A model generated the notes under the pieces. The model was not told the DNA's origin, searched no databases, and saw nothing but the letters and a program-made list of their open reading frames with translations. Of a stretch of 64,000 nucleotides of DNA, positions 1 to 64,000 are shown piece by piece. The DNA is from Sphingorhabdus sp. (GTDB taxonomy: Bacteria; Pseudomonadota; Alphaproteobacteria; Sphingomonadales; Sphingomonadaceae), in the NCBI GenBank assembly GCA_028279555.1, contig JANQNO010000005.1, positions 496,001 through 560,000 on the forward strand, read 5' to 3'. Every line of letters starts with the position of its first letter. The stretch's first letter is position 1. The position numbers were made by a program, and so were the translations under genes.

Positions 1-410
1 GCATCCCATGTATCGTTCAGGTTTTCGTCAATATAGGGCTCGTTGTTGTTGCAGGTGCCGTCACCATCCGTATCGGTCCATTGTTCTGCCTGTGCAGCCG
101 CAGCTTTCGTGAATGTCTTGTAAAAGCGGCGAGTCACCGTCACCGTCGCGTTGGGAGAAACATTCTTGATTGCATCTGTGATTTTCTGGTCCATCAGTTG
201 CTGCTGCGCGGTAACCGCCGCCCCCTCGAGCGAAGAGTCGCGCGCAAGATCCTCCATTTTGCCGGCAATTACCGTCTTCACATAATAGCCGTGACCCAGG
301 TCGAAGGCACCCAAAAGCATCACGATCAGCACCGGGGAAATCAGCCCGAATTCGGTAACGGATACTCCATCTTGGTTGACCAGGAGCTTCTTGAATTTTC
401 GTAAGAACAT
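1..410 (-). CDS. TadE-like pilus assembly protein (3' end outside window)
   Basis: The reading frame starts at the ATG whose first base is 410 and is still open at base 1, so about 136 N-terminal residues are visible. The N-terminus is basic, then has a TadE-like pseudopilin segment (GVSVTEFGLISPVLIVMLLG) that should span the inner membrane, followed by a periplasmic stretch. TadE-family minor pilins take part in assembly of the Tad/Flp tight-adherence pilus. It lies 11 bases downstream of the TadG-like gene on the same strand, which supports one operon. The C-terminal part is beyond the window, so full length and the terminal domain cannot be judged. Confidence 0.75.
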   Translation of the reverse strand, partial: MFLRKFKKLLVNQDGVSVTEFGLISPVLIVMLLGAFDLGHGYYVKTVIAGKMEDLARDSSLEGAAVTAQQQLMDQKITDAIKNVSPNATVTVTRRFYKTFTKAAAAQAEQWTDTDGDGTCNNNEPYIDENLNDTWD

Positions 411-421
411 CAGGAATATCC

Positions 422-2581
422 TTAGCTTGTCAGTCGCAGATTGGAGAGTTCAGAAGCGATCGCCTTAAACTCTCTGACGAGGTCAGCAACACTGGTCGCC
501 TGGATATACTTGTTTGGCGACGCGCAATTTTGCAGCCGGGTTTCAGTTGTACTGCTGACGCCGCCGCCATAGGAAACAACCCACAATGTGATGTTCATAT
601 TCTTGACAGCTGTGCAGATTGCCTGCGCCCTTGCGTCGTTATTTGCCCTTAGCCAGGCCGAGCTGGGCGCAGAAACCCCGTCATTCTGTCGGCGGTCCCA
701 CCAGTTCAGGCCATAGGCAGAATAATCCGACGTGTTGTTAACGGTGTCGCCATCGGTCATGAAGATCATGTGACGCTCGACGGTTTTTCCGGGCTGTGCG
801 GTGATACCCGAGAAGATTCCGGTGGGCGACATAAGGCGCGCACCCCACAGCAAGCCAATATCATGGTATGTGTTGTTCGTCGGAGACAGACCGTTGATAT
901 AATCCATAAATGCCGTCGGGCCCCAATTCTGGTAGGTTTTAGATTCCATTGGGCAGCTATAAGCACCATCATCAACGTCGCCGCTGTTGTAATGATAGCC
1001 CGGCGTGTAGTTCTCAACGTCATACAGGTTGGACTCGCCAGTCCCGTAAAGCGTTCTTGTGGTGAAACTGCCATTCGGCCATTCGCGCTCATAGGTGACA
1101 TCATCGAGCATAGGGCCCCATTGCGTGGCGGAATCGCCGGTATTGGGGACCATGTCGATATTCATGTCATGGGCAGTCGAGGGAATGGGATCCCAGTTGT
1201 CCGATGGATCACTGTCATTGACGCGCGCCGTCTGACGCTCCTCGATACAACCGTCCCAGGTTATGGTCCGGTTGGTACCGTTACTTCCGATCGGCAGATC
1301 GATGGTCGTACGCCATGCATTTGCCGAAGTGTTTTTGAGCGCACTTACGTCGAATGTTACCGGCTTGTAATGCCAGCCTTCGAAGGACTGGTCCGATACC
1401 CAGGTTATTGGCACCGTTGTCGTGAAGAGCTGGGTCGATTCAGTGCTGCTCGAATAGCGGCGCTGCAGGCGGCAGCGGCGCCAGCTGAAATACCTGTAGC
1501 GATATTCTACATTGCCAGTCGTAGTGACCTGCTCGTAGGTGCGGGTCACATGTGTGTCAGGATGTGATGGCGGATCGGGCGTCTGCGATACAAAGTTCAG
1601 GCTGCCCGTGCTGGTATCGGTCCCGTTTGGCGGAGGTGAAACCCTGTTGCATTGCCATGGCCAGCCGCGGAAGCTGCTGGAATAGGTTGTTCCACCGACC
1701 GTCACGTTCGAATAAAGCGTTTGCCAGCCGGTTGCTCCGCCATTTGTTGTAGTGGGCGACCCCGACGGCGATGGGCTGCTTTCTGTTCCATAGTTGGGGG
1801 CATAGCCAGAGCCTCCAGACCACTGGGCTTCGCGCGACTGATATGTCCAATTGTCGGCCATATAGTCGAGTGGCAGCAATTTCCCGACATTCACATTGAC
1901 CGAATAGGGAACGAAGCCATAACGCAGCGAGACGTCAGCCGAGTTGCCACCGTTCGGATCGGTTGTTTCTCCGCAATCAGCAGGTGAGATATCCGTGATA
2001 TTGATCTTGGTGAGCGTTTCGTAGAAGCATTTGGTGGCTTTTTTGAGCCCGTTCATCTTGCTCTCCGAGGAGCCGGGGGCGGGATCTCCCATCGAACCAG
2101 TCACGTCGAGCACGAACATTACATCGGTGTTCGGAATACGCAGTTCTGCCTGACAGTTTACAGTCACCGATCTTTTGTCGACATCAAAAACCTTCATCAG
2201 TGTCATCGGGATGTCTGCCGAAGCGGTCCCGTCTACCGCTCCACCCGTTTCGGTGAAGGACTTGGTCATATTTTCCGATCCATAAGAACCAGGCTTGAAG
2301 TTCAGGTCGAACATTCTTTCGGCCTGCGTCCTTGCATTATGGTTGTCATCTGACCATTGGCCGGCACCCATCACTTTGCGGCCCATTAGTGAACCTGCGT
2401 CGCAGGCTGCTTGCAGATTGGTTCGAACCAGATAGACGCGGCTCATATCGACCGCGCCGCCGGCAAGCCCGATGACCGGGATCACCGCTGCGGCCAGGAT
2501 GGCAATGGTGTTACCAGCCTCATCGCGCAACAGCCGCGACAGAAAGCCACCTTTTTTCTGAATATCTTTATTTTCGGCCAT
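422..2581 (-). CDS. TadG-like pilus assembly protein with split vWA domain
   Basis: A 719-residue protein. Residues 20-55 form a TadE/TadG-type hydrophobic N-terminus (AGNTIAILAAAVIPVIGLAG). A von Willebrand A fold begins near residue 153, with the MIDAS-type motif DVTGS at 159-163, and resumes with MIFMTDGD ending near 612, finishing at the C-terminus. The two halves are separated by about 450 residues rich in Ser, Thr, Tyr, Trp and Gly, so this is much longer than a plain 200-residue vWA domain. TadG proteins act with TadE/TadF in Tad pilus assembly or anchoring at the envelope. It is followed by the TadE-like gene in the same direction. The family call is firm; the role of the insert is unknown. 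Confidence 0.8.
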   Translation of the reverse strand: MAENKDIQKKGGFLSRLLRDEAGNTIAILAAAVIPVIGLAGGAVDMSRVYLVRTNLQAACDAGSLMGRKVMGAGQWSDDNHNARTQAERMFDLNFKPGSYGSENMTKSFTETGGAVDGTASADIPMTLMKVFDVDKRSVTVNCQAELRIPNTDVMFVLDVTGSMGDPAPGSSESKMNGLKKATKCFYETLTKINITDISPADCGETTDPNGGNSADVSLRYGFVPYSVNVNVGKLLPLDYMADNWTYQSREAQWSGGSGYAPNYGTESSPSPSGSPTTTNGGATGWQTLYSNVTVGGTTYSSSFRGWPWQCNRVSPPPNGTDTSTGSLNFVSQTPDPPSHPDTHVTRTYEQVTTTGNVEYRYRYFSWRRCRLQRRYSSSTESTQLFTTTVPITWVSDQSFEGWHYKPVTFDVSALKNTSANAWRTTIDLPIGSNGTNRTITWDGCIEERQTARVNDSDPSDNWDPIPSTAHDMNIDMVPNTGDSATQWGPMLDDVTYEREWPNGSFTTRTLYGTGESNLYDVENYTPGYHYNSGDVDDGAYSCPMESKTYQNWGPTAFMDYINGLSPTNNTYHDIGLLWGARLMSPTGIFSGITAQPGKTVERHMIFMTDGDTVNNTSDYSAYGLNWWDRRQNDGVSAPSSAWLRANNDARAQAICTAVKNMNITLWVVSYGGGVSSTTETRLQNCASPNKYIQATSVADLVREFKAIASELSNLRLTS

Positions 2582-2717
2582 AATGGTCGAGCCCCTGATT
2601 GCGTATACGAATTACAGAGTGCCATTTAGCCGTGGTTTGGTAAGCGGGTTTTGAAGATCATTGGTTACCGCTTTCTTTACCTTGATTTTCGGCAAAATTC
2701 GGTCAGTTGATGACGCC

Positions 2718-3356
2718 ATGATTGGTAAAGATGCCGCCCTTGACCCGCCAAAACGGCTCGCGCTTGCCTATTTAAAGGGTGATATCAGGCGGCTGCTGGC
2801 CTTTCTGCTGACATTTGACGCCAGACTTTCAAAAATAGTTCTGCGGGGCGGCGAAGCGGTTATCGGCCAAATGCGGATGGCCTGGTGGCGCGACGTCTTG
2901 ACGAAGCCGGCGGCGAAGCGCCCGCAGGGCGAGCCGCTCATTGCCGAGCTTTCGGTACTGGAAAAACAGTTTGAAGGGAACGATCTCGCAGCATCGTTGC
3001 TTTCGGTTGTGGATGCCTGGGATCTGCTGCTCGCGCATGAGGATTGGAGCGACGAGATTTGCCGGCAGCATGCCGAATTGCGGGCAAAGGGCATCTTTTG
3101 TCCGGTTGGGCAAGCGCTGAATTTAGCAGATATCAAAACGGTTCAGGATTATGGAACCCGTTGGGCGCTATTTGACTTGTCGGCGAAAAGCGATGCCAAT
3201 TTGGCGGCTAGCCTGACAGGCTCTGCGACCTTGCCACGCCTGCCGAGAAAGGCGCGGGCGCTCTCGCTTCTCACCATGGCGGCACGCCAGCAATATCTTG
3301 GCGGCAATTGGCAATCCGGTATACGATTGATGGCTCATGGCTTGACGGGGCTTTAG
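2718..3356 (+). CDS. squalene/phytoene synthase-family protein (NDUFAF6-like)
   Basis: The ATG at 2718 (product about 212 residues) is preferred to an upstream in-frame ATG at 2661, which would add a poorly conserved leader. The product resembles the short squalene/phytoene synthase-like proteins of alphaproteobacteria, with the phrase QMRMAWWRDVL typical of that group and of mitochondrial NDUFAF6. It is clearly shorter than true synthases (about 280 residues) and I cannot find the two Asp-rich prenyl-diphosphate motifs, so it is probably not a terpene synthase. NDUFAF6 helps complex I assembly, but extending that role here is inference. It is a lone gene, divergent from the Tad genes. Confidence 0.5.
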   Translation: MIGKDAALDPPKRLALAYLKGDIRRLLAFLLTFDARLSKIVLRGGEAVIGQMRMAWWRDVLTKPAAKRPQGEPLIAELSVLEKQFEGNDLAASLLSVVDAWDLLLAHEDWSDEICRQHAELRAKGIFCPVGQALNLADIKTVQDYGTRWALFDLSAKSDANLAASLTGSATLPRLPRKARALSLLTMAARQQYLGGNWQSGIRLMAHGLTGL

Positions 3357-3442
3357 GGTCATGGTGAATTGACGTCTCGGCACCCCTTGAGATTCCCATG
3401 GGGTTCCTGCTGGTTGGGCAAATCTGGCAGGAGAATGGGCTG

Positions 3443-3910
3443 ATGCGCAAATATTTGATTGGCGGTTTCGCGGCGGCGGCGATGATTTCGGGCGGGCTAT
3501 GGCTGTGGCAGGGTGTCGCCATGCAGGAAGAGGAAATTCCTGCGCCGCCTCCGCCGGAAGAGCCAAGGGAACTGGAGTTACCCGAGGCGAGGCCGGGAGC
3601 ACCGGCCTATGGCCCGGTACCACCAACGCCCCCAAAAGCACCCGAAACGAGCCGGGAGGAGCGCAGGTTCAATCGTTATGACAAAGACCGGAACGAACTC
3701 ATCACAAGAATTGAGCTGATGTCCAGCCGGACAAAGGCGTTCAGGAAACTCGACCGCGACGGGAATAATCTGCTGACATTCGAAGAATGGGCTGTGCGGA
3801 CAAGCGATCGTTTTCGCGGTGCTGACAGGAACCGCGATGGCCGGTTGACGCGCAAGGAATTTGCAACCACGCGGCCAAAGCGGAGGGCCAGGCCAAAATG
3901 CAGATGCTGA
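3443..3910 (+). CDS. EF-hand domain protein, membrane-anchored or secreted
   Basis: The start at ATG 3443 is chosen because a GGAG-type ribosome site lies just upstream and the protein then begins with a clean hydrophobic segment (residues 3-20, YLIGGFAAAAMISGG). The product is about 155 residues. After the membrane or signal segment comes a Pro-rich linker, then three EF-hand-like loops: DKDRNELITRIE (weak), DRDGNNLLTFEE and DRNRDGRLTRKE. The last two keep the Asp-x-Asp/Asn spacing and the final Glu of calcium-binding loops. A calcium-binding envelope protein is a fair inference; no specific function is suggested by its neighbours. It ends 4 bases before the convergent trmFO. Confidence 0.7.
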   Translation: MRKYLIGGFAAAAMISGGLWLWQGVAMQEEEIPAPPPPEEPRELELPEARPGAPAYGPVPPTPPKAPETSREERRFNRYDKDRNELITRIELMSSRTKAFRKLDRDGNNLLTFEEWAVRTSDRFRGADRNRDGRLTRKEFATTRPKRRARPKCRC

Positions 3911-3914
3911 AGCG

Positions 3915-5243
3915 TTAAAGCGCGTTTGCCTGACGCCAGTCGGTCATCGCGCGCCGCGCCCTTGCCGTCATGGCCTGTTTGCGCTGCTTTTTGTGGATGC
4001 GCTGGCCAAGCGGTTCGAAAAGACCGAAATTCACATTCATCGGCTGATAATCATCACTCTGTGCATCTCCGGTAATGTGGTTCAGAAGCGCTCCCATGGC
4101 GGTCTGCGATGATGGCGGTGTGATAGTAGTTCCGCTGATTTCAGCCGCGGTCATGATGCCGGCCATCAGCCCGACTGCTGAACTTTCGACATAGCCTTCG
4201 CATCCCGTGATTTGGCCGGCAAAGCGGATATGCGGAGCAGTTTTGAGGCGCAGCTGGCGATCGAGCAGGATGGGCGAGCGAATGAACGTGTTGCGATGCA
4301 TGCCGCCGAGCCGCGCGAATTCGGCCTTCTCCAGACCCGGAATGGTGCGGAAAAGATCGACCTGCGCGCCATATTTCATCTTGGTCTGAAAGCCGACAAT
4401 GTTCCAGAGGGTGCCCTGTTTATTGTCCTGTCTGAGCTGAACAACGGCATGCGCTCTTTTCCCGGTGGCCGGGTTGGTGAGCCCTACCGGTTTCAAAGGA
4501 CCGAAGCGAAGCGTATCGAGACCGCGTGACGCCATGACCTCAATTGGCATGCAGCCTTCGAAATAGGGCGTGTCTTTCTCCCATTCCCTGAATTCCGCCT
4601 TTTCGGCGTCGATCAACCCTTGATGAAATGCCGTATATTGTGCTTCATCCATTGGGCAGTTGATGTAGTCCTTGCCATCGCCCTTATCCCAGCGGGACTG
4701 ATACCAGGCCACATCCATGTCGATGCTGTGATGATGGACGATAGGAGCAATCGCGTCGAAAAAAGCGAGCCGGTCCTCTCCTGTCGTGTCGATAATGCTC
4801 TGTGCGAGGCTGTCTGCCGTCAAAGGACCGGTGGCGACCATCGTCAATCCCGTTTCGGGCAACCTGTCAACACGTTCTCGCGAGATTTCTATATTACTAT
4901 TGTTTTTTAGTTCTTTCTGCACAATATCTGAGAAAATATCCCGGTCTACAGCAAGCGCTGACCCTGCTGGCACCCGGGCTTCATCGGCGGCACGCATGAT
5001 CAGCGAGTCCAAATCACGCATTTCCTGATGCAACAAACCAACAGCGTTATTTTCGGCATCATCGCTGCGAAAGCTGTTCGAGCAGACAAGCTCTGCCAGG
5101 CCGTCGGTCTGGTGTGCGGGCGTGGTTTCGCCAGATCCGCGCATTTCCGATAGTTTCACGCGGATACCACGTTTGGCAAGTTGCCAGGCTGCTTCGCTGC
5201 CCGCCAGTCCGCCGCCAATGATATGAACCTGATAATCCCGCAT
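3915..5243 (-). CDS. trmFO: methylenetetrahydrofolate--tRNA-(uracil-5)-methyltransferase TrmFO
   Basis: TrmFO makes m5U54 in the tRNA T-loop, using methylenetetrahydrofolate and FADH2. The protein, 442 residues, opens with the FAD-binding signature [20 protein letters not shown] and has the family phrase [12 protein letters not shown] and the C-terminal [18 protein letters not shown]. The frame stays open upstream to 5768, but the FAD motif begins right after the ATG at 5243, so the upstream part is treated as non-coding; it also overlaps the divergent NnrD gene. Length matches the family (about 440-460). It converges with the EF-hand gene and is divergent from the NAD(P)H-hydrate dehydratase gene. 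Confidence 0.93.
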
Positions 5244-5303
5244 GGCCCGCGCCGTTATCAAAGAAGCTTGCCAAGGAATAGTCAAAAGCGGCAGAAGGCC
5301 CCC

Positions 5304-6134
5304 ATGGGCTTTTCGATCAGCTTGAGCGACGACCATATCATCCAGCAACCGGTGCTTCGCGCGCCAGCACCTGAGACGCACAAATTTCATCGCGGACATG
5401 CCCTGGTCTTCAGTGGCCCGCAATTTCGTACCGGCGGCTCGAGGCTCGCCGCGCAGGCAGCGCTTGGCGTTGGTGCGGGGCTCGTTACCCTGGTTGGGAC
5501 CGAGAAAGCACTGATGGAACATGCAGCGCAGGTTACCGCGATCATGCTGCAACTGCGCGATGGCGAATTTGACGCGATCGACAGCCGCGTCACGGCCTTT
5601 GCAATCGGCCCGGCTTATGGCACCGGCGGGCGCTGCCGGCGCGATGTGCTTGCGCTCGCAGGACAGGGGCGGGCAATGGTGATCGATGCCGACGGATTGA
5701 CGGCGTTCAAGGATCAGCGCGAAGAGCTGTTTGGATCGCTGCATGATCAGACGGTTTTGACACCGCATGAGGGCGAGTTTGCCCGGCTGTTTCCCGACAT
5801 AGAGCTGGATGACAGGGTGGATGCGGCAAAAAGGGCCGCCAACCTTGCCGGATGTATTGTGCTACTTAAAGGACCCAAGACCGTTGTTGCCGCGCCCGAT
5901 GGGCGGTTTGCGATCAATGAGCATGCTTTGTCCTGGCTTGCAACGGCAGGCTCGGGCGATGTGTTGACAGGCCTGATTTGCGGTGTGATGGCGCAGGGAA
6001 TGGGCGCGTTTCGGGCGGCATGCATAGCGGCCTGGCTACATGGCGACATTGCCATCAGACATGGCCCGGGCCTAACCGCAGATCGCATGATCGATGCAAT
6101 TGCGGCGGTTCTTGCGGTTTGCGAGCAAAAATAG
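5304..6134 (+). CDS. nnrD: ADP-dependent NAD(P)H-hydrate dehydratase domain protein
   Basis: This enzyme repairs damaged NADHX and NADPHX back to NADH and NADPH. The 276-residue product is the ribokinase-like dehydratase domain only, without the N-terminal NnrE epimerase domain often fused to it. Motifs include an N-terminal [46 protein letters not shown] and the catalytic-site phrase [15 protein letters not shown] 5304 is chosen because the upstream extension overlaps the trmFO start. It sits 12 bases ahead of a YhhN-type membrane gene, probably cotranscribed. No separate epimerase gene is visible in this window. Confidence 0.85.
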
Positions 6135-6146
6135 CGGGAGAGGGGC

Positions 6147-6797
6147 ATGGCACAAGATCTGGCACACAAACGACCCTGGCTGTTTGCCAGCCTGGTCTTT
6201 GGCCTTTCCTATCCCTTTGCTGGACTGGTGAGTTTGGCGGGTACCTATGAGATTATATGGAAAATGCTGCCACTGGCGCTGCTGGTGCCGTATGCGCTTC
6301 GCCGTCACCACAGTACCGAATTTGTCATACTGGCCGCAATCCTTGCATTCTGCGCGTTGGGAGATGGATTGATCGAGATCGATCTTGTCGCGGGCGGGAT
6401 TGCATTTGGTATCGGTCATATGGTTGCAATCTGGCTTTTCTCGCGCCACCGGCGGCCAGCGCTCGCATTTAGCCAGAAACTGTTGATTTTGGCGGTGTTG
6501 GCGCTGACGCCCCTGACGGCTTTTCTGCTGGCTGGCAGCCTTGCCGCCGCATATTCGCTATTGCTCGCAGCGATGGCGGCAATGGCTTGGAGCAGCAGCT
6601 TTTCCAGATACCGCGTTGGCTTGGGCGCAATGCTATTTGTTATATCCGATCTGCTGATCTTTGCGCGTGAGGGCCAAAATTTGGCGCTTCCCTATCTGGA
6701 CGCAGTCATCTGGTATCTCTATTATGCCGGCATGGTCATGATTGCCACGGGGGTAGTGCAGACATTGGTGAAATGGGCGACGGAAAATCCCAAATAA
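6147..6797 (+). CDS. YhhN/TMEM86-type membrane protein (lysoplasmalogenase family)
   Basis: A 216-residue, very hydrophobic protein with about seven or eight predicted membrane spans and almost no soluble loops. The arrangement and the phrases GDGLIEIDLVAGGIAFGIGH and GAMLFVISDLLIFAR match the YhhN family, whose animal members (TMEM86) hydrolyse the vinyl-ether bond of lysoplasmalogens; the bacterial substrate is not established. A GGAGAGG-type ribosome site precedes ATG 6147. It lies 12 bases after the NnrD-like gene. The end is 5 bases from the convergent dioxygenase. Confidence 0.75.
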   Translation: MAQDLAHKRPWLFASLVFGLSYPFAGLVSLAGTYEIIWKMLPLALLVPYALRRHHSTEFVILAAILAFCALGDGLIEIDLVAGGIAFGIGHMVAIWLFSRHRRPALAFSQKLLILAVLALTPLTAFLLAGSLAAAYSLLLAAMAAMAWSSSFSRYRVGLGAMLFVISDLLIFAREGQNLALPYLDAVIWYLYYAGMVMIATGVVQTLVKWATENPK

Positions 6798-6802
6798 ACT
6801 GG

Positions 6803-7645
6803 CTATTTGCGACAGGCCGCGATCGTAGTCCGGTGAAGCTCGCGCCGATGCCCCTCATATCCGCCGGTCGCGCGGTGTAGCAAGGAGCGATTATCCCACA
6901 TTACCAGCATGTTATTTTCCCATTTGTGGCGATAGACAAACGCGTCCTGCGTTTGCCAAGCGGATAGTTCGGCAATCAGTTCGAGCGCCTCAGCATCATC
7001 CATACCCGCGATCCCGACAACATAGCTCAAGCTGCTGAAGAGAGCTTCCTTGCCGGTTTCCGGGTGCTTGAGGACAAGCGGATGCTCCTGCGTTGCCAGC
7101 GCTTCCTTGCCGGGCCGGATCGCCATCGAACGCCCAGTATCATTGTCGCCATAAAGCCCGTCTGGCGCATAACCCCGGCTAGCCGAATGAATGGCTGTCA
7201 GCGAACGGCAATAGTCTTTCCTGTCGGCGGGCAAGGCTGCAAATGCAGCATGCTGGTTGGCAAACAGCGTGTCCCCGCCCTTGGACGGAATTTCGATCGC
7301 CATCAGGCAGGTTCCTGAAGGCGGATATTTCTGAAAGCTCCAGTCGCTATGCCAGCTTTCCGCGAAAATCGGCGACGCTTCGTCCGCTTCGCGCAAAATG
7401 GCGGCAATATTCTCTCTTCCCTCTATCGGGTCGAAGAAAGGATCATCCCCGAATTTGCCGAAATAGCGGGTGAAACGCTCGAGATCGTCATCATCCATAA
7501 TCTGGCCGGGAAATGCCAGCACATGATGCTCAAGCCAGGCCGACCGGATCGCGGCAACCTCGCCGTCGCTTAGCGGCTTTGCGAGGTCGACACCTGTAAT
7601 GGCAGCGCCGCAGGCCTGACCGGAAGGCTCTACCTCAATCGGCAT
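6803..7645 (-). CDS. TauD/TfdA-family Fe(II)/2-oxoglutarate dioxygenase
   Basis: A 280-residue protein of the taurine/2,4-D dioxygenase family, which oxidise small organic substrates with 2-oxoglutarate and O2. The iron facial triad is visible as WHSD (His and Asp of the HxD motif) and the distal His in LLHRATGGYEGHRRELHRTT; the Arg in the last phrase would bind 2-oxoglutarate. The substrate cannot be told from sequence; no sulfonate or phenoxyacid genes are nearby. Its start overlaps the end of gyrA by 11 bases on the same strand, so it is probably translated from the gyrA transcript. Confidence 0.88.
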   Translation of the reverse strand: MPIEVEPSGQACGAAITGVDLAKPLSDGEVAAIRSAWLEHHVLAFPGQIMDDDDLERFTRYFGKFGDDPFFDPIEGRENIAAILREADEASPIFAESWHSDWSFQKYPPSGTCLMAIEIPSKGGDTLFANQHAAFAALPADRKDYCRSLTAIHSASRGYAPDGLYGDNDTGRSMAIRPGKEALATQEHPLVLKHPETGKEALFSSLSYVVGIAGMDDAEALELIAELSAWQTQDAFVYRHKWENNMLVMWDNRSLLHRATGGYEGHRRELHRTTIAACRK

Positions 7646-10361
7646 CTTTCATCGCCGAGGCATCAGCCAAATCTTCCTCCTCGGCCTTGTCATCGGTGCC
7701 TTCGGCTTGCTCATCGTCATTGTCTTCGATCTTGGCCGCGCTCACAACATGCTCTCCTTCGCCCACTTTGAACAGGCGGACGCCGGCAGAACCTCGGCCA
7801 ATGACGCGAAGGCTATCGAGCGGAGTCCTGATCAGCTTGGCCTGGTCAGTGACGAGCATAAGCTGATCCTGTTTGGTAGCAGGGAAGCTTGCAACAACAA
7901 GTCCGTTGCGCTCGATATTGTCGATATTGGTCACGCCCTGTCCGCCGCGGCCGATGCGGCGATATTCATACGCGCTCGACATTTTGCCATAGCCATTGGC
8001 GCATATCGTCAGAATATATTGTTCGCGCTCTTCGAGTTCAGCGAAACGTTCGGGCGAAAGATCGGGTTCGCCCTCTTTCTCTGCCTTCCAGGGGGCAAAG
8101 CGAAGATAGTTCTCCCTTTCCTCCGCCGTCGTCCCGGTGCTTCCCAGGATCGAGAGCGAAATGACTTCGTCATCTCCTTTGAGGTTCATCCCGCGCACGC
8201 CAATGCCGCTCCGGCTCTTGGTTTCGCGCGCATCGCTGGCAGCAAAACGGATGGCTTTACCATTGCGGCTTGCAAGCAGAACATCATCGTCTTCGGTCAG
8301 CAGGCTGACACCAACAAGCCGATCACCACTGCCTTCCACAAAGCCCATCGCAATTTTGCCGTTGCTGGGGACGTTGGTAAAAGCATCCATGCTGTTTCGC
8401 CGCACCATACCCTGGGCCGTGGCAAATATGATATTCAGATCTGCCCATTCGGCTTCATCTTCCGGCAGCGGCAGGACGTTGGTGATGGATTCTCCGTCAT
8501 CCAAGGGCAGGAGGTTGACCATGGGCCGACCCTTGGTCTGAGGTCCGCCTTCCGGCAGTTTCCAGACCTTGAGCCTATAAACACGCCCGGTATTGGAGAA
8601 AAACAGGACCGGCGTATGCGTCGAAGTGACGAACATCTCGATAACGACATCTTCTTCCTTCGTCGCCATGCCGGCACGGCCTTTGCCCCCGCGATTTTGG
8701 GCGCGGAAAGTCGCGAGCGGCGTGCGCTTGATATAGCCACCATGGGTGACGGTGACGACCATATCCTCGCGTTCCATCAGGTCTTCGTCTTCAAGACCAT
8801 CCCAGCTTGCCGTAATTTCGCAGATACGCGGGGTCGCGAATTCATCGCGAAGGGACACAAGCTCTTCGCGCATGACAGCAAATAGCTTGCTGCGATCAGC
8901 CAGAATAGAGAGATATTCTTCAATTTTTCCTGCAAGCTCTTTTAATTCTTTGGCTATTTCATCGCGACCAAGAGCCGTAAGCCGGTGCAGCCTCAGCTCC
9001 AATATTGCACGAACCTGCAACTCCGTAAGCTGGTAGCTGTCGCCATCGATCTCTGTCTCTGTGGCCTCGACCAGCTTGATATAAGGCGCGATTTCGGTAA
9101 CCGGCCATTCGCGATCGAGCAGCGCTGCCCTTGCCTCTGCCGGGCTAGCGGAGCCGCGGATGATCCGCACAACCTCGTCCATATTGCTGACCGCCACGAC
9201 CAGGCCAAGCAGGATATGCGCGCGGTCCCGGGCCTTGTTGAGCTCATATTTGGTCCGCCGGGTGATAACCTCTTCGCGGAAGCGGACGAAGGCCTCTATA
9301 ATATCGCGGAGATTGAGCACTTCGGGCCGGCCGCTGCGTATGGCAAGCATGTTGGCCGGGAAACTCGCCTGCGCCGGTGTATGACGCCAAAGCTGGTTGA
9401 GCACCACTTCGGCGGTGGCATCGCGTTTCAGGTCGATGACGACCCGAACGCCCTGACGGCTCGATTCATCGCGAATATCCGAAATGCCTTCAATTCGCTT
9501 GTCTTTTGCCGCTTCGGCTATTTTTTCGACCAGACCCGATTTGCCGACCTGGAAGGGAATGGAGGTAAGAACGATCGACTGGCGGTCGCCGCGGCCTTCC
9601 TCTATTTCGTGCCTTGCGCGCATCATGATCGAGCCCTTGCCCTCGCTATAGGCACTGCGCGCGCCGCCCCGGCCCAAAATCAGCGGGCCGGTCGGAAAGT
9701 CGGGGGCAGGGACAAACTCGATCAACTCGTCGACGGTAATCCCCGGATTGTCCATATAGGCAAGGCAAGCCCCAATGACTTCGCCCAGATTGTGGGGCGG
9801 AATATTGGTGGCCATACCCACGGCTATGCCGCCTGCACCGTTGACCAGCAGATTGGGAAAACGTGCGGGCAAAACATGCGGTTCGTCACGGCTGCCATCA
9901 TAGTTGGGCTGGAAATCGACCGTGTCCTTGTCGAGATCGTCCAGCAGGCTGTTGGCGACCTTTGCCAGCCTTGCTTCGGTATAACGCATCGATGCCGGCG
10001 GATCGGGATCCATCGATCCGAAATTCCCCTGGCCATCGATCAGCGGCACACGCATTGACCAGTCTTGCGTCATCCGCGCTAGTGCCTCGTAAATCGCGCT
10101 GTCGCCATGGGGATGATAGTTGCCCATGACATCGCCGACTATCTTGGCCGATTTGCGGTAGGCACGACCGGCGACAAACCCGCCCTCCTGGCTGGCGAAA
10201 AGTATCCTGCGATGTACCGGCTTAAGGCCGTCGCGAACGTCGGGAAGCGCGCGGCTCACGATAACGGACATGGCATAGTCGAGGTAGCTCGACTTCATTT
10301 CGTCGATAATGTCGACGGGCGCAATGTCCGAAGATTCCGGCGTATTTGGTTCGTCGCTCAA
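7635..10361 (-). CDS. gyrA: DNA gyrase subunit A
   Basis: The 908-residue A subunit of the type II topoisomerase that introduces negative supercoils. The N-terminal winged-helix/tower part holds the catalytic tyrosine in SMRYTEARL (Tyr127). The quinolone region reads [15 protein letters not shown], with Ser at the E. coli position 83 (here 88) and Glu, not Asp, at position 87 (here 92). The C-terminal beta-pinwheel starts with [11 protein letters not shown], a one-residue variant of the GyrA box QRRGGKG, and ends in an acidic Asp/Glu-rich tail. The start codon is TTG at 10361; no better in-frame ATG precedes the conserved N-terminus. It overlaps the downstream dioxygenase by 11 bases. Confidence 0.97.
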
Positions 10362-10696
10362 GGGGATTGTTTTCCTTGCCAGTTTCGGGTTGTAGATCTT
10401 TAAACGAACGCGTGCTCAATCACCAGCAAATTGGCCGGTAAAAGCCGTTTTTTGGACAGTTTTTCCACAAGCAATATCGGATTTTCCTCGATATCGCGGG
10501 ATGGGGCTATCGAATACAGGGATTTGAGCACGCCTGCGAGTGAAATCGCCGCTGCCAGCCGTATTTTACATTTCCATTCAAGGCCAATTCAGCATGTTGC
10601 CGCTAAGGGGGTGCACAAGGGCAAAAAACTTGTCTATGCGCCCAAAGCAAATTATCAATTTGCCGGACAGGAAACTGGCATCTTTCGGAGGAATCT
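10362..10696. other. 335-base intergenic region between gyrA and a divergent secreted-protein gene
   Basis: This gap must hold the divergent promoters of gyrA (minus) and the secreted repeat protein (plus). An open frame of 89 codons runs from a TTG at 10431 to 10700 but overlaps the strong ribosome site and start of the next gene and has no recognisable protein character, so it is not called. No convincing hairpin or tRNA was seen. Confidence 0.5.
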
Positions 10697-11992
10697 ATGA
10701 ACATTTTTTCATCGACCAAGGCGGTGCTGCTAGCGGCTGCCGCGATGATGCCGCTATCGGCTATTCCGTTGGCACCCGTCGCGCATGCACAGGAAGCCGC
10801 ATCCGAGGCGCCGCAGCCCAAACCATCACGCAAATTCAATCGGGTCTACAATGAGGGAATTGGCACGCTTCAGTCGGGCGATGCAGCCGCGATAGCCGCA
10901 GCGATCCAGTCGATGCGCAGTGAGGTCAAAAACGACGATGACCGGTATTTGCTGGGCAGCTACCTTCTGAATGCTGGTAACAAAACGAGCGATGATGCAC
11001 TGAAGCTGGAAGGCTATGGGATATTGGCGGAAAACGCCCTGACGCCTAACAAGAATAAGGCCCTGGCCAACTATTTCCGCGGTATGTTGCTGCATAATGC
11101 TGGGCAGAAAAACGAAGCCTCTGCAGCCTTTGCCGCGAGTTCGCAAGCGTCGGTCGGAAGCGGACAGTCTGAGGTCAATATTGCCGACTTCTATCGCAAA
11201 AGTAACGAACACGCACTGGCTGTGGAATGGATGGTCCGGGGCATCGATAAGCAGGCCGCAGCGGGCCAGGAAGTTCCCGATAACTGGTATAGTTTTTTAG
11301 GGTCGACCGCGAATGCCTCGGGCAATGCTGCGCTCATTCACCGGGCAATGGTCGAAATAGTAAGCCGCAGCCCGAGAAAGGACTATCTGCGTGATGCCCT
11401 GACCCTGTATAACCGCGATAATGACTTGGTGAATCAGGAAACACTTGATTTTCTGCGCCTTTTGCGCCGACAAAAAGCGCTGCATTCCAGCCGTCTCTAC
11501 AGTGAATATGTCGAGATGGCCGACGCGCGTAGGTATCCAGCAGAGGTTGTTGCCGTTCTCGATGAAGGCTTTGCGGACGGCACCATCAGCAAGAGCGAAG
11601 TGACATTTGCCGAAAGTTACAACGATGCCAAGTCGCGGATGGCAGGGCTGCGAGCAAGTTTTGACCAGGATGAGAGAGAGTCGCTTTCAAGTTCAAATGG
11701 CTTTCTGGCAATGCTGACGGGGGACGCACTTTTCTCGTTTGGAGAATATGCGCGCGCGCAGAAAATGTATGAAGCTGCGATCAGCAAGGGCGGCATTGTC
11801 GACAATGATGGTAGAGACCAGACAGACCGTGCCAGAATGCGGCTGGCGATCACCAAGGTCAACCAGGGCGATATAGCCGGTGCAAAAGCTGACTTTTCGG
11901 CTATTTCGAGCAAGCATCGGAAGGCAATTGCGGAATACTGGCTGGCGACATTGGGTGACAGTGCTGCTGCGGATACTGCAACCGCGAGTTGA
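10697..11992 (+). CDS. secreted tetratricopeptide-like repeat protein
   Basis: A 431-residue protein starting after a strong GGAGGAA ribosome site. Residues 1-33 are a Sec signal peptide (hydrophobic core VLLAAAAMMPLSAIPLAP, likely cleavage after AHA). The mature part is helical and Ala-rich, with repeated helix-turn-helix units such as ALANYFRGMLLHNAGQKNEA and ALFSFGEYARAQKMYEAAI that look like tetratricopeptide repeats. Such proteins usually act as periplasmic protein-binding scaffolds. It is a single gene between gyrA and a convergent Lrp-type regulator; no partner is evident. Confidence 0.6.
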   Translation: MNIFSSTKAVLLAAAAMMPLSAIPLAPVAHAQEAASEAPQPKPSRKFNRVYNEGIGTLQSGDAAAIAAAIQSMRSEVKNDDDRYLLGSYLLNAGNKTSDDALKLEGYGILAENALTPNKNKALANYFRGMLLHNAGQKNEASAAFAASSQASVGSGQSEVNIADFYRKSNEHALAVEWMVRGIDKQAAAGQEVPDNWYSFLGSTANASGNAALIHRAMVEIVSRSPRKDYLRDALTLYNRDNDLVNQETLDFLRLLRRQKALHSSRLYSEYVEMADARRYPAEVVAVLDEGFADGTISKSEVTFAESYNDAKSRMAGLRASFDQDERESLSSSNGFLAMLTGDALFSFGEYARAQKMYEAAISKGGIVDNDGRDQTDRARMRLAITKVNQGDIAGAKADFSAISSKHRKAIAEYWLATLGDSAAADTATAS

Positions 11993-12024
11993 CAAGTATA
12001 GGTAAAGCCAGCCGCCGGGCTTAC

Positions 12025-12498
12025 TTATTCCGCGATAGGTACGCCAGGATGGTCCTTGGCCGTCCGGATAGTCAGTGACGTCTTGACGCTGCTGACATTG
12101 GGCGCAGAGGTGAGCTGCGATGTCAGCAATTCCTGAAAGGCTTGCAGGTCTTTCGACACAATCTTCAAAATGAAGTCGATCTCACCATTCAGCATGTGAC
12201 ACTCGCGGATTTCGGGAATACTGCCGATATGGGCCTCAAAGGCGCGCAAATCCTCTTCTGCCTGACTCTTTAGGCTGACCATGGCAAAAACGGTAATAGT
12301 ATATCCCAGCGCCAGCGGGTTAACATCGGCATGATAGGAACGAATGATACCCGATTCTTCCAGAGCGCGCATGCGGCGCAAACAGGGAGGAGCCGTCAGA
12401 CCGACTTTTGAGGCCAGATCGACATTCGTGACCCGGCCATTTTCCTGTAACTCTGCCAATAGCTTCATATCTATCGCATCGAGGTTCATATTTGCCAT
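12025..12498 (-). CDS. Lrp/AsnC-family transcriptional regulator
   Basis: A 157-residue protein. The N-terminal winged helix-turn-helix reads DMKLLAELQENGRVTNVDLA followed by the recognition helix in VGLTAPPCLRRMRALEESG. The C-terminal half is the RAM ligand-binding domain (VFAMVSLKSQAEEDLRAFEA and ECHMLNGEIDFILK). These regulators sense amino acids and control their metabolism; the effector here is not predictable. A perfect 15-base A/T palindrome lies 36 bases upstream of the start and may be its own operator. Confidence 0.92.
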   Translation of the reverse strand: MANMNLDAIDMKLLAELQENGRVTNVDLASKVGLTAPPCLRRMRALEESGIIRSYHADVNPLALGYTITVFAMVSLKSQAEEDLRAFEAHIGSIPEIRECHMLNGEIDFILKIVSKDLQAFQELLTSQLTSAPNVSSVKTSLTIRTAKDHPGVPIAE

Positions 12499-12534
12499 AT
12501 TCTTGATATTTCCGTCTCCAAAAGCTCTTGATGG

Positions 12535-12549
12535 TATAATTAAATTATA
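12535..12549. promoter_or_regulatory. 15-base A/T palindrome upstream of the Lrp/AsnC gene, candidate operator
   Basis: TATAATT-A-AATTATA is a perfect inverted repeat with one central base, located 37-51 bases before the start of the Lrp/AsnC gene. Lrp-family proteins commonly autoregulate through A/T-rich palindromes of about 15 bases. The left arm also resembles a -10 element, so promoter and operator may coincide. The assignment is inference from position and symmetry. Confidence 0.45.
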
Positions 12550-12669
12550 GCCAATTGCAATTGTCCCATAGTGTGACGTGGCGATTTTGCGCCTTCCTTG
12601 GTCGCGACCGAACAGTTATCAAAAGTGGAAAATCAAAAGTAAACAATACCGCTGGGAAAGTCCGTTTTT

Positions 12670-14346
12670 TTGCGCTTCGATGACCGCCTTGAAACCGCTC
12701 TGCGTCACGCAGCCGACGACAAAATTTCTGCAGCGACCCAATGGAAACAACTCATCGACATTCTGGCCCAGGATCCCGGCGACTTTCCGGTCGAGGATGT
12801 CTCCCGCGGGCTTAAACAGGCGCGCGAACTCGTTTCCCATACAAAGAAACCAGACCGGCTTGCCTCGGTCAATAATCTGTTTGGCAGAATAAGGAGCGCG
12901 CCGCTTGTTCAGCTCTTGTCTGCCGACGAGCCGGAGATAGCCGCAGCGGCCATTGCCGGCGGGCGGCTTAACGATGATGAATGGGCAGACCTCGTTCCAC
13001 ATCTTTCGGTGAGAGCGCGGGGTTTTTTGCGCAACAGAAGAGATTTGGGGCCACGAACTTCAAAAGCGCTGGCGATCTGGTCGGCCGCAGATTTTGCACT
13101 TCCGTACGAGATTGTCGGCGAAGGAGGAGATGAGCAAGCTGTAGCTGTCCCACCTCAAACCGGCACCCAGCCACAGCAAAAAAATGCGGAGCCGACGCAA
13201 ATAGGCGCGATTGTCGAACGCATTGAAAAGCTGCGGCGGGATCGCGAACTGCATGGCGGCATGCAATTGCCGCTTGAAGGCGGCGAAGCGGCCGAGCCTG
13301 TACCGGCCAGCGAGATTAGATTCGAAACCGACGATCATGGCACGATCTGCTGGGCGGAGGGCGTTCCGCAAGGCTCGATCATCGGAATCGGTATTGCAGA
13401 GGCAGCTTTCGATGCCGGTCCTGGCCCCGATGCCGCTGGCGCATCGGCCTTCCGCCAACGCATGCCGCTTGAAAATGCAAGGATGCGCCTGCTCGGTTCA
13501 CCCATTGTCGAGGGCGACTGGCGCATTAATGCTGCTCCATTCTTTGACTCGATGAGCGGTCGTTTTCGTGGTTATAGGGGTATATTGAGGCGGCCTACCA
13601 TCGCCGAAAGTCCCAAGATGGAGGGCAGCGAACTTGCTGGCGGCGAGCATATGCAGCAGCTCGTGCATGAGCTGCGCACGCCGCTTGGAGCGATTATCGG
13701 TTTCGCCGAGATTATCGAGCAGCAGCTTTTCGGACCTGTTTCGCACGACTATCGCGTTTTGGCACAGAGCATTTTGACCGATGCGCAAAGATTGCTGGCC
13801 GGATTCGACGATCTGGCGGTGGCAAGCAAGCTGGAAACCGGGCAATTTTCTGTCGAAAACGGAACGACAGATTGCAACTGGCTTGCAAACAGGCTGGCAG
13901 AACGGCTGTCCATATTGAGCGAAAAGCTCGATGTGACTTTGAATTTGGCCAAGGCCGATCCCGTGCGCCCGTTTATGACAGACAGCGAACTCACCGAACG
14001 GATCTTTTCCAGATTGCTGTCGGCTGTGATTATCGGCTGTCAGCGCGGCGAGGAGCTGGGAGGACGATTCCACACTGATCTCAGCGTTGTGCCGACCAAC
14101 CATTTCATTCTGGCACTCCCGGAAAAGCTGCGCGATATGGGAGAGGAAGATTTGCTGGGTTCCGGTCCGGGCGCTATCGATGACAGCGAAGCCTCGCCGC
14201 TCCTCGGTTTGGGCTTTTCGCTGCGTTTGGTTCGCAATCTGGCACGCAAGGCGCAAGGCGATTTACGCTTTGACAATGAACGGCTGCTATTAACCCTACC
14301 CGCTGCGCGAAGCAGCAATGTGTATTCAAGGGGCACAGAAAGGTAG
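12670..14346 (+). CDS. sensor histidine kinase with degenerate ATPase domain
   Basis: A 558-residue cytoplasmic protein; the likely start is TTG 12670 (an in-frame stop lies at 12640). Residues 1-145 are a helical domain, 215-310 look PAS-like, and the HisKA H-box is intact (LVHELRTPLGAIIGF, His333). The ATPase half is eroded: where an N-box Asn should stand the sequence is RLLSAVIIG (Ala452), no clear G1 DxGxG loop is present, and only a remnant of G2 (LLGLGFSLRLVRNLA) remains. It could be a phosphotransfer or scaffold pseudokinase. The polysaccharide deacetylase gene starts 6 bases after it, so the two probably form an operon. Confidence 0.75.
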   Translation: MRFDDRLETALRHAADDKISAATQWKQLIDILAQDPGDFPVEDVSRGLKQARELVSHTKKPDRLASVNNLFGRIRSAPLVQLLSADEPEIAAAAIAGGRLNDDEWADLVPHLSVRARGFLRNRRDLGPRTSKALAIWSAADFALPYEIVGEGGDEQAVAVPPQTGTQPQQKNAEPTQIGAIVERIEKLRRDRELHGGMQLPLEGGEAAEPVPASEIRFETDDHGTICWAEGVPQGSIIGIGIAEAAFDAGPGPDAAGASAFRQRMPLENARMRLLGSPIVEGDWRINAAPFFDSMSGRFRGYRGILRRPTIAESPKMEGSELAGGEHMQQLVHELRTPLGAIIGFAEIIEQQLFGPVSHDYRVLAQSILTDAQRLLAGFDDLAVASKLETGQFSVENGTTDCNWLANRLAERLSILSEKLDVTLNLAKADPVRPFMTDSELTERIFSRLLSAVIIGCQRGEELGGRFHTDLSVVPTNHFILALPEKLRDMGEEDLLGSGPGAIDDSEASPLLGLGFSLRLVRNLARKAQGDLRFDNERLLLTLPAARSSNVYSRGTER

Positions 14347-14351
14347 GGCAG

Positions 14352-15362
14352 ATGGCAAAAGCGGCGCAGGCCATGAATAATGCTGCCTGCCGCCCGAAGC
14401 GCCAAGGCGAGGCGCTGGATTTGTCTTCGCTGCAAGGCCCGCGCTTTGTTGTCACAGTCGATACCGAAGAAGAATTTGACTGGGACGCGCCCTTCACCCG
14501 CGACAAGCATGGCCTGGGGCATGTGAATTCAATCCCGCGTTTCCAGGCGCAATGCGAAGATCACGGCGTAAAGCCGGTCTATCTCGTCGACTGGCCGATA
14601 GTGAAGGATGCTGCTTCGGTTGAAACCCTTGGCCGGTTTGTAACAACCGGCAAGGCATCGGTGGGTGTCCAGCTCCATCCCTGGGTCAACCCTCCATTTG
14701 ATGAGGAGGTAAGCAGCCGCAACAGCTATGCCTGCAATCTTCCGCCCGAACTCGAAAGGGCGAAGCTCACCAGGCTGACCGAGGCAATCATCGCGAAATT
14801 CGGCGTTCAACCGGATATCTACCGGGCCGGGCGCTATGGCGCTGGACCGGCAACGCCAGGCATTCTCAAAGATCTGGGCATCCGCATCGACACGTCGGTT
14901 CGGTCGCGTTTCGATTATCAGTCGCAAAGCGGGCCCAACTATGCAGATAAGCCACTATTCCCATACTGGATCGATGAATCGCTGATCGAGCTTCCGGTTA
15001 CCACGGTTTTTGCTGGAAGCCTGAGGCGCGCAGGCGATGCGCTGTTTTCGCGCCACTTGGCATCCAGCACCTCACACTCGATTATGGCGAGGCTGGGATT
15101 GGTCGAGCGCATCGCGCTGACCCCTGAAGGCATTCCTCTGACAAAGGCTAAAAAAGGCATCGATCGGGCACTGGAAGAGAATATTCCGATATTGAATTTC
15201 TCCTTTCATTCGCCATCGCTTGCGGTCGGTCATACGCCTTATGTGCGTTCCGAAGATGATCTGGAATCGCTCTATCAATGGTGGGAAGGGGTCTATCGCC
15301 ATCTGGACAAATGCGGGGTGAAGCCGGTGTCGGTGGAGGAAATTGCCGCCCTGATCGATTGA
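14352..15362 (+). CDS. polysaccharide deacetylase-family protein
   Basis: A 336-residue NodB-fold protein. Visible motifs are VVTVDTEEEFDWD near the N-terminus (the catalytic Asp and metal-binding acid of the first motif), VQLHPWVNPP (motif 2 His) and YRAGRYGAGPAT (motif 3 Arg). Members remove N-acetyl or O-acetyl groups from cell-wall or extracellular glycans. There is no signal peptide, so it may act in the cytoplasm on lipid-linked or nucleotide-linked substrates, or be exported otherwise. It follows the degenerate histidine kinase by 6 bases. Confidence 0.8.
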   Translation: MAKAAQAMNNAACRPKRQGEALDLSSLQGPRFVVTVDTEEEFDWDAPFTRDKHGLGHVNSIPRFQAQCEDHGVKPVYLVDWPIVKDAASVETLGRFVTTGKASVGVQLHPWVNPPFDEEVSSRNSYACNLPPELERAKLTRLTEAIIAKFGVQPDIYRAGRYGAGPATPGILKDLGIRIDTSVRSRFDYQSQSGPNYADKPLFPYWIDESLIELPVTTVFAGSLRRAGDALFSRHLASSTSHSIMARLGLVERIALTPEGIPLTKAKKGIDRALEENIPILNFSFHSPSLAVGHTPYVRSEDDLESLYQWWEGVYRHLDKCGVKPVSVEEIAALID

Positions 15363-15467
15363 ATGTAGGCTGGGTGGACATTTGCGCTTGGCAACACAGA
15401 GTCGTTGGGCTATCGGGCGCGTCGGCGTTCGAGCCTGATCGCAAGCCTCGCGGCTTTAACGGTTTCA

Positions 15468-15544
15468 GGGCCTGTAGCTCAGTTGGTTAGAGCTGGCCGC
15501 TCATAACGGCTAGGTCGGGGGTTCGAGTCCCTCCGGGCCCACCA
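15468..15544 (+). tRNA. tRNA with CAT anticodon, probably tRNA-Ile2 (lysidine type)
   Basis: A complete cloverleaf of 77 bases with encoded CCA: a 7-bp acceptor stem GGGCCTG/CGGGCCC (one G-T pair), the D arm GCTC...GAGC, the anticodon loop CTCATAA on a GGCCG/CGGCT stem, and the T arm GGGGGTTCGAGTCCCTC. A CAT anticodon means elongator Met or Ile2. The GC-rich acceptor and the CCGCTCATAACGG anticodon arm look more like alphaproteobacterial Ile2, but this was not tested. Confidence 0.9.
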
Positions 15545-15602
15545 GCCTTTGCTGCGGTCGTCGCGACGCCGAGCCGTGTCTTGGACACGGGAATGAAATT
15601 GT

Positions 15603-15679
15603 CGGGGAGTGGCGCAGCCTGGTAGCGCACCTGTTTTGGGTACAGGGGGTCGCTGGTTCGAATCCAGTCTCCCCGACCA
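15603..15679 (+). tRNA. tRNA-Pro (TGG anticodon)
   Basis: A complete 77-base cloverleaf with encoded CCA. Acceptor CGGGGAG/CTCCCCG, D arm GCGCAGCCTGGTAGCGC, anticodon stem CCTGT/ACAGG with loop TTTGGGT giving TGG, and a T arm with GGTTCGAATCC. The starting C of the acceptor and the D-arm sequence are typical of bacterial tRNA-Pro. It lies 58 bases after the CAT tRNA. Confidence 0.95.
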
Positions 15680-15690
15680 TTTCATTCGGC

Positions 15691-15960
15691 TCAGTTCTGT
15701 GGTTCGTTTTCCAGATCGTTGGCCTTCGGGCGCGATGCGCGAATTTCTTCCTTGGCATCGGCTTCGACCAGTGCTGCCGCTTCTGCCGCGGCTTTTTCGA
15801 TCGATTTGGCGTCCTGCTCTATCTTCGGGCTGATCGCCTTGTCGCCGGTCACCTGCGGTTCTTCGATAGCCGCGGCCTCGCCAGCGGCTTCTTTATCCTG
15901 GTCTTCGTCGCCCGAAGAACATGCGGCGAGCAATAGCAGGGCAGGCAAGACAAGTCTCAT
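15691..15960 (-). CDS. small Ala/Glu-rich lipoprotein
   Basis: The start at ATG 15960 gives an 89-residue product with a textbook lipoprotein signal: VLPALLLLAAC, with the lipobox Cys at about residue 14, followed by SSGDED. The mature part is charged and Ala/Glu/Lys-rich, probably helical and coiled. The frame is open upstream to 16104, but that extension puts the signal peptide in the middle and is rejected. No function is recognisable. It is convergent with the tRNA pair and divergent from ettA. Confidence 0.7.
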   Translation of the reverse strand: MRLVLPALLLLAACSSGDEDQDKEAAGEAAAIEEPQVTGDKAISPKIEQDAKSIEKAAAEAAALVEADAKEEIRASRPKANDLENEPQN

Positions 15961-16133
15961 AGTTCTATAGTTCCCGGGTGGTCCGCGGCGGCAAAATGGC
16001 TTGTCATGGATGCCGTCATAGCCCGCGGCACAAAGTTTGCAAATCCCGCGATCATTCTTTGCCGACTTGCGGGGAATCGGGCGCGCCGCTAGGGAAGCCC
16101 GCAAATATTCTCCTCACTCCAGAAAGTCTGAAG

Positions 16134-17813
16134 ATGGCCGCACAATATAGTTTCGTGATGAAGGGACTGACCAAGACATTCCCCGGCGCGAAAAAGCCCG
16201 TTCTCGATGGCATTCACCTGCAATTTTATCCCGATGCGAAGATCGGCATCGTGGGCCCAAACGGGACCGGCAAATCGACGCTGATGAAGATCATGGCCGG
16301 TATCGATACCGAATTTACCGGGGAAGCCTGGCCGGGCGAGGGAATCACTGTCGGTTATCTGCCGCAGGAACCGGAGTTGGATGCAAGCAAGACCGTGCGC
16401 GAGAATGTCATGGACGGCGTGCGCGGCGTGGCCGATCTGGTCGAGCGCTTCAACGAGATTTCCACGCTGATGGGCGATCCACCGGAAGATGCCGATTTCG
16501 ATGCGCTGATGGCTGAGATGGGCGAGCTTCAGGAAAAGATCGACGCCGTCGATGGCTGGACGCTGGACAATCAGCTGGAAATCGCCATGGAAGCGCTGCG
16601 TTGCCCGCCGGGCAAAGCTTCCGTGGAAAACCTGTCGGGAGGCGAGAAACGCCGCGTTGCGCTCACCCGGCTATTGCTCGAAAAGCCCGATATTCTGCTG
16701 CTCGACGAGCCAACCAACCATCTTGATGCAGAGAGCGTGGCGTGGCTCGAGAAGCATCTGGTCGACTATAAGGGTAACGTCATCCTCGTTACCCACGATC
16801 GCTATTTCCTCGACAATGTGGTGAGCTGGATCCTCGAGCTCGATCGCAGCCGCTATTTTGTCTATGAAGGCAACTATTCCACCTATCTGGAGAAAAAGGC
16901 CAAGCGGCTCGAACAGGAAGCGCGTGAGGAGAAGGGCCGGCAAAAGGCCATCAAGGACGAACTGGATTGGATCCGGCAATCTCCCAAGGCCCGGCAGGCA
17001 AAATCGAAGGCCCGTATCAAGAGCTTCGATCAGCTGGTCGAGGCGCAGGAAAACCGCGAACCCGGCAAGGCGCAGATCCTTATCCAGACGCCCGAACGTC
17101 TGGGCGGCAAAGTGATCGAAGCCAAAGGTTTGACCAAGGCTTTCGGCGACAAGCTATTGTTTGAAAATCTTTCCTTTAGCCTGCCTCCGGGCGGCATTGT
17201 CGGCGTGATCGGTCCGAATGGCGCGGGTAAAACAACGCTTTTCAAGCTGATCACCGGCAAGGAGCAGCCCGATAGCGGTTCGATAGAAATCGGTGATACC
17301 GTCAAGCTCGGCTATGTCGATCAGAGCCGCGATCATCTCGACGCCAGCAAGAATGTCTGGGAAGAAATTTCCGACGGGCTCGACTATTTCACCTTCGGCA
17401 AGCATGAAATGTCGACGCGCGGATATGTCGGTGCCTTCAACTTCAAGGGCCCCGACCAGCAGAAAAATGTCGGCAAGCTATCGGGCGGTGAGCGCAACCG
17501 CGTGCATATGGCCAAGATGCTGAAAGAAGGCGGCAATGTGCTGCTGCTCGACGAGCCGACCAACGACCTCGATACCGAAACCCTGTCGGCGCTGGAAGAA
17601 GCGCTGGAGAGCTTCGCCGGCTGCGCGGTGGTGATCTCGCATGACCGCTTTTTCCTCGATCGTCTGGCGACGCATATCCTGGCTTTCGAAGGCAACAGCC
17701 ATGTCGAATGGTTCGAGGGCAATTTCGAAGCCTATGAGGAAGATAAGGTCCGCCGTCTGGGCGAAGATGCGCTCAAACCGGGACGGACGACTTACAAGAA
17801 ACTGACTAGGTGA
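16134..17813 (+). CDS. ettA: energy-dependent translational throttle protein EttA (ABC-F)
   Basis: ATG 16134 gives 559 residues, the usual EttA length. It has two ABC ATPase domains: Walker A GPNGTGKST, signature LSGGEKRR and Walker B LLLDEPTNHLD in the first; GPNGAGKTT, LSGGERNR and LLLDEPTNDLD in the second, joined by the charged ABC-F linker helices near KKAKRLEQEAREEKGRQKA. ABC-F proteins bind the ribosomal E site and gate early elongation by ATP/ADP state. The last residues are PGRTTYKKLTR; a diverged copy of this tail is found at 20157-20192. The stop is 1 base from the end of the convergent DUF262 gene. Confidence 0.93.
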   Translation: MAAQYSFVMKGLTKTFPGAKKPVLDGIHLQFYPDAKIGIVGPNGTGKSTLMKIMAGIDTEFTGEAWPGEGITVGYLPQEPELDASKTVRENVMDGVRGVADLVERFNEISTLMGDPPEDADFDALMAEMGELQEKIDAVDGWTLDNQLEIAMEALRCPPGKASVENLSGGEKRRVALTRLLLEKPDILLLDEPTNHLDAESVAWLEKHLVDYKGNVILVTHDRYFLDNVVSWILELDRSRYFVYEGNYSTYLEKKAKRLEQEAREEKGRQKAIKDELDWIRQSPKARQAKSKARIKSFDQLVEAQENREPGKAQILIQTPERLGGKVIEAKGLTKAFGDKLLFENLSFSLPPGGIVGVIGPNGAGKTTLFKLITGKEQPDSGSIEIGDTVKLGYVDQSRDHLDASKNVWEEISDGLDYFTFGKHEMSTRGYVGAFNFKGPDQQKNVGKLSGGERNRVHMAKMLKEGGNVLLLDEPTNDLDTETLSALEEALESFAGCAVVISHDRFFLDRLATHILAFEGNSHVEWFEGNFEAYEEDKVRRLGEDALKPGRTTYKKLTR

Positions 17814-17814
17814 G

Positions 17815-19482
17815 CTAGATATTTTCTCCGTTGGCAAGTCTGCTCAGATAAGAGTGAACCATTTCTGACCGCGCGCTCAGAAACTCGTCATAGTTGTTTT
17901 CGAATAGCGCACGATGAGGGATCAAGTGCGTTTCCAACCGTTTTTTGATTTCTTCCTCACCCATTGAGGCAGCATTTGCCCGAATTTCTAGATATTCTCG
18001 AGGACTCTTTGCCGCAATTTTCCTGTTTGTGACCCACGTAATCAGCGCGCAGTTGAGGGCGCGATTCACGTTAAAGTCGTCGCGATCTCCTCCAAGGACA
18101 TCGACCGGAAAAATGTGGTGATACTCACGTGAATCAATGTTGCATTTGTCCACGTTCGCATCATCAGCAAAATCTCGCGCTCCTGCCCGTAGGGAAGCAG
18201 CTAGCATTGCACGAGGCAACCTGTCCTTTTTGGTCGGCCATCCTGCTCTCATCAACTCTTCCAGAGCAACTACGGGATACAAGTCATCATCGAACAATTC
18301 TGCTTCGCTCTCGCTTTTTCCTGAAGCAATCGAACTAGCTAGCTGTTTGAAATCGGCGAATGTTCTCGTTGACTGTGTTTTCAGGTACCTATCGGTTAGA
18401 CAAGCTCGCCAAAGCGATTTCCTGATAAGGAATCGTGCATTGCCTTCGATATCTCCCGAATCTTTGGGGACTTTGGCCCACAGGGCACAGCTCAAGGTAA
18501 CCGCAGCGTCAGTCGGCAACCGTTTCTCGTCAAAAATACCTTCGGATCGAAGGAAGGGCAATCCGAGTTCCAAGCCCTTCTTCACATCGCCCCAGACGGT
18601 CGCAAGCCCGGCTCCATAGGAGCGATCCAGATAGGTCTTCTTGAGAGGAGCCTTCCCGAGCAACAAAGCCCCAACAGACAGAACTATATCTTCGATCTTG
18701 CCAAAATCTCGGGCACCGTCCACTTCTACACATAGTTCTTCAACCATGTCGTGAAGGGATTGTCCCATAGATCCTTCGACCTGAGCAACGACAATATCAA
18801 AGTCCTTGAGCGGCGTAGCTGAAGTGTTCATCTTGATGAAAACATCAAGGGCAACTTCCTGTTCCGTTGTAACCGGCAATGACAAAAAGGGAACTGAGTA
18901 ACTTGCTATGCGTTGCCGAAGCTTACCGAGGTATCTCTCCACTTGCCGCTGTTCATCTCGGTCTTCGGTTGCCTTTTCTGTCCACTCGATTAGTGCTGCC
19001 TCTCCCTTTGAACCGGGCCTTAAAAGGTGAACGGGTGCCAACCCTCTCTCGAAGGTTGACTTTGGATCATCCGCCCAAACCGGTTGCCGAACATCTTTCC
19101 TGTCCCACCGTCTGATGATCTCAATATCCGGTTCATCGCTTTCAGAAAGTGACACAAACGCTGTTAACTCATCATAGTCATCGTGCAGAGATCTCCAGAG
19201 AGCCGTCATCCGTTGTTGTCCGTCCAAAAGATGCATCGAGGGCAAGCCGTTCTTTGCTCCGGGTGCCCCGACTATGGATCGAGAATGGAAAAGCTCCTTG
19301 TCGCCGACCTCCAGCGTCAATAACGCACCAATAGGCAACGAGGGGTTCCGCAAAATATTCTCAAGTACACCTTCTATCTGCCATGTTTTCCAAGCCTCAT
19401 GGCGCTGAAATCTGGGCAGTAAAACTTGCGCCTGATCTATAAGGGAGAACCAATCTTCCACCGACTTACTTCGCGCTTCCAA
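17815..19482 (-). CDS. DUF262/HNH (GmrSD-like) protein, probable type IV restriction or defence gene
   Basis: A 555-residue protein; start TTG 19482 with an AAAGGAGG ribosome site just upstream. The N-terminal DUF262 (GmrS-like) domain has the diagnostic LLDGQQRMTAL motif. The C-terminal third carries an HNH-type nuclease phrase, EYHHIFPVDVLGG, followed by NRALNCALITWVTNRKI, as in DUF1524/GmrD. GmrSD proteins cut glucosylated phage DNA in an NTP-dependent way, and related DUF262 proteins occur in several defence systems. It has no partner gene, its composition seems more A/T-rich than the neighbours, and it sits directly against the ettA stop. Function against phage is inference from family. 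Confidence 0.8.
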   Translation of the reverse strand: MEARSKSVEDWFSLIDQAQVLLPRFQRHEAWKTWQIEGVLENILRNPSLPIGALLTLEVGDKELFHSRSIVGAPGAKNGLPSMHLLDGQQRMTALWRSLHDDYDELTAFVSLSESDEPDIEIIRRWDRKDVRQPVWADDPKSTFERGLAPVHLLRPGSKGEAALIEWTEKATEDRDEQRQVERYLGKLRQRIASYSVPFLSLPVTTEQEVALDVFIKMNTSATPLKDFDIVVAQVEGSMGQSLHDMVEELCVEVDGARDFGKIEDIVLSVGALLLGKAPLKKTYLDRSYGAGLATVWGDVKKGLELGLPFLRSEGIFDEKRLPTDAAVTLSCALWAKVPKDSGDIEGNARFLIRKSLWRACLTDRYLKTQSTRTFADFKQLASSIASGKSESEAELFDDDLYPVVALEELMRAGWPTKKDRLPRAMLAASLRAGARDFADDANVDKCNIDSREYHHIFPVDVLGGDRDDFNVNRALNCALITWVTNRKIAAKSPREYLEIRANAASMGEEEIKKRLETHLIPHRALFENNYDEFLSARSEMVHSYLSRLANGENI

Positions 19483-19648
19483 TTCATCCTCCTTTTGAAA
19501 TTCGAAAACACTACATAGAATAGAATGTCTTATTCAAGTGCTCAATGTCTATTTGCTTTGGAATGGGAACCGATGACTGACTTCACATCTAGCGAAGAGC
19601 AACAAATCGCCGGTTTAAATATGGTTTTGCCATTACCATCTACATTAG

Positions 19649-20044
19649 ATGCAGGCTATACCAACCATCGCCGACTTCGATGCCATCGCGCGGCGCGTGT
19701 TTGACAATATCCCACAGCCCTTTGCGGAGCATCTCACAAATATCGTGCTACGCGTCGAGGATTGGCCGCCGCAAGAAATTCTCGATCATTTCGGCATGAC
19801 CAGCCCGTATCAGCTTTCCGGCCTTTATCAGGGCGTGCCCGTGGGTGAGAAGTCACTATGGGCACCGCCAAGCGGGAAGGGAGATCGTATCACTCTGTTC
19901 CGCCGCCCGCTGCTCGCAGAGATGGCCGCCACCGGGGTGAAGCTGGAAAAACTGATCCGCCATGTAGTGATCCATGAAGTCGGCCATCATTTCGGCCTGT
20001 CGGATGAAGATATGCACCGTATCGAGGATAGCGTAGCCGATTGA
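19649..20044 (+). CDS. metallopeptidase-family protein (zincin, HExxH)
   Basis: A 131-residue protein starting at ATG 19649. The zinc site is HEVGHHFGLSDEDM (HExxH plus a downstream acid), typical of the small bacterial zincin family PF06262, whose members are about 120-140 residues. The cellular substrate of this family is not known. It lies in the stretch between ettA and the duplicated ettA tail, with a 166-base gap to the divergent DUF262 gene, in which no feature was recognised. Confidence 0.82.
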   Translation: MQAIPTIADFDAIARRVFDNIPQPFAEHLTNIVLRVEDWPPQEILDHFGMTSPYQLSGLYQGVPVGEKSLWAPPSGKGDRITLFRRPLLAEMAATGVKLEKLIRHVVIHEVGHHFGLSDEDMHRIEDSVAD

Positions 20045-20086
20045 ATTATCTGCAGGGAAACCGAGCGCAAAGCTGAACGGAGACAG

Positions 20087-20170
20087 CTATTCGACTGCGG
20101 AAAACTCCCCAGTCGCTTCATCCCAAACAAACCTCGCCCGCCAATCTCCCACATTGCCAGGCCGGATGAC
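20087..20170 (-). pseudogene. C-terminal remnant of a lost gene, possibly a sulfotransferase
   Basis: On the minus strand a 27-codon stretch, beginning right after a stop codon and ending in TAG, reads like the tail of a real protein: RPGNVGDWRARF then WDEATGEF. The phrase with GDWR and a following Phe resembles the end of sulfotransferase domains. There is no start codon and no upstream part, so it would be a remnant. The family link is tentative. Confidence 0.3.
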
Positions 20171-20192
20171 CTACAACAAGCTGGCGCGTTAG
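20157..20192 (+). pseudogene. duplicated, diverged 3' end of ettA
   Basis: The plus strand here encodes PGRMTYNKLAR followed at once by TAG. The real EttA, 2.4 kb upstream, ends PGRTTYKKLTR and then a stop: 8 of 11 residues agree and the stop is at the same place. Upstream of this tail the frame shows no EttA similarity. It looks like the scar of a second ettA 3' end, left by insertion or recombination at this site. Confidence 0.45.
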
Positions 20193-20198
20193 TCCTCG

Positions 20199-20966
20199 CT
20201 ACATCAGCGCACCGTCATAGATCAGGCCAACCTTTTGGCCGGAGCGGTCGATTGCTTCCAAGGCATTGATTTCATACCAGCATTCATGACCGCAATCACG
20301 ATCGACCCTTTCATGGCGGGCCGTCACGAAATAGCTTTCCATGGCTTTGCGGCATCCATGCTCTTTTGCCGCCTCGCCGATTTGCGCCTCGAAATCTTGA
20401 TTTGAACGCGAGTTTTCGGATTTCAGCATTTTAACCGCTGTCCTCGCTTGGGGGACGCTATTGCATCGATAGAAAATCGGCTGATACTCATGGCTATGGT
20501 TGACCTTGAGCCAGCCATCTACCGCCCTTTGGCTTAGCCATTCTGCCAGATCTGTGCGCGGAAACCGATTGTTCCAGCCTTCGTCAACAATTCCGTATAC
20601 TGATTTGCCGTCGTCCCAGCGCCCCGAATAGAGAATATAGCGCACTGTTTTTGTGCGGGTTTCGAAGAATTTTCTTTGATGGACTTTTTCTATCTGGATG
20701 TTCTTGCCGCGCCGGTCTTTGATCTGGCTTTTTTGCCGGCAGCCCGTTGTTTTCAGCCCCTCGAAAAAGAGGTCTGTGTTCTTGCCAAAATTTTTGGGGG
20801 CCGGCCTCATCTTGTAATAATCGTCAAACATCCGTCTGGCGGTTATTTTATCTTCACACACCACGGAAGAAAATCCGGACGGAATATCTGTTCGATCAGG
20901 GAGAGCGGTATCGGCCGCACCGGTGCTGGCTATCTGCATCAAAATGACTGGAATGATCGGTTCCAT
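20199..20966 (-). CDS. secreted or membrane-associated protein of unknown function
   Basis: A 255-residue protein from ATG 20966. The N-terminus (IIPVILMQIASTGAADTA) could be a short signal peptide. The rest is soluble, rich in Lys, Arg and aromatic residues, with six or more Cys residues (for example KTTGCRQK, HGCRKAMES and RDCGHECWYEINAL), suggesting disulfides in the periplasm. I do not recognise a family. The gene stands alone between the ettA-tail scar and the diguanylate cyclase gene, both neighbours being separated by more than 100 bases except at its 3' end. Confidence 0.55.
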   Translation of the reverse strand: MEPIIPVILMQIASTGAADTALPDRTDIPSGFSSVVCEDKITARRMFDDYYKMRPAPKNFGKNTDLFFEGLKTTGCRQKSQIKDRRGKNIQIEKVHQRKFFETRTKTVRYILYSGRWDDGKSVYGIVDEGWNNRFPRTDLAEWLSQRAVDGWLKVNHSHEYQPIFYRCNSVPQARTAVKMLKSENSRSNQDFEAQIGEAAKEHGCRKAMESYFVTARHERVDRDCGHECWYEINALEAIDRSGQKVGLIYDGALM

Positions 20967-21092
20967 GGTGAACTCCAGTAGTATCCTGAAAACCAGTCAA
21001 GGAGGATAGTGGAACAATCCTTGCTCGGCAAATTCGTCGTTCCAGGCGACCATACCCATATACGGGAAGGATTTGGCGTCGACATGGCAATC

Positions 21093-22328
21093 TCAGCCGG
21101 TTTCCGGAATTTCGAGGTCCGAGGAAGGGGGTTTTCTTTTGCGCAGTTTGGCTTTGCGCCGAAACATGTCCTTGTCTGCATGGTGCAGAATCCGCGAAAT
21201 ATTGCGCGTTTGCGTCGGGTAAATGCAAAATCCGACGCTCCCGCTGACCTGTACAAGTTGCCCTTCCAGATAAAATGGAACCGCGATCGTCGTTTCGATC
21301 AACTGGCTAAGGACGGTCGCTTCCTTCTCGTCCAAGTCGCGAATAAGGATAAGTGCAAACTCATCACCGCCCAGTCTGGCTGCGATTTCGTCCGGCCCGC
21401 ATAGATCGCGAAGCCTGTGCGCCACCAGTACCAGCAGCTGGTCGCCAGCAGCGTGCCCCAGCCGGTCATTGACCGGTTTGAATTCGTTGAGATCAATGTT
21501 GAATAGGACCAGCTTTCCGCCCGACCTGTCGATCTGTTCGGCATGGTCTTTCAGCTTCTTTTCGAACCAGCGCTTGTTGGCGATTCCGGTCAGCGCGTCT
21601 TGATGGGCGAGCTTCGCAAGATGCCGTCGCTCCGTTTTCTGTTCGAAGTGCAATTGGTTTCCGGTTCTGAACAGGCTGACGACGCACAGATTCACGAAGA
21701 AATAGGTCGAGGCCAGAACTGACATACGATTGAAGGTCTCGTTGGCTTTCGAGGTCAGGTCCGGGAATGGATGCCCGAGCAGCTCATTTCCGACATCGAG
21801 GCCCAGAGCCAATACCGGGCACCAGAAAAGCGCCAGAATGCCGGCACGAAAGCTAAAGAAATAGAGTATGACGATTGGCGGAATGATGATGAAGATCGCG
21901 GCCACAGAGACTCTCAGGCCGCCGGTTGCCTGGATAACCATGAAAACAGCAAAAAAACCGATAAATGTCAGCATCCACCGGGCAAATTTCAGGCCACCAT
22001 GCTTCAACGAGATGAGCGCGCTGGCGAAACCCAGGATCAAAATGTTCAATATCGTAATGACGAATATCTGTGCCGGCCGCGAAAAAACCTCCGGACCGAC
22101 AAAATAGAATAGCGCGAGCAGGAGGATCACAAAAGGAGCTAGGGCGGCCGTTATCTGGAAAACTGAAATTGCCAGCGTACGGTCGCGGCTGTTGCGGGGA
22201 TACAGTTCGACCGGCACGAAATTGGCCTGCAAGCGATTGAGCGACGCGAGTAGACGGCGTCCAAGCCCGGCATTGGTTGACGCTTTACCGGATTCCGGCG
22301 GCAGTGTTGCTTCTCCTGAATTTTGCAC
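21093..22328 (-). CDS. membrane-bound diguanylate cyclase (GGDEF)
   Basis: A 411-residue protein with a GTG start at 22328. Residues 50-205 contain about six membrane spans, a sensory module I cannot assign. The GGDEF domain occupies residues 235-400, with the substrate phrase FNIDLNEFKPVNDRLGHAAGD and the active site RLGGDEFALI, so it should make cyclic di-GMP. The inhibitory I-site is missing: the residue that should be Arg three before the conserved Asp is Cys (CGPD). The C-terminal tail is Lys/Arg-rich. No EAL domain is attached. Confidence 0.9.
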   Translation of the reverse strand: MQNSGEATLPPESGKASTNAGLGRRLLASLNRLQANFVPVELYPRNSRDRTLAISVFQITAALAPFVILLLALFYFVGPEVFSRPAQIFVITILNILILGFASALISLKHGGLKFARWMLTFIGFFAVFMVIQATGGLRVSVAAIFIIIPPIVILYFFSFRAGILALFWCPVLALGLDVGNELLGHPFPDLTSKANETFNRMSVLASTYFFVNLCVVSLFRTGNQLHFEQKTERRHLAKLAHQDALTGIANKRWFEKKLKDHAEQIDRSGGKLVLFNIDLNEFKPVNDRLGHAAGDQLLVLVAHRLRDLCGPDEIAARLGGDEFALILIRDLDEKEATVLSQLIETTIAVPFYLEGQLVQVSGSVGFCIYPTQTRNISRILHHADKDMFRRKAKLRKRKPPSSDLEIPETG

Positions 22329-22526
22329 GTAAGTTGCTCTATAAATATTTCGCCACAGGCAGCTGTTTACTCTGTTCGGGTAAGCAAATAGCTAACAAAT
22401 CAGCGATTTCTTGTTTCTGGCTTCCAGCGCATTCTTGCCGGTAACTTGTAGTTTTGCGCGAGGCTTTTGCCGGCGGGTGCTGGTTTCACTCCGGTAAAGT
22501 TTCGCAAGCGGCTGCCATAAACTCGA

Positions 22527-23150
22527 TCAAGCCTCTGTAAACTTGCCGCTTTCTTCGTCGAGAATATGCAGTACGCCGTCGTGAATCGCAAAGAAGCAAC
22601 CATGGAGTTTCAGCTCTCCATTTTGCTCCAGTTCACAGACATAGGGAAAGCTGCGCAGGTTTTTGATGCTGACCTTGATCGCCTCCAGCTCCAGCGCGCG
22701 CTGTGGATCTTCATGCTGGCCGGAAACCACCTTTTCCCGCGCTTCGCTCACAATCGACATCCAGTTATCGATAAAGCTTGGGCCTGGTTCACCTAGATCG
22801 GTACCCGAGAGCGATGCCTTGATACCGCCGCACTGGCCATGCCCCATGATCACGATATGGCGAACATGAAGACCAAGAACTGCAAACTCTATTGCCGCGC
22901 TCGTGCCATGCAGATTGCTGTCGGGTGCGTAGGGCGGGACGAGATTGGCAACATTGCGCACCGCAAAGACCTGCCCCGGAACAGTATCGAAAATGGTAGT
23001 GGGGTCGACGCGGCTGTCGCAGCAGGAAATGATCATGACCGGTGGGTGCTGTCCCTCGCTTGCAAGCTGGTCATAACGCGATTTCTGCATCGCGTAAGAC
23101 CGGCCGCGAAAGCGGTCATAGCCGCGCAGCAGCTCGGCGAAAGCTGGCAC
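22527..23150 (-). CDS. beta-type carbonic anhydrase
   Basis: A 207-residue zinc enzyme interconverting CO2 and bicarbonate. The zinc ligands are in CCDSRVDP (Cys43, with the Asp45-Arg47 dyad) and MGHGQCGGI (His104, Cys107). The GTG start at 23150 shares a base with the TAG stop of the upstream SbtB-like gene (TAGTG), so translation is coupled. With SbtA and the PII-like SbtB upstream it completes a bicarbonate uptake and conversion module. Confidence 0.93.
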   Translation of the reverse strand: MPAFAELLRGYDRFRGRSYAMQKSRYDQLASEGQHPPVMIISCCDSRVDPTTIFDTVPGQVFAVRNVANLVPPYAPDSNLHGTSAAIEFAVLGLHVRHIVIMGHGQCGGIKASLSGTDLGEPGPSFIDNWMSIVSEAREKVVSGQHEDPQRALELEAIKVSIKNLRSFPYVCELEQNGELKLHGCFFAIHDGVLHILDEESGKFTEA

Positions 23151-23461
23151 TAGAAACGGTCCCCTCGAATGACCTGGACATTACCCATGGTGACGAGCAA
23201 TCGGTGGCTGTCCAGCTTGGGAGCCAATTTCTCCATCAGGGCATTGGCCTTTTCTTCGCTGGCTAGCGCCAACATCATGGTTTTTGCAGCTGCACCTGTG
23301 ACGTCGTCATGCTGCCACTGACCATGCCTGCCGCCGCCGCTATCGACGTGAAACAGGCTGTAGCCGGATATATCAACCTCGCGGATCATTCCGACGATCA
23401 GAGGAACCAGAGGCGTATCCATCAGGATTTCGATGCGCTTGCGGGTAACGGTTTCGACCAT
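23150..23461 (-). CDS. PII-like protein, SbtB-type regulator of the bicarbonate transporter
   Basis: A 103-residue PII-fold protein. The family is seen in GRHGQWQHDDVTGAAAKTMM (end of the T-loop and B-loop region) and the C-terminal LLVTMGNVQVIRGDRF. SbtB proteins bind adenine nucleotides and control SbtA. The C-terminal Cys-containing loop of cyanobacterial SbtB is absent here. The gene starts 4 bases after sbtA and overlaps the carbonic anhydrase start by 1 base. The role is inferred from family and tight operon context. Confidence 0.8.
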   Translation of the reverse strand: MVETVTRKRIEILMDTPLVPLIVGMIREVDISGYSLFHVDSGGGRHGQWQHDDVTGAAAKTMMLALASEEKANALMEKLAPKLDSHRLLVTMGNVQVIRGDRF

Positions 23462-23465
23462 GGCT

Positions 23466-24422
23466 CTATCCTAGCGCGGTTGCGATTGCGGTGAAAAGGC
23501 TGATGCCGAATATCACATTGAAAGGGAAAGTGATGCCCAGCGACATGGAGAGATAAAGACCCGGGTCAGCCTCTGGCAAAGCAAGCCGCATTGCTGCCGG
23601 GACGGCGATGTAGGAGGCGCTGGCAGATAGCACGCCGAGACCTGCAGTGGTCGCAATATCGAGGCCGATGGCATCGCCAATAAGAGTTCCAATCACCCCG
23701 TTTATGAGCGGCAGCAATATTCCGAGGCAAAGCAGGCGGAAGGTCAGCTTTTGCGATTGTGTCAGGCGCCGTGCTGCAATCAAACCCATATCGAGGAGGA
23801 AAAGACATAGCACGCCGCGAAAACCGGTTTCGAAAAGCGGTTTCACCGGCTCGAACCCGTCCGCTCCGCCGATCAGGCCAATCATGAATGCGCCGACGAG
23901 CAGGACGACCGAGGCATTGCTGAACACCTCATGCAGCATGCCGCCGCCAAGCAGCTTCGTGCCGTTTTCCGCTCCGCGTTTGGCAAGGATAAGACCGGTG
24001 ATGATCGCTGGCGTTTCCATCAGTGCCAGCACAGCCACCAGATATCCCGCCGGGGACAAGCCCTGTGCAGTCAGAAGCTCGGTTGCGGTGACATAGGTGA
24101 CCACACTGATCGAACCATAATGTGCGGCAACCGCAGCTGCATCAACTCTGCCAACCCTGGCAAAATAGCGCAAAAGGAAAAAAGCGATGAGCGGCAAGAG
24201 GAAGCTGAGCATGATGCCCGCGCCGGCTGCTGCGGCGAGCTCCGCCGTGAATCCCGATTTGGAGACTTCCACGCCGCCTTTGAGACCGATAGCCGCCATC
24301 AGATAGATGGACATGGCTTTCGCAAAAGCCTCGGGAATAGAGAGGTCCGATTTGATCAGCGCCGCCAGGAACCCCAGAACGAAGAACAGGATTATCGGGG
24401 ATGTGAGTGTATCGACGATCAA
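23466..24422 (-). CDS. SbtA-family sodium-dependent bicarbonate transporter
   Basis: A 318-residue integral membrane protein with about ten spans in two inverted halves. Family phrases include AAIGLKGGVEV near residue 45, AAHYGSISVVTYVTA, LMETPAIITGLILA and the second-half SASASYIAVPAAMRLALPEA. SbtA of cyanobacteria is a high-affinity Na+/HCO3- symporter. The start is TTG at 24422. It is the first gene of the sbtA-sbtB-carbonic anhydrase operon and is divergent from lipA, with about 90 bases between starts for both promoters. Confidence 0.88.
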   Translation of the reverse strand: MIVDTLTSPIILFFVLGFLAALIKSDLSIPEAFAKAMSIYLMAAIGLKGGVEVSKSGFTAELAAAAGAGIMLSFLLPLIAFFLLRYFARVGRVDAAAVAAHYGSISVVTYVTATELLTAQGLSPAGYLVAVLALMETPAIITGLILAKRGAENGTKLLGGGMLHEVFSNASVVLLVGAFMIGLIGGADGFEPVKPLFETGFRGVLCLFLLDMGLIAARRLTQSQKLTFRLLCLGILLPLINGVIGTLIGDAIGLDIATTAGLGVLSASASYIAVPAAMRLALPEADPGLYLSMSLGITFPFNVIFGISLFTAIATALG

Positions 24423-24514
24423 GCGGCCGTTCCTTCATTGCTTGCAACTGCTGAAGGGCAGTTATCATCTGTGAAATGGTTGGCAAGCTTCATTTGGGTC
24501 GCTATTTCACCCGC

Positions 24515-25450
24515 ATGAATGAAATAACCCGCATTGAAGCTGGAGAAAACCGACCGCCGCGCCAGCGCAAGCCGGACTGGATTCGCGTGAAAGCACCCGT
24601 CTCAAAGGGCTTTGCCGAAACCCGTAAACTGATGCGAGAGCTCAATCTCAACACTGTATGCGAAGAGGCCGCTTGCCCGAATATCGGCGAATGCTGGACC
24701 AAGAAGCATGCCACAGTGATGATATTGGGCGACGTGTGCACGCGCGCATGTGCCTTCTGTAATGTTAAAACAGGTATGCCGCGTCCCGTCGATCCGCTGG
24801 AACCCGAACATGTGGCCGTCGCGGCTGCCAAGATGGAGCTCGAGCATATCGTCATCACCTCGGTTGACCGGGATGATCTTGCTGATGGCGGAGCAGGGCA
24901 GTTCGTGAAGGTTATCGAGGCTTTGCGGCGCAATACGCCCGACACGACGATCGAAATTCTGACGCCCGATTTCCGCAACAAGGCAGACGCCGCGATTGAG
25001 GCAATCGTCGAGGCCCGCCCGGATGTCTACAACCACAATCTTGAGACGGTGCCGCGGCTTTACCCAACTATCCGGCCTGGCGCGCGCTACTACGCTTCAA
25101 TTCGCCTGCTGGAACAGGTCAAGAAGCTTGATCCATCCATCTTCACCAAATCGGGTGTCATGCTGGGGCTGGGCGAAGAGCGGCTCGAGGTGCATCAGGT
25201 CATGGACGATATGCGCAGCGCAGATATCGATTTTCTGACCATGGGCCAGTATCTGCAACCCACGCCCAAACATGCCAAGGTCGAGGATTTCGTGACGCCG
25301 CAGGCCTTCGATGCCTATGCGGCAATTGCCCGCGCGAAAGGCTTTCTTCTGGTTGCGTCGAGCCCGCTTACGCGCTCAAGCTACCATGCAGGTGATGATT
25401 TTCAGAAGATGCGCGCGGCGCGAGAGGCAAAATTGGCCGGCAAGGCCTGA
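24515..25450 (+). CDS. lipA: lipoyl synthase
   Basis: Radical-SAM enzyme that inserts two sulfurs into octanoyl groups on lipoyl domains. From ATG 24515 the product has 311 residues. The auxiliary-cluster cysteines are in [12 protein letters not shown] and the radical SAM triad in CTRACAFC; the C-terminal [15 protein letters not shown] carries the conserved Ser ligand of the auxiliary cluster. An upstream in-frame ATG (24476) would add 13 unconserved residues. A Coq10/RatA-like gene follows 15 bases later, the usual alphaproteobacterial arrangement. Confidence 0.96.
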
Positions 25451-25465
25451 AGGCAGGGCAGGGGC

Positions 25466-25915
25466 ATGCCGCATCATCACGAACGCCGCGAACTACCCTT
25501 CAGCGCGGAGCAAATGTACGATCTCGTGGCGAACGTAAGGCGCTATCCGGAATTTCTTCCTTGGGTTAATGGAATACGGGTCACTTCTGACAGTGAAACC
25601 GAGATGTTGGCCGATATGATCGTGGGCTTTAAAAGTCTGCGCGAGACATTTTCATCGCGCGTGCTCAAGTCGCCCAAGACGCAGATTGCAGTCGATTATC
25701 TGGATGGTCCGATGAAGCATCTCCACAATGAGTGGGTATTCGAAGAGGTTAGCGGCGGCGGCTGCATCGTCGATTTCACCGTAGACTTCTCCTTTCGCAA
25801 TGCGGTTTTCCAGACGCTAGCCGGACAGTTTTTCGACAAGGCAATCACAAAAATGACTGACGCTTTTATTGCCCGCGCCGAGGATCTTTACGGCAGGAGC
25901 AGCTCAAGCACATAG
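25466..25915 (+). CDS. Coq10/RatA-type START-domain protein
   Basis: A 149-residue single-domain SRPBCC (START-like) protein. The opening LPFSAEQMYDLVANVRRYPE followed by FLPW is the signature of the Coq10/RatA group, and the end QFFDKAITKMTDAFIARAE is the closing helix. Mitochondrial Coq10 binds ubiquinone and helps its use in respiration; RatA in E. coli was reported as a ribosome-associated toxin. Next to lipA in an alphaproteobacterium, a ubiquinone-binding role is the better guess. Its 3' end overlaps the convergent cinA by 28 bases. Confidence 0.85.
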   Translation: MPHHHERRELPFSAEQMYDLVANVRRYPEFLPWVNGIRVTSDSETEMLADMIVGFKSLRETFSSRVLKSPKTQIAVDYLDGPMKHLHNEWVFEEVSGGGCIVDFTVDFSFRNAVFQTLAGQFFDKAITKMTDAFIARAEDLYGRSSSST

Positions 25916-26397
25916 CACGCCGCCCGCAGCCTGATTTCGGCGCGCGTGGCCTTTGCATCGAAGCATTCATGCCAGCTTTCGAGAATTGTCTTGCCCTGTG
26001 CATTTCTTGTAGCGCGTCCAAACATCACCGTTCCGACCGGCTTTTCATCGCTCCCTCCGGTCGGGCCGGCAACGCCGGTAATCGAAATGGCGATGTCGGC
26101 CAGTGCCGCATCGAGTGCGCCTTCAGCCATCGCCCTGGCAACCTCCTCCGAAACAGCACCATGTTTTTCGATCAGTTCAGCAGGAACGCCAAGCAAGTTG
26201 ATCTTGGCATCATTCGAATAGGTCGCAAAACCCGCCAGAAAAACCGCGCTGCTGCCACTGATTTCGGTCAGCGCAGCGCTGACCAGGCCGCCGGTACAGC
26301 TTTCTGCCGTTGCTATCGTGCTACCGGCCAAAATGTTTGCGTCGACGACCGCTTTCGCTAACGCTGTAAGTTCATCGGGTAATACGCCGAAACCCAT
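25888..26397 (-). CDS. CinA-family nicotinamide-nucleotide amidohydrolase
   Basis: A 169-residue stand-alone CinA C-terminal domain (PncC), which deamidates nicotinamide mononucleotide in NAD recycling. Motifs are TIATAESCTGGLVSAALTEI (catalytic Ser), a YSNDAKINLLGV segment and ISITGVAGPTGGSDEKPVGT. The ATG at 26397 is preferred over a TTG one codon upstream. It overlaps the stop of the upstream secreted-protein gene (TGATG) and the 3' end of the convergent Coq10-like gene. Confidence 0.92.
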   Translation of the reverse strand: MGFGVLPDELTALAKAVVDANILAGSTIATAESCTGGLVSAALTEISGSSAVFLAGFATYSNDAKINLLGVPAELIEKHGAVSEEVARAMAEGALDAALADIAISITGVAGPTGGSDEKPVGTVMFGRATRNAQGKTILESWHECFDAKATRAEIRLRAACYVLELLLP

Positions 26398-26987
26398 CAA
26401 TTCGCCGGCTGTGTAGAAATAAACGGACAGATTTCAATGTCATCGAGCGGGCTGGTTTCTTTCTTATCATCCTTGCTGTCAGGCTGATCACTCGCCGTTT
26501 CGTCATCCAGAGCAGCCAAGGCAACTCCAATGACAACTTCCGACAGATTTCGCAGCGGAAGCGGAGCAAGTGGTGCCCAGACATTGTTGACAATGGCACA
26601 GCTTTCTTCGTCCATTCCCTTCGCAATGCTGCCAACAACCATCGCTTCCACAAATGAAAGGGCCAGCGCCTTGGGAACTTCAGACGGCAGGTCATCGCCC
26701 GCAATTTTCGCGATTGCGTTGCCTGCTACAGATTGAACAGCTTCAGCCGATGCCGCTTGACGATACTGAGCCAAGGCACCAGGGCCGTTCACCATCAGGC
26801 CAGCATTGGCAGGAAGATGAGCAGCACAGTCTTTCATGGTCTGCTCCAGTGCACCTGGGATAATTGCCATCGCGAGACCAGACGCTTCTCCTTGTGTGAG
26901 GCAATTTGCCGACTGAGCGGCCTGCGCGGATTGTGTGCCGAGAGCAACGATCGCTGCCGCCGCGGTGAGTATTTTGGGCGCTTTCAT
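26397..26987 (-). CDS. secreted protein of unknown function
   Basis: A 196-residue protein with a clear Sec signal peptide (ILTAAAAIVALGTQSAQA, cleavage near residue 23). The mature part is Ala-rich and helical, with single Cys residues near 29, 54, 125 and 187, and a charged Asp/Lys-rich linker before the C-terminal ICPFISTQPAN. No family was recognised. It lies between ispDF (1 base upstream) and cinA (1-base overlap), so it is cotranscribed with them. Confidence 0.6.
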   Translation of the reverse strand: MKAPKILTAAAAIVALGTQSAQAAQSANCLTQGEASGLAMAIIPGALEQTMKDCAAHLPANAGLMVNGPGALAQYRQAASAEAVQSVAGNAIAKIAGDDLPSEVPKALALSFVEAMVVGSIAKGMDEESCAIVNNVWAPLAPLPLRNLSEVVIGVALAALDDETASDQPDSKDDKKETSPLDDIEICPFISTQPAN

Positions 26988-26988
26988 G

Positions 26989-28152
26989 TTAATCCCCTTT
27001 TGTCCTTAATGTGGCTGTCGCCTGCACTGCGATGCCTTCTTCCCGGCCAGCAAAGCCAAGTCGTTCTGTCGTCGTTGCCTTAACTGAAATTGCCGAAAGC
27101 TGAACATTCGCGATTTCGGCCAAGCGCTCGCGCATTGCCTGTTTATGCGGCCCGATTTTCGGTGTTTCGCAAATGATGGTTATGTCCGCATTGGACAGCC
27201 GGTACCCGGCCTTTTGGGCGAGAGAGATAGCATGGCGGAGAAACTGATCCGAAGAAACGCCTTTCCATTTTTTCTCGCTCGGCGGAAAATGATCGCCAAT
27301 ATCGCCAAGCGCCGCAGCGCCCAAAATTGCATCGACAAGAGCATGGATCGCAACATCGGCATCGCTGTGACCCTCAAGCCCATGGGTATGCTCGATTTTC
27401 AAGCCACATAGCCACAATTCTTCGCCTTGGGCGAGCCGGTGGACATCGAAACCGTTTCCCACTCTTGTCATTGGACCAGTCTTTTCTGCATTTCCGGCAA
27501 AGTCGCCCGGCAAGGTAAATTTGGCAAGCCTTTCATCGCCTTCGACAAAAGCAATATCGAATCCGGCGGCCTGGGCCATGCGCGCATCGTCCGTTGCTTC
27601 CAGCGCGGTATCCCATTGGCGGTGCGCTTCCAGAATGGCCTGAAAATGAAAGGCTTGCGGAGTCTGAATACGCCAGAGATCCCTTCGGTCGACTGTCTCG
27701 CCCATCACCGCATTGCCACGCGCCAGACTGTCGACCACGGGCAATACGGGCACGGCACCAGCATTATCTTCGAGCTTGGACAAAAGCCGGGCGATGACAT
27801 CATGCGTCAAGAATGGCCGCGCTGCATCATGGATCAGGACATTGTCGCAGCCACCCTCAGCCGATATTGCAGCCAGACCCTTTTCGACGCTTTCCCGGCG
27901 CGTTGCCCCGCCAGTTACGAGTTCAACCGGCGGCAGCCCGTCCACCGCTTCTTGCGCCATTTCTTCATGGCCTGCGCCAATGACGACGAAGATTCTCCCA
28001 ATGCCATCGTGCCCGGCCAAGCTTTCTATGCTGTGGCGGAGCATAGGCTTGCCATTCACCGGGAGATATTGCTTGGGAAGGCTGCTGCCTGCCCGGCTGC
28101 CCAAACCGGCAGCAACCACAAGCGCATAGTTGGCGGAATGGGCCTGTTCCAT
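26989..28152 (-). CDS. ispDF: bifunctional IspD/IspF isoprenoid enzyme
   Basis: A 387-residue fusion of two MEP-pathway enzymes. Residues 1-225 are IspD (2-C-methyl-erythritol 4-phosphate cytidylyltransferase), with the CTP-binding start VVAAGLGSRAGSSLPKQYLP. Residues 230-387 are IspF (2,4-cyclodiphosphate synthase), with RVGNGFDVHRLAQG and EGHSDADVAIHALVDAILGA holding the metal-binding Asp and His residues. Such fusions are normal in alphaproteobacteria. ATG 28152 is chosen because the IspD motif follows directly; the frame is open to 28188. It is divergent from dusB. Confidence 0.95.
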   Translation of the reverse strand: MEQAHSANYALVVAAGLGSRAGSSLPKQYLPVNGKPMLRHSIESLAGHDGIGRIFVVIGAGHEEMAQEAVDGLPPVELVTGGATRRESVEKGLAAISAEGGCDNVLIHDAARPFLTHDVIARLLSKLEDNAGAVPVLPVVDSLARGNAVMGETVDRRDLWRIQTPQAFHFQAILEAHRQWDTALEATDDARMAQAAGFDIAFVEGDERLAKFTLPGDFAGNAEKTGPMTRVGNGFDVHRLAQGEELWLCGLKIEHTHGLEGHSDADVAIHALVDAILGAAALGDIGDHFPPSEKKWKGVSSDQFLRHAISLAQKAGYRLSNADITIICETPKIGPHKQAMRERLAEIANVQLSAISVKATTTERLGFAGREEGIAVQATATLRTKGD

Positions 28153-28232
28153 GCTTCTGCTCCTAAACAATGCAGACTTGCCCGCCAAGCCAGAAAGGGA
28201 TAAGGGCCTGCCTAATTTTTAGGCAATATGTA

Positions 28233-29231
28233 ATGGCGACGCTGAAACCCATAGATATCGGACCCAACCGCATCGAAATGCCTGTAATTCTGGCGCCGAT
28301 GACGGGCGTAACCGATCAGCCCTTCCGCACACTTGTGCGGCGCTTTGGTTCGGGTCTCAATGTCACCGAGATGATTGCCAGCCAAGCCATGATCCGCGAA
28401 ACGCGGCAATCGTTGCAAAAGGCGGCATGGGATCCCATCGAAGAACCGATTTCGATGCAGCTGGTCGGCTGCGATCCAGAATCGATGGGCGAGGCGGCGA
28501 AGCTCAATCAAGATCGCGGCGCGCAAATTATCGACATCAATTTCGGTTGCCCCGTGCGCAAGATCGTCAATGGCTATGCAGGATCGGCATTGATGCGGGA
28601 GGTTCCACTAGCCGTGAAACTCATGGAAGCAACCGTTAAGGCAGTCGACGTGCCTGTTACCGTCAAGATGCGGATGGGTTGGGACAGGGATAGTCTGAAC
28701 GCGCCTGAACTGGCGCGGATTGCACAGGAGGTGGGTATCCAGATGGTCACCGTCCATGGCCGTACGCGCAATCAAATGTACAAGGGAAGCGCGGATTGGG
28801 CATTTATCCGCAAGGTCAAGGACGCGGTCGACATCCCGGTGATCGTCAATGGCGACATCTGTTCGATCGGCGATGCAGAGACAGCGCTGGAGCAATCTGG
28901 CGCGGATGGGCTGATGATCGGGCGCGGTGCCTATGGAAGGCCATGGCTTTTGGGTCAGGTCATGCATCATTTTGCATCGGGCAGGGAAATTGCCGATCCT
29001 ACCCTCGAGGAGCAGTATCACATCATCATCGAGCATTACCGGATGATGCTCGATCTCTATGGCCGCGATGTCGGTGTGCGCTGCGCACGCAAGCATATTG
29101 GCTGGTATACCAAGGGTCTGCCGGGATCGGCCGAATTTCGGAACCGGGTAAACCGCATTGGCGATGCCGACACGGTGATCGGTGAAATTCGCCGCTTCTA
29201 TGAGCCGCTTATTGTCCGCAAGGCCGCCTGA
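28233..29231 (+). CDS. dusB: tRNA-dihydrouridine synthase DusB
   Basis: A 332-residue FMN enzyme that reduces uridine in the tRNA D-loop. It shows the TIM-barrel motifs [39 protein letters not shown] with the catalytic Cys, [17 protein letters not shown], and [15 protein letters not shown] for FMN phosphate. ATG 28233 fits the family N-terminus. It begins the conserved alphaproteobacterial order dusB-ntrB-ntrC-ntrY-ntrX-hfq, with ntrB starting 1 base after its stop. Confidence 0.95.
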
Positions 29232-29232
29232 C

Positions 29233-30339
29233 ATGGCCGATGCATTGCTGGCAGGAACGGATGGAGATGCCATTCTGGCGGCGATGCCATTACCCGTGCT
29301 GGTGATGGATTCAGCCAGCCGGGTTCTTTTTGCGAATGAGGCATGCGAGACGATCCTGGGGAAAGCACGCCGGAAGATCGAAGGCCGCAAGATCTCCAAG
29401 ATCCTTACCTTTGCGGATGTGCGGCTCAACAGGGCGCTTGCCGCCGGCGAAGATGATCTGAAGGCTCAGGACATGCTGCTCGAAATTGGCGATGACAAGC
29501 TCAATGTCGATATCAGCATTTCCGCCTTTGAACGCTATGAAAAAGATCAGCTGCTCATCATATTGATTCCGCGCAACGCAGATCGCAGTCACCTCAATGA
29601 CCAGTCACGGAGCGGGCAACAGCAAGGCATTGGCGCGCCTGCAATATTGGGGCACGAAATCAAAAATCCGCTTGCCGGCATCAGGGGCGCTGCGCAGCTG
29701 CTGTCCAAACAAGGGGAGGATAGCCAGAAACCGCTGACCGACCTGATCGTCACCGAAGTCGACCGGATCGCCCGCTTGCTCAATCAGATGCAGGATCTCG
29801 GTGGTTCCGCGAGTGTAACGCTAGCACCGGAAAATATTCACCTGGTGATCGAGCATGCCATCCGCTCCGTACGCGCCGCCAATCGCTCCACACCGCCGAT
29901 TGCGATCAATTATGACCCATCGCTGCCGGATGTTCTGATCGATGCCGACGCCATGCTGCGCGTGCTCATCAACCTTTTGCAGAATGCCATCGATGCGCTG
30001 TCCGGCCAGCGCAATGCCGAAATCACGATTTCGACCCGTTACGTCATGAGCGGTGCGCTGCGTGAGTCACTGGAAGACCAGATTGGGGAGAAGACCATCA
30101 AGCTTCCGGTTGAAATTACAATTTCCGACAACGGCCCGGGGGTTCCGCCGGAAATCACCGCCGAACTATTTTCACCATTTGTCAGCACGAAACGCGAAGG
30201 GCAGGGGCTTGGCCTGGCTATTGTGAGAAAGCTCCTCCAGCAAATGCACAGCAGGATAACCCATGAGCGGGACGCTCATCTGGGATTGACGCATTTTCGG
30301 CTGAATCTGCCGGTGTCCGTGCCGGAGAGGGCAGTATGA
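29233..30339 (+). CDS. ntrB: nitrogen regulation sensor histidine kinase NtrB
   Basis: A 368-residue soluble kinase: a PAS domain (residues 12-115, starting around AILAAMPLPVLVMDSASRVL), HisKA with HEIKNPLAGIRGAAQLL, the N-box LINLLQNAIDAL, G1 SDNGPGVPPE and G2 KREGQGLGLAIVRKLL. All catalytic boxes are intact. NtrB phosphorylates NtrC under nitrogen limitation, normally under PII control. ATG 29233 gives the usual NtrB size. It overlaps ntrC by 4 bases (ATGA), so the pair is translationally coupled. Confidence 0.95.
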   Translation: MADALLAGTDGDAILAAMPLPVLVMDSASRVLFANEACETILGKARRKIEGRKISKILTFADVRLNRALAAGEDDLKAQDMLLEIGDDKLNVDISISAFERYEKDQLLIILIPRNADRSHLNDQSRSGQQQGIGAPAILGHEIKNPLAGIRGAAQLLSKQGEDSQKPLTDLIVTEVDRIARLLNQMQDLGGSASVTLAPENIHLVIEHAIRSVRAANRSTPPIAINYDPSLPDVLIDADAMLRVLINLLQNAIDALSGQRNAEITISTRYVMSGALRESLEDQIGEKTIKLPVEITISDNGPGVPPEITAELFSPFVSTKREGQGLGLAIVRKLLQQMHSRITHERDAHLGLTHFRLNLPVSVPERAV

Positions 30340-31760
30340 GCAAAAACAAAATCCTCATAGTCGAAGATGATAGCTCGATCGGCGTTGTTGTTAGGGCCGC
30401 ACTCGAGGCGGAAGGTTTTGAAACCCGGATTTGCGAAAGCGTCGCTGCTCGCGATGAGCTGCTCTCGCAGAATGAATTTGATGTCATGCTTACAGATGTG
30501 GTTTTGCGCGATCAGGATGGAATAAACAGTCTTGGCGATGTGATGGAACAGCATCCTGACATGCCGGTGATTGTCATGTCAGCCCAAAATACGCTTGAGA
30601 CCGCGGTCAGGGCAAGCGAGATCGATGCGTTCGAATATTTCCCCAAGCCCTTCGATCTTGACGACCTTGTTACCGCCGTCAAACAGGCCATTGCCCGGCG
30701 GGAGCATGCGCCGGCAGGCGGCGAAAGCGGCAGGGACTTCGAAGCCAACCTTCCGATGGTTGGCAGAAGCCCCGCGATGCAGGATGTCTACCGGATGGTT
30801 GCGCGCTTGCTGCGCAACGACCTGTCGGTTTTGATTCTTGGGGAATCCGGCACGGGCAAGGAGCTGGTTGCCGAGGCCATTCACAGCCTGGGGCAACGCA
30901 AGGGCGGTCCCTTTATCGCTGTCAATATGGCAGCGATCCCCGCCGAGCTCATCGAAGCCGAGCTTTTCGGCCACGAAAAAGGCGCTTTCACAGGTGCCGT
31001 GGGTCAGTCGATCGGGCGGTTTGAGCAAGCCCAGGGGGGAACCCTGTTTCTCGATGAGATCGGCGACATGCCCTATCAGGCCCAGACGCGCCTTTTGCGC
31101 GCGCTGCAAAGCGGGACAATCAGCCGTGTCGGCGGAAAGGCGAGCATTCGGCTCGATGTGCGTATCGTGGCCGCCACCAATCAGGATCTCGAAAAGCTTA
31201 TAGAAGAAGGCAAGTTTCGCGAGGATTTATACTACCGGCTAAATGTCGTTCCGATCAATATCCCGCCGCTGCGCGAACGGCCCGAAGACATCGGCCTTCT
31301 CGCCCGGCACTTCCTGTCGCTGGCATCGAGCGAAGGACTGCCAAACCGTCAAATAGACGAAGATGGCATTGCGGCGCTGGCCAAATTGCCCTGGCGCGGA
31401 AATGTGCGAGAGCTCAAAAACCAGATATATCGCCTGACGCTGATAGCGCGCGAAGACGTGATTTCCGAGCAGCTGGTGATGCAGGAATCCGGATCCTTCG
31501 ATGCAGAGCCTGAGGCCGCGGCTGTCTGCAGTTTCGATGCTGCACTAGAACAGTTTTTTCGTGACAACCGCCTGCAGTCGAGCCCTGGAAACAAGCTTTA
31601 CCAGAAGGCGCTGGCGGAGTTTGAAAAACCGCTGCTACGGCGCGTTTTGAAAGAAGCCCGGGGAAACCAGCTGAAAGCGTCGGCAATGCTGGGAATCAAT
31701 CGCAACACATTGCGCAAGAAGCTCAATGAATATGGGATCAGCTTTTCCAAGCCGGGATGA
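30336..31760 (+). CDS. ntrC: nitrogen regulation response regulator NtrC
   Basis: A 474-residue sigma-54 activator. The receiver domain has the phospho-acceptor Asp54 in MLTDVVLRDQDG; the AAA+ domain has Walker A GESGTGKE, an intact GAFTGA loop for sigma-54 contact, and Walker B GGTLFLDEIGDM; the Fis-type helix-turn-helix closes the protein (NQLKASAMLGINRNTLRKKL). It activates nitrogen-assimilation promoters. It overlaps the end of ntrB by 4 bases, and ntrY follows after 81 bases. Confidence 0.96.
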   Translation: MSKNKILIVEDDSSIGVVVRAALEAEGFETRICESVAARDELLSQNEFDVMLTDVVLRDQDGINSLGDVMEQHPDMPVIVMSAQNTLETAVRASEIDAFEYFPKPFDLDDLVTAVKQAIARREHAPAGGESGRDFEANLPMVGRSPAMQDVYRMVARLLRNDLSVLILGESGTGKELVAEAIHSLGQRKGGPFIAVNMAAIPAELIEAELFGHEKGAFTGAVGQSIGRFEQAQGGTLFLDEIGDMPYQAQTRLLRALQSGTISRVGGKASIRLDVRIVAATNQDLEKLIEEGKFREDLYYRLNVVPINIPPLRERPEDIGLLARHFLSLASSEGLPNRQIDEDGIAALAKLPWRGNVRELKNQIYRLTLIAREDVISEQLVMQESGSFDAEPEAAAVCSFDAALEQFFRDNRLQSSPGNKLYQKALAEFEKPLLRRVLKEARGNQLKASAMLGINRNTLRKKLNEYGISFSKPG

Positions 31761-31841
31761 AGCGAGGCATCATCAAGTCAGACGACATTAATTCGCTATT
31801 TTGTGCTTTTCATGCAACTATCCGGGTGCCATGGTGACTAA

Positions 31842-34112
31842 ATGGCAACAGTCGACTTTGAGCCGGAAGCCACAGTGGCTTCGAAATCCGGATTCGATTT
31901 CCCAACCGCTGCTGGCTGGGCGCAACGCGGCCGTTCCTTTCGCTGGATAGAAATCGCGGTCGGCTGCGCGCTTGTCGCCATTGCTATTGTCACGGCGATA
32001 ATCCTGCTCAATCAAGACCCGCAAGACGCGCCGCTGAGGCCCTATGAGGCCGCGGCTCTGCTGGTAGCCAACCTGCTTCCCGCGACTGCGATGCTGGTGC
32101 TTGTTGGACGCAGGCTCGCTCTGGCGCGGGCGCAGAAGGCAGATATTTCGAGCCGCGAGCTAATTCATGTCCGGCTCGTTGCAATTTTCTCGCTGATCGC
32201 TGCCATTCCGACATTGCTGCTCGTTATATTTGCTTCGTTTCTGTTTCAGACGGGGGTTCAGTTCTGGTTCTCCGATTCAGCGCGAGACATGCTTGTTAAT
32301 GCGGGCGAGCTGGCGACCGGCTATTATGAGGAAAAGCTTGACGATGTCGGTGCCGAAACGACAACAATGGCGGGCGACCTGCGTTTCGCGCTCAGCACGC
32401 TTTCGGCGGATGATCCGGCATTTCTCGATGGCTATTTCAAACAGGTGCTGGGCCGCAAACTGAGCGAATCAGCAATCGTTTCGGTCGCGCCCGATGGAAA
32501 ACAACAGACAATTGCGGTGGTTTCCCCAGATGATCAGCGGCGGGACAAGTGGATTGACGCTGAAACCATGAAGGAAATGGATGCCGGCAAAAGCCTGGTC
32601 GTTAATGTCGAAGATGACGGCATCGCGGCGGTGACACTGCTGTATGAACAGCCAGCGAAAACCTATCTTTTTACCAAACGGACCGGCGATGTACCGTCAT
32701 TCAAATTGGGCAACAGGGCTCAATCGGTCCTGCGCGATTATCGTGAAATGGTTTCCCGCTCACAGCAGCTTCAGTTCCAATTCAATATCGCTCTCTACGT
32801 CATCTCGCTGCTGATTATCGCAGTCGTCGTCTGGGTGGCATTGCTCGTCGCTGACCGCCTGATCAAGCCGGTCAACAATCTGGTCGATACCGCCCAGAAA
32901 ATTGCCGATGGCGATCTTTCGGCACGCGTCGATGAAGAATCAAAGCGGCACGACGAGGTCGCGCTGCTTTCCCGCTCCTTCAACATCATGACCGAAAAAC
33001 TGCAAAACCAGACAAGCACACTTATCACGACAAATCAGCAGCTTGACGACCGGCGGGCCTTTATCGAAGCGGTACTCGAATCGGTCTCTGCAGGCGTCAT
33101 AAGCATCGATCATGATCGAAAGATCACGCTCGCCAATTCGACGGCTGAAAAGCTGCTTTCGCCCGAAGACGAAACGATAGTGGGTAGCAGTTTGGATGAT
33201 ATATCGGCCCGCTTCTGTGAACTGATCGACGAGGACCAATATCGCGCAGTTGTCCAGTTGGGCGATGGGCCGGAGCCGCAGACGCTTGCTATCAAAATAT
33301 CCGACCGGGAAAGCGGCCATGTGATTACATTCGAGGATATCAGTCAGCAACTTGCCGACCAGCGGCGTGCAGCCTGGTCGGATGTTGCGCGGCGGATTGC
33401 ACATGAAATCAAAAACCCGCTTACCCCTATCCAGCTAGCGGCCGAACGGTTGCAGCGGAGATTCGTGAAGAATGACAATGCGTCGGAAGAGGATGCCGAG
33501 GTTTTCGATCAACTAACAGGGACCATTGTACGCCAAGTCAATGATTTGCGTAAGATTGCGGATGAATTTTCTTCTTTTGCCCGCATGCCGAAACCGGTCT
33601 TCCGCGAAGAAAATCTGACCGATATCGTCGCCCATGCTGTCTTTCTCTTTGAAGTAGGGCATCAAGAGATAGTGTTTGAATTTGAAAAGCCGAAAAACAA
33701 CCTGTCGATCACCTGCGATCGCAGGCAGCTGGGGCAGGCAGTCACCAACCTGCTCAAGAATGCAGCCGAAGCGATAAGAGAGAGATTGAGCGGGGACGAC
33801 AAATCCGATGGGGAAGTATCCATAAAGCTTTTCGAAAAGGGAAACGACGTCGTTCTGGAAGTGGCCGATAACGGTATCGGTTTTCCAGAAGATCGCGAGC
33901 GCATCGTCGAACCCTATGTGACCACGCGAAAAACCGGTTCCGGCCTCGGACTCGCAATTGTTCAAAAGATTGTCGATGAGCATTTTGGCCAGATCGAACT
34001 TAACGATTCCGAAGATGGCGGTGCCTGCGTGAGGGTTATTCTCAACCGGGCAATTCTCGACGAACAGCTGCACCAGCCAACTTCCGGCGCAACCCAAAAA
34101 GATCAGGAATAG
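31842..34112 (+). CDS. ntrY: membrane sensor histidine kinase NtrY
   Basis: A 756-residue kinase. The N-terminal part has about three membrane spans, a periplasmic segment and another span before a HAMP domain (DRLIKPVNNLVDTAQKIADG). A PAS-like segment follows (FIEAVLESVSAGVISIDHDR), then HisKA with HEIKNPLTPIQLAAERL, an N-box TNLLKNAAEAI, G1 ADNGIGFPED and G2 TGSGLGLAIVQKIV. NtrY and NtrX form a second nitrogen or redox-linked system in alphaproteobacteria. The gap to ntrX is 3 bases. Confidence 0.95.
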   Translation: MATVDFEPEATVASKSGFDFPTAAGWAQRGRSFRWIEIAVGCALVAIAIVTAIILLNQDPQDAPLRPYEAAALLVANLLPATAMLVLVGRRLALARAQKADISSRELIHVRLVAIFSLIAAIPTLLLVIFASFLFQTGVQFWFSDSARDMLVNAGELATGYYEEKLDDVGAETTTMAGDLRFALSTLSADDPAFLDGYFKQVLGRKLSESAIVSVAPDGKQQTIAVVSPDDQRRDKWIDAETMKEMDAGKSLVVNVEDDGIAAVTLLYEQPAKTYLFTKRTGDVPSFKLGNRAQSVLRDYREMVSRSQQLQFQFNIALYVISLLIIAVVVWVALLVADRLIKPVNNLVDTAQKIADGDLSARVDEESKRHDEVALLSRSFNIMTEKLQNQTSTLITTNQQLDDRRAFIEAVLESVSAGVISIDHDRKITLANSTAEKLLSPEDETIVGSSLDDISARFCELIDEDQYRAVVQLGDGPEPQTLAIKISDRESGHVITFEDISQQLADQRRAAWSDVARRIAHEIKNPLTPIQLAAERLQRRFVKNDNASEEDAEVFDQLTGTIVRQVNDLRKIADEFSSFARMPKPVFREENLTDIVAHAVFLFEVGHQEIVFEFEKPKNNLSITCDRRQLGQAVTNLLKNAAEAIRERLSGDDKSDGEVSIKLFEKGNDVVLEVADNGIGFPEDRERIVEPYVTTRKTGSGLGLAIVQKIVDEHFGQIELNDSEDGGACVRVILNRAILDEQLHQPTSGATQKDQE

Positions 34113-34115
34113 AAT

Positions 34116-35510
34116 ATGTCACTCGATATTCTCGTTGTTGATGACGAAAAAGATATTCGCGAGCTGGTTTCAGGCGTTCTGAGCGATGAAGGCTATGAAA
34201 CGCGGGTTGCCGATAGCTCGGAGGCAGCGCTGCAGGCGCTTGATGAACGACTGCCGTCATTGATATTGCTGGATGTCTGGCTTCGCGGGTCGTCAATGGA
34301 CGGTCTGGAGCTCTTGGCGGAAATCAAGCAGCGCGACCGCAACATTCCGGTCATCGTTTTTTCAGGCCACGGCAATATAGACACTGCGGTGGCGGCAATT
34401 TCACAAGGCGCAGTCGACTTTATCGAAAAACCGTTCGAGGCGAGCAAGCTGCTGTTGCTCGTTGCGAAAGCTACCGAAACCGAGCGGATCAGACAGGAAC
34501 ATGCCAGCATGCGCGCGATGCTTGGCCATGCGGAAGAACTTACAGGCAGCTCGGCGACGATCAACAATGTCAGGGCCACGCTAAAAAAAGTAGCAGGCAC
34601 TGGCAGCCGGCTCCTGATCACAGGCCCTGCGGGCGTTGGCAAAGAAGTCGCGGCGCGGCTGTTGCACAGCTGGAGCCCGCGGTCCGATGGTCCCTTTGTG
34701 TCGGTCAGCGCTGCGCGGCTGTCTTCGGACCGGTTTGAAGAAAAGCTGTTTGGCATCGAGAAGAAAGGGCAGCTCGTGCAGGCAGGCATGCTGGAAAAGG
34801 CGCATGGAGGTACCCTGTTTCTCGACGAAGTCGCGGATATGCCAGTGACCACACAGGGCAAGATTCTCCGTGTTTTGACAGAGCAGAGTTTTGTTCGGGT
34901 TGGCGGAGATCGGCAGGTGAGGGTGGATGTGCGTTTTGTATCCGCGACCTCGCGCGATCTGGCTACAGAGATAGAAGCCGGAAACTTCAGGGAAGATCTG
35001 TTCTATCGGTTGAATGTTGTTCCTGTTGCAATTCCGCCATTGTCCGCGCGGCGTGAAGATATTCCCGATCTGGTCAATCACTATGCGACGCGGTTTTCTG
35101 CCGAGAACCGGATATCGCCGCCGGAATTCTCGCAGGATGCGCTGGCTGCATTGCAGGCTTGCGAATGGCCTGGAAATGTGCGCCAGCTTAGGAATATCAT
35201 TGAGCGCACCATTATTCTGGCACCGGCGGATCGGCTTCAGCAGATCGAGGCTGACATGCTGCCGACCGAGATACTGAACAGCTACGATGGATCCGATGCC
35301 AGTGTCACCTCCATGATGGGTTCGCCGCTGCGCGAGGCGAGAGAGGCTTTCGAGCGCGAATATCTTCAGGTCCAGATCAAGCGCTTCTCCGGCAATATTT
35401 CGAGAACGGCGGAATTTGTTGGAATGGAGCGATCGGCACTACACCGCAAATTGAAGCTATTGGGCGTGGTCGTACGGAAGAAATCGGCAACCGCCGAAGA
35501 AGACGCATAG
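34116..35510 (+). CDS. ntrX: response regulator NtrX lacking the GAFTGA loop
   Basis: A 464-residue regulator. The receiver has Asp53 in LLDVWLRGSSMDG; the AAA+ domain keeps Walker A GPAGVGKE (170-177) and Walker B GGTLFLDEVADM; the Fis-type helix-turn-helix is at the C-terminus (NISRTAEFVGMERSALHRKL). Where NtrC has GAFTGA, this protein reads FGIEKKGQLVQAGML (residues 212-226), so the sigma-54 contact loop is absent. It probably regulates through another mechanism than open-complex remodelling with sigma-54. It is translated with ntrY; hfq follows after 111 bases. Confidence 0.93.
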   Translation: MSLDILVVDDEKDIRELVSGVLSDEGYETRVADSSEAALQALDERLPSLILLDVWLRGSSMDGLELLAEIKQRDRNIPVIVFSGHGNIDTAVAAISQGAVDFIEKPFEASKLLLLVAKATETERIRQEHASMRAMLGHAEELTGSSATINNVRATLKKVAGTGSRLLITGPAGVGKEVAARLLHSWSPRSDGPFVSVSAARLSSDRFEEKLFGIEKKGQLVQAGMLEKAHGGTLFLDEVADMPVTTQGKILRVLTEQSFVRVGGDRQVRVDVRFVSATSRDLATEIEAGNFREDLFYRLNVVPVAIPPLSARREDIPDLVNHYATRFSAENRISPPEFSQDALAALQACEWPGNVRQLRNIIERTIILAPADRLQQIEADMLPTEILNSYDGSDASVTSMMGSPLREAREAFEREYLQVQIKRFSGNISRTAEFVGMERSALHRKLKLLGVVVRKKSATAEEDA

Positions 35511-35621
35511 GCAATTGAACTCTGGCGCTGCTTGATATATTAACATCCATGCTTCCAGTGGACGATGCTTCTCCCCAACACCGGAGTGACGAAATAAAAT
35601 AACAATAGCCGGATAATTACA

Positions 35622-36128
35622 ATGACTGACAAGAATAACGGACTTCAGGACATGTTCCTGAATTCGGTCCGAAAATCAAAGACCCCTGTCATCATGTTTC
35701 TTGTAAAAGGCGTTAAGTTACAGGGCGTTGTTACCTGGTTCGATAATTTTTCTGTGCTGTTGCGCCGCGACGGCCAGTCGCAGCTTGTCTACAAGCACAG
35801 CATTTCGACGGTCATGCCTTCGACGTCACCCGACATCGCGATCTTTTCTGAAATGATGGCAAAGACCAAACACCGCCCGGGAGTATTGCAGCATGTTTTC
35901 CTGCACGCCATGTGCGACCGGGAAGAATCCGTCACAACCTTTCTGGTCAATGGTGTCATGCTTCAAGGTGTGATTGCGGCTTATGATCTTTTTTCCATCC
36001 TGCTCGAGCGTGATGGCGTTACCCAGCTTGTCTACAAACATGCGGTTTCCACCATCCAGCCAGCACGTCCGGTGAATCTTGCCGAATATAATGACGGCGG
36101 CGATGGCAACGAAGAAGCCGAAGATTGA
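35622..36128 (+). CDS. hfq: RNA chaperone Hfq with two tandem Sm domains
   Basis: Hfq pairs small RNAs with mRNAs. This protein has 168 residues instead of the usual 75-100 because it carries two Sm/Hfq units. Unit 1 (about 8-67) reads [13 protein letters not shown] to [12 protein letters not shown]. Unit 2 (about 89-147) reads [13 protein letters not shown] to [12 protein letters not shown]. Both keep the proximal-face Gln (9 and 90) and the YKH motif (57-59 and 138-140). The basic rim patch is present in unit 1 (RKSK) but not in unit 2 (CDRE). The tail is acidic. Three copies would make a six-fold ring. hflX follows with a 4-base overlap. Confidence 0.95.
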
Positions 36129-37456
36129 GCGGATTCAAGCGAGAAAATCAGGAAGAATTTGCCCGCGGCGCGACGGCACTTCTCGTCTATCCGGAAATTG
36201 GCATCAAAGCTTCCATGTCCCCAACAGCGCGGCTTGCCGAGGCGGAAGGGCTGGCGCTGGCAATTGGCCTCAATATCGTGGACCAGCGTCACTACCGCGT
36301 CCGCAGCCCGCGCGCAGCGACCTTGCTGGGGGGAGGGCAAGTCGAGGAGATTGCCGAGCTTGCCGCCGAGCAGCAGGCCGAACTTCTGATTGTCGACGGG
36401 AGCCTGTCGGCTATCCAGCAACGCAATCTCGAAGAGCGAACCGGTATCAAGACCATCGACCGGACCGGGCTTATCCTGGAGATATTTGGCGAGCGCGCGG
36501 TGACTGCTGAAGGGCGCTTGCAGGTTGAACTCGCCCATCTTGACTATCAGGCGGGCCGGCTTGTGCGGAGCTGGACTCACCTGGAACGACAACGCGGCGG
36601 TTTCGGCTTCCTTGGCGGGCCGGGCGAGACACAAATCGAGGCAGACCGCCGGATGATCCGTAACCGAATGGCCCGGTTGCGACGCGAATTGGCCGAAGTC
36701 AAACGCACGCGGAGCCTACACCGCACCCGGCGGCAGCGAGCGCCGTGGCCGGTGATTGCGCTCGTCGGCTATACCAATGCTGGCAAATCGACGCTGTTCA
36801 ACAGGCTGACCCTTGGAGAGGTTTTGGCCGAGGACATGCTCTTTGCGACGCTTGACCCGACAATGCGCGGGATTGAGCTTCCCGGTATCGAAAAGGCCAT
36901 TCTTTCCGACACGGTTGGATTTGTGTCTGACCTGCCGACACAGTTGGTGGCCGCTTTTCGCGCGACATTGGAGGAGGTTACCTCAGCCGATATCATCCTT
37001 CACATTCGTGATATTTCCCATCCCGAAACCGAAACACAGAAGGCTAATGTTATTGCAATATTGGAAGAACTTGGAATCGTTATCGGCGATAATGGATCAA
37101 CAAAACCGGCGATCATTGAAATCTGGAACAAGATCGACAAATTGACCAATGACCGCCGAACCGAACTCGATGCCATAGCCGGCAAGCGTTCCGCCACGCA
37201 TATGCTTTCGGCCGAAACGGGGGAGGGATGCGAGGCCCTTCGTGAAATGCTCGCGGCACACATTCTGGAACAGAATGAGGTTCGCAAAATCCGCTTGCAG
37301 ATGCGGGCTGGGGCAGCTCTGGCCTGGTTGCATCAAAAAGGCGATGTTCTCGAAACTGGTGAGAAGGGTGGTATTCTGGGCGTCACAGCATCGCTAAGTC
37401 CGCAAAGTTGGGGGCAGTTCGAAAAACTGTTCGAGGGAGAGCTATTGGCCGATTGA
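36125..37456 (+). CDS. hflX: ribosome-associated GTPase HflX
   Basis: A 443-residue GTPase that splits or rescues stalled ribosomes. The N-terminal HflX domain contains [20 protein letters not shown] and [20 protein letters not shown]; the G domain has G1 [15 protein letters not shown]3 [10 protein letters not shown] and G4 NKID. The start is TTG 36125, overlapping the hfq stop, the usual hfq-hflX coupling. The 3' end overlaps the convergent mazG by 15 bases. Confidence 0.95.
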
Positions 37457-38227
37457 CGGCATGTCTTTTTTGGCCGCCTGCCAGAGTTGCTCCTTGGCCT
37501 CCAAATCCATCTCTTCAAATTCAGGTCCGGCAGCCTTTTCCATCTTGCGAAAACGGCCTTCGAATTTGCGGTTTCCGGCTTTCAAAGCCTGTTCAGCGTC
37601 GATCCCCAAGTGGCGGGCCAGATTGACGACAGCAAAAAGAAGATCGCCAACTTCCTCTTTCCGGCCCTGCGCGGTGGAAGCATTCTTAACCTCTTCTATT
37701 TCTTCGCGTATCTTGGAAATCGGTCCATCGATATCTGGCCAGTCGAAGCCGCTCCGCGCCGCACGCTTCTGAAGCTTCTGCGCGCGGAGCAGGGCAGGCA
37801 GAGCCGAAGCCACCCCTGAGAGAGCGCTTTGATCTTCTGCTTTCCCGGCCCTTTCCTCCGCCTTGATCTGTTCCCAGTTTCGAACGACCGTTTCGGCATC
37901 ATCAGCATCTTCATTTGCGAAGACATGCGGGTGCCGGCGGATCATCTTGTTGCAAATCCCGTCGATGACATTCTGCAATGTGAATGAACCTGCCTCTGCT
38001 GCCATCTGGCTATGAAAAACAACTTGCAGCAACAAATCGCCAAGTTCGTCCCGCAGATCGATCATATCACCGCGCTCGATGGCGTCGGCCACTTCATAGG
38101 CTTCTTCGATTGTATAGGGGGCGATAGAAGCAAAATCCTGCTCGATGTCCCATGGACATCCACTGTCCTTATCGCGGAGTTTGCGCATTATCTTGGCGAG
38201 AGGGGTGACATCAGCTTCAACCATCAA
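37442..38227 (-). CDS. mazG: nucleoside triphosphate pyrophosphohydrolase MazG
   Basis: A 261-residue two-domain MazG, which hydrolyses NTPs to NMP and pyrophosphate. The first domain shows the metal-binding EExxE-like pattern in YTIEEAYEVADAIERGD and LRDELGDLLLQVVFHSQMA; the second repeats it in IREEIEEVKNA and KEEVGDLLFAVVNLARHLG. Length and duplication match E. coli MazG. Two Met codons open the frame and either could be used. It is convergent with hflX. Confidence 0.95.
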   Translation of the reverse strand: MMVEADVTPLAKIMRKLRDKDSGCPWDIEQDFASIAPYTIEEAYEVADAIERGDMIDLRDELGDLLLQVVFHSQMAAEAGSFTLQNVIDGICNKMIRRHPHVFANEDADDAETVVRNWEQIKAEERAGKAEDQSALSGVASALPALLRAQKLQKRAARSGFDWPDIDGPISKIREEIEEVKNASTAQGRKEEVGDLLFAVVNLARHLGIDAEQALKAGNRKFEGRFRKMEKAAGPEFEEMDLEAKEQLWQAAKKDMPSIGQ

Positions 38228-38270
38228 TAAGTCCGATAATATATATTATGTTAAATCAAATCCAGCAGTA

Positions 38271-38870
38271 TCAGGGTTCGAGAATCATCTCGTCCCCTTC
38301 AACCCCCCAGCTTTTAAGCTGTTCCAGAAAGTTCATCCCGAGCAAGTTCGTGTCGCCCAGCGCTTCCCCGATAAGCACAAAATGATTTTCCGAACGAATT
38401 CCGCCCACGTCGAAAGAAGCGATCTCGCCCCGCCATGCCCGCGCCCTTCCATTGGCCGTTTCCAATATCACCGGGATCGAACCGCGATCATATTCAACAC
38501 CGACCTCATCCGCCGTCCGGGTCGAAATGCTGGTTACAGAAGCGCCGCTGTCGACCAGAAAATCGACCGTCTTTCCATTGACCCTGGTCCGGACCCAGAA
38601 ATGGCCATCATCTTTGCGTGTGAGCCTCAAGGTGGAGCCTTCAAGCCGCTGATTTGCAGTGCCGGAAATGTCAGATGTCACACGCTGCCAGACGTAACCC
38701 AGTTCATTTCGAAAGCTGAAAACGGCAAACAGCGCAGCAAAGATTGCGACCCACCCAAGAATCATCTTCATGATCTGGCTGAGCGGCAATCGTCTTGCGG
38801 CGAGCGAACTGACTAGCAGTACCGTCATGACAACGCCCCAAATTAGCGATCCACCGTCCTCGGGGCTCAT
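38271..38870 (-). CDS. membrane-anchored retropepsin-like aspartic protease
   Basis: A 199-residue protein with two N-terminal hydrophobic segments (residues 6-24 and 33-52) followed by a single retropepsin-like domain. The active-site motif is FLVDSGASVTSIS (DSG in place of DTG), with the later NLLGMNFLEQLKSW that closes the fold. It belongs to the alphaproteobacterial clan AA protease group; such enzymes act as dimers. The substrate is unknown. It overlaps the end of tatD by 4 bases (ATGA), so it is translated with it. Confidence 0.85.
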   Translation of the reverse strand: MSPEDGGSLIWGVVMTVLLVSSLAARRLPLSQIMKMILGWVAIFAALFAVFSFRNELGYVWQRVTSDISGTANQRLEGSTLRLTRKDDGHFWVRTRVNGKTVDFLVDSGASVTSISTRTADEVGVEYDRGSIPVILETANGRARAWRGEIASFDVGGIRSENHFVLIGEALGDTNLLGMNFLEQLKSWGVEGDEMILEP

Positions 38871-39643
38871 GGGATGGCCTTCGAGAACAGCTGGTAGAAA
38901 TTCTCCGATGTCTGCTGTTTGAATTCTTCCAGATCGGTTTCACGTAATTCGGCGACGAAAGCCGCCGTATCGGCAACATAGGCAGGTTCTCCCGTCTTGC
39001 CGCGATGCGGAACCGGAGCGAGAAATGGCGAATCTGTCTCCACGAGCAGCTTGTCGGCAGGCAGCCATTTTGCCGTTTCCTGCAGATCCCTGGCGTTCTT
39101 GAAGGTGACAATTCCGGAAAGCGATATGAAAAAGCCCATATCCAGCGCATTTCGCGCAAATTCTGCGCTCGAGGTAAAGCAGTGGATGACAGCAGAATAA
39201 GCGCCCTGCTCCATTTCTTCGCGCAAGATGTTGGCCGTGTCTTCCTCGGCGTCGCGCATATGCACCACCAGCGGAAGCCCGGTTTCGCGGGCGGCCGCTA
39301 TGTGTGCACGAAAAGATGTGCGCTGATTTTCGCGGTCGCTGTGGTCATAATAATAATCAAGACCGCTCTCGCCGATCCCGACTACGCGCGGATGCTGCGC
39401 GCGCTTTACCAGCTTTGCTGTGTCTATCTCAGGATGCGCATCGGCCTCATGCGGGTGAATTCCCACCGTGGCCCAGATATCGGATTCGCGTTCGGCTAGT
39501 CCGACAACCTCGTCCCATTCGCTTTCGCGCGTCGATATGTTGAGCATCGCCGTTACTCCGGCATCGCGTGAGCGGGCCAGCACATCGGCCTGCTGCTCGA
39601 TCAGCCCTTTATAGTTGAGGTGGCAATGGCTGTCGACAAGCAT
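38867..39643 (-). CDS. TatD-family metal-dependent DNase
   Basis: A 258-residue amidohydrolase-fold protein. The metal ligands are in VDSHCHLN, VGIGESGLDYY, VVHMRDAEEDT, VIHCFTSS and LLVETDSPFLAP, the full TatD set. TatD proteins are 3'-5' exonucleases linked to DNA repair. Its start overlaps the metG stop by 1 base (TGATG) and its end overlaps the protease gene by 4, giving a metG-tatD-protease unit. Confidence 0.93.
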   Translation of the reverse strand: MLVDSHCHLNYKGLIEQQADVLARSRDAGVTAMLNISTRESEWDEVVGLAERESDIWATVGIHPHEADAHPEIDTAKLVKRAQHPRVVGIGESGLDYYYDHSDRENQRTSFRAHIAAARETGLPLVVHMRDAEEDTANILREEMEQGAYSAVIHCFTSSAEFARNALDMGFFISLSGIVTFKNARDLQETAKWLPADKLLVETDSPFLAPVPHRGKTGEPAYVADTAAFVAELRETDLEEFKQQTSENFYQLFSKAIP

Positions 39644-41235
39644 CAGGCGGCTTCCTCCCCTTCCCCCGATGGCAGTTCAAGCCTTGGGAAAATAGGCGTT
39701 GGCTTTTCCATCACGAAGCCCGATTGCGCCAGTTCGGCGATCCATTCAGGTTCAGCTATTGCCGCGAAATTTCTGTGATCCTGCGCGATGCCCAACTGGT
39801 CCAGAATCCGGTCTGCTGCTTCGGGCACGACCGGGCGAATGGCAATGGAAAGCTGGATAATCGCTCCGAATAGCGTCATCAGAACGGCTTCCATGCGCTC
39901 CGGGTCGGTTTTTTTCAACGCCCAGGGGGCCTGCTCGTCAACATATTGATTGCAGGCGAAAACAGCGCGCATCCATGCCTCGATAGCGCCTGACAGGTTG
40001 AGTTTTTTGAGTTCGCGAGGAAACTCGGTGTCGGTTGCAACCGAAACAGTTGCAAGCAGCGCAGCGTCATCATCGCTTGTTTCGGTGGGTGCTATCTTAC
40101 CATCCATATTCTTGTGAATCATGGATAATGTTCGCTGTACGAGATTGCCGAAGCTGTTCGCCAGATCAGCATTTGTCCTTGTAACAATAGCTTCAGCAGA
40201 GAAGCTCCCATCTTTTCCAAAGACGACATCGGCGCAAAGAAAATAGCGCAACTGGTCGACACCGAACGTCTCGGCGAGCGCAAGTGGATCGACCACATTG
40301 CCCACCGACTTGGACATTTTTTCCCCGCGATTGAGAAGAAAACCATGTCCAAAGACGTGCCTGGGAAGCGGCAATCCGGCGCTCATCAGGAAGGCTGGCC
40401 AATAGACGCTGTGAAAGCGAACAATGTCCTTGCCGATAATGTGAACAATATCGCCGTCCTGACGCCAGTATGTCGCAAAATTTCCGTCCTTGTCGGGATA
40501 ACCGAGACCAGTCAGATAGTTGGTCAGCGCGTCGATCCAGACATACATGACATGATTGTCGCTGCCCGGTACCTTTACGCCCCAGTCGAAGCTTGTGCGC
40601 GATATGCTGAGGTCCCTGAGGCCGCCCTCGACGAATTTGATCATTTCGTTGCGGCGGCTCTCCGGTTCCAGAAATTCCGGTTTCTCACGGTATAGTTCAA
40701 GTAAGGGCTCCTGATATTTCGACAGCCGGAAGAACCAGCTTTCCTCCACCGTCCATTCAACAGGCGTTCCCTGAGGGGAAAGCTTGCTTTTTTCGCCTCC
40801 CTCCCCTTCAACCTCGACCAATTCGCTTTCGTCATAATAGGCCTCGTCGCGAACCGAGTACCAACCTTCATATTTATCCAGATACAGGTCATTATTGGCC
40901 TCCATTGCCTTCCAGATTGCCTGGCTTGCAACATGGTGCGCCGTATCGGTCGTACGCTGAAAATGATCATTCGAAATATTCAGCTTCGCGCACATATCGA
41001 CGAATTTTTCGCTCATTTGCGCAGCCAGCTTCTGTGGCTCAACGCCCTTTTCAGCCGCGGCCTGCGCCATTTTTAATCCATGCTCGTCGGTGCCTGTCTG
41101 AAAACGGACATTACGGCCCATCATGCGTTGAAAGCGCGCGATCGCGTCGGTTGTGATCGCCTCGTAGGCATGCCCGATATGCGGTGGGCCGTTGGGATAG
41201 CTTATCGCGGTGGTAATGTAATAGGGTTCGGACAT
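39643..41235 (-). CDS. metG: methionyl-tRNA synthetase
   Basis: A 530-residue class I synthetase starting at ATG 41235 (the frame is open to 41325 without conserved residues). The HIGH motif is PNGPPHIGHAYEAI and the KMSKS motif is EKMSKSVGNVVDP. It lacks the C-terminal tRNA-binding domain of E. coli MetG, as is usual in alphaproteobacteria. It lies in a minus-strand run with holB and tmk upstream, 22 bases from holB. Confidence 0.96.
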   Translation of the reverse strand: MSEPYYITTAISYPNGPPHIGHAYEAITTDAIARFQRMMGRNVRFQTGTDEHGLKMAQAAAEKGVEPQKLAAQMSEKFVDMCAKLNISNDHFQRTTDTAHHVASQAIWKAMEANNDLYLDKYEGWYSVRDEAYYDESELVEVEGEGGEKSKLSPQGTPVEWTVEESWFFRLSKYQEPLLELYREKPEFLEPESRRNEMIKFVEGGLRDLSISRTSFDWGVKVPGSDNHVMYVWIDALTNYLTGLGYPDKDGNFATYWRQDGDIVHIIGKDIVRFHSVYWPAFLMSAGLPLPRHVFGHGFLLNRGEKMSKSVGNVVDPLALAETFGVDQLRYFLCADVVFGKDGSFSAEAIVTRTNADLANSFGNLVQRTLSMIHKNMDGKIAPTETSDDDAALLATVSVATDTEFPRELKKLNLSGAIEAWMRAVFACNQYVDEQAPWALKKTDPERMEAVLMTLFGAIIQLSIAIRPVVPEAADRILDQLGIAQDHRNFAAIAEPEWIAELAQSGFVMEKPTPIFPRLELPSGEGEEAA

Positions 41236-41257
41236 TTCACTCGTTTGTTGGGTGGAA

Positions 41258-42226
41258 CTACTTCTTGTCAGGCTTATGCCGATTAAGCCCCGCCAGCAAG
41301 CTTCCCATTTGTAGCACGACCACATTTTTGTCGAGGCTCAGCCCTAGGGCCCGCGCCGCCAGCTCGGTTGACTGTTTCCAGGCCTCGATGGCGGAAAGCG
41401 TTTTTGATGCCTCGCGATGTCTTGCAAATTCTGCAATCCGCGCCGGCACACGCCTCAAGAAAGCTTCGTAGCGTGGCTGCGCGGCTTTCAATGCCAGCTT
41501 TGCAGCCAGCTGCGATCGAATGTGGTTGTCGGGATCGCCGCTATCGATGATTTTCTCTATCTCTGCTTCAAGCTCCGATATCCCAAGTCCGGCAAATTCC
41601 AGCGCTATGCCGGGCGCACCGCCGCTCAGTCCGAGCAGGGATTCGATTTCTTCAGGCGGTGCATCCGGGAGCAGGCCGGACAAAACGGTTCGCATCTTTT
41701 CAGAATCAAGCGGTTCGAAGCGCAGCATCTGGCATCGCGAGCGAATGGTCGGAAGCAGGCGGTCGCTTGAGTGAGTCACGAGTAGAAAGTGGCAGCCGTC
41801 GGGCGGTTCCTCCAGCGATTTGAGAAGCGCATTGCTGGCACCCACCTCGAATTCATCTGCAGAATCGACGATAACAGCGCGCTTGCTCGACAATGCCGGC
41901 TTGTTGGCCAGCATGGACAGGAGTTTCCTGATCTGTTTCACATTGATCGAGCGCTTCTTTTCACCATCAGGGTCGATGGCAGCAAGCTGCTCCTCTGCAT
42001 CTTTGTTGGGGCGCGTAATGGTCAGTATGTCGGGATGGGTTCCCGCCTTCGTCAGCCCGCTTTGGTTGCCGTCAGGATCGACAATCATGGCTGCAGCTAC
42101 CCTCGCGAAAGTTGCCTTCCCTACCCCTCGCGGTCCCGCCAGCAGCAGGGCGTGATGCAGTTTCCCGTCGGAAATCTTGCTGCGCAGCGCCGCCAATTGC
42201 TGGTCATGGCCCAGCAGGCCGGTCAT
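41258..42226 (-). CDS. holB: DNA polymerase III delta-prime subunit
   Basis: A 322-residue clamp-loader subunit. It has the AAA+ P-loop LLAGPRGVGKATFARVAAA, a sensor-type VIVDSADEFEVGASNALLKS segment and the following LEEPPDGCHFLLVTHSSDRL with the SRC motif in IRSRCQMLRF. It overlaps tmk by 4 bases, the usual tmk-holB pairing. The P-loop is closer to canonical than in many delta-prime proteins. Confidence 0.93.
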   Translation of the reverse strand: MTGLLGHDQQLAALRSKISDGKLHHALLLAGPRGVGKATFARVAAAMIVDPDGNQSGLTKAGTHPDILTITRPNKDAEEQLAAIDPDGEKKRSINVKQIRKLLSMLANKPALSSKRAVIVDSADEFEVGASNALLKSLEEPPDGCHFLLVTHSSDRLLPTIRSRCQMLRFEPLDSEKMRTVLSGLLPDAPPEEIESLLGLSGGAPGIALEFAGLGISELEAEIEKIIDSGDPDNHIRSQLAAKLALKAAQPRYEAFLRRVPARIAEFARHREASKTLSAIEAWKQSTELAARALGLSLDKNVVVLQMGSLLAGLNRHKPDKK

Positions 42227-42852
42227 GCAATCAAATCCGCTATTTCCACCATCAGGCTGGCGGTAATGCTCTCTGGCTCACCGCTGGCGTCAATCAGCCG
42301 CACGCGCTTTGGTTCCTGCTCTGCAAAGCGATGAAAGCTGCGATGAACCAAATCGTGAAATTGCTTGTCGCGGGTCTGGATACGATCGGAATGCACGCCA
42401 TCGCGTATCGCAGCGCGCTCCGCAGCTTGCTCTTCATTCAACTTCAGAACCAGTGTTCGATCGGGCAGCAATCCACCGCTGCCTACCTTGTGGAGGGCAA
42501 GTATATCATCATCGGAAAGGCCGGAGCCACCGCCCTGATAGGCCCGGCTGCTGTCGAGAAAACGATCCGAGATCACCCACTTTCCAGCGTCAAGTGCTGG
42601 GGTGATGAGCCTTGCTACGTGATCGCTGCGCGCTGCGGCGAAAAGCAGAGCTTCCGCCCTTTCTTCCCAGCGCCCCGCGCTCCCGCCGAGGAGCAGCTGG
42701 CGGATGGCCTCTGCTCCCTCGGTTCCACCGGGTTCGCGGGTCACAACCACGTCGATGCCTTTTTCGCGCAGCGCCTCTGCAAGCGCGTTGATCTGGGTAG
42801 TCTTGCCTACCCCCTCCCCGCCTTCGATGGTGATGAATTTTCCCCGCGCCAT
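42223..42852 (-). CDS. tmk: thymidylate kinase
   Basis: A 209-residue kinase phosphorylating dTMP to dTDP. The P-loop is FITIEGGEGVGKTTQINALA, the DR(Y/F) motif is VISDRFLDSSRAYQGGG, and the front part carries VVTREPGGTEGAEAIRQLLL. Length is standard. It lies 1 base after the D-Ala-D-Ala carboxypeptidase gene and overlaps holB by 4 bases. Confidence 0.95.
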   Translation of the reverse strand: MARGKFITIEGGEGVGKTTQINALAEALREKGIDVVVTREPGGTEGAEAIRQLLLGGSAGRWEERAEALLFAAARSDHVARLITPALDAGKWVISDRFLDSSRAYQGGGSGLSDDDILALHKVGSGGLLPDRTLVLKLNEEQAAERAAIRDGVHSDRIQTRDKQFHDLVHRSFHRFAEQEPKRVRLIDASGEPESITASLMVEIADLIA

Positions 42853-42853
42853 A

Positions 42854-43999
42854 TCAGAACCCGACCAGCCCTTTCACGCCATTGAGCGCGCGACCAAAAA
42901 ATCCGGCGCTCCCGACATCATTTGCGGCAAGAAGGGGCGTAACCTGTTCTTTACCATCGGAAAACTTTGCGACGAGAAGAGCAATGCGTTCTCCCTTCTC
43001 GATCGGTGCCTTGATCGGGCCATTATAGCGGATAACGAGTTCAAACTCGGCCTTGCTATCCTTCGGCAGGGTCACGGAGACGGCCTGCGGTGTGACGAGA
43101 TCGACTTTGGTTTTCGACCCGAGCTGGAGCCGCGCCGCGCCAACTGCGGTATTTTTCGCAAACAGCCGTCGGCTCTTCCAATTGTCAAACCCCCAATTCA
43201 GCAATTGCACCGACTCCTCGATCCGGCTGCTTTGGCTGGGAAGGCCAGCGACGACCATGACCAGCCTTCGCCCGTCCTTTACCGCGCTTCCGGTGAAACA
43301 GTATCCTGCCTCATCGGTATGCCCGGTCTTGAGGCCATCGGCTCCATCTATGCGGCCTAACAGAGGGTTGCGGTTTGGCTGCGTCACATTGTTCCAGGTA
43401 AAATCCGATTTGCCATAAAACATCTTATACAGGATCGGAAAATCGGCCATGCTGCGCTGCGCCAGCTTTGCCAGATCCTCAGCCGTCACCAATGTGCGTC
43501 CTTCATCGGGCCAGCCATTAGCCGTCCCGAACCGGCTGTTTTCCAGCCCCATTCGGCGGGCGGTTTCGTTCATCCTTCCAATGAACGCCTCTTCCGAGCC
43601 CGACAAGCCCTCGGCGAGCGCAATCGCCGCATCGTTGCCTGACAGGGTAATCAGGCCGTGGAGCAGTGCGGCTACGCTCGCCTTTTGTCCTGCGCGCAGA
43701 TACATGGTCGAACCCCTGCCGCTCCAGTTGCTCGCAGTTTCATTGCTGATCTCGAACTCCTGATCCAGCTTCAACCGCTCCGCGGCCAACTCCTCGAATA
43801 TGACATAGGCAGTCATCATCTTGGCCATCGAGGCCGGAGGGATACGTTTTTTGGGCTGTTTTTCGAAGAGAACCGCACCGGATGACATATCGATCATATA
43901 GGCAATCGGCGCAGCGGACCGATATGCCGGAGTCGCTCCCAAAGGCTGGGCAAACAGCAGGAAAACAGATAATAGCAGGCAACTCGCCCTGATGCTCAT
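42854..43999 (-). CDS. D-alanyl-D-alanine carboxypeptidase (peptidase S11)
   Basis: A 381-residue penicillin-binding protein of the DacA/DacC type that trims peptidoglycan pentapeptides. A signal peptide covers residues 1-23. The three active-site motifs are SMAK (Ser57-Lys60), SGN (120-122) and KTG (224-226). A C-terminal PBP5-like beta domain follows and the very end may be amphipathic for membrane attachment. It is upstream of tmk-holB-metG-tatD in one direction. Confidence 0.95.
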   Translation of the reverse strand: MSIRASCLLLSVFLLFAQPLGATPAYRSAAPIAYMIDMSSGAVLFEKQPKKRIPPASMAKMMTAYVIFEELAAERLKLDQEFEISNETASNWSGRGSTMYLRAGQKASVAALLHGLITLSGNDAAIALAEGLSGSEEAFIGRMNETARRMGLENSRFGTANGWPDEGRTLVTAEDLAKLAQRSMADFPILYKMFYGKSDFTWNNVTQPNRNPLLGRIDGADGLKTGHTDEAGYCFTGSAVKDGRRLVMVVAGLPSQSSRIEESVQLLNWGFDNWKSRRLFAKNTAVGAARLQLGSKTKVDLVTPQAVSVTLPKDSKAEFELVIRYNGPIKAPIEKGERIALLVAKFSDGKEQVTPLLAANDVGSAGFFGRALNGVKGLVGF

Positions 44000-44055
44000 T
44001 TTACCCCCGGATCAGGCAGAAAACCAACTCCGCCCGTCCGCACTTGAAGCGCGAG

Positions 44056-45093
44056 TCACCGGCGAAATATCTTGGCGTTGGGATAGCCACGTTCGCGGGC
44101 GGTTGCCAGACCTGATTGTGCCTCCGCTTCGCTTGCATAGGGACCATATCGAACGCGAAAAAGGCTGCCATCCACGCTTGGCTCGACATTGGCACCCAAT
44201 CTGCGAGCCAATGCATCTGCTCGGCTGCGAGAGGAGAATGACGCAAGCTGAACAACATAGCCTCCCTGACGAGGCAGCGAAGCTGGCTGCGGGCCGCCAA
44301 CGCCTTCGCGGACAAAGCGGCCATCGGGCCTTGGTTGTGGGGCAGTTCTCGTCGCAGGCGCTGGCGTGCCCGTTCCTTCACGAATGAAGCGGCCATCTCG
44401 CTGACCAGGCGTCGAGGACGGGTTTGCCCCAGCGACACTGACTGGTGCTCCGCGTTGCGCAGAGGCAGCTGGCCTTGGAAGCTTAGCCAGCTTGTCGCGC
44501 AGGACGACGAGTAACGAGTCCGGTGTGTCGACGCGCAGAGTTGCCTGGTTACCGCTCCGAAGTGCCACCCGCTCGGACTCGGTCGGATTAACCTTGCGGA
44601 CCCGGACGCCGGCAACACCCTGCTGCATTATCCCGAGCTGCTGCGCTGCGCCGGCGGAAAGGTCGATCAGTCGGTCATGTGCGAAAGGTCCACGATCATT
44701 GACCCGAACCAATATCGTACGCCCGGTATCGAGCGAGGTCACCTCTACATAGGTTGGTAGCGGCAATGTCTTGTGCGCCGCAGAGATTCCGGCAGGATTG
44801 AAAATTTCCCCATTTGCCGTAGGGCGGCCTGCGAGCTCCTGTCCGTAAAAGCTGGCATAGCCAACTTCGTCATAGTCCGCGACTTCGGCAGGCGTGTATG
44901 TCCTGCCAGCGACCTGGTAGGGCGCGCCGATCTTTACTGGAAAATCGGAAACTGCCCCTGCTGGCTGCGAGCCGACTGGAACTGAAGCGGTCTGCAAACC
45001 ACCATCACCGTCCGTCACGCCATCGAAACTGCCGCAGGCGGAGAGTAAACCGGCGACCCCTGCTGCCGCCAAAAGCCTAGTTAGGTACCGCAT
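44056..45093 (-). CDS. rlpA: RlpA-like septal lytic transglycosylase with SPOR domain
   Basis: A 345-residue lipoprotein from ATG 45093: LLAAAGVAGLLSAC provides the lipobox Cys. The double-psi beta-barrel domain follows (VGYASFYGQELAGRPTANGE and VRVNDRGPFAHDRLIDLS), then a Pro/Gly/Arg-rich linker containing the repeated unit DGRFVREG or DGRFIREG, then a C-terminal SPOR domain (GYVVQLASFSSRSRADALA) that binds denuded septal glycan. RlpA cleaves such glycans at division sites. Its start region overlaps the end of the mltB-like gene by 17 bases. Confidence 0.93.
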   Translation of the reverse strand: MRYLTRLLAAAGVAGLLSACGSFDGVTDGDGGLQTASVPVGSQPAGAVSDFPVKIGAPYQVAGRTYTPAEVADYDEVGYASFYGQELAGRPTANGEIFNPAGISAAHKTLPLPTYVEVTSLDTGRTILVRVNDRGPFAHDRLIDLSAGAAQQLGIMQQGVAGVRVRKVNPTESERVALRSGNQATLRVDTPDSLLVVLRDKLAKLPRPAASAQRGAPVSVAGANPSSTPGQRDGRFIREGTGTPAPATRTAPQPRPDGRFVREGVGGPQPASLPRQGGYVVQLASFSSRSRADALARRLGANVEPSVDGSLFRVRYGPYASEAEAQSGLATARERGYPNAKIFRR

Positions 45094-46126
45094 CTGCCAA
45101 GAGCCCCACTGATAATGCATAAAAATTCGAACAATTATAGTCCAGTATCACCCGGTAGTTACTGCCGAGTAGATAGGCTGTGTTCCCCCTGCCATCGGGC
45201 TCCAGCAATGTCAGCATCATATTGTCATCGCGCGGCCAGAAACCGCGTTGGGGACGCACACCGAGCGCGCGCCATTCACGCACCGTTTTCCACTGGCTAT
45301 GGCGGGCAAAAACACGTTTACAGCGCGGCGCGACGATGTTCGATTTGATTGCGCCGCGATTGAGCGAAGATGGCACATTCACAGCGAATCCCCATTCCTG
45401 CCCCCTGCGCCAACCGGAGTTCACAAAATAGTTGGCTATCGAGGCCATGGCGTCGACTTCGCTGTTCCAGATATCCGCATAGCCATCGCCGTCGCCATCC
45501 TTGGCCAGCCTCAAATAAACCGACGGAAGAAATTGCGGCTTGCCGAGTGCCCCTGCCCAGCTCCCGGTAATCGCATATTGGGGTACACCGCGGTCGATCA
45601 TTTTGAGAACGGCAACAAGCTCGCCCTCGAACAATGCGCGCCGCCGTCCCTCATAGGCCAGCGATGCCAAAGCCTCGGGTGCATTGAAGTTCCCGGTATA
45701 GGAACCGTAATTCGTTTCATGCCCGTAAATCGCAATCATCATCTGCGGCGGCACACCAGTTTGCGCTTCGATCCGGCGCAATGTCGGAAGCAACGCCCGA
45801 TATTTCGCACGGCCGCCATTTATCCGCGCCGCATCGACATGGCGGCGCTTGTAGGGCTGAAATGGCGGGATGGGCTTGTTGGAGCCACCTTCCGGCTGCC
45901 TCCGGTCGAGCCGGACAACACGGTCATTATAGCGGATCGAGGAAAGAACGCGGTTGACCGTTTGCGGCCGAACACCTTCGGATATGGCTCTTGCCCCGAC
46001 CTGCTGGAGATATTGCCGAAAGCCGGAAGACGTGGAATTCTGCGCGGCCACCGACTGGGTCATGATCGATGCCGATCCAAGCGCAATCGCTGCCAGCGCC
46101 AAAAGCCGAAAGCTATTCAATGTCAT
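45077..46126 (-). CDS. MltB-family lytic murein transglycosylase
   Basis: A 349-residue protein with a Sec signal peptide (ALAAIALGSASIMTQSVAA) and no lipobox, so it is periplasmic rather than a lipoprotein. The catalytic Glu is in AIYGHETNYGSYTGNF, and KPQFLPSVYLRLAKDGDGDG is the following MltB signature (the usual PSSY reads PSVY). ATG 46126 is used; a TTG two codons upstream is possible. It cleaves glycan strands to 1,6-anhydro-MurNAc. It precedes rlpA, with which it overlaps. Confidence 0.92.
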   Translation of the reverse strand: MTLNSFRLLALAAIALGSASIMTQSVAAQNSTSSGFRQYLQQVGARAISEGVRPQTVNRVLSSIRYNDRVVRLDRRQPEGGSNKPIPPFQPYKRRHVDAARINGGRAKYRALLPTLRRIEAQTGVPPQMMIAIYGHETNYGSYTGNFNAPEALASLAYEGRRRALFEGELVAVLKMIDRGVPQYAITGSWAGALGKPQFLPSVYLRLAKDGDGDGYADIWNSEVDAMASIANYFVNSGWRRGQEWGFAVNVPSSLNRGAIKSNIVAPRCKRVFARHSQWKTVREWRALGVRPQRGFWPRDDNMMLTLLEPDGRGNTAYLLGSNYRVILDYNCSNFYALSVGLLADAVPN

Positions 46127-46182
46127 AAGCAACCCTCACCGTTATAAATTGCACTGTGCCACACTGCGATTCCCCTGTGAAT

Positions 46183-46217
46183 CCCGCTTGGTCGCTGCAA
46201 TAACCCGCTTGGTCGCT
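46183..46217. repeat. two direct copies of a 14-base word
   Basis: CCCGCTTGGTCGCT occurs at 46183-46196 and again at 46204-46217, a 21-base period, in the gap between the mltB-like gene and tRNA-Ser. It could be a regulator half-site pair or a slippage product. Confidence 0.5.
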
Positions 46218-46303
46218 AATCGCGGCCTTTTGGCTGAATTTGAAGCTTTTGCCTTTAGGCTTGTCATCATCGGCCTCAGCCGATAAGCGCACGCCCAGAC
46301 TGC

Positions 46304-46393
46304 GGACAGGTGGCAGAGTGGTTGAATGCAGCGGTCTTGAAAACCGCCGTGCGTGCAAGCGTACCGTGGGTTCGAATCCCACCCTGTCCGCCA
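46304..46393 (+). tRNA. tRNA-Ser (TGA anticodon)
   Basis: A 90-base class II tRNA with encoded CCA: acceptor GGACAGG/CCTGTCC, anticodon loop CTTGAAA giving TGA on a GCGGT/ACCGC stem, a long variable arm (GTGCGTGCAAGCGTAC), and a T arm GTGGGTTCGAATCCCAC. The long variable arm is characteristic of tRNA-Ser. Confidence 0.95.
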
Positions 46394-46408
46394 ATTTACC
46401 CGATCAGT

Positions 46409-46753
46409 TCAGCTTGTCTTGGCCGGCCTCGTGTTGGCGGCGGCATGCTGCTTGTAGCTTTCTACAAAACCGTTGATGATCCCCTCGACTTCTTCCGTCG
46501 CATATTTTTCCGCTTCGGATTTCGAAGAGCCATATTGTTGCTCATCCTTGGCCACGATGTCGAAAAACATCTGCCTCTCTCTCGTACAGCTTGTATCTGC
46601 CATCTTCTCGAAACCCTTGGCATTGGTTTTCAAATCGAGATGCTCGATCGAGAGATCTATAAGGCAGTTGTTCAGGTTAACACGCGCATCTTCCATAGGA
46701 TCGCCGGCCATCGCCATGGACAATAATATTGCCGGTGATAGTGCTGTAAACAT
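46409..46753 (-). CDS. small exported protein of unknown function
   Basis: ATG 46753 gives a 114-residue product with a short hydrophobic leader (MFTALSPAILLSMAMAGDP) that may be a signal peptide. The remainder is charged, with two Cys (NNCLIDLS and TSCTRER), predicted helical. Sphingomonads carry small proteins of this kind but I recognise no family. The frame extends upstream to 46852 without protein-like character. It sits between tRNA-Ser and tsaE. Confidence 0.55.
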   Translation of the reverse strand: MFTALSPAILLSMAMAGDPMEDARVNLNNCLIDLSIEHLDLKTNAKGFEKMADTSCTRERQMFFDIVAKDEQQYGSSKSEAEKYATEEVEGIINGFVESYKQHAAANTRPAKTS

Positions 46754-46873
46754 TTCCGTTTCCCCAGTCGTTGGGGCATGCATGCGACCTTGCGGCCTGC
46801 ACGGATGCCGCTCGATAGGTGCAGAGTATAACAAATGTGGCCAAAACGGCAAATAAATCCGCTCCGGTTAACC

Positions 46874-47284
46874 CTAACCTTTGATTGAAACCTTCCGTCT
46901 GCTGTCCGGCAGAATATCGATCATCACCGTAATATCCGCCATTTCGGCAAATGCGGGCACGCGGTTTGCCCATTCGACCAATGCAAGCTCGTCTTGGCTG
47001 CGATCAAGAAGGCCGGTTTCGTCGAGTTCCTCGCGATCTTCCAGACGATAAAGGTCGGCATGCAGGAGACCGTGAGGGATATCGGGCGGCCCATAAGAAT
47101 GCACGATAGCGTATGAAGGGCTGGCCACTTCTCCGTCAAAGCCCAGCCCGCGAAGAACACCGCGGCAGAGCACTGTCTTGCCAGCACCAAGCGGGCCTTC
47201 GATCGCGACCAAATGACCCGGCTTCAGCTTTTTTGCCAGCATCATGCCGGCCTCAAGCATGGCCTTTTCGTCTGCGATAATCAT
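46874..47284 (-). CDS. tsaE: tRNA threonylcarbamoyladenosine biosynthesis ATPase TsaE
   Basis: A 136-residue P-loop ATPase of the TsaBDE complex for t6A37 in tRNA. Walker A is IEGPLGAGKTVLCRGVLRGL, and the family phrases are SPSYAIVHSY and LLHADLYRLEDREELDE. It overlaps the end of divL by 4 bases (ATGA). Its pairing with a DivL-type kinase is seen in other alphaproteobacteria as far as I recall. Confidence 0.94.
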   Translation of the reverse strand: MIIADEKAMLEAGMMLAKKLKPGHLVAIEGPLGAGKTVLCRGVLRGLGFDGEVASPSYAIVHSYGPPDIPHGLLHADLYRLEDREELDETGLLDRSQDELALVEWANRVPAFAEMADITVMIDILPDSRRKVSIKG

Positions 47285-49623
47285 TGCCTGGGAAGTGTGA
47301 TCAGCACAGTCGCCCCGGCGCCCAGCTCGGATTTCAGTTCAAATGTGCCGCCATGCGCCTCGATCAGCTGTTTCGCGAGTGCAAGGCCAAGCCCACTGGA
47401 TTTTGGTTTTTCATCATCTGCCGCTTTGTCGTCGGAGAGCGCCTCCAATTGGTCCGGTTCCATGCCTGGCCCGTCGTCGGACACAACAATCTGAACGGTT
47501 TTCCCGGAGGTTTCGGCATATAAAAGTACCTCTCCGCCCTCCTTGCCGTAGCGAATCGAATTGTCGAGGATGTGGCCGATGGCCTGCTGCAGCCGTTGTT
47601 CATCGCCGGAAACGGAGCCAAGACCTTCCTTCAGTTCTGCGCGCAGCTGAATGGCGCGCGATACTGCCTCCTCTTGAAATTTTTCCTCCAGCGACAGCAG
47701 CATTTTTTCCAAATCGATGGACTCGCTCGTCATCGGCAGCGAACCTGCTTCCCCCTGGCTGTAATCGAGGACGGTATTGATCTGCTGCGAAAGCCGTTCG
47801 GACGAAGCGATGATCGCATCAACATATTCCTGAGCCTGGTCGGGCAAGTCGCCGGCGACGCCCGATTTGAGGAGATCCGCAAATCCTCCTATCGATGTTA
47901 ACGGCGTGCGGAACTCGTAGCTCATATTGGCCAGAAACTTGTTCTTCACTGCGTCGGCCTCGGAAAGCGCGGCATTGCGTTCCCTAAGCGCCTGTTCGAT
48001 CTTGAGGCTGTCGGTCATGTCGAGCATGGCAAAAAGGACATTCCCATCGGGGAGCGGGACAGTCGAAATCTGGAATATCCGCCCGTCATCGAAGCTGACT
48101 TCCCCTTTCTGCTGCTCGCGATTGGCCGTGGTCGCTCTCAATAATTCTCCAATAACAGATATTTCAGAAGGTTTCTTGAGTAGCTTTGCCAATTCTGGCA
48201 GCAACTCGTCAATTCTCGGATGTTCGCTCAGCAATTCCTCAGAAAGACTCCAATTCTCCGCAAAGCGCCGGTTCCATATCGACAGTTTTCCGTCCGACGC
48301 AAAAACGGCAATCGCCTCGAAAAGATTGTCGAATGTCGCCGTCCGAACACGCAGCAATATGTCGCGCGCACTCGACAGCTGCGCATATTCGGTCCGGTCC
48401 TCGAATATGACCAGCAGGCCGGAACTTGGCATGGGCTGGGCTAGCACGCGGAGATGCGTTCCATCGCGAAGCAGCCAGTTTTCCTCATTGGGCTTTGTCG
48501 AGCGAAACCAGTTTTCACGCCGTGCGCGCCACTCGGGATAATCCCTGACCTCCGGGAGCTTGCCATTTTCGCGCATGCGGTCGAGCAGCCTTGCAAATTC
48601 CGGCTTCTCGTCGAGCCACTGATCGCGAAGCGCAAAAATACGCTGAAAGGGTGTGTTGGCGAAGACGAGGCTCTCGTCGGCGTCAAACTGCGCCACACCA
48701 GCTGACATCATATCCAGCAGGTCGCGCTGGGCATCTGATAATCGCCGGAACTGGGCGCGGGCATCCTCCAGCTCTTGCATATCGATTGCCATGCCTGCCA
48801 CGCCTGCTTCGCCAAGCGGAATATCAACCACCTTGATTTGCCGCCTCTCGCCATCGAGCGTGCTCGAAATAATCCGCTCCTGCGTCATTCCGGCTTCCTT
48901 GGCTGCTGCGGCAAAGACTTCGGCGGACTTCCCGTCGACCTCTTCGACCAGTTCGATCGAATCGGAAATGATCTGCTCGCTATTTTCGCCTTCTACAGCT
49001 TGCACATAGGCCTTGTTGACCAGCTTGATCTGCAGATCATTGTCGCGGTGCCACATCGGAATGGGTGCTTCTTCGATTAGCCCGGAGAGCGCGACAAAGG
49101 CGGCACGTGCCTCTGCGGCCTCTTTTCTGGAATCTTCCCAGTCATGGATGCTGTCGGTCAAATCGAAAAACCAGAGCAGGGCCGCACCATTGGGATAAAC
49201 AAGTGTGTCGGCCATATTGCCGACCACCATGAAGCGCCGGTCGGAAGACTCCAGCTTCATCGCCAGGCGAAAACGGCCGCCTGTACGCTGTGTTTCGCGG
49301 ACATGATCGTCGAGTTTTGCCAGATCTTCGGCGGTCACGCCCTGCCCTGCAGGATCATGTAATTCCGAGAGATTTTCGGCAGGCGTCTCCAGCCCGAGCA
49401 GGCGGGATAGCCGTTCGGAAACTTCGATCTTTCCATCGCTGCGCACGACCACTGGAATGGCCGGGGCGGTTTCCAGCAATCGCGTCAGCCGCGCGGTTTG
49501 CCTCAATGTCTTTTGCGCTTTTCGGCGGGTCGACAGGCCGAGCCAGATTATGACAGTCGCAGCAACCAGCCATAGCGCGAGCAAAAGCCCGATAACCGCC
49601 ATTGTTCCGTCATTGCCCAACAT
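47281..49623 (-). CDS. divL: DivL-like tyrosine pseudokinase with PAS domains
   Basis: A 780-residue membrane-tethered protein: one N-terminal span (residues 8-30), several PAS-like modules between 45 and 545, then a HisKA/HATPase module. The H-box reads FLANMSYEFRTPLTSIGGF: Tyr569 stands where the phosphorylated His belongs, the hallmark of Caulobacter DivL (Tyr550, 769 residues). The ATPase boxes look intact: N-box HILDNSIRYG (Asn687), G1 SDDGPGMEPD and G2 SGLGLALAKQLIEAHGG. DivL controls the CckA-ChpT-CtrA cell-cycle pathway through DivK. The gene is coupled to tsaE. Confidence 0.88.
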   Translation of the reverse strand: MLGNDGTMAVIGLLLALWLVAATVIIWLGLSTRRKAQKTLRQTARLTRLLETAPAIPVVVRSDGKIEVSERLSRLLGLETPAENLSELHDPAGQGVTAEDLAKLDDHVRETQRTGGRFRLAMKLESSDRRFMVVGNMADTLVYPNGAALLWFFDLTDSIHDWEDSRKEAAEARAAFVALSGLIEEAPIPMWHRDNDLQIKLVNKAYVQAVEGENSEQIISDSIELVEEVDGKSAEVFAAAAKEAGMTQERIISSTLDGERRQIKVVDIPLGEAGVAGMAIDMQELEDARAQFRRLSDAQRDLLDMMSAGVAQFDADESLVFANTPFQRIFALRDQWLDEKPEFARLLDRMRENGKLPEVRDYPEWRARRENWFRSTKPNEENWLLRDGTHLRVLAQPMPSSGLLVIFEDRTEYAQLSSARDILLRVRTATFDNLFEAIAVFASDGKLSIWNRRFAENWSLSEELLSEHPRIDELLPELAKLLKKPSEISVIGELLRATTANREQQKGEVSFDDGRIFQISTVPLPDGNVLFAMLDMTDSLKIEQALRERNAALSEADAVKNKFLANMSYEFRTPLTSIGGFADLLKSGVAGDLPDQAQEYVDAIIASSERLSQQINTVLDYSQGEAGSLPMTSESIDLEKMLLSLEEKFQEEAVSRAIQLRAELKEGLGSVSGDEQRLQQAIGHILDNSIRYGKEGGEVLLYAETSGKTVQIVVSDDGPGMEPDQLEALSDDKAADDEKPKSSGLGLALAKQLIEAHGGTFELKSELGAGATVLITLPRQ

Positions 49624-49713
49624 TCTGCTGTCTTTCCGGATTTTGAAAAGATCCCCTCGCCCGCAGACGCAAGCGTAATCTCCTTAAACAGCATATCCAT
49701 GCGCAAAGGCAAA

Positions 49714-49753
49714 GAAAAAAGCCCGCGCCCGGCTTGGCGGGTCACGAGCTTTC
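49714..49753 (-). terminator. intrinsic terminator after ahcY
   Basis: On the minus strand an imperfect G/C-rich hairpin (AAAGCTCGTGACCCG pairing with CGGGCGCGGGCTTT, one bulge and wobble pairs) runs into TTTTTT. It lies 20-59 bases beyond the ahcY stop and before divL, so ahcY and divL are probably separate transcripts. Confidence 0.75.
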
Positions 49754-49772
49754 TTGTTTAGAGCCAAATAGC

Positions 49773-51164
49773 TTAATATCGATAATGCTCGGGTTTGAAG
49801 GGGCCTTCTATCGGAACGCCGATATATTCAGCCTGTTCGTTGGACAGATCGGTAAGCTTCACATTTAGCTTTTCGAGGTGAAGGGCCGCAACCTCTTCGT
49901 CGAGGTGTTTCGGCAGGACGTGGACATCCTTGCTATATTCACCAGCCTTGGTGAACAACTCGATCTGCGCGAGCACCTGATTGGTAAAGCTGGCCGACAT
50001 GACAAAGCTTGGATGGCCGGTCGCGTTGCCGAGATTGAGCAAACGTCCCTGCGAAAGGAGAATGATCCGCTTCTCATCTGGAAACTCGATCATGTCGACC
50101 TGAGGCTTGATCTCAGTCCACTTGTAGTTCTCAAGCGCTTCGACTTGAATCTCATTGTCGAAATGGCCGATATTGCCGACGATCGCCATGTCCTTCATCG
50201 CGCGCATATGCTCGATGGTGATGACATCCTTGTTACCGGTCGTGGTTACGAAGATATCCGCGCGGGTTACGGCTTCCTCCATGGTGACGACTTCGAAACC
50301 GTCCATCGCCGCCTGCAGTGCGCAAATGGGATCGATTTCAGTCACGAGCACGCGGGCACCTGCACCGCGCAGCGACGCAGCCGAACCCTTGCCGACATCG
50401 CCATAGCCAGCGACGCAGGCCAGCTTGCCTGCCATCATGACGTCGGTTCCGCGGCGGATGCCGTCGACCAGGCTTTCCTTGCAGCCATATTTGTTGTCGA
50501 ATTTCGATTTGGTCACACTGTCATTCACATTGATTGCCGGGAATGGCAATTCACCGCCCTTGGAGAGCTGATAAAGGCGGTTGACGCCCGTGGTGGTTTC
50601 TTCCGAAACGCCGCGAATATTCTCTACCGTCTTGGTCAGATAACCCGATTTGTCGGCGACAAAAGCCTTGAGCGCGCGCTGAAATTCCCGCTCTTCTTCA
50701 TTGGTCGGCGCAGGCATTTCGTCGCCAGCTTCGATCCGCGCGCCCCAAAGCGCAAACATGGTGGCATCGCCGCCATCATCGAGGATCATGTTGGCGGGTT
50801 CCTCACCCCATTCGAAAATGTGGCCTACATAGTCCCAATATTCCGCCAAGGTCTCGCCTTTGACCGCAAAGACCGGGATATTCTGCGCGGCAATGGCTGC
50901 CGCTGCATGGTCCTGCGTCGAAAAGATATTACAGGTTGTCCAGCGGACCTCGCCCCCCAATTCGACAAGGGTTTCGATGAGGACCGCCGTCTGGATCGTC
51001 ATGTGCAGCGAGCCGGCAATACGCGCGCCTTTGAGCGGCTTGCTTTCGCCATAACGCTCACGCAGCGCCATCAGGCCCGGCATCTCGGTTTCGGCGATTT
51101 CAATTTCCTTGCGGCCAAAATCTGCAAGCGAGATATCGGCAATGATATAATCGTTGGACGACAC
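49773..51164 (-). CDS. ahcY: adenosylhomocysteinase
   Basis: A 463-residue enzyme splitting S-adenosylhomocysteine into adenosine and homocysteine. The NAD-binding loop is [20 protein letters not shown]; other signatures are [32 protein letters not shown] and the C-terminal KPEHYRY. It contains the roughly 40-residue insert ([20 protein letters not shown]) typical of the long bacterial form. The start is GTG 51164. The upstream leader has no recognisable riboswitch. Confidence 0.96.
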
Positions 51165-51307
51165 AGTCTGAGCTCCATCATGTCTAGGGAGGGTTGAGTT
51201 GCCGCCCCCCTAGCGGGCTATCGACTGCAAAGCAAATATAAAGATTGCTTTATATCCTGCCTGAAACGGACTCCTGCAAATCTGGCACCGCAGATATCAA
51301 TGAGACT

Positions 51308-51799
51308 CTATTTGCCACTGGCGATCTGGACCTGGCAAGAACCGCCAGGGAGTCGAGGTTCGCCGACATGCTGGTCGGCAAAATTCACCAGTGCGGCCTG
51401 TGTTGCCGCACCTTCCCTGATCGAAAGCATCACCTGTTTGATTTGCTTGCAGCCCATCGTTGGATGGCCCGAGCCATACCGGTTGGCCAGGGAAATGTTG
51501 AATCGGTCCAGTGCCAGCGAGGCCCGCTTGCTCCCGACAGTGCGAATGAAATGCCGTTTGGCCGTCCCATGCACGCCCGCCAGGATGCGACCATGCGATT
51601 TTATAAAGCCATTATATTCCGGAAGAAAGTTATGCGCGCCGCTTCGGCAGCGCAGCGCGGATACCATCAACATATTGTTGAGATGCATGACTTTGGCTGC
51701 TTTCACCGACCCGTCATTCCAGCATGCAGCATGCGCCGGCTGCAAGCCAAAGCCCATCGCGGCGATCACAATGGCCGCCCTCCCTGTTTTCCGTTTCAT
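51308..51799 (-). CDS. small secreted protein of unknown function
   Basis: From ATG 51799 the product has 163 residues, with a signal peptide ending PAHA. The mature part has four Cys (AACWND, LRCRSG, MGCKQI, GGSCQV), which suggests two disulfides, and the phrase YGSGHPTMGCKQIKQVM. Similar small proteins occur beside ahcY in related genomes, to my memory, but no activity is established. A second ATG lies six codons upstream (51817). Confidence 0.6.
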   Translation of the reverse strand: MKRKTGRAAIVIAAMGFGLQPAHAACWNDGSVKAAKVMHLNNMLMVSALRCRSGAHNFLPEYNGFIKSHGRILAGVHGTAKRHFIRTVGSKRASLALDRFNISLANRYGSGHPTMGCKQIKQVMLSIREGAATQAALVNFADQHVGEPRLPGGSCQVQIASGK

Positions 51800-52061
51800 G
51801 TAGGTTGTCCTTCTCACCGTTGTTCCCGGCCAAGAAGATCGCTGCTCAACTTTACCAAATTTTCAACGTCGCTGGTAAAGCCGAATTATCCATTTAAGCA
51901 CCTGTAATCCCGACAAGAAAAGCAAGCTCGTCAAGGGATGGCTCCAGGGTTTATGGTTCCTCGCCGTCACATACTTGCCATCTGACGCATTTATCACCAG
52001 AAGGGCGCTTGACAGATGGCCAAGATGGCATCGGAAGCGAATTTTCAGAAAGGCGAACAAA

Positions 52062-52541
52062 ATGGCGATTTCAGTTGGTGACAATATTCCTGACGTAGGG
52101 TTGGTGAAGGCAACGGCAGAAGGTCCTGCGCAGATTCAGAGCAGCGAATATTTTGCGGGTAAGAAAGTTGCGCTTTTCTCCGTACCCGGTGCCTATACGC
52201 CAACCTGTTCGGCGCAACATCTTCCCGGCTTTGTCGAGAAAGCGGCCGAACTGAAAGCAAAGGGCGTCGATGAAATCGCCTGCACCGCAGTCAATGACGC
52301 CTTTGTGCTGGGTGCGTGGAACAGTCAGGCTGGATCGGAAGACATAACGATGCTGGCTGATGGCAATGGCGAATTCGCCTCCGCTCTAGGGCTGGAGATG
52401 GACGCCTCGGGTTTCGGCATGGGAACGCGCGGCCAGCGCTTCTCAATGCTGGTCAATGACGGCAAGGTCGAACAACTCAATGTGGAAAAACCCGGCGATT
52501 TCCGGGTAAGTTCGGCGGAGCATATGCTACGCCAACTGTAG
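52062..52541 (+). CDS. peroxiredoxin, Prx5-like
   Basis: A 159-residue thiol peroxidase. The peroxidatic Cys lies in VPGAYTPTCSAQHLPGF, with the conserved Pro and Thr of the active site, and the conserved Arg in GMGTRGQRFSMLVNDGKV. This is the Prx5/PMP20 group, which reduces organic peroxides with glutathione or glutaredoxin. ATG 52062 is supported by the family N-terminus; the frame is open from 51975. A terminator lies 44 bases after the stop. Confidence 0.93.
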   Translation: MAISVGDNIPDVGLVKATAEGPAQIQSSEYFAGKKVALFSVPGAYTPTCSAQHLPGFVEKAAELKAKGVDEIACTAVNDAFVLGAWNSQAGSEDITMLADGNGEFASALGLEMDASGFGMGTRGQRFSMLVNDGKVEQLNVEKPGDFRVSSAEHMLRQL

Positions 52542-52584
52542 GTTGCCGACCCTAAACCCATAGAAAATAAGGGGTTCCTAAGAC

Positions 52585-52609
52585 GGGGCGCATTCTGCGT
52601 CCCTTTTTT
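52585..52609 (+). terminator. intrinsic terminator after the peroxiredoxin gene
   Basis: GGGGCGCA-TTC-TGCGTCCC followed by TTTTTT, one mismatch in an 8-bp stem, 44 bases past the peroxiredoxin stop and 39 bases before amn. Confidence 0.8.
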
Positions 52610-52647
52610 GCAATTGACGCGGCGAAGGCGAAAAGCGAAGCAGAGGC

Positions 52648-54087
52648 ATGAGCAAAAAAGATACCAAAAAGATAATCACCGAAATCAAGGAACTATATGA
52701 AGGCGCGGTGAGCCGCCTGCGCGACGACATCGCGAAATTTTTGGCCGAGGGAACCATTCCACCGGCTCGTGTTCGCCAACAGGGCGACTATGCCTATCCC
52801 GAACTGGTCATTCACTATGATGGCCGCGAAAAGGAGGCAAGCAGCAACCTGGCATTCGGGCGCCTCGAGAAAGTGGGAACTTTCCGGACGACCATGACGC
52901 GCCCCGGCCTGTTTGAAGAATATCTGCAGGAACAGCTGGAACTGCTGTTCGATCTATATGAGATTGAAGTCGAGGTGAAGCGGAGCGCACAGGAAATCCC
53001 CTTCCCTTATGTGCTCGACGGCAGCACCGATCTGGGCGATGCAACACCGGTAGAGATTGCCCGGCATTTTCCGACGACCGAGCTTGCCCATATCGGCGAT
53101 GAAATTGCCGACGGCTACATATTACCCGACAATGATGGTGGCACGCCGCTGGCGCTCTTTGATGGCCTGCGGACAGATTTTTCGCTGGCGCGGCTCGCGC
53201 ATTATACAGGCACATCGCCCGAACATTTCCAGCGCTTCATTTTATTTACAAACTATCACCGCTATGTGGATGAATTTGTTAGCTGGGGTTGCGAGCAGGT
53301 TGGCCAGGGCACCTATGATGCGCTGGCCGGCGCTGGCGGTCTTTACGTCGATGCCAAGACGGAAAATGCCGAACAGCTGATCGCCGACAGCACCTGGCGC
53401 AAACACCAGATGCCGGCCTATCACCTAATTTCCGGCGATGGCGTTGGGATCACGCTGGTGAATATTGGTGTCGGCCCATCGAATGCGAAAACGATCTGCG
53501 ATCATCTCGCGGTGCTGAGGCCAGAGGCCTGGCTGATGATCGGCCATTGCGGCGGCCTTCGCGAGACGCAGCGCATCGGCGACTATGTACTCGCCCACGC
53601 CTATCTGCGCGACGACAACATCCTCGACAGCGTGTTGCCACCGGAAATTCCCATCCCGCCCATTGCCGAGGTGCAACAGGCTCTGGCAGGCGCTGCCGAG
53701 CAGGTCTCCGGAACGAGCGGTGCTGATCTCAAAAAACGTATGCGGACCGGCACCATTGTCACGACCGATGATCGGAACTGGGAATTGCGCTATAGCGACA
53801 GCGCGCTTCGCTTTTCGCAGTCGCGCGCCATCGGCATCGACATGGAATCAGCGACGATTGCAGCGCAAGGCTATCGCTTCCGCGTGCCCTATGGCACGCT
53901 GCTTTGCGTCTCGGACAAGCCGATCCATGGCGAGATCAAGCTGCCCGGACAGGCCAACCGCTTTTATGAAGAGGCTATCGCCGCGCATTTGCAGATCGGC
54001 ATTCAGACCTGTCAGCTGCTGCGCGAGGCAGGCAACAGCATGCACAGCCGGAAGCTTCGCGCCTTTAACGAACCGCCTTTCAGATAG
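52648..54087 (+). CDS. amn: AMP nucleosidase
   Basis: A 479-residue enzyme hydrolysing AMP to adenine and ribose 5-phosphate. The N-terminal regulatory domain includes PARVRQQGDYAYPELVIHYD and TMTRPGLFEEYLQEQLELLF; the phosphorylase-fold catalytic part has INIGVGPSNAKTI-type nucleotide contacts (here LVNIGVGPSNAKTICDHLA), MIGHCGGLRETQRIGDYVLA and the ribose-binding IGIDMESATIAAQGY. Length matches E. coli Amn (484). It is convergent with the SIMPL-domain gene. Confidence 0.94.
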   Translation: MSKKDTKKIITEIKELYEGAVSRLRDDIAKFLAEGTIPPARVRQQGDYAYPELVIHYDGREKEASSNLAFGRLEKVGTFRTTMTRPGLFEEYLQEQLELLFDLYEIEVEVKRSAQEIPFPYVLDGSTDLGDATPVEIARHFPTTELAHIGDEIADGYILPDNDGGTPLALFDGLRTDFSLARLAHYTGTSPEHFQRFILFTNYHRYVDEFVSWGCEQVGQGTYDALAGAGGLYVDAKTENAEQLIADSTWRKHQMPAYHLISGDGVGITLVNIGVGPSNAKTICDHLAVLRPEAWLMIGHCGGLRETQRIGDYVLAHAYLRDDNILDSVLPPEIPIPPIAEVQQALAGAAEQVSGTSGADLKKRMRTGTIVTTDDRNWELRYSDSALRFSQSRAIGIDMESATIAAQGYRFRVPYGTLLCVSDKPIHGEIKLPGQANRFYEEAIAAHLQIGIQTCQLLREAGNSMHSRKLRAFNEPPFR

Positions 54088-54103
54088 GCAGCTTTTCAAG
54101 GCG

Positions 54104-54916
54104 TTATTTCGGGCCGAAAATAAAGTCGACAGTGATCGAATGCGTCACGCGAACCTTGCCAAGTTCGCTATCACTTTGTCCTCGCCTGCGCGACATGTCG
54201 CGCTGCATTTCCGCCAGCAGGATGTCCGCATCTGCGCCAAGAAACTCTCTTATGGCGCCCACTTCGCTGACACGCCGCATGCGAACCACTCGCATATTCA
54301 GACTATCGGCATAAAGATCCGCTTTTTTCCACGCCTTGGCGATGGCATCTTTCATCGCAGCCGCTTTTGCTCCTTCACCGTCGGCAATTTCGGTGTTGGG
54401 GGAACGCTGAAGACGATAATTTTCGTCGCAGCCATTCTCTTCCGCAGTTTTCCGTGCCTTTAAAAAAGCCGCCGCATTTCTGCCGCTGAATTCCACCTGC
54501 TGTGAATATCGGTATCTTTCTTCAACCTCTGCGTCATCGCCAGCAGCTTTGACAGCTCCTTCTACGGCCTCGACCGCTGCCGCAACGGCATCAGCGGCGG
54601 CCTCTGCTGCATATGTATATTCAGGAGTTTCCGAAATCCTTGGGTCAGCCGAAAAAGCAAAGGTGATTTTGCCTGTCGATGACTGACGTAATTTAGCCTT
54701 GGTGGCTTCCAGCTTTCCACGTGCATCAGCTGTGCTTTCCCCATAGCCTGACAGGGTGCAAGCGCTGAAAATCTTGATGGCCTGCTGTTCCGAAACGCCA
54801 ATTGCAGCAATTTCGACAATCAACTGATCATCCTGAATCGCACTATGGTCAGCTGCCAGGACTCCGGAACATGGCTGCGCCAGCGCAATCGCCGCGATCG
54901 AAACAAATTTTCTCAT
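54104..54916 (-). CDS. SIMPL-domain (DUF541) periplasmic protein
   Basis: A 270-residue protein with a Sec signal peptide (FVSIAAIALAQPCSGVLA). The SIMPL domain is recognised by the N-terminal ISETPEYTYAAEAAADAVAA-like helices and the later AAAMKDAIAKAWKKADLYAD followed by VRRVSEV-type strands and the closing ITVDFIFGPK. Members include YggE, linked to oxidative-stress tolerance, but no biochemical activity is firmly known. It is a single gene convergent with amn. Confidence 0.7.
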   Translation of the reverse strand: MRKFVSIAAIALAQPCSGVLAADHSAIQDDQLIVEIAAIGVSEQQAIKIFSACTLSGYGESTADARGKLEATKAKLRQSSTGKITFAFSADPRISETPEYTYAAEAAADAVAAAVEAVEGAVKAAGDDAEVEERYRYSQQVEFSGRNAAAFLKARKTAEENGCDENYRLQRSPNTEIADGEGAKAAAMKDAIAKAWKKADLYADSLNMRVVRMRRVSEVGAIREFLGADADILLAEMQRDMSRRRGQSDSELGKVRVTHSITVDFIFGPK

Positions 54917-55004
54917 TCTCTCTCTTCCTGACTTTAATCGTCAATATTTGCTTGAGATTGAAGCCCTGATAGCGCCACGTCAAGCGATGCTGGCCGAAGG
55001 AACG

Positions 55005-55532
55005 CTAATCTGCGGCCCGGTTCAACCGGCCCTGAAGGAAAAGCCCGGCGAGAATGCCCACAAAGGTGACCAGAAAACTGATCGTTTTGGGCATATTGGC
55101 ATAAGCCGCGATCGCTGCGAGCCAGTCGGAACCCTGAAGCGAGATGATCTGAATGAACTGGCAAACTGTCTCGGCATAATCGCTGAGAAGGAAAATAACG
55201 GCTGCGACCATAATCACAGCGCCCAGCCTGCGCATGGCCCGCGAAGGCATCCCTCGAAACAGCACCCCGCCGCAAAAGGCACCCAGGCTGTAGACCGCGA
55301 TAAACAGCAGGTCGAGCGCCATGCTGAACCGGGCAAGATCGATCAGGCCGGCGGCTTGCCATGCTGCATGGATGGCATCGACGCGCTCGGCACTTCCCGC
55401 CGTCTGGTGATCCGGAATGCCGCCTTCGACCCCCGCAACGGATAATGACGGATTGAGCGCGACCATAACCGCAAAGATCAAAATGCCGCCTAGCCAAAAG
55501 CGCCAGAAATTTCGCTGATTGATTAAAGCCAT
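55005..55532 (-). CDS. integral membrane protein of unknown function
   Basis: ATG 55532 begins a 175-residue protein with four predicted spans: FWLGGILIFAVMVAL, the LDLLFIAVYSLGAFCGGVLF region, LGAVIMVAAVIFLLSDYAET and ISFLVTFVGILAGLFLQG. The open frame continues upstream to 55886, overlapping the hydrolase gene in another frame, and that part is discarded. No family was recognised. It begins 5 bases after the alpha/beta hydrolase gene and is likely cotranscribed with it. Confidence 0.65.
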   Translation of the reverse strand: MALINQRNFWRFWLGGILIFAVMVALNPSLSVAGVEGGIPDHQTAGSAERVDAIHAAWQAAGLIDLARFSMALDLLFIAVYSLGAFCGGVLFRGMPSRAMRRLGAVIMVAAVIFLLSDYAETVCQFIQIISLQGSDWLAAIAAYANMPKTISFLVTFVGILAGLFLQGRLNRAAD

Positions 55533-55537
55533 CCTAG

Positions 55538-56290
55538 CTATTCCTGCAGAAACATTTTCATCGCGACGCCCAGTTCCTGTTTGGTAACGCTGCCCATATG
55601 GTTGCCGGGAATGCTGGCATAGCGTCCATCGGGAAGCGCGTCGGCGAGATCTTCGGGCGAGCCATTGTCGCGATCCTCCGATCCGCAAAGGACAAGCACC
55701 GGGACCTCGATTTTGCCCAGATCGTCTGTATCCATGTCGGTGAAGCTTCCCAGCAGAAACCGTGCGGCTACGGGATCGATCTTCTGGCTTTTCATGAACT
55801 GGATCGCCATCCAGTGCGGATCGCCGCGCCGCGCGCTGTTGCGTTTGTCGATGGCGGTAGAAAAGAAATTTCGCCGCTGCGCCCAACCGGACAGTCCTTC
55901 GAGCCCCATGCCGGCCAAAATGGCCCTGCGCGGTTTCGTGCCACCGGTCAGCAATTTTGCCGCTGTCCTTGCCCCTAGCGAAAAACCGCCGAGATCGAAA
56001 TCGTCGAGCCCCTGAAAATCGATCATCGCCCCAACGTCGCTGACCAGCACATCTTCGGGATAGGCCTTTGGGTCATGCGGCGCGGCGCTCTCCCCATGGG
56101 CGCGCAGATCCGGCATGATGACGCGAAAACCCGCCTCTGCCAGCAACTCGGCATGACCGAACTTTATCCAGTTCATCTGCGCGTTGCTGAACAGGCCATG
56201 GAGCAGCAATAGCGGACGCCCTTGCCCCAGCTCGTGCACGGCCAGTTCAACCCCGTCGAAAGATTTGAATTTGCTCGTTTGCAGCGACAT
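55538..56290 (-). CDS. alpha/beta-fold hydrolase
   Basis: A 250-residue hydrolase. The oxyanion-hole phrase is LLLLHGLFSNAQMNW, the nucleophile elbow is GGFSLGART (Ser), the acid is in VLVLCGSEDRDNGSPEDLA, and the general base His is in IPGNHMGSV. All three catalytic residues can be seen. The substrate cannot be predicted. A membrane protein gene follows after 5 bases. Confidence 0.88.
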   Translation of the reverse strand: MSLQTSKFKSFDGVELAVHELGQGRPLLLLHGLFSNAQMNWIKFGHAELLAEAGFRVIMPDLRAHGESAAPHDPKAYPEDVLVSDVGAMIDFQGLDDFDLGGFSLGARTAAKLLTGGTKPRRAILAGMGLEGLSGWAQRRNFFSTAIDKRNSARRGDPHWMAIQFMKSQKIDPVAARFLLGSFTDMDTDDLGKIEVPVLVLCGSEDRDNGSPEDLADALPDGRYASIPGNHMGSVTKQELGVAMKMFLQE

Positions 56291-56322
56291 ATTGCGAAAC
56301 TAGTCCGCGCAGCCAGGAAAGA

Positions 56323-56496
56323 TCAAGCCTCGCGCGTATCGGCACCAGGGCCATTCTTCTTGATGGACTCGATCGCATTTTCCGCGCCGCTTTTCGAACT
56401 GTAACCCTCGGTCCAGAAAATCGTCTCGCTGTTATATTTGAAATAGGCGACATGCTCGCCTTTCTTGTTCTTTTTGATCTCGAAATAATGCGCCAT
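56323..56496 (-). CDS. YegP/DUF1508-family small protein
   Basis: A 57-residue protein from ATG 56496, shorter than the usual cut-off for gene listing. It reads YFEIKKNKKGEHVAYFKYNS then TIFWTEGYSSKSGAENAIES and IKKNG, which is the DUF1508 (YegP) unit: a small alpha/beta domain often present in tandem. The typical Ser-x-Gly-Tyr-x-Ser-Lys phrase is here EGYSSKSG. The upstream GGAGGCCC gives a ribosome site. Function in other bacteria is unknown. Confidence 0.8.
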   Translation of the reverse strand: MAHYFEIKKNKKGEHVAYFKYNSETIFWTEGYSSKSGAENAIESIKKNGPGADTREA

Positions 56497-56562
56497 GAAG
56501 GGCCTCCTGCTTGTGTGGGCGCTCTCGCTATCACATTGGGAAGACGGGTCAACAGCTTCGCC

Positions 56563-57018
56563 TTATCGCAAGTCGGGTGCTAGCAGTTTCATCCAGCCAG
56601 CATCGTCATCGGGCTGAGTCTCAAGCGCAGGAACATCATCCGGAATTGTTATCCACGGCTGTTTGCTTTTGACCCATAGATGCGCCTCGGGGTTCATTTG
56701 GTGCGCGTTATCAAGCGTTCCCCATCGCAGGCTGGCCATGTCTGGACGCTTGTCATTGGTCGCATAAATTCGTGCCCGGCATTTCGCGCAACCGACAATT
56801 CGGCTTCTGACGCCGCTCGGCTGAACGAATTCACCGACATCGGTTTCCCCGGTCAGCTCGATATCCGCCAGCATCACAAGCATATGGCTGCTAAAGGCGC
56901 TTCCGGTGCGCCGCTGGCAATCCGTGCAATGGCAGGCATAAGGCTTCATTCGGAAGCCAGGTTTAAGCTTGTATCGCACTGCTCCGCAAAGACAGCCGCC
57001 CGAGAGTAGCTCGGTCAT
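56563..57018 (-). CDS. GFA-family zinc protein (glutathione-dependent formaldehyde-activating-like)
   Basis: A 151-residue protein from ATG 57018. The CENP-V/GFA zinc ligands are visible: GGCLCGAVRYKL, ACHCTDCQRRTGSAF and VGCAKCRARIY. Family members bind zinc; the activity on S-hydroxymethylglutathione is established only for some. It overlaps the stop of the upstream HCCA isomerase gene by 4 bases, so both are translated together and may share a glutathione-linked role. Confidence 0.88.
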   Translation of the reverse strand: MTELLSGGCLCGAVRYKLKPGFRMKPYACHCTDCQRRTGSAFSSHMLVMLADIELTGETDVGEFVQPSGVRSRIVGCAKCRARIYATNDKRPDMASLRWGTLDNAHQMNPEAHLWVKSKQPWITIPDDVPALETQPDDDAGWMKLLAPDLR

Positions 57019-57665
57019 CGCTTTGTCAGACCCCGCTGCTTCATGCGCCACAATGCGAGTTCGATACGATCCTGGCCGAAAAAGGGTTCGCTTTCGAAAA
57101 CCAGCGTCGGGACGCCCCAATGCCCGGCTGCCTCAAGCGCATTCTGGTTCTCCGCGACTTCCGCATCGAGCGCTTCCGCGTCTTCTTTCGCTTCGGCTTC
57201 CAGTTCGGCAAAATCCAGACCGGCGCGTTCTGCCGCCCCTTTCAGGTGATCGCCTTCGTGCCAGCCCTCGACTTCGCCAGAGAAAATCAGCTTCGATGCT
57301 TCGTCGGCAAACTCCAGCCCCCTGCCGCGTCGGGCGGCGGTCTGTCCCAATCGTACTATGCGATAGATAAAGGGCTGGTCCTTTGAAATCTCGCGCGTGG
57401 ACAGATCCTGCACCACGGGATCGGGGCGGGGCCAGCGGAAAGGAATGCCGAGCATCTGGGCCACGCGAAAGGAATCCATCAGGATATAACGCGGAGCCGC
57501 CGGACTGCCGGTGAACAGAATATCCGGGTCGCGAATAGCAATCGGCCAGACTGTTCGAAGGCTAATGTCCAGGTCATATTCTTCAGCCATTCTACGATAC
57601 CGACCGACGGCCAAATAGGAATAGGGCGAACGGAAAGAGAAAAAGAGGTCGGCTGAGAAGGTCAT
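57015..57665 (-). CDS. 2-hydroxychromene-2-carboxylate isomerase-like (DsbA/kappa-GST fold)
   Basis: A 216-residue protein starting at ATG 57665 (the frame extends to 57701). The N-terminus FSADLFFSFRSPYSYLAVGR is the HCCA isomerase signature with the Ser that positions glutathione; the later GHWGVPTLVFESEPFFGQDR closes the thioredoxin fold. HCCA isomerases act in naphthalene-type aromatic breakdown, but many family members have other roles and no aromatic pathway genes lie nearby. It is coupled to the GFA gene. Confidence 0.85.
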   Translation of the reverse strand: MTFSADLFFSFRSPYSYLAVGRYRRMAEEYDLDISLRTVWPIAIRDPDILFTGSPAAPRYILMDSFRVAQMLGIPFRWPRPDPVVQDLSTREISKDQPFIYRIVRLGQTAARRGRGLEFADEASKLIFSGEVEGWHEGDHLKGAAERAGLDFAELEAEAKEDAEALDAEVAENQNALEAAGHWGVPTLVFESEPFFGQDRIELALWRMKQRGLTKR

Positions 57666-57810
57666 TTCCGAAACATCGGCGATTCGGGTCTGAAAAGCCA
57701 AACATTTTTTGAATGCTTGGAAATGCGGTCATTTTACCGCGCGGAAGTTGTGGACATCGCCAATCTGGCTTGGCATGTAAATTCGCGCAAATCAGGGGAA
57801 TCGCGAAGTT

Positions 57811-58599
57811 ATGATATCTTACCGGCAAAGTGTGTGTGTGGCCTTCGCAGTCATGTTGCTTGGCTTGTTTACAATCCCGACAACTGCATTTGCGCGGCCG
57901 ATGACAGAAGGCTGGAAATTCACCGATATCAACAAGGATTTTTGCCAGATGTATGCGTCTTACGGAGGCGCAAATCTGAAGATTGCTCGCGCCAAGAAAA
58001 GCGGGAGCCCAATCCGCATCCACCTTGGAGGGGCGCTCCCAAAAATGTCGGCCAGGGGATATCCGGGTTCTGTTTCCTTCGATAACAACAAAGTCAGGAT
58101 TGCAGATGCCGCCGATGCCACGACGGACATCTTCAAACAAACATTATATCGCTGGGAATTTTCTGACCTCAATATTCTTTCCGATTTAAAAAAAAGAAAC
58201 AGCATTACGGTGATGTTGAATGGCAAGTCCTTTGGACCATTTTCATTGAAAGGCTCCGGCAAAGTCGTCCAGGAATTCATGGATTGTGCCGGCCTGGTCG
58301 TGCAGCCAGCAAAGAAATCGAAGCCAACCTATTCCTTTACAGAGGAAAATCTGAAGCTGTTCGAAAGGGCGCTGTGGAAGGATTCTCGCAGTTGGGTATT
58401 CAATCGCTATGTCCCGAACAGCATTTTCCAAACCGAATTGCGCGAGTTATCCGATCCCAGCAACTACACTGCCCGCGTATACTACAAATATAATCGCAAC
58501 AGGACGGGTTTCGTCGACATCGACATGGTTGATGGCAAGGTGAACTGCATGCGCTACCACGACAACCAGTTTACCTGTAAGCGAATATATGTGCGGTAG
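57811..58599 (+). CDS. secreted protein of unknown function
   Basis: A 262-residue protein with a signal peptide (VCVAFAVMLLGLFTIPTTAFA). The mature protein is basic and rich in beta-type residues, with two clear modules: residues 40-170 (a NLKIARAKKSGSPIRIHLGG segment, later VMLNGKSFGPFSLKGSGKVV and a CAG end) and 180-262, which ends CMRYHDNQFTCKRIYVR. The first module resembles small periplasmic domains that respond to a cognate partner, but I cannot name a family. It is a lone gene, convergent with asd. Confidence 0.6.
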   Translation: MISYRQSVCVAFAVMLLGLFTIPTTAFARPMTEGWKFTDINKDFCQMYASYGGANLKIARAKKSGSPIRIHLGGALPKMSARGYPGSVSFDNNKVRIADAADATTDIFKQTLYRWEFSDLNILSDLKKRNSITVMLNGKSFGPFSLKGSGKVVQEFMDCAGLVVQPAKKSKPTYSFTEENLKLFERALWKDSRSWVFNRYVPNSIFQTELRELSDPSNYTARVYYKYNRNRTGFVDIDMVDGKVNCMRYHDNQFTCKRIYVR

Positions 58600-58629
58600 G
58601 TCTGGATACAACAGACCAGCTTCATGGCA

Positions 58630-59655
58630 CTAGCCTTTCTGCAAATGCTTGCGGCCCAAAAGCTCGGCAATCTGCACCGCATTGAGCGCCGCGCCTTTTC
58701 TTAGATTATCTGAAACGCACCACAGGTTGATCGCATTGTCCACGGTCGGATCGTCGCGCAGGCGGCTGATGAAGGTCGCATAGTCGCCGACGCATTCGAC
58801 CGGGGTGACATAGCCGCCATCTTCGCGCTTATCGACGAGCATGATGCCTGGGGCTTCGCGCAGAACCTCCCTCGCCTGGTCGGCCGAAAGCTCCTTTTCG
58901 AACTCCACATTGATCGCTTCGCTATGGCCGACAAAGACGGGCACGCGCACGCAGGTGGCCGTGACCTTGACTTTCCGATCGAGGATTTTTTTGGTCTCGG
59001 CGACCATCTTCCACTCTTCCTTGGTCGAGCCATCATCGAGAAATTTGTCGATATGCGGAATGACATTGAAAGCAATCTGCTTGGTAAACTGCTGCGGTTC
59101 AGGTGGATCACCTACGAAGATATCGCGCGACTGGTTGAAGAGCTCATCCATGCCGCCCTTCCCTGCACCGGAAACCGACTGATAGGTCGAGACCACAACG
59201 CGCTTGATCTTCGCCGCGTCATGCAATGGCTTAAGCGCAACAACCATCTGCGCAGTGGAGCAATTGGGGTTGGCGACGATGTTGCGCGCCTTGTAGCCAT
59301 CGATCGCTTCGGGATTTACCTCTGGCACGATTAGCGGCACATCCGGATCCATGCGGTAGAGCGAGCTATTGTCGATTACGGTGCAGCCTGCAGCTGCAGC
59401 TTTCGGCGCATAGATTTTCGTTGCCTCTGCACCGATGGCAAACAGTGCCATGTCCCAGCCCGCCCAGTCAAAATGCTCGATATTCTGGACCTTGAGCATC
59501 TTGCCGCTCTCGCCGAATTCGATCTCGTCCCCTTGCGAACGCGAAGAGGCAACTGCCGCAATATCGTCCAGCGGGAATTCGCGTTCCGCCAAAATGGTTA
59601 GCATCTCGCGCCCGACATTGCCCGTCGCGCCGGCGACAACGATTTTGTAACCCAT
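58630..59655 (-). CDS. asd: aspartate-semialdehyde dehydrogenase
   Basis: A 341-residue NADP enzyme of lysine, threonine and methionine synthesis. The N-terminal dinucleotide motif is VVAGATGNVGREMLTIL, the catalytic Cys lies in ANPNCSTAQMVVAL, the phosphate-binding segment is VSTYQSVSGAGKGGMDEL, and a late RVPVFVGHSEAINVEF is typical. Length is normal. It is the last gene on the minus strand before the repeat region ahead of rplS. Confidence 0.96.
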   Translation of the reverse strand: MGYKIVVAGATGNVGREMLTILAEREFPLDDIAAVASSRSQGDEIEFGESGKMLKVQNIEHFDWAGWDMALFAIGAEATKIYAPKAAAAGCTVIDNSSLYRMDPDVPLIVPEVNPEAIDGYKARNIVANPNCSTAQMVVALKPLHDAAKIKRVVVSTYQSVSGAGKGGMDELFNQSRDIFVGDPPEPQQFTKQIAFNVIPHIDKFLDDGSTKEEWKMVAETKKILDRKVKVTATCVRVPVFVGHSEAINVEFEKELSADQAREVLREAPGIMLVDKREDGGYVTPVECVGDYATFISRLRDDPTVDNAINLWCVSDNLRKGAALNAVQIAELLGRKHLQKG

Positions 59656-59670
59656 CGACTTTGATCCCTT

Positions 59671-59735
59671 ATGCTCCCCAGCGAAGGCTGGGGTCTAGTT
59701 CCTGTCCAACTGGACTCCTGCCTTCGCGGGAGATC
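59671..59735. repeat. REP-like pair of inverted hairpins between asd and rplS
   Basis: Two hairpins face each other: CCCCAGC-GAAG-GCTGGGG (59676-59693) and CTCCTGC-CTTC-GCGGGAG (59715-59732, one G-T pair). The second is close to the reverse complement of the first, so the pair forms a larger imperfect palindrome about 60 bases long. This is the architecture of dispersed extragenic palindromes in sphingomonad genomes. It is separate from the terminator that follows rplS. Confidence 0.75.
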
Positions 59736-59751
59736 ACAGATGGCCTGATGT

Positions 59752-59789
59752 AAAAACAGCCGGCTATCCACTGGTGGGAGCGCCGGCTG
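59752..59789 (-). terminator. intrinsic terminator after rplS
   Basis: On the minus strand CAGCCGGC, a loop of about 17 bases and GCCGGCTG, followed by TTTTT. The 8-bp stem is perfect. It is 31 bases beyond the rplS stop and closes the ffh-rpsP-rimM-trmD-rplS cluster. Confidence 0.88.
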
Positions 59790-59820
59790 CCTTGAAATCT
59801 CAATCGTGACCTTCCGGGCC

Positions 59821-60228
59821 TTATTCTGCAGCAGCCTCCGCCGGTTTTTCCGCCTCGGTTGTTTTGACGGCCTCGCGGCGTTCGGCAATACGCGCCTTCT
59901 TACCGGTCCGGCCACGCAGATAGTACAGTTTTGCGCGTCGCACATCACCCTTTCGAACGATGGTAATGCTGTCGACATTGGGCGAATAGAGCGGGAATAC
60001 ACGCTCGACGCCTTCGCCAAAGCTCATCTTGCGAACCGTGAAGTTGCTGCCCATGCCGCGATTGACACGCGCCAGGCAAACGCCTTCAAAATTCTGAATA
60101 CGTGTGCGCTGCCCCTCGACAACCTTCACGCCGACACGCACAGTGTCGCCTGCACGGAAATTCGGAATCTTTTTCTCCTTGGTCAGGTCGGCCATAGCCT
60201 CCCGCTCAAGTGTCTGGATGAGGTTCAT
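59821..60228 (-). CDS. rplS: 50S ribosomal protein L19
   Basis: A 135-residue ribosomal protein, with the standard L19 body ([20 protein letters not shown] and [20 protein letters not shown] then [18 protein letters not shown]) and an Ala/Glu-rich C-terminal tail of about 20 residues. L19 sits at the interface of the 50S and 30S subunits. It follows trmD with 24 bases between, in the usual rimM-trmD-rplS order. Confidence 0.97.
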
Positions 60229-60252
60229 GCCTCTTTTTCCTTCTTCTCTTCG

Positions 60253-61065
60253 CTACGCGTCAGAGGCAGGCTCATCCCGAGCGGCGACATACCGCTCCCA
60301 AAGGTCTGGCCTGCGTGACCGTGTATCTTCCTCTGCCCTTTGCTTGCGCCAGGCATCGATTTCCGCGTGATCCCCCGATCGTAGCACTTCAGGGATCGTG
60401 CGCCCTTCCCATTCCTGGGGCCGGGTATAATGCGGATATTCGAGCAATCCGGTTTCGAATGACTCGTCTTCCCCGCTTTGCGCCGCGCCCATTACGCCGG
60501 GAAGCAGCCGAATGCAAGCATCTAATAGCATCATCGCCGCAATTTCTCCGCCCGACAGGATGATGTCGCCGACTGAGACTTGCTCGATCTGCGGTCGCGC
60601 CTCGAAAAGCCGCTCGTCAAAACCTTCGAAACGACCGCATAGCAGGGTCACACCGGAGCCGGATGATATTTCGCGAACACGCGCCTGAGATATTGGTTTC
60701 CCGCGGGGCGTGAGAGCTAGGATGGGGACTGTACTAGAGACCGCCCGTGCTGAGCTTGTCGAAGTATGAGTGGTTTCGCCAGCTCGTCCTTCAACAGGCT
60801 CAGGACTAACGGTGATTTTTTGAAGCATCTGCTCTTCCGCAAAATCCACCGCCTTGCCCAAAATATCTGCACGCAGCACCATCCCGGCTCCGCCTCCAGC
60901 GGGCGTATCGTCGACGCTGCGATGCCTGTCTTCGGCAGAATCGCGAATGTTGATCGGATCACAAATCCACTTGCCCTCCTCCAGCGCCTTGCCCGCTAGC
61001 GAGGTGCCGAGCGGCCCGGGAAACATCTCGGGATAGAGGGTCAGGATTTGTGCATGGAAAGTCAC
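60253..61065 (-). CDS. trmD: tRNA (guanine-N1)-methyltransferase TrmD with an extra inserted segment
   Basis: TrmD makes m1G37 in tRNA. The 270-residue protein has the family start, [19 protein letters not shown], the trefoil-knot phrases [29 protein letters not shown] and [14 protein letters not shown], and the C-terminal [16 protein letters not shown]. Between the GGGAGM loop (57-62) and the TPRG of the knot (119-122) there are about 29 residues more than in E. coli TrmD (GGGPGM 55-60, SPQG 88-91). The extra part, [14 protein letters not shown] and [11 protein letters not shown], is encoded by a palindromic repeat described separately. The gene otherwise looks intact and should be essential. 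Confidence 0.95.
60742..60810. repeat. palindromic repeat element inside trmD
   Basis: Two 14-base arms, TGAGCTTGTCGAAG (60751-60764) and CTTCAACAGGCTCA (60789-60802), are inverted repeats with two mismatches around a 24-base centre. The word family CTTCGACAAGCTCAG is a common dispersed repeat of sphingomonads, normally intergenic. Here it is in frame inside trmD and adds about 29 codons. Confidence 0.75.
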
Positions 61066-61079
61066 AGCGAATTTCTCGG

Positions 61080-61610
61080 TTATTTCCGGAAGAAACTCCA
61101 GACTGCCTTCCAGAATTTTGCCTCCATTAGCATCAGTCGAACAATCAGTTCCGGCGCACCGCTTTTGCGTGCAATCTCCGCTGAATCTGTATGCGAACCA
61201 AACAGCATCTTCAGAATTGCAGCAAATGCAACCAGCTCGATAAAGATGATGATGCCCAGTGTGATGTTTCGCGCGGGCGCAAGCGACGGCACAATGTGCT
61301 GCAAATCTTCAGGTATGATCCAGGAGGCAGCCAATATACCCAAACAGACCAACCCCGCCATTCGAAGAGTAAGCTGTTGTGTCGATTGATTCCTGCGATA
61401 GCAGAAAAAATAGGCCCAGGGCAGGAACAGGCAAAGATCGAGGAGGATCACCTTTTCCGCAAGCCTTGCATTTTCGGCAAGAAGAACGGGTGCAACGAGG
61501 ACTTCTATAGCCAGGGCCACGGCCATGACGAACAGAAACCAGTGCTGTATCAAGATCTGCCTGACAGGGTGTATTGCCGCGTTCATATGCTCGCCATGCC
61601 ACAGTTTCAT
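61080..61610 (-). CDS. small membrane protein of unknown function
   Basis: A 176-residue protein whose ATG at 61610 overlaps the rimM stop (ATGA). It has about four predicted spans: [54 protein letters not shown] and [19 protein letters not shown]. The C-terminus is basic and cytoplasmic-looking. No family was recognised. It is inserted between rimM and trmD, which are usually adjacent. Confidence 0.65.
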
Positions 61611-62086
61611 GGATCAATAAACTCAGCTTGTACCAGAATTTTTTTTGGGTCCAATTCGGCTGCGTGCACGGGCACCATAAATCTCTTTTTGTCGGGCCGC
61701 TGGATTTCTAGGATGTCGCCTGCGCCGAAATTGTGCACGGCAATGCACTCACCGAGCTTCTCGCCGTTTGTTGATACGCAGAGCAAACCAATCAGATCGC
61801 TGTGATAATATTCGCCCTCCTCCAGCGGAGGTAAATCGGCGCGATCGATTGTCAGCTCCGTACCGCGCACGGCCTCAGCAGAATTGCGATCTAAGATTTC
61901 TTCGAAGCGCGCTATTGCGCCAGCTTTGTGCGCGCGCGCATTTTTCAGCGTCAATGCCCCGCCGTTGAATTTCCTGTATTTTTTTAGAGCTGCCAGATCC
62001 TCAGTGAACAGCTTCACCCGGACCTCACCGGTCACGCCATGCGCGCCGGTAATGGCGGCAAGCGTGACGGTGTTGTCCTTCGCCAA
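61607..62086 (-). CDS. rimM: ribosome maturation factor RimM
   Basis: A 159-residue factor for 16S rRNA processing and 30S head maturation that binds S19. The N-terminal beta-barrel reads ITGAHGVTGEVRVKLFTED; the PRC-type second half has LPPLEEGEYYHSDLIGLLC and later AGDILEIQRPDKKRFMVPV. Standard length. It follows rpsP by 3 bases and overlaps the membrane-protein gene by 4. Confidence 0.95.
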   Translation of the reverse strand: MAKDNTVTLAAITGAHGVTGEVRVKLFTEDLAALKKYRKFNGGALTLKNARAHKAGAIARFEEILDRNSAEAVRGTELTIDRADLPPLEEGEYYHSDLIGLLCVSTNGEKLGECIAVHNFGAGDILEIQRPDKKRFMVPVHAAELDPKKILVQAEFIDP

Positions 62087-62089
62087 GGG

Positions 62090-62719
62090 TTACCCCTCGG
62101 CTTTCTCGTCTTCGGTTTTCTTCTCGTCGCCAGAATCTTCTGATTTGGCGTCGTCAGCATCGGCGTCCTTGGATTCGTCTGCTTTGGCATCATCTGCCTT
62201 AGCCTCTTCGGCAGGCTTTTCTTCTTCAGCAGCTGCCTCTTCCTTGACCTCCTCAGCCGGGGCCTCGTCAGCTGCCGGTGCATCGGCTTCCGCTGCTGCG
62301 TCTTCAGCCGGTGTTTCTTCCTTGGGAGCCTCAGCTTCCACCTTGGTTTCATCCTCGGCTGCTTTCTTAGCTTCGTCTGCCTCTGCGGCTTTTGTAGCCT
62401 TTTCTTCAGCGCGCTCCTTGGCTTTCTCGCCAGGTTCAGCCTTTTGCGGGTTGTTGCGCGCTTCGCGCTCGCGAACGCCAGCAGCATCCAGGAAACGGGC
62501 GACACGATCCGAAGGCTGCGCACCCACGGATAGCCAGTGCTTGGCTCGGTCAACGTCGAGCTTCACGCGCTCGTCGCTGTCTTTTGCCAGCAGCGGATTA
62601 TAGCTGCCGATCCGTTCGATATATTTACCATCGCGCGGGCTGCGCTCATCGGCAACCACGATCCGGTAGTAGGGGCGCTTTTTCGAACCACCCCGTGAAA
62701 GACGCATAGCCAAAGCCAT
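62090..62719 (-). CDS. rpsP: 30S ribosomal protein S16 with long acidic Ala/Glu/Lys tail
   Basis: The S16 body is residues 1-85 ([35 protein letters not shown] and the later [20 protein letters not shown]). The protein then continues to 209 residues with a low-complexity tail of Ala, Glu, Lys, Asp and Pro, more than doubling the usual 80-90 residues. The tail has no stop-like or frame-shift sign and is preserved in frame. It lies between ffh and rimM. Confidence 0.93.
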
Positions 62720-62758
62720 AATTCAAATTACCTTTCCTTAATAAAACTCTAAAATATA

Positions 62759-64000
62759 TTATTTTTTCTTGTTCAATAGATTTGCAAGATCGGGCGGTAG
62801 CCCGCCTGCCCCGCCACCCGGCAGGCCTGGAGGAAGACCGCCTTTAGCGCCGCCCATAAGGTCGCCCATCTGCTCCATATCCGGCGCGTCGCCATTGCCG
62901 CCGCCAAACATAGCAGCGAGCCCTTTTAAGCCGCCCATCTTCTTGATGCGCTTCATGGCGCTGCCCATCTCCTTATGCATCTTGATCAGGCGGTTCACAT
63001 CCTGAACCGTCGTGCCCGAACCATTGGCTATGCGGATTTTGCGCTTTGCATTCAGCAGCGCCGGTTTTTCGCGTTCTTTTGGCGTCATGGAGCCGATAAT
63101 CGCGTCCATATGCACCAGCAGCTTGTCATCCATGCCGCTCTGCTGCATCGCCGCCTTGGCCTTCTTCATGCCGGGCATCATGCCCGCCAGCGCACCAAGC
63201 CCGCCCATCTTGTTCATCTGCCGGAACTGCTGCCTCAGGTCGTTCATATCGAACTGGCCCTTGGCCATCCTTGCGGCGAGCTTTTCGGCTTCATCCTTCT
63301 CGACCACTTCGGTCGCACGCTCCACCAGGCCGACGACATCGCCCATGCCAAGGATACGACTGGCAACCCGCTCTGGATTGAAGACTTCCAGCGCGTCCAT
63401 TTTTTCGCCAACACCGGCGAATTTGATCGGTTTGCCGGTAACGGCGCGCATCGAAAGCGCTGCACCACCGCGCGCATCGCCATCCATTCGCGTGAGAACG
63501 ACGCCAGTCAGATCGACCTGCTCACCGAAATTTTCGGCGACGTTGACAGCATCCTGACCGGTCAGCGCATCAACAACGAGCAAGGTTTCCTGCGGGCTTG
63601 AAGCCTTCGCAACAGCCTGCATTTCGGCCATCAGCTGCTGGTCTACATGCAGGCGACCTGCCGTATCGAGCATGAGCACATCGAAGCTTTGCAGCTTGGC
63701 CGCCTGCATCGCACGCTTGGCGATCTCCACCGGCTGCTGGCCCTCGACGATGGGGAGCGTCGCGACATCTACCTGCTTGCCCAGCGTGGCAAGCTGCTCC
63801 TGCGCAGCCGGGCGGGCAACGTCGAGCGACGCCATCAGAACTTTCTTGCGCTCTTTTTCTTTGAGCAGCTTGGCTATTTTGGCAGTCGTCGTTGTTTTAC
63901 CCGAACCTTGCAGACCCACCATCATGATGATTGCGGGCGGCGCAACGGCCAGTTCCAGGTCGCTCTGTTCTGCGCCCAGCATTTCGGTTAGGCCGTCGTT
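62759..64000 (-). CDS. ffh: signal recognition particle protein Ffh (5' end outside window)
   Basis: The 3' 413 codons of ffh; the frame runs through the Met at 63982 and is open to the window edge. The NG domain has the P-loop MVGLQGSGKTTTTAKIAKLL, G2 SLDVARPAAQEQL, DTAGRLHVDQQLM and TRMDGDARGGAALS. The Met-rich M domain that binds 4.5S RNA and signal peptides follows (near KMGGLGALAGMMPGMKKAKA and ANGSGTTVQDVNRLIK). It ends with a Gly/Pro-rich tail. It is the first gene of the ffh-rpsP-rimM-trmD-rplS cluster. Confidence 0.96.
   Translation of the reverse strand, partial: NDGLTEMLGAEQSDLELAVAPPAIIMMVGLQGSGKTTTTAKIAKLLKEKERKKVLMASLDVARPAAQEQLATLGKQVDVATLPIVEGQQPVEIAKRAMQAAKLQSFDVLMLDTAGRLHVDQQLMAEMQAVAKASSPQETLLVVDALTGQDAVNVAENFGEQVDLTGVVLTRMDGDARGGAALSMRAVTGKPIKFAGVGEKMDALEVFNPERVASRILGMGDVVGLVERATEVVEKDEAEKLAARMAKGQFDMNDLRQQFRQMNKMGGLGALAGMMPGMKKAKAAMQQSGMDDKLLVHMDAIIGSMTPKEREKPALLNAKRKIRIANGSGTTVQDVNRLIKMHKEMGSAMKRIKKMGGLKGLAAMFGGGNGDAPDMEQMGDLMGGAKGGLPPGLPGGGAGGLPPDLANLLNKKK

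Follow-up and report, generated by a model that had tools for sequence, protein, structure and literature searches.

The window (the whole stretch of 64,000 nucleotides analysed here) carries a trmD gene whose coding sequence holds a palindromic repeat, and this locus raises the question of how a gene that is essential came to take up such an element, and why the element persists there. The observation itself, made in a first-pass annotation, is confirmed: the palindrome lies in frame within an open frame of 270 amino acids, whose product exceeds the NCBIfam cut-offs for TrmD (275.9 bits against NF000648, with a cut-off of 220, and 238.5 bits against TIGR00088, with a cut-off of 195) and has the knotted SPOUT fold. 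The genome of the window (G000) contains one convincing trmD locus, and a second, weak match falls at another copy of the same repeat, here called type A. Relatives of the window protein are found in Erythrobacter, Porphyrobacter, Novosphingobium, Sphingomonas and their kin. The gene belongs to an rpsP-rimM-trmD-rplS cluster, with the following features:

59821-60228, minus strand: rplS (ribosomal protein L19), downstream of trmD (Pfam PF01245)
60253-61065, minus strand: trmD, 270 amino acids, GTG start (open reading frame list and NCBIfam)
60700-60711, minus strand: TPRG codons, residues 119-122, counterpart of the SPQG loop that covers S-adenosylmethionine
60724-60810, minus strand: predicted unstructured loop, residues 86-114, between helix 66-85 and strand 115-124 (AlphaFold2 model)
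60740-60813, minus strand: type A palindromic repeat, 74 bp, in frame, a single hairpin with ends as in the other two-arm copies
60740-60764, minus strand: 3' arm of the repeat (RNA fold), including the core arm 60751-60764
60789-60813, minus strand: 5' arm of the repeat, first on the coding strand (RNA fold), including the core arm 60789-60802
60880-60897, minus strand: GGGAGM codons, residues 57-62, the glycine loop (conserved alignment columns)
61607-62086, minus strand: rimM, upstream of trmD (Pfam PF01782)
62090-62719, minus strand: rpsP (ribosomal protein S16) with a long C-terminal tail (Pfam PF00886 at residues 9-70 of 209)

Two neighbouring features may be mentioned in passing. The tail that follows the S16 domain (62090-62719, minus strand) is nearly 140 residues long and rich in Ala, Glu, Lys and Asp. 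Between trmD and rimM (61080-61610, minus strand) lies an open frame of 176 amino acids with hydrophobic stretches, for which a Pfam search to an E-value of 0.001 gave no match.

The palindrome and the lengthened loop

The two inverted arms originally noticed (60751-60764 and 60789-60802, 14 nt each with two mismatches) are indeed present, and form the centre of a longer palindrome of 74 nt. This element (60740-60813) folds as RNA into one stem, with two arms of 25 nt round a middle of 24 nt and an energy of -36.2 kcal/mol (z -5.26), a fold that none of 200 dinucleotide shuffles equalled. By its coordinates it covers residues 85-109 of the 270-amino-acid frame, and its ends, ACCG and CGGT, are common to many other type A copies. 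A search of positions 60200-61200 gave no Rfam match up to an E-value of 1, and terminator-like sites within 60500-61100 numbered zero. As a side observation, the type A copies of this genome tend to have an A-rich stretch before and a T-rich stretch after the palindrome, like a two-way terminator; at the trmD copy, a T run is found on one side only.

The spacing from the GGGPGM loop to SPQG is 29 residues shorter in TrmD from E. coli, and the gain of about 29 residues first claimed on that basis agrees with the relatives. The segment from GGGAGM to PRG comprises 66 residues in the window and 36 in 27 of 30 same-genus loci (the window being one of the 30), a net gain of 30 residues over the siblings; the other same-genus exceptions are G006 (69 residues) and G027 (93). 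The solved TrmD structures show a matching gap, with query residues 76 to 113 facing about 5 residues, and they align on both sides of it. Among 142 distinct TrmD proteins, 83 have 33-37 residues between the GGGAGM loop and PRG and 59 have 54-124, numbers that cannot be read as a frequency because one of the relative searches used an insert-bearing query and so enriched inserts. The extra segment is thus present in only some relatives. A conserved TrmD extension is ruled out by the 83 proteins with the short spacing and by the difference in sequence among the inserts.

The rest of the protein is rigid in comparison. Three other motif spacings are constant, namely 49 residues in 138 of 138 proteins, 88-89 in 123 of 124 (104 in the remaining one) and 39 in 121 of 121, where each denominator counts those of the 142 proteins in which both motifs were found. 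The inserted loop is the only part of TrmD where large length changes were seen to recur.

In the AlphaFold2 model, the ten-residue means of pLDDT over residues 91-110 are 54 and 46, and residues 98-110 fall below 50. P120, R121 and G122 are invariant across the 36 rows of the TrmD alignment, and the insert lies about 10 residues upstream of this cover loop, so that the earlier placement of the repeat beside the knot holds in sequence. In space, we infer from the model that the loop lies away from S-adenosylmethionine, since it is found at the other end of the strand (115-124) that leads to TPRG. The SPQG motif is described as the cover loop over S-adenosylmethionine in TrmD, and the glycine loop of the Haemophilus influenzae (H. 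influenzae) enzyme touches the tRNA, with a contact at Gly59 (PMC5372744, in the parts consulted).

Repeat families at one TrmD loop

Type A is a repeat with many copies, as had been supposed. Searching the 2.75-Mb genome of the window for the motif CTGAGCYTGTYGAAG gives 92 exact matches, against none for the reversed-pattern control. In the stretches fetched round these matches, the arms form 60 clusters at up to two mismatches (single arms counted and trmD excluded), four of which were placed in named core genes, and in 42 clusters two arms stand in forward-reverse order within at most 75 nt. These 42 two-arm copies have on average 2.55 open frames, against 2.58 in simple shuffles, so type A has no special design for coding. 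The window has no further copy of types A to E by a simple pattern search. Across the class the distribution of type A is patchy, with matches in 24 of 143 genomes, most of them with few. The further in-frame copies within genes that had been anticipated do exist in this genome, in prmC, in ligA, in the linker of the E2 component of pyruvate dehydrogenase (pdhC) and in glyS, the last of which (L016, 1500-3015) carries three in-frame palindromes, one of type A and two C-like.

The description of the insert given at first was right in kind and understated in extent, for the same loop has taken several unrelated palindromes in roughly 10% of the sampled genomes of the family. In the family sample, 387 of 397 genomes have a TrmD match. 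An insert, where there is one, splits this match in the profile search; genomes with split or weak matches were therefore searched again, and the loop was read in most of them. Of the 387, 38 (about 10% of the 387, the window included) carry a whole insert at the loop; this count leaves out the loops of the genomes with split or weak matches G167, G185, G201, G218, G305, G353 and G404. In three draft genomes (G202, G394 and G418, at L197, L201 and L199), the contig stops within the trmD insert, as if the repeat had broken the assembly. An assembly artefact is nevertheless unlikely to account for the inserts, which are present in the single-contig genomes G070, G077, G132, G135 and G249. In the class sample, 378 of 387 genomes have a TrmD match, six genomes belonging to this family; eight genomes with two strong TrmD matches each (G590, G596, G669, G692, G698, G702, G714 and G757) were taken as duplicates, and the loop readings leave out the re-searched genomes G454, G536 and G621 as well as G778, whose match is split further on. 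Outside the family, long loops occur at the same place in G471 (L159) and G595 (L181), that of G595 being proline-rich and of low complexity, and two split candidates, G431 and G695, have normal loops.

The inserts differ in kind even among close relatives. Three kinds occur in the genus of the window: the window itself has type A, the insert of G006 is a type B built around TCTCGACTTCGCTCGACACG, and that of G027 is a type C around CCCCTCCCC..GGGGAGGGG. Type D is a G-rich bipartite palindrome whose peptides resemble LPGTGRG..GPPPRAGED, and type E, seen once, consists of GCTCCGGCGAAGGCCGGAGC and its complement. Automatic labelling of the 59 inserts gave A in 12, B in 4, C in 24, D in 15, E in 1, A with D in 2 and B with A in 1; by eye, one of those labelled C (L138) resembles type D instead. 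The type varies among species within a genus. Thus genus g1 has types A, B and C; genus g24 has C and D together with A, the latter by eye (L156); and genus g42 has A and D, plus C by eye in a broken contig. Some loops are chimeric, with types B and A in a row (L167) or A with D (L097, L152), one repeat lying in or beside another.

Types A to D are all genomic repeats. Type B was found at 4-17 places (up to two mismatches) in each of four genomes searched, and type D at 2-15 places in each of five, with reversed controls at zero for both. For type C, the exact pattern is common in both G027 and G151, occurs at 2 places in the genome of the window and is confined to the trmD copy in G397; in the other two of the six genomes searched, G250 and G077, this exact pattern is absent, and we take their inserts to be variants of C. 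Type E is a dissimilar fifth palindrome type and a candidate genomic repeat.

The frame is kept throughout. In each of the 37 whole inserts of the family besides that of the window, the two halves of TrmD stand in one open frame; this is the unbiased count, as a script tally of 66 of 66 lengths in multiples of three was true by construction, only open frames having been collected. Folding is likewise common to most inserts, with z below -2 (60 shuffles each) in 52 of 59, against 2 of 59 same-length downstream stretches of the same trmD genes; the remaining 7 inserts fold no better than z -2. The peptide, on the other hand, drifts neutrally in the pairs tested: for six pairs of close relatives sharing an insert, pN/pS is 0.93 in the inserts and 0.10 in the core, with the reservation that these pairs are all of types C or D, comprise 92 insert differences and are not all phylogenetically independent. 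Indels come in multiples of three in two of the closest pairs, L177/L178 (3, 3) and L178/L179 (9, 3, 3), and alignment gaps of 1 nt occur in sets in L068/L070 (1, 1) and L177/L179 (1, 6, 3, 1). An unconstrained peptide in a kept frame is as expected of a neutral loop that is translated, which is probably what the inserted segment is.

Survival, target choice, transfer and function

These observations are probably best accounted for by several repeat families that insert, of whose insertions only those in frame in one surface loop survive, there to drift neutrally. Several unrelated palindromic families would have spread in sphingomonad-type genomes, and a type A copy of about 74 bp would have inserted in frame into the trmD of the window, to be translated as a disordered loop. 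This loop, about 30 residues longer than that of the siblings, would join the helix after GGGAGM to the strand that enters the knot binding S-adenosylmethionine. As TrmD is single-copy here and essential, an insertion would be lost if it disrupted the frame, introduced a stop or landed in another part of trmD, and only in-frame, stop-free insertions in the loop would be kept; these would survive, drift neutrally as peptide and sometimes be overlaid or replaced by other repeats. Inserted TrmD would accordingly be expected to remain an active enzyme. If selection thus acts on where insertions survive, the hotspot is a survivorship map of a permissive site.

How exceptional the site is can be judged from other genes that carry the repeats. 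Among 119 genomes, TrmD has an insert in 17 (G081 gave no TrmD match, and the loop of G167 was left out) and the PrmC match is lengthened in 2, the insert of one of them, G060, being inferred from the length of the match. LigA, matched in 117 of the 119, was read at 19 loci with the longest or split matches and in the genome of the window (G159, which spans contigs, being left out), a selection that may miss shorter inserts. At a first site, near residues 170-180, eight genomes have repeat-like inserts of several types (L206, L238-L240, L244, L253, L255 and L256): two are of type A, four have a locus that contains the C pattern, and another two are recognized by peptide only (G065 and G116, one of the two B-like). 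A further site, at residues 560-612, has repeat-like inserts in about 4 of the 20 read. PrmC and LigA overstate the background, because they were picked for the inserts that the genome of the window has in them, and TrmD, though encoded by a short gene, still stands out over both in insert frequency. LigA also repeats the TrmD pattern, and so lends support to the explanation by a permissive site.

The same recurrence could reflect a choice of target, in which this stretch of trmD, by its DNA or its transcribed state, attracts the insertion machinery, so that biased insertion and not selection makes the hotspot. The many events at a single TrmD loop fit this explanation, as do the chimeric loops, which look as if repeats attracted repeats. 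However, the palindrome types at the site are dissimilar, and their junctions differ by several codons; the in-frame state of every whole case would require selection anyway; the long loops outside the family, not obviously made of these repeats, occupy the same place; and a comparable site exists in LigA, whose sequence there is unrelated. Target choice is therefore an unlikely source of the hotspot, and selection on survival the probable one.

A second possibility is that the insertions were few, and that a small number of ancient long-loop trmD alleles were inherited or moved among genera while the repeat inside them was replaced. In the genome of the window, in genera g24 and g89 and in some Novosphingobium, different repeat types follow shared extra helix residues, and the TrmD of the window groups with inserted TrmD of those other genera and not with its own genus, on a long branch (SH-aLRT 87-91). 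Such shared residues suggest a long-loop allele that was inherited or transferred and whose repeat was later replaced. As an account of the whole pattern, allele transfer is nonetheless improbable. Several clades, with different repeat types among them, have both filled and empty alleles whose cores are 90-93% identical in DNA (twelve rows with an insert, eight pairs aligned). The inserted rows are also scattered through the tree: parsimony on an insert-free tree requires at least 25 changes of presence and at least 39 of type, both figures being approximate since the tree search was quick and 53 of 138 inner branches are weak. Conversion between A and C, which have no obvious shared sequence, would be implausible as well. 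Survival of insertions in a permissive loop keeps its place as the probable explanation, with the proviso that some type changes, given the helix residues shared before different repeats, may come from replacement within, or transfer of, a long-loop allele and not from a new insertion.

A selected function would make the insertions favoured, the mRNA hairpin or the loop tuning the output of TrmD within the rpsP-rimM-trmD-rplS cluster, or else tuning the enzyme. The strong hairpins of most inserts and the high recurrence among the 119 genomes are in keeping with such a role; yet hairpins are expected anyway of inserts that are palindromes, in the pairs tested the insert peptides drift neutrally, the pattern is repeated in LigA and most genomes have no insert, which makes a function very unlikely. 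The variant in which palindromes are favoured at this point of trmD because TrmD output or activity is lowered or buffered by the hairpin or the loop, whichever family is at hand being recruited, is in our judgement very doubtful too, and the inserts are best explained without a function. It is hardly credible that ribosomes bypass the hairpin, or that it is removed in some other way, so that the insert stays out of the protein: hairpin inserts that ribosomes bypass exist in other systems, but bypassing would not need the single open frame that runs through every whole insert, and indels in two of the closest pairs are multiples of three, although other close pairs have paired gaps of 1 nt.

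The inserts amount to an insertion scan that nature has made of an essential enzyme, in which one TrmD loop accepts roughly 20-90 extra residues from several families. In-gene palindromes, usually told as a peculiarity of Rickettsia, recur in sphingomonad-type bacteria at landing loops in TrmD and LigA, and the old question of whether such inserts are neutral debris or raw material becomes testable. There are practical consequences as well. TrmD length outliers can resemble annotation errors, the contigs of three draft genomes stop inside the trmD insert, and, where TrmD is considered as a drug target, there is a risk of taking the loop for a conserved feature.

Comparison with known palindromic repeats

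Three kinds of small repeats known to enter genes offer themselves for comparison. The first are the Rickettsia palindromic elements (RPEs), dispersed stem-loop palindromes of 105-146 bp that are described as specific to Rickettsia, lie in frame in conserved genes and are apparently tolerated there (PMC2229807, in the parts consulted). Type A resembles them as a palindrome with a long stem-loop placed in frame in conserved genes, and differs in its size of 74 bp and its sphingomonad-type genome, a distinction drawn from the published description of RPEs. One site taken by several families is not described in the consulted parts of the RPE accounts. The same source mentions MITEs, small non-autonomous elements that contribute their open frames to host proteins, with sizes of about 103-168 bp for elements of this type (PMC2229807, in part). 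Type A is likewise a small repeat that lies in frame with its host gene; it has inverted ends and is smaller than the sizes given. No target-site duplication is apparent by eye beside the trmD copy; the search for a parent transposase covered Y1.

The third kind are the GTAG and CGTC REPs, found within genes in many species, although mostly outside genes and often as head-to-head pairs (Di Nocera, De Gregorio and Rocco 2013, PMC3733652, in the parts consulted). The initial remark that in-gene palindromes are known from Rickettsia therefore stands for RPEs, and not as a restriction to that genus. According to the consulted parts of the same paper, REPs lie in frame in genes encoding tRNA synthetase and tRNA pseudouridine synthase in two sphingomonad-type species, and in a DNA ligase gene that is not from those two, and the recB genes of two Xanthomonas species carry different REPs at about the same site; its authors suggest that flexible linkers or loops make intragenic REPs neutral (PMC3733652). 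Type A shares with these REPs that it is a short palindromic repeat found in frame in some conserved genes. We take the two sphingomonad-type species to be, by their full names, Erythrobacter litoralis and Sphingopyxis alaskensis.

The difference lies in the unit that folds. A REP unit of 20-40 bp forms a hairpin of its own with a stem of 5-13 bp (for CGTC, 8-9 bp and a loop of 4-5 nt; PMC3733652, in the parts consulted), whereas the halves of type A do not fold alone and the whole element makes one long hairpin. Folded as DNA, the halves of the trmD copy, of 27 nt each, reach -0.8 and -1.0 kcal/mol, energies that 159 and 41 of 200 shuffles match, respectively. GTAG REPs go together with a Y1 (RAYT) transposase. 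The family PF01797 has no match in the genome of the window and matches in 5 of 14 control genomes, and a Y1 enzyme was rejected as the mobiliser on this ground.

The four repeat-arm strings do not occur in the literature searched, and the literature matches listed include neither repeats in TrmD nor a site shared by several families, with the proviso that the supplementary list of PMC3733652 could hold a single TrmD case. The main text of that paper does not contain the word 'methyltransferase' (its supplementary gene list lying outside this statement), and its consulted parts describe no REP site that several families share in many genera. In-gene palindromes as such are already known; what seems to be new here is TrmD as an insertion site and the presence of several repeat families at one site. 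Type A works like both REPs and RPEs, and fits neither class, as its halves have no fold of their own and its size lies outside 105-146 bp.
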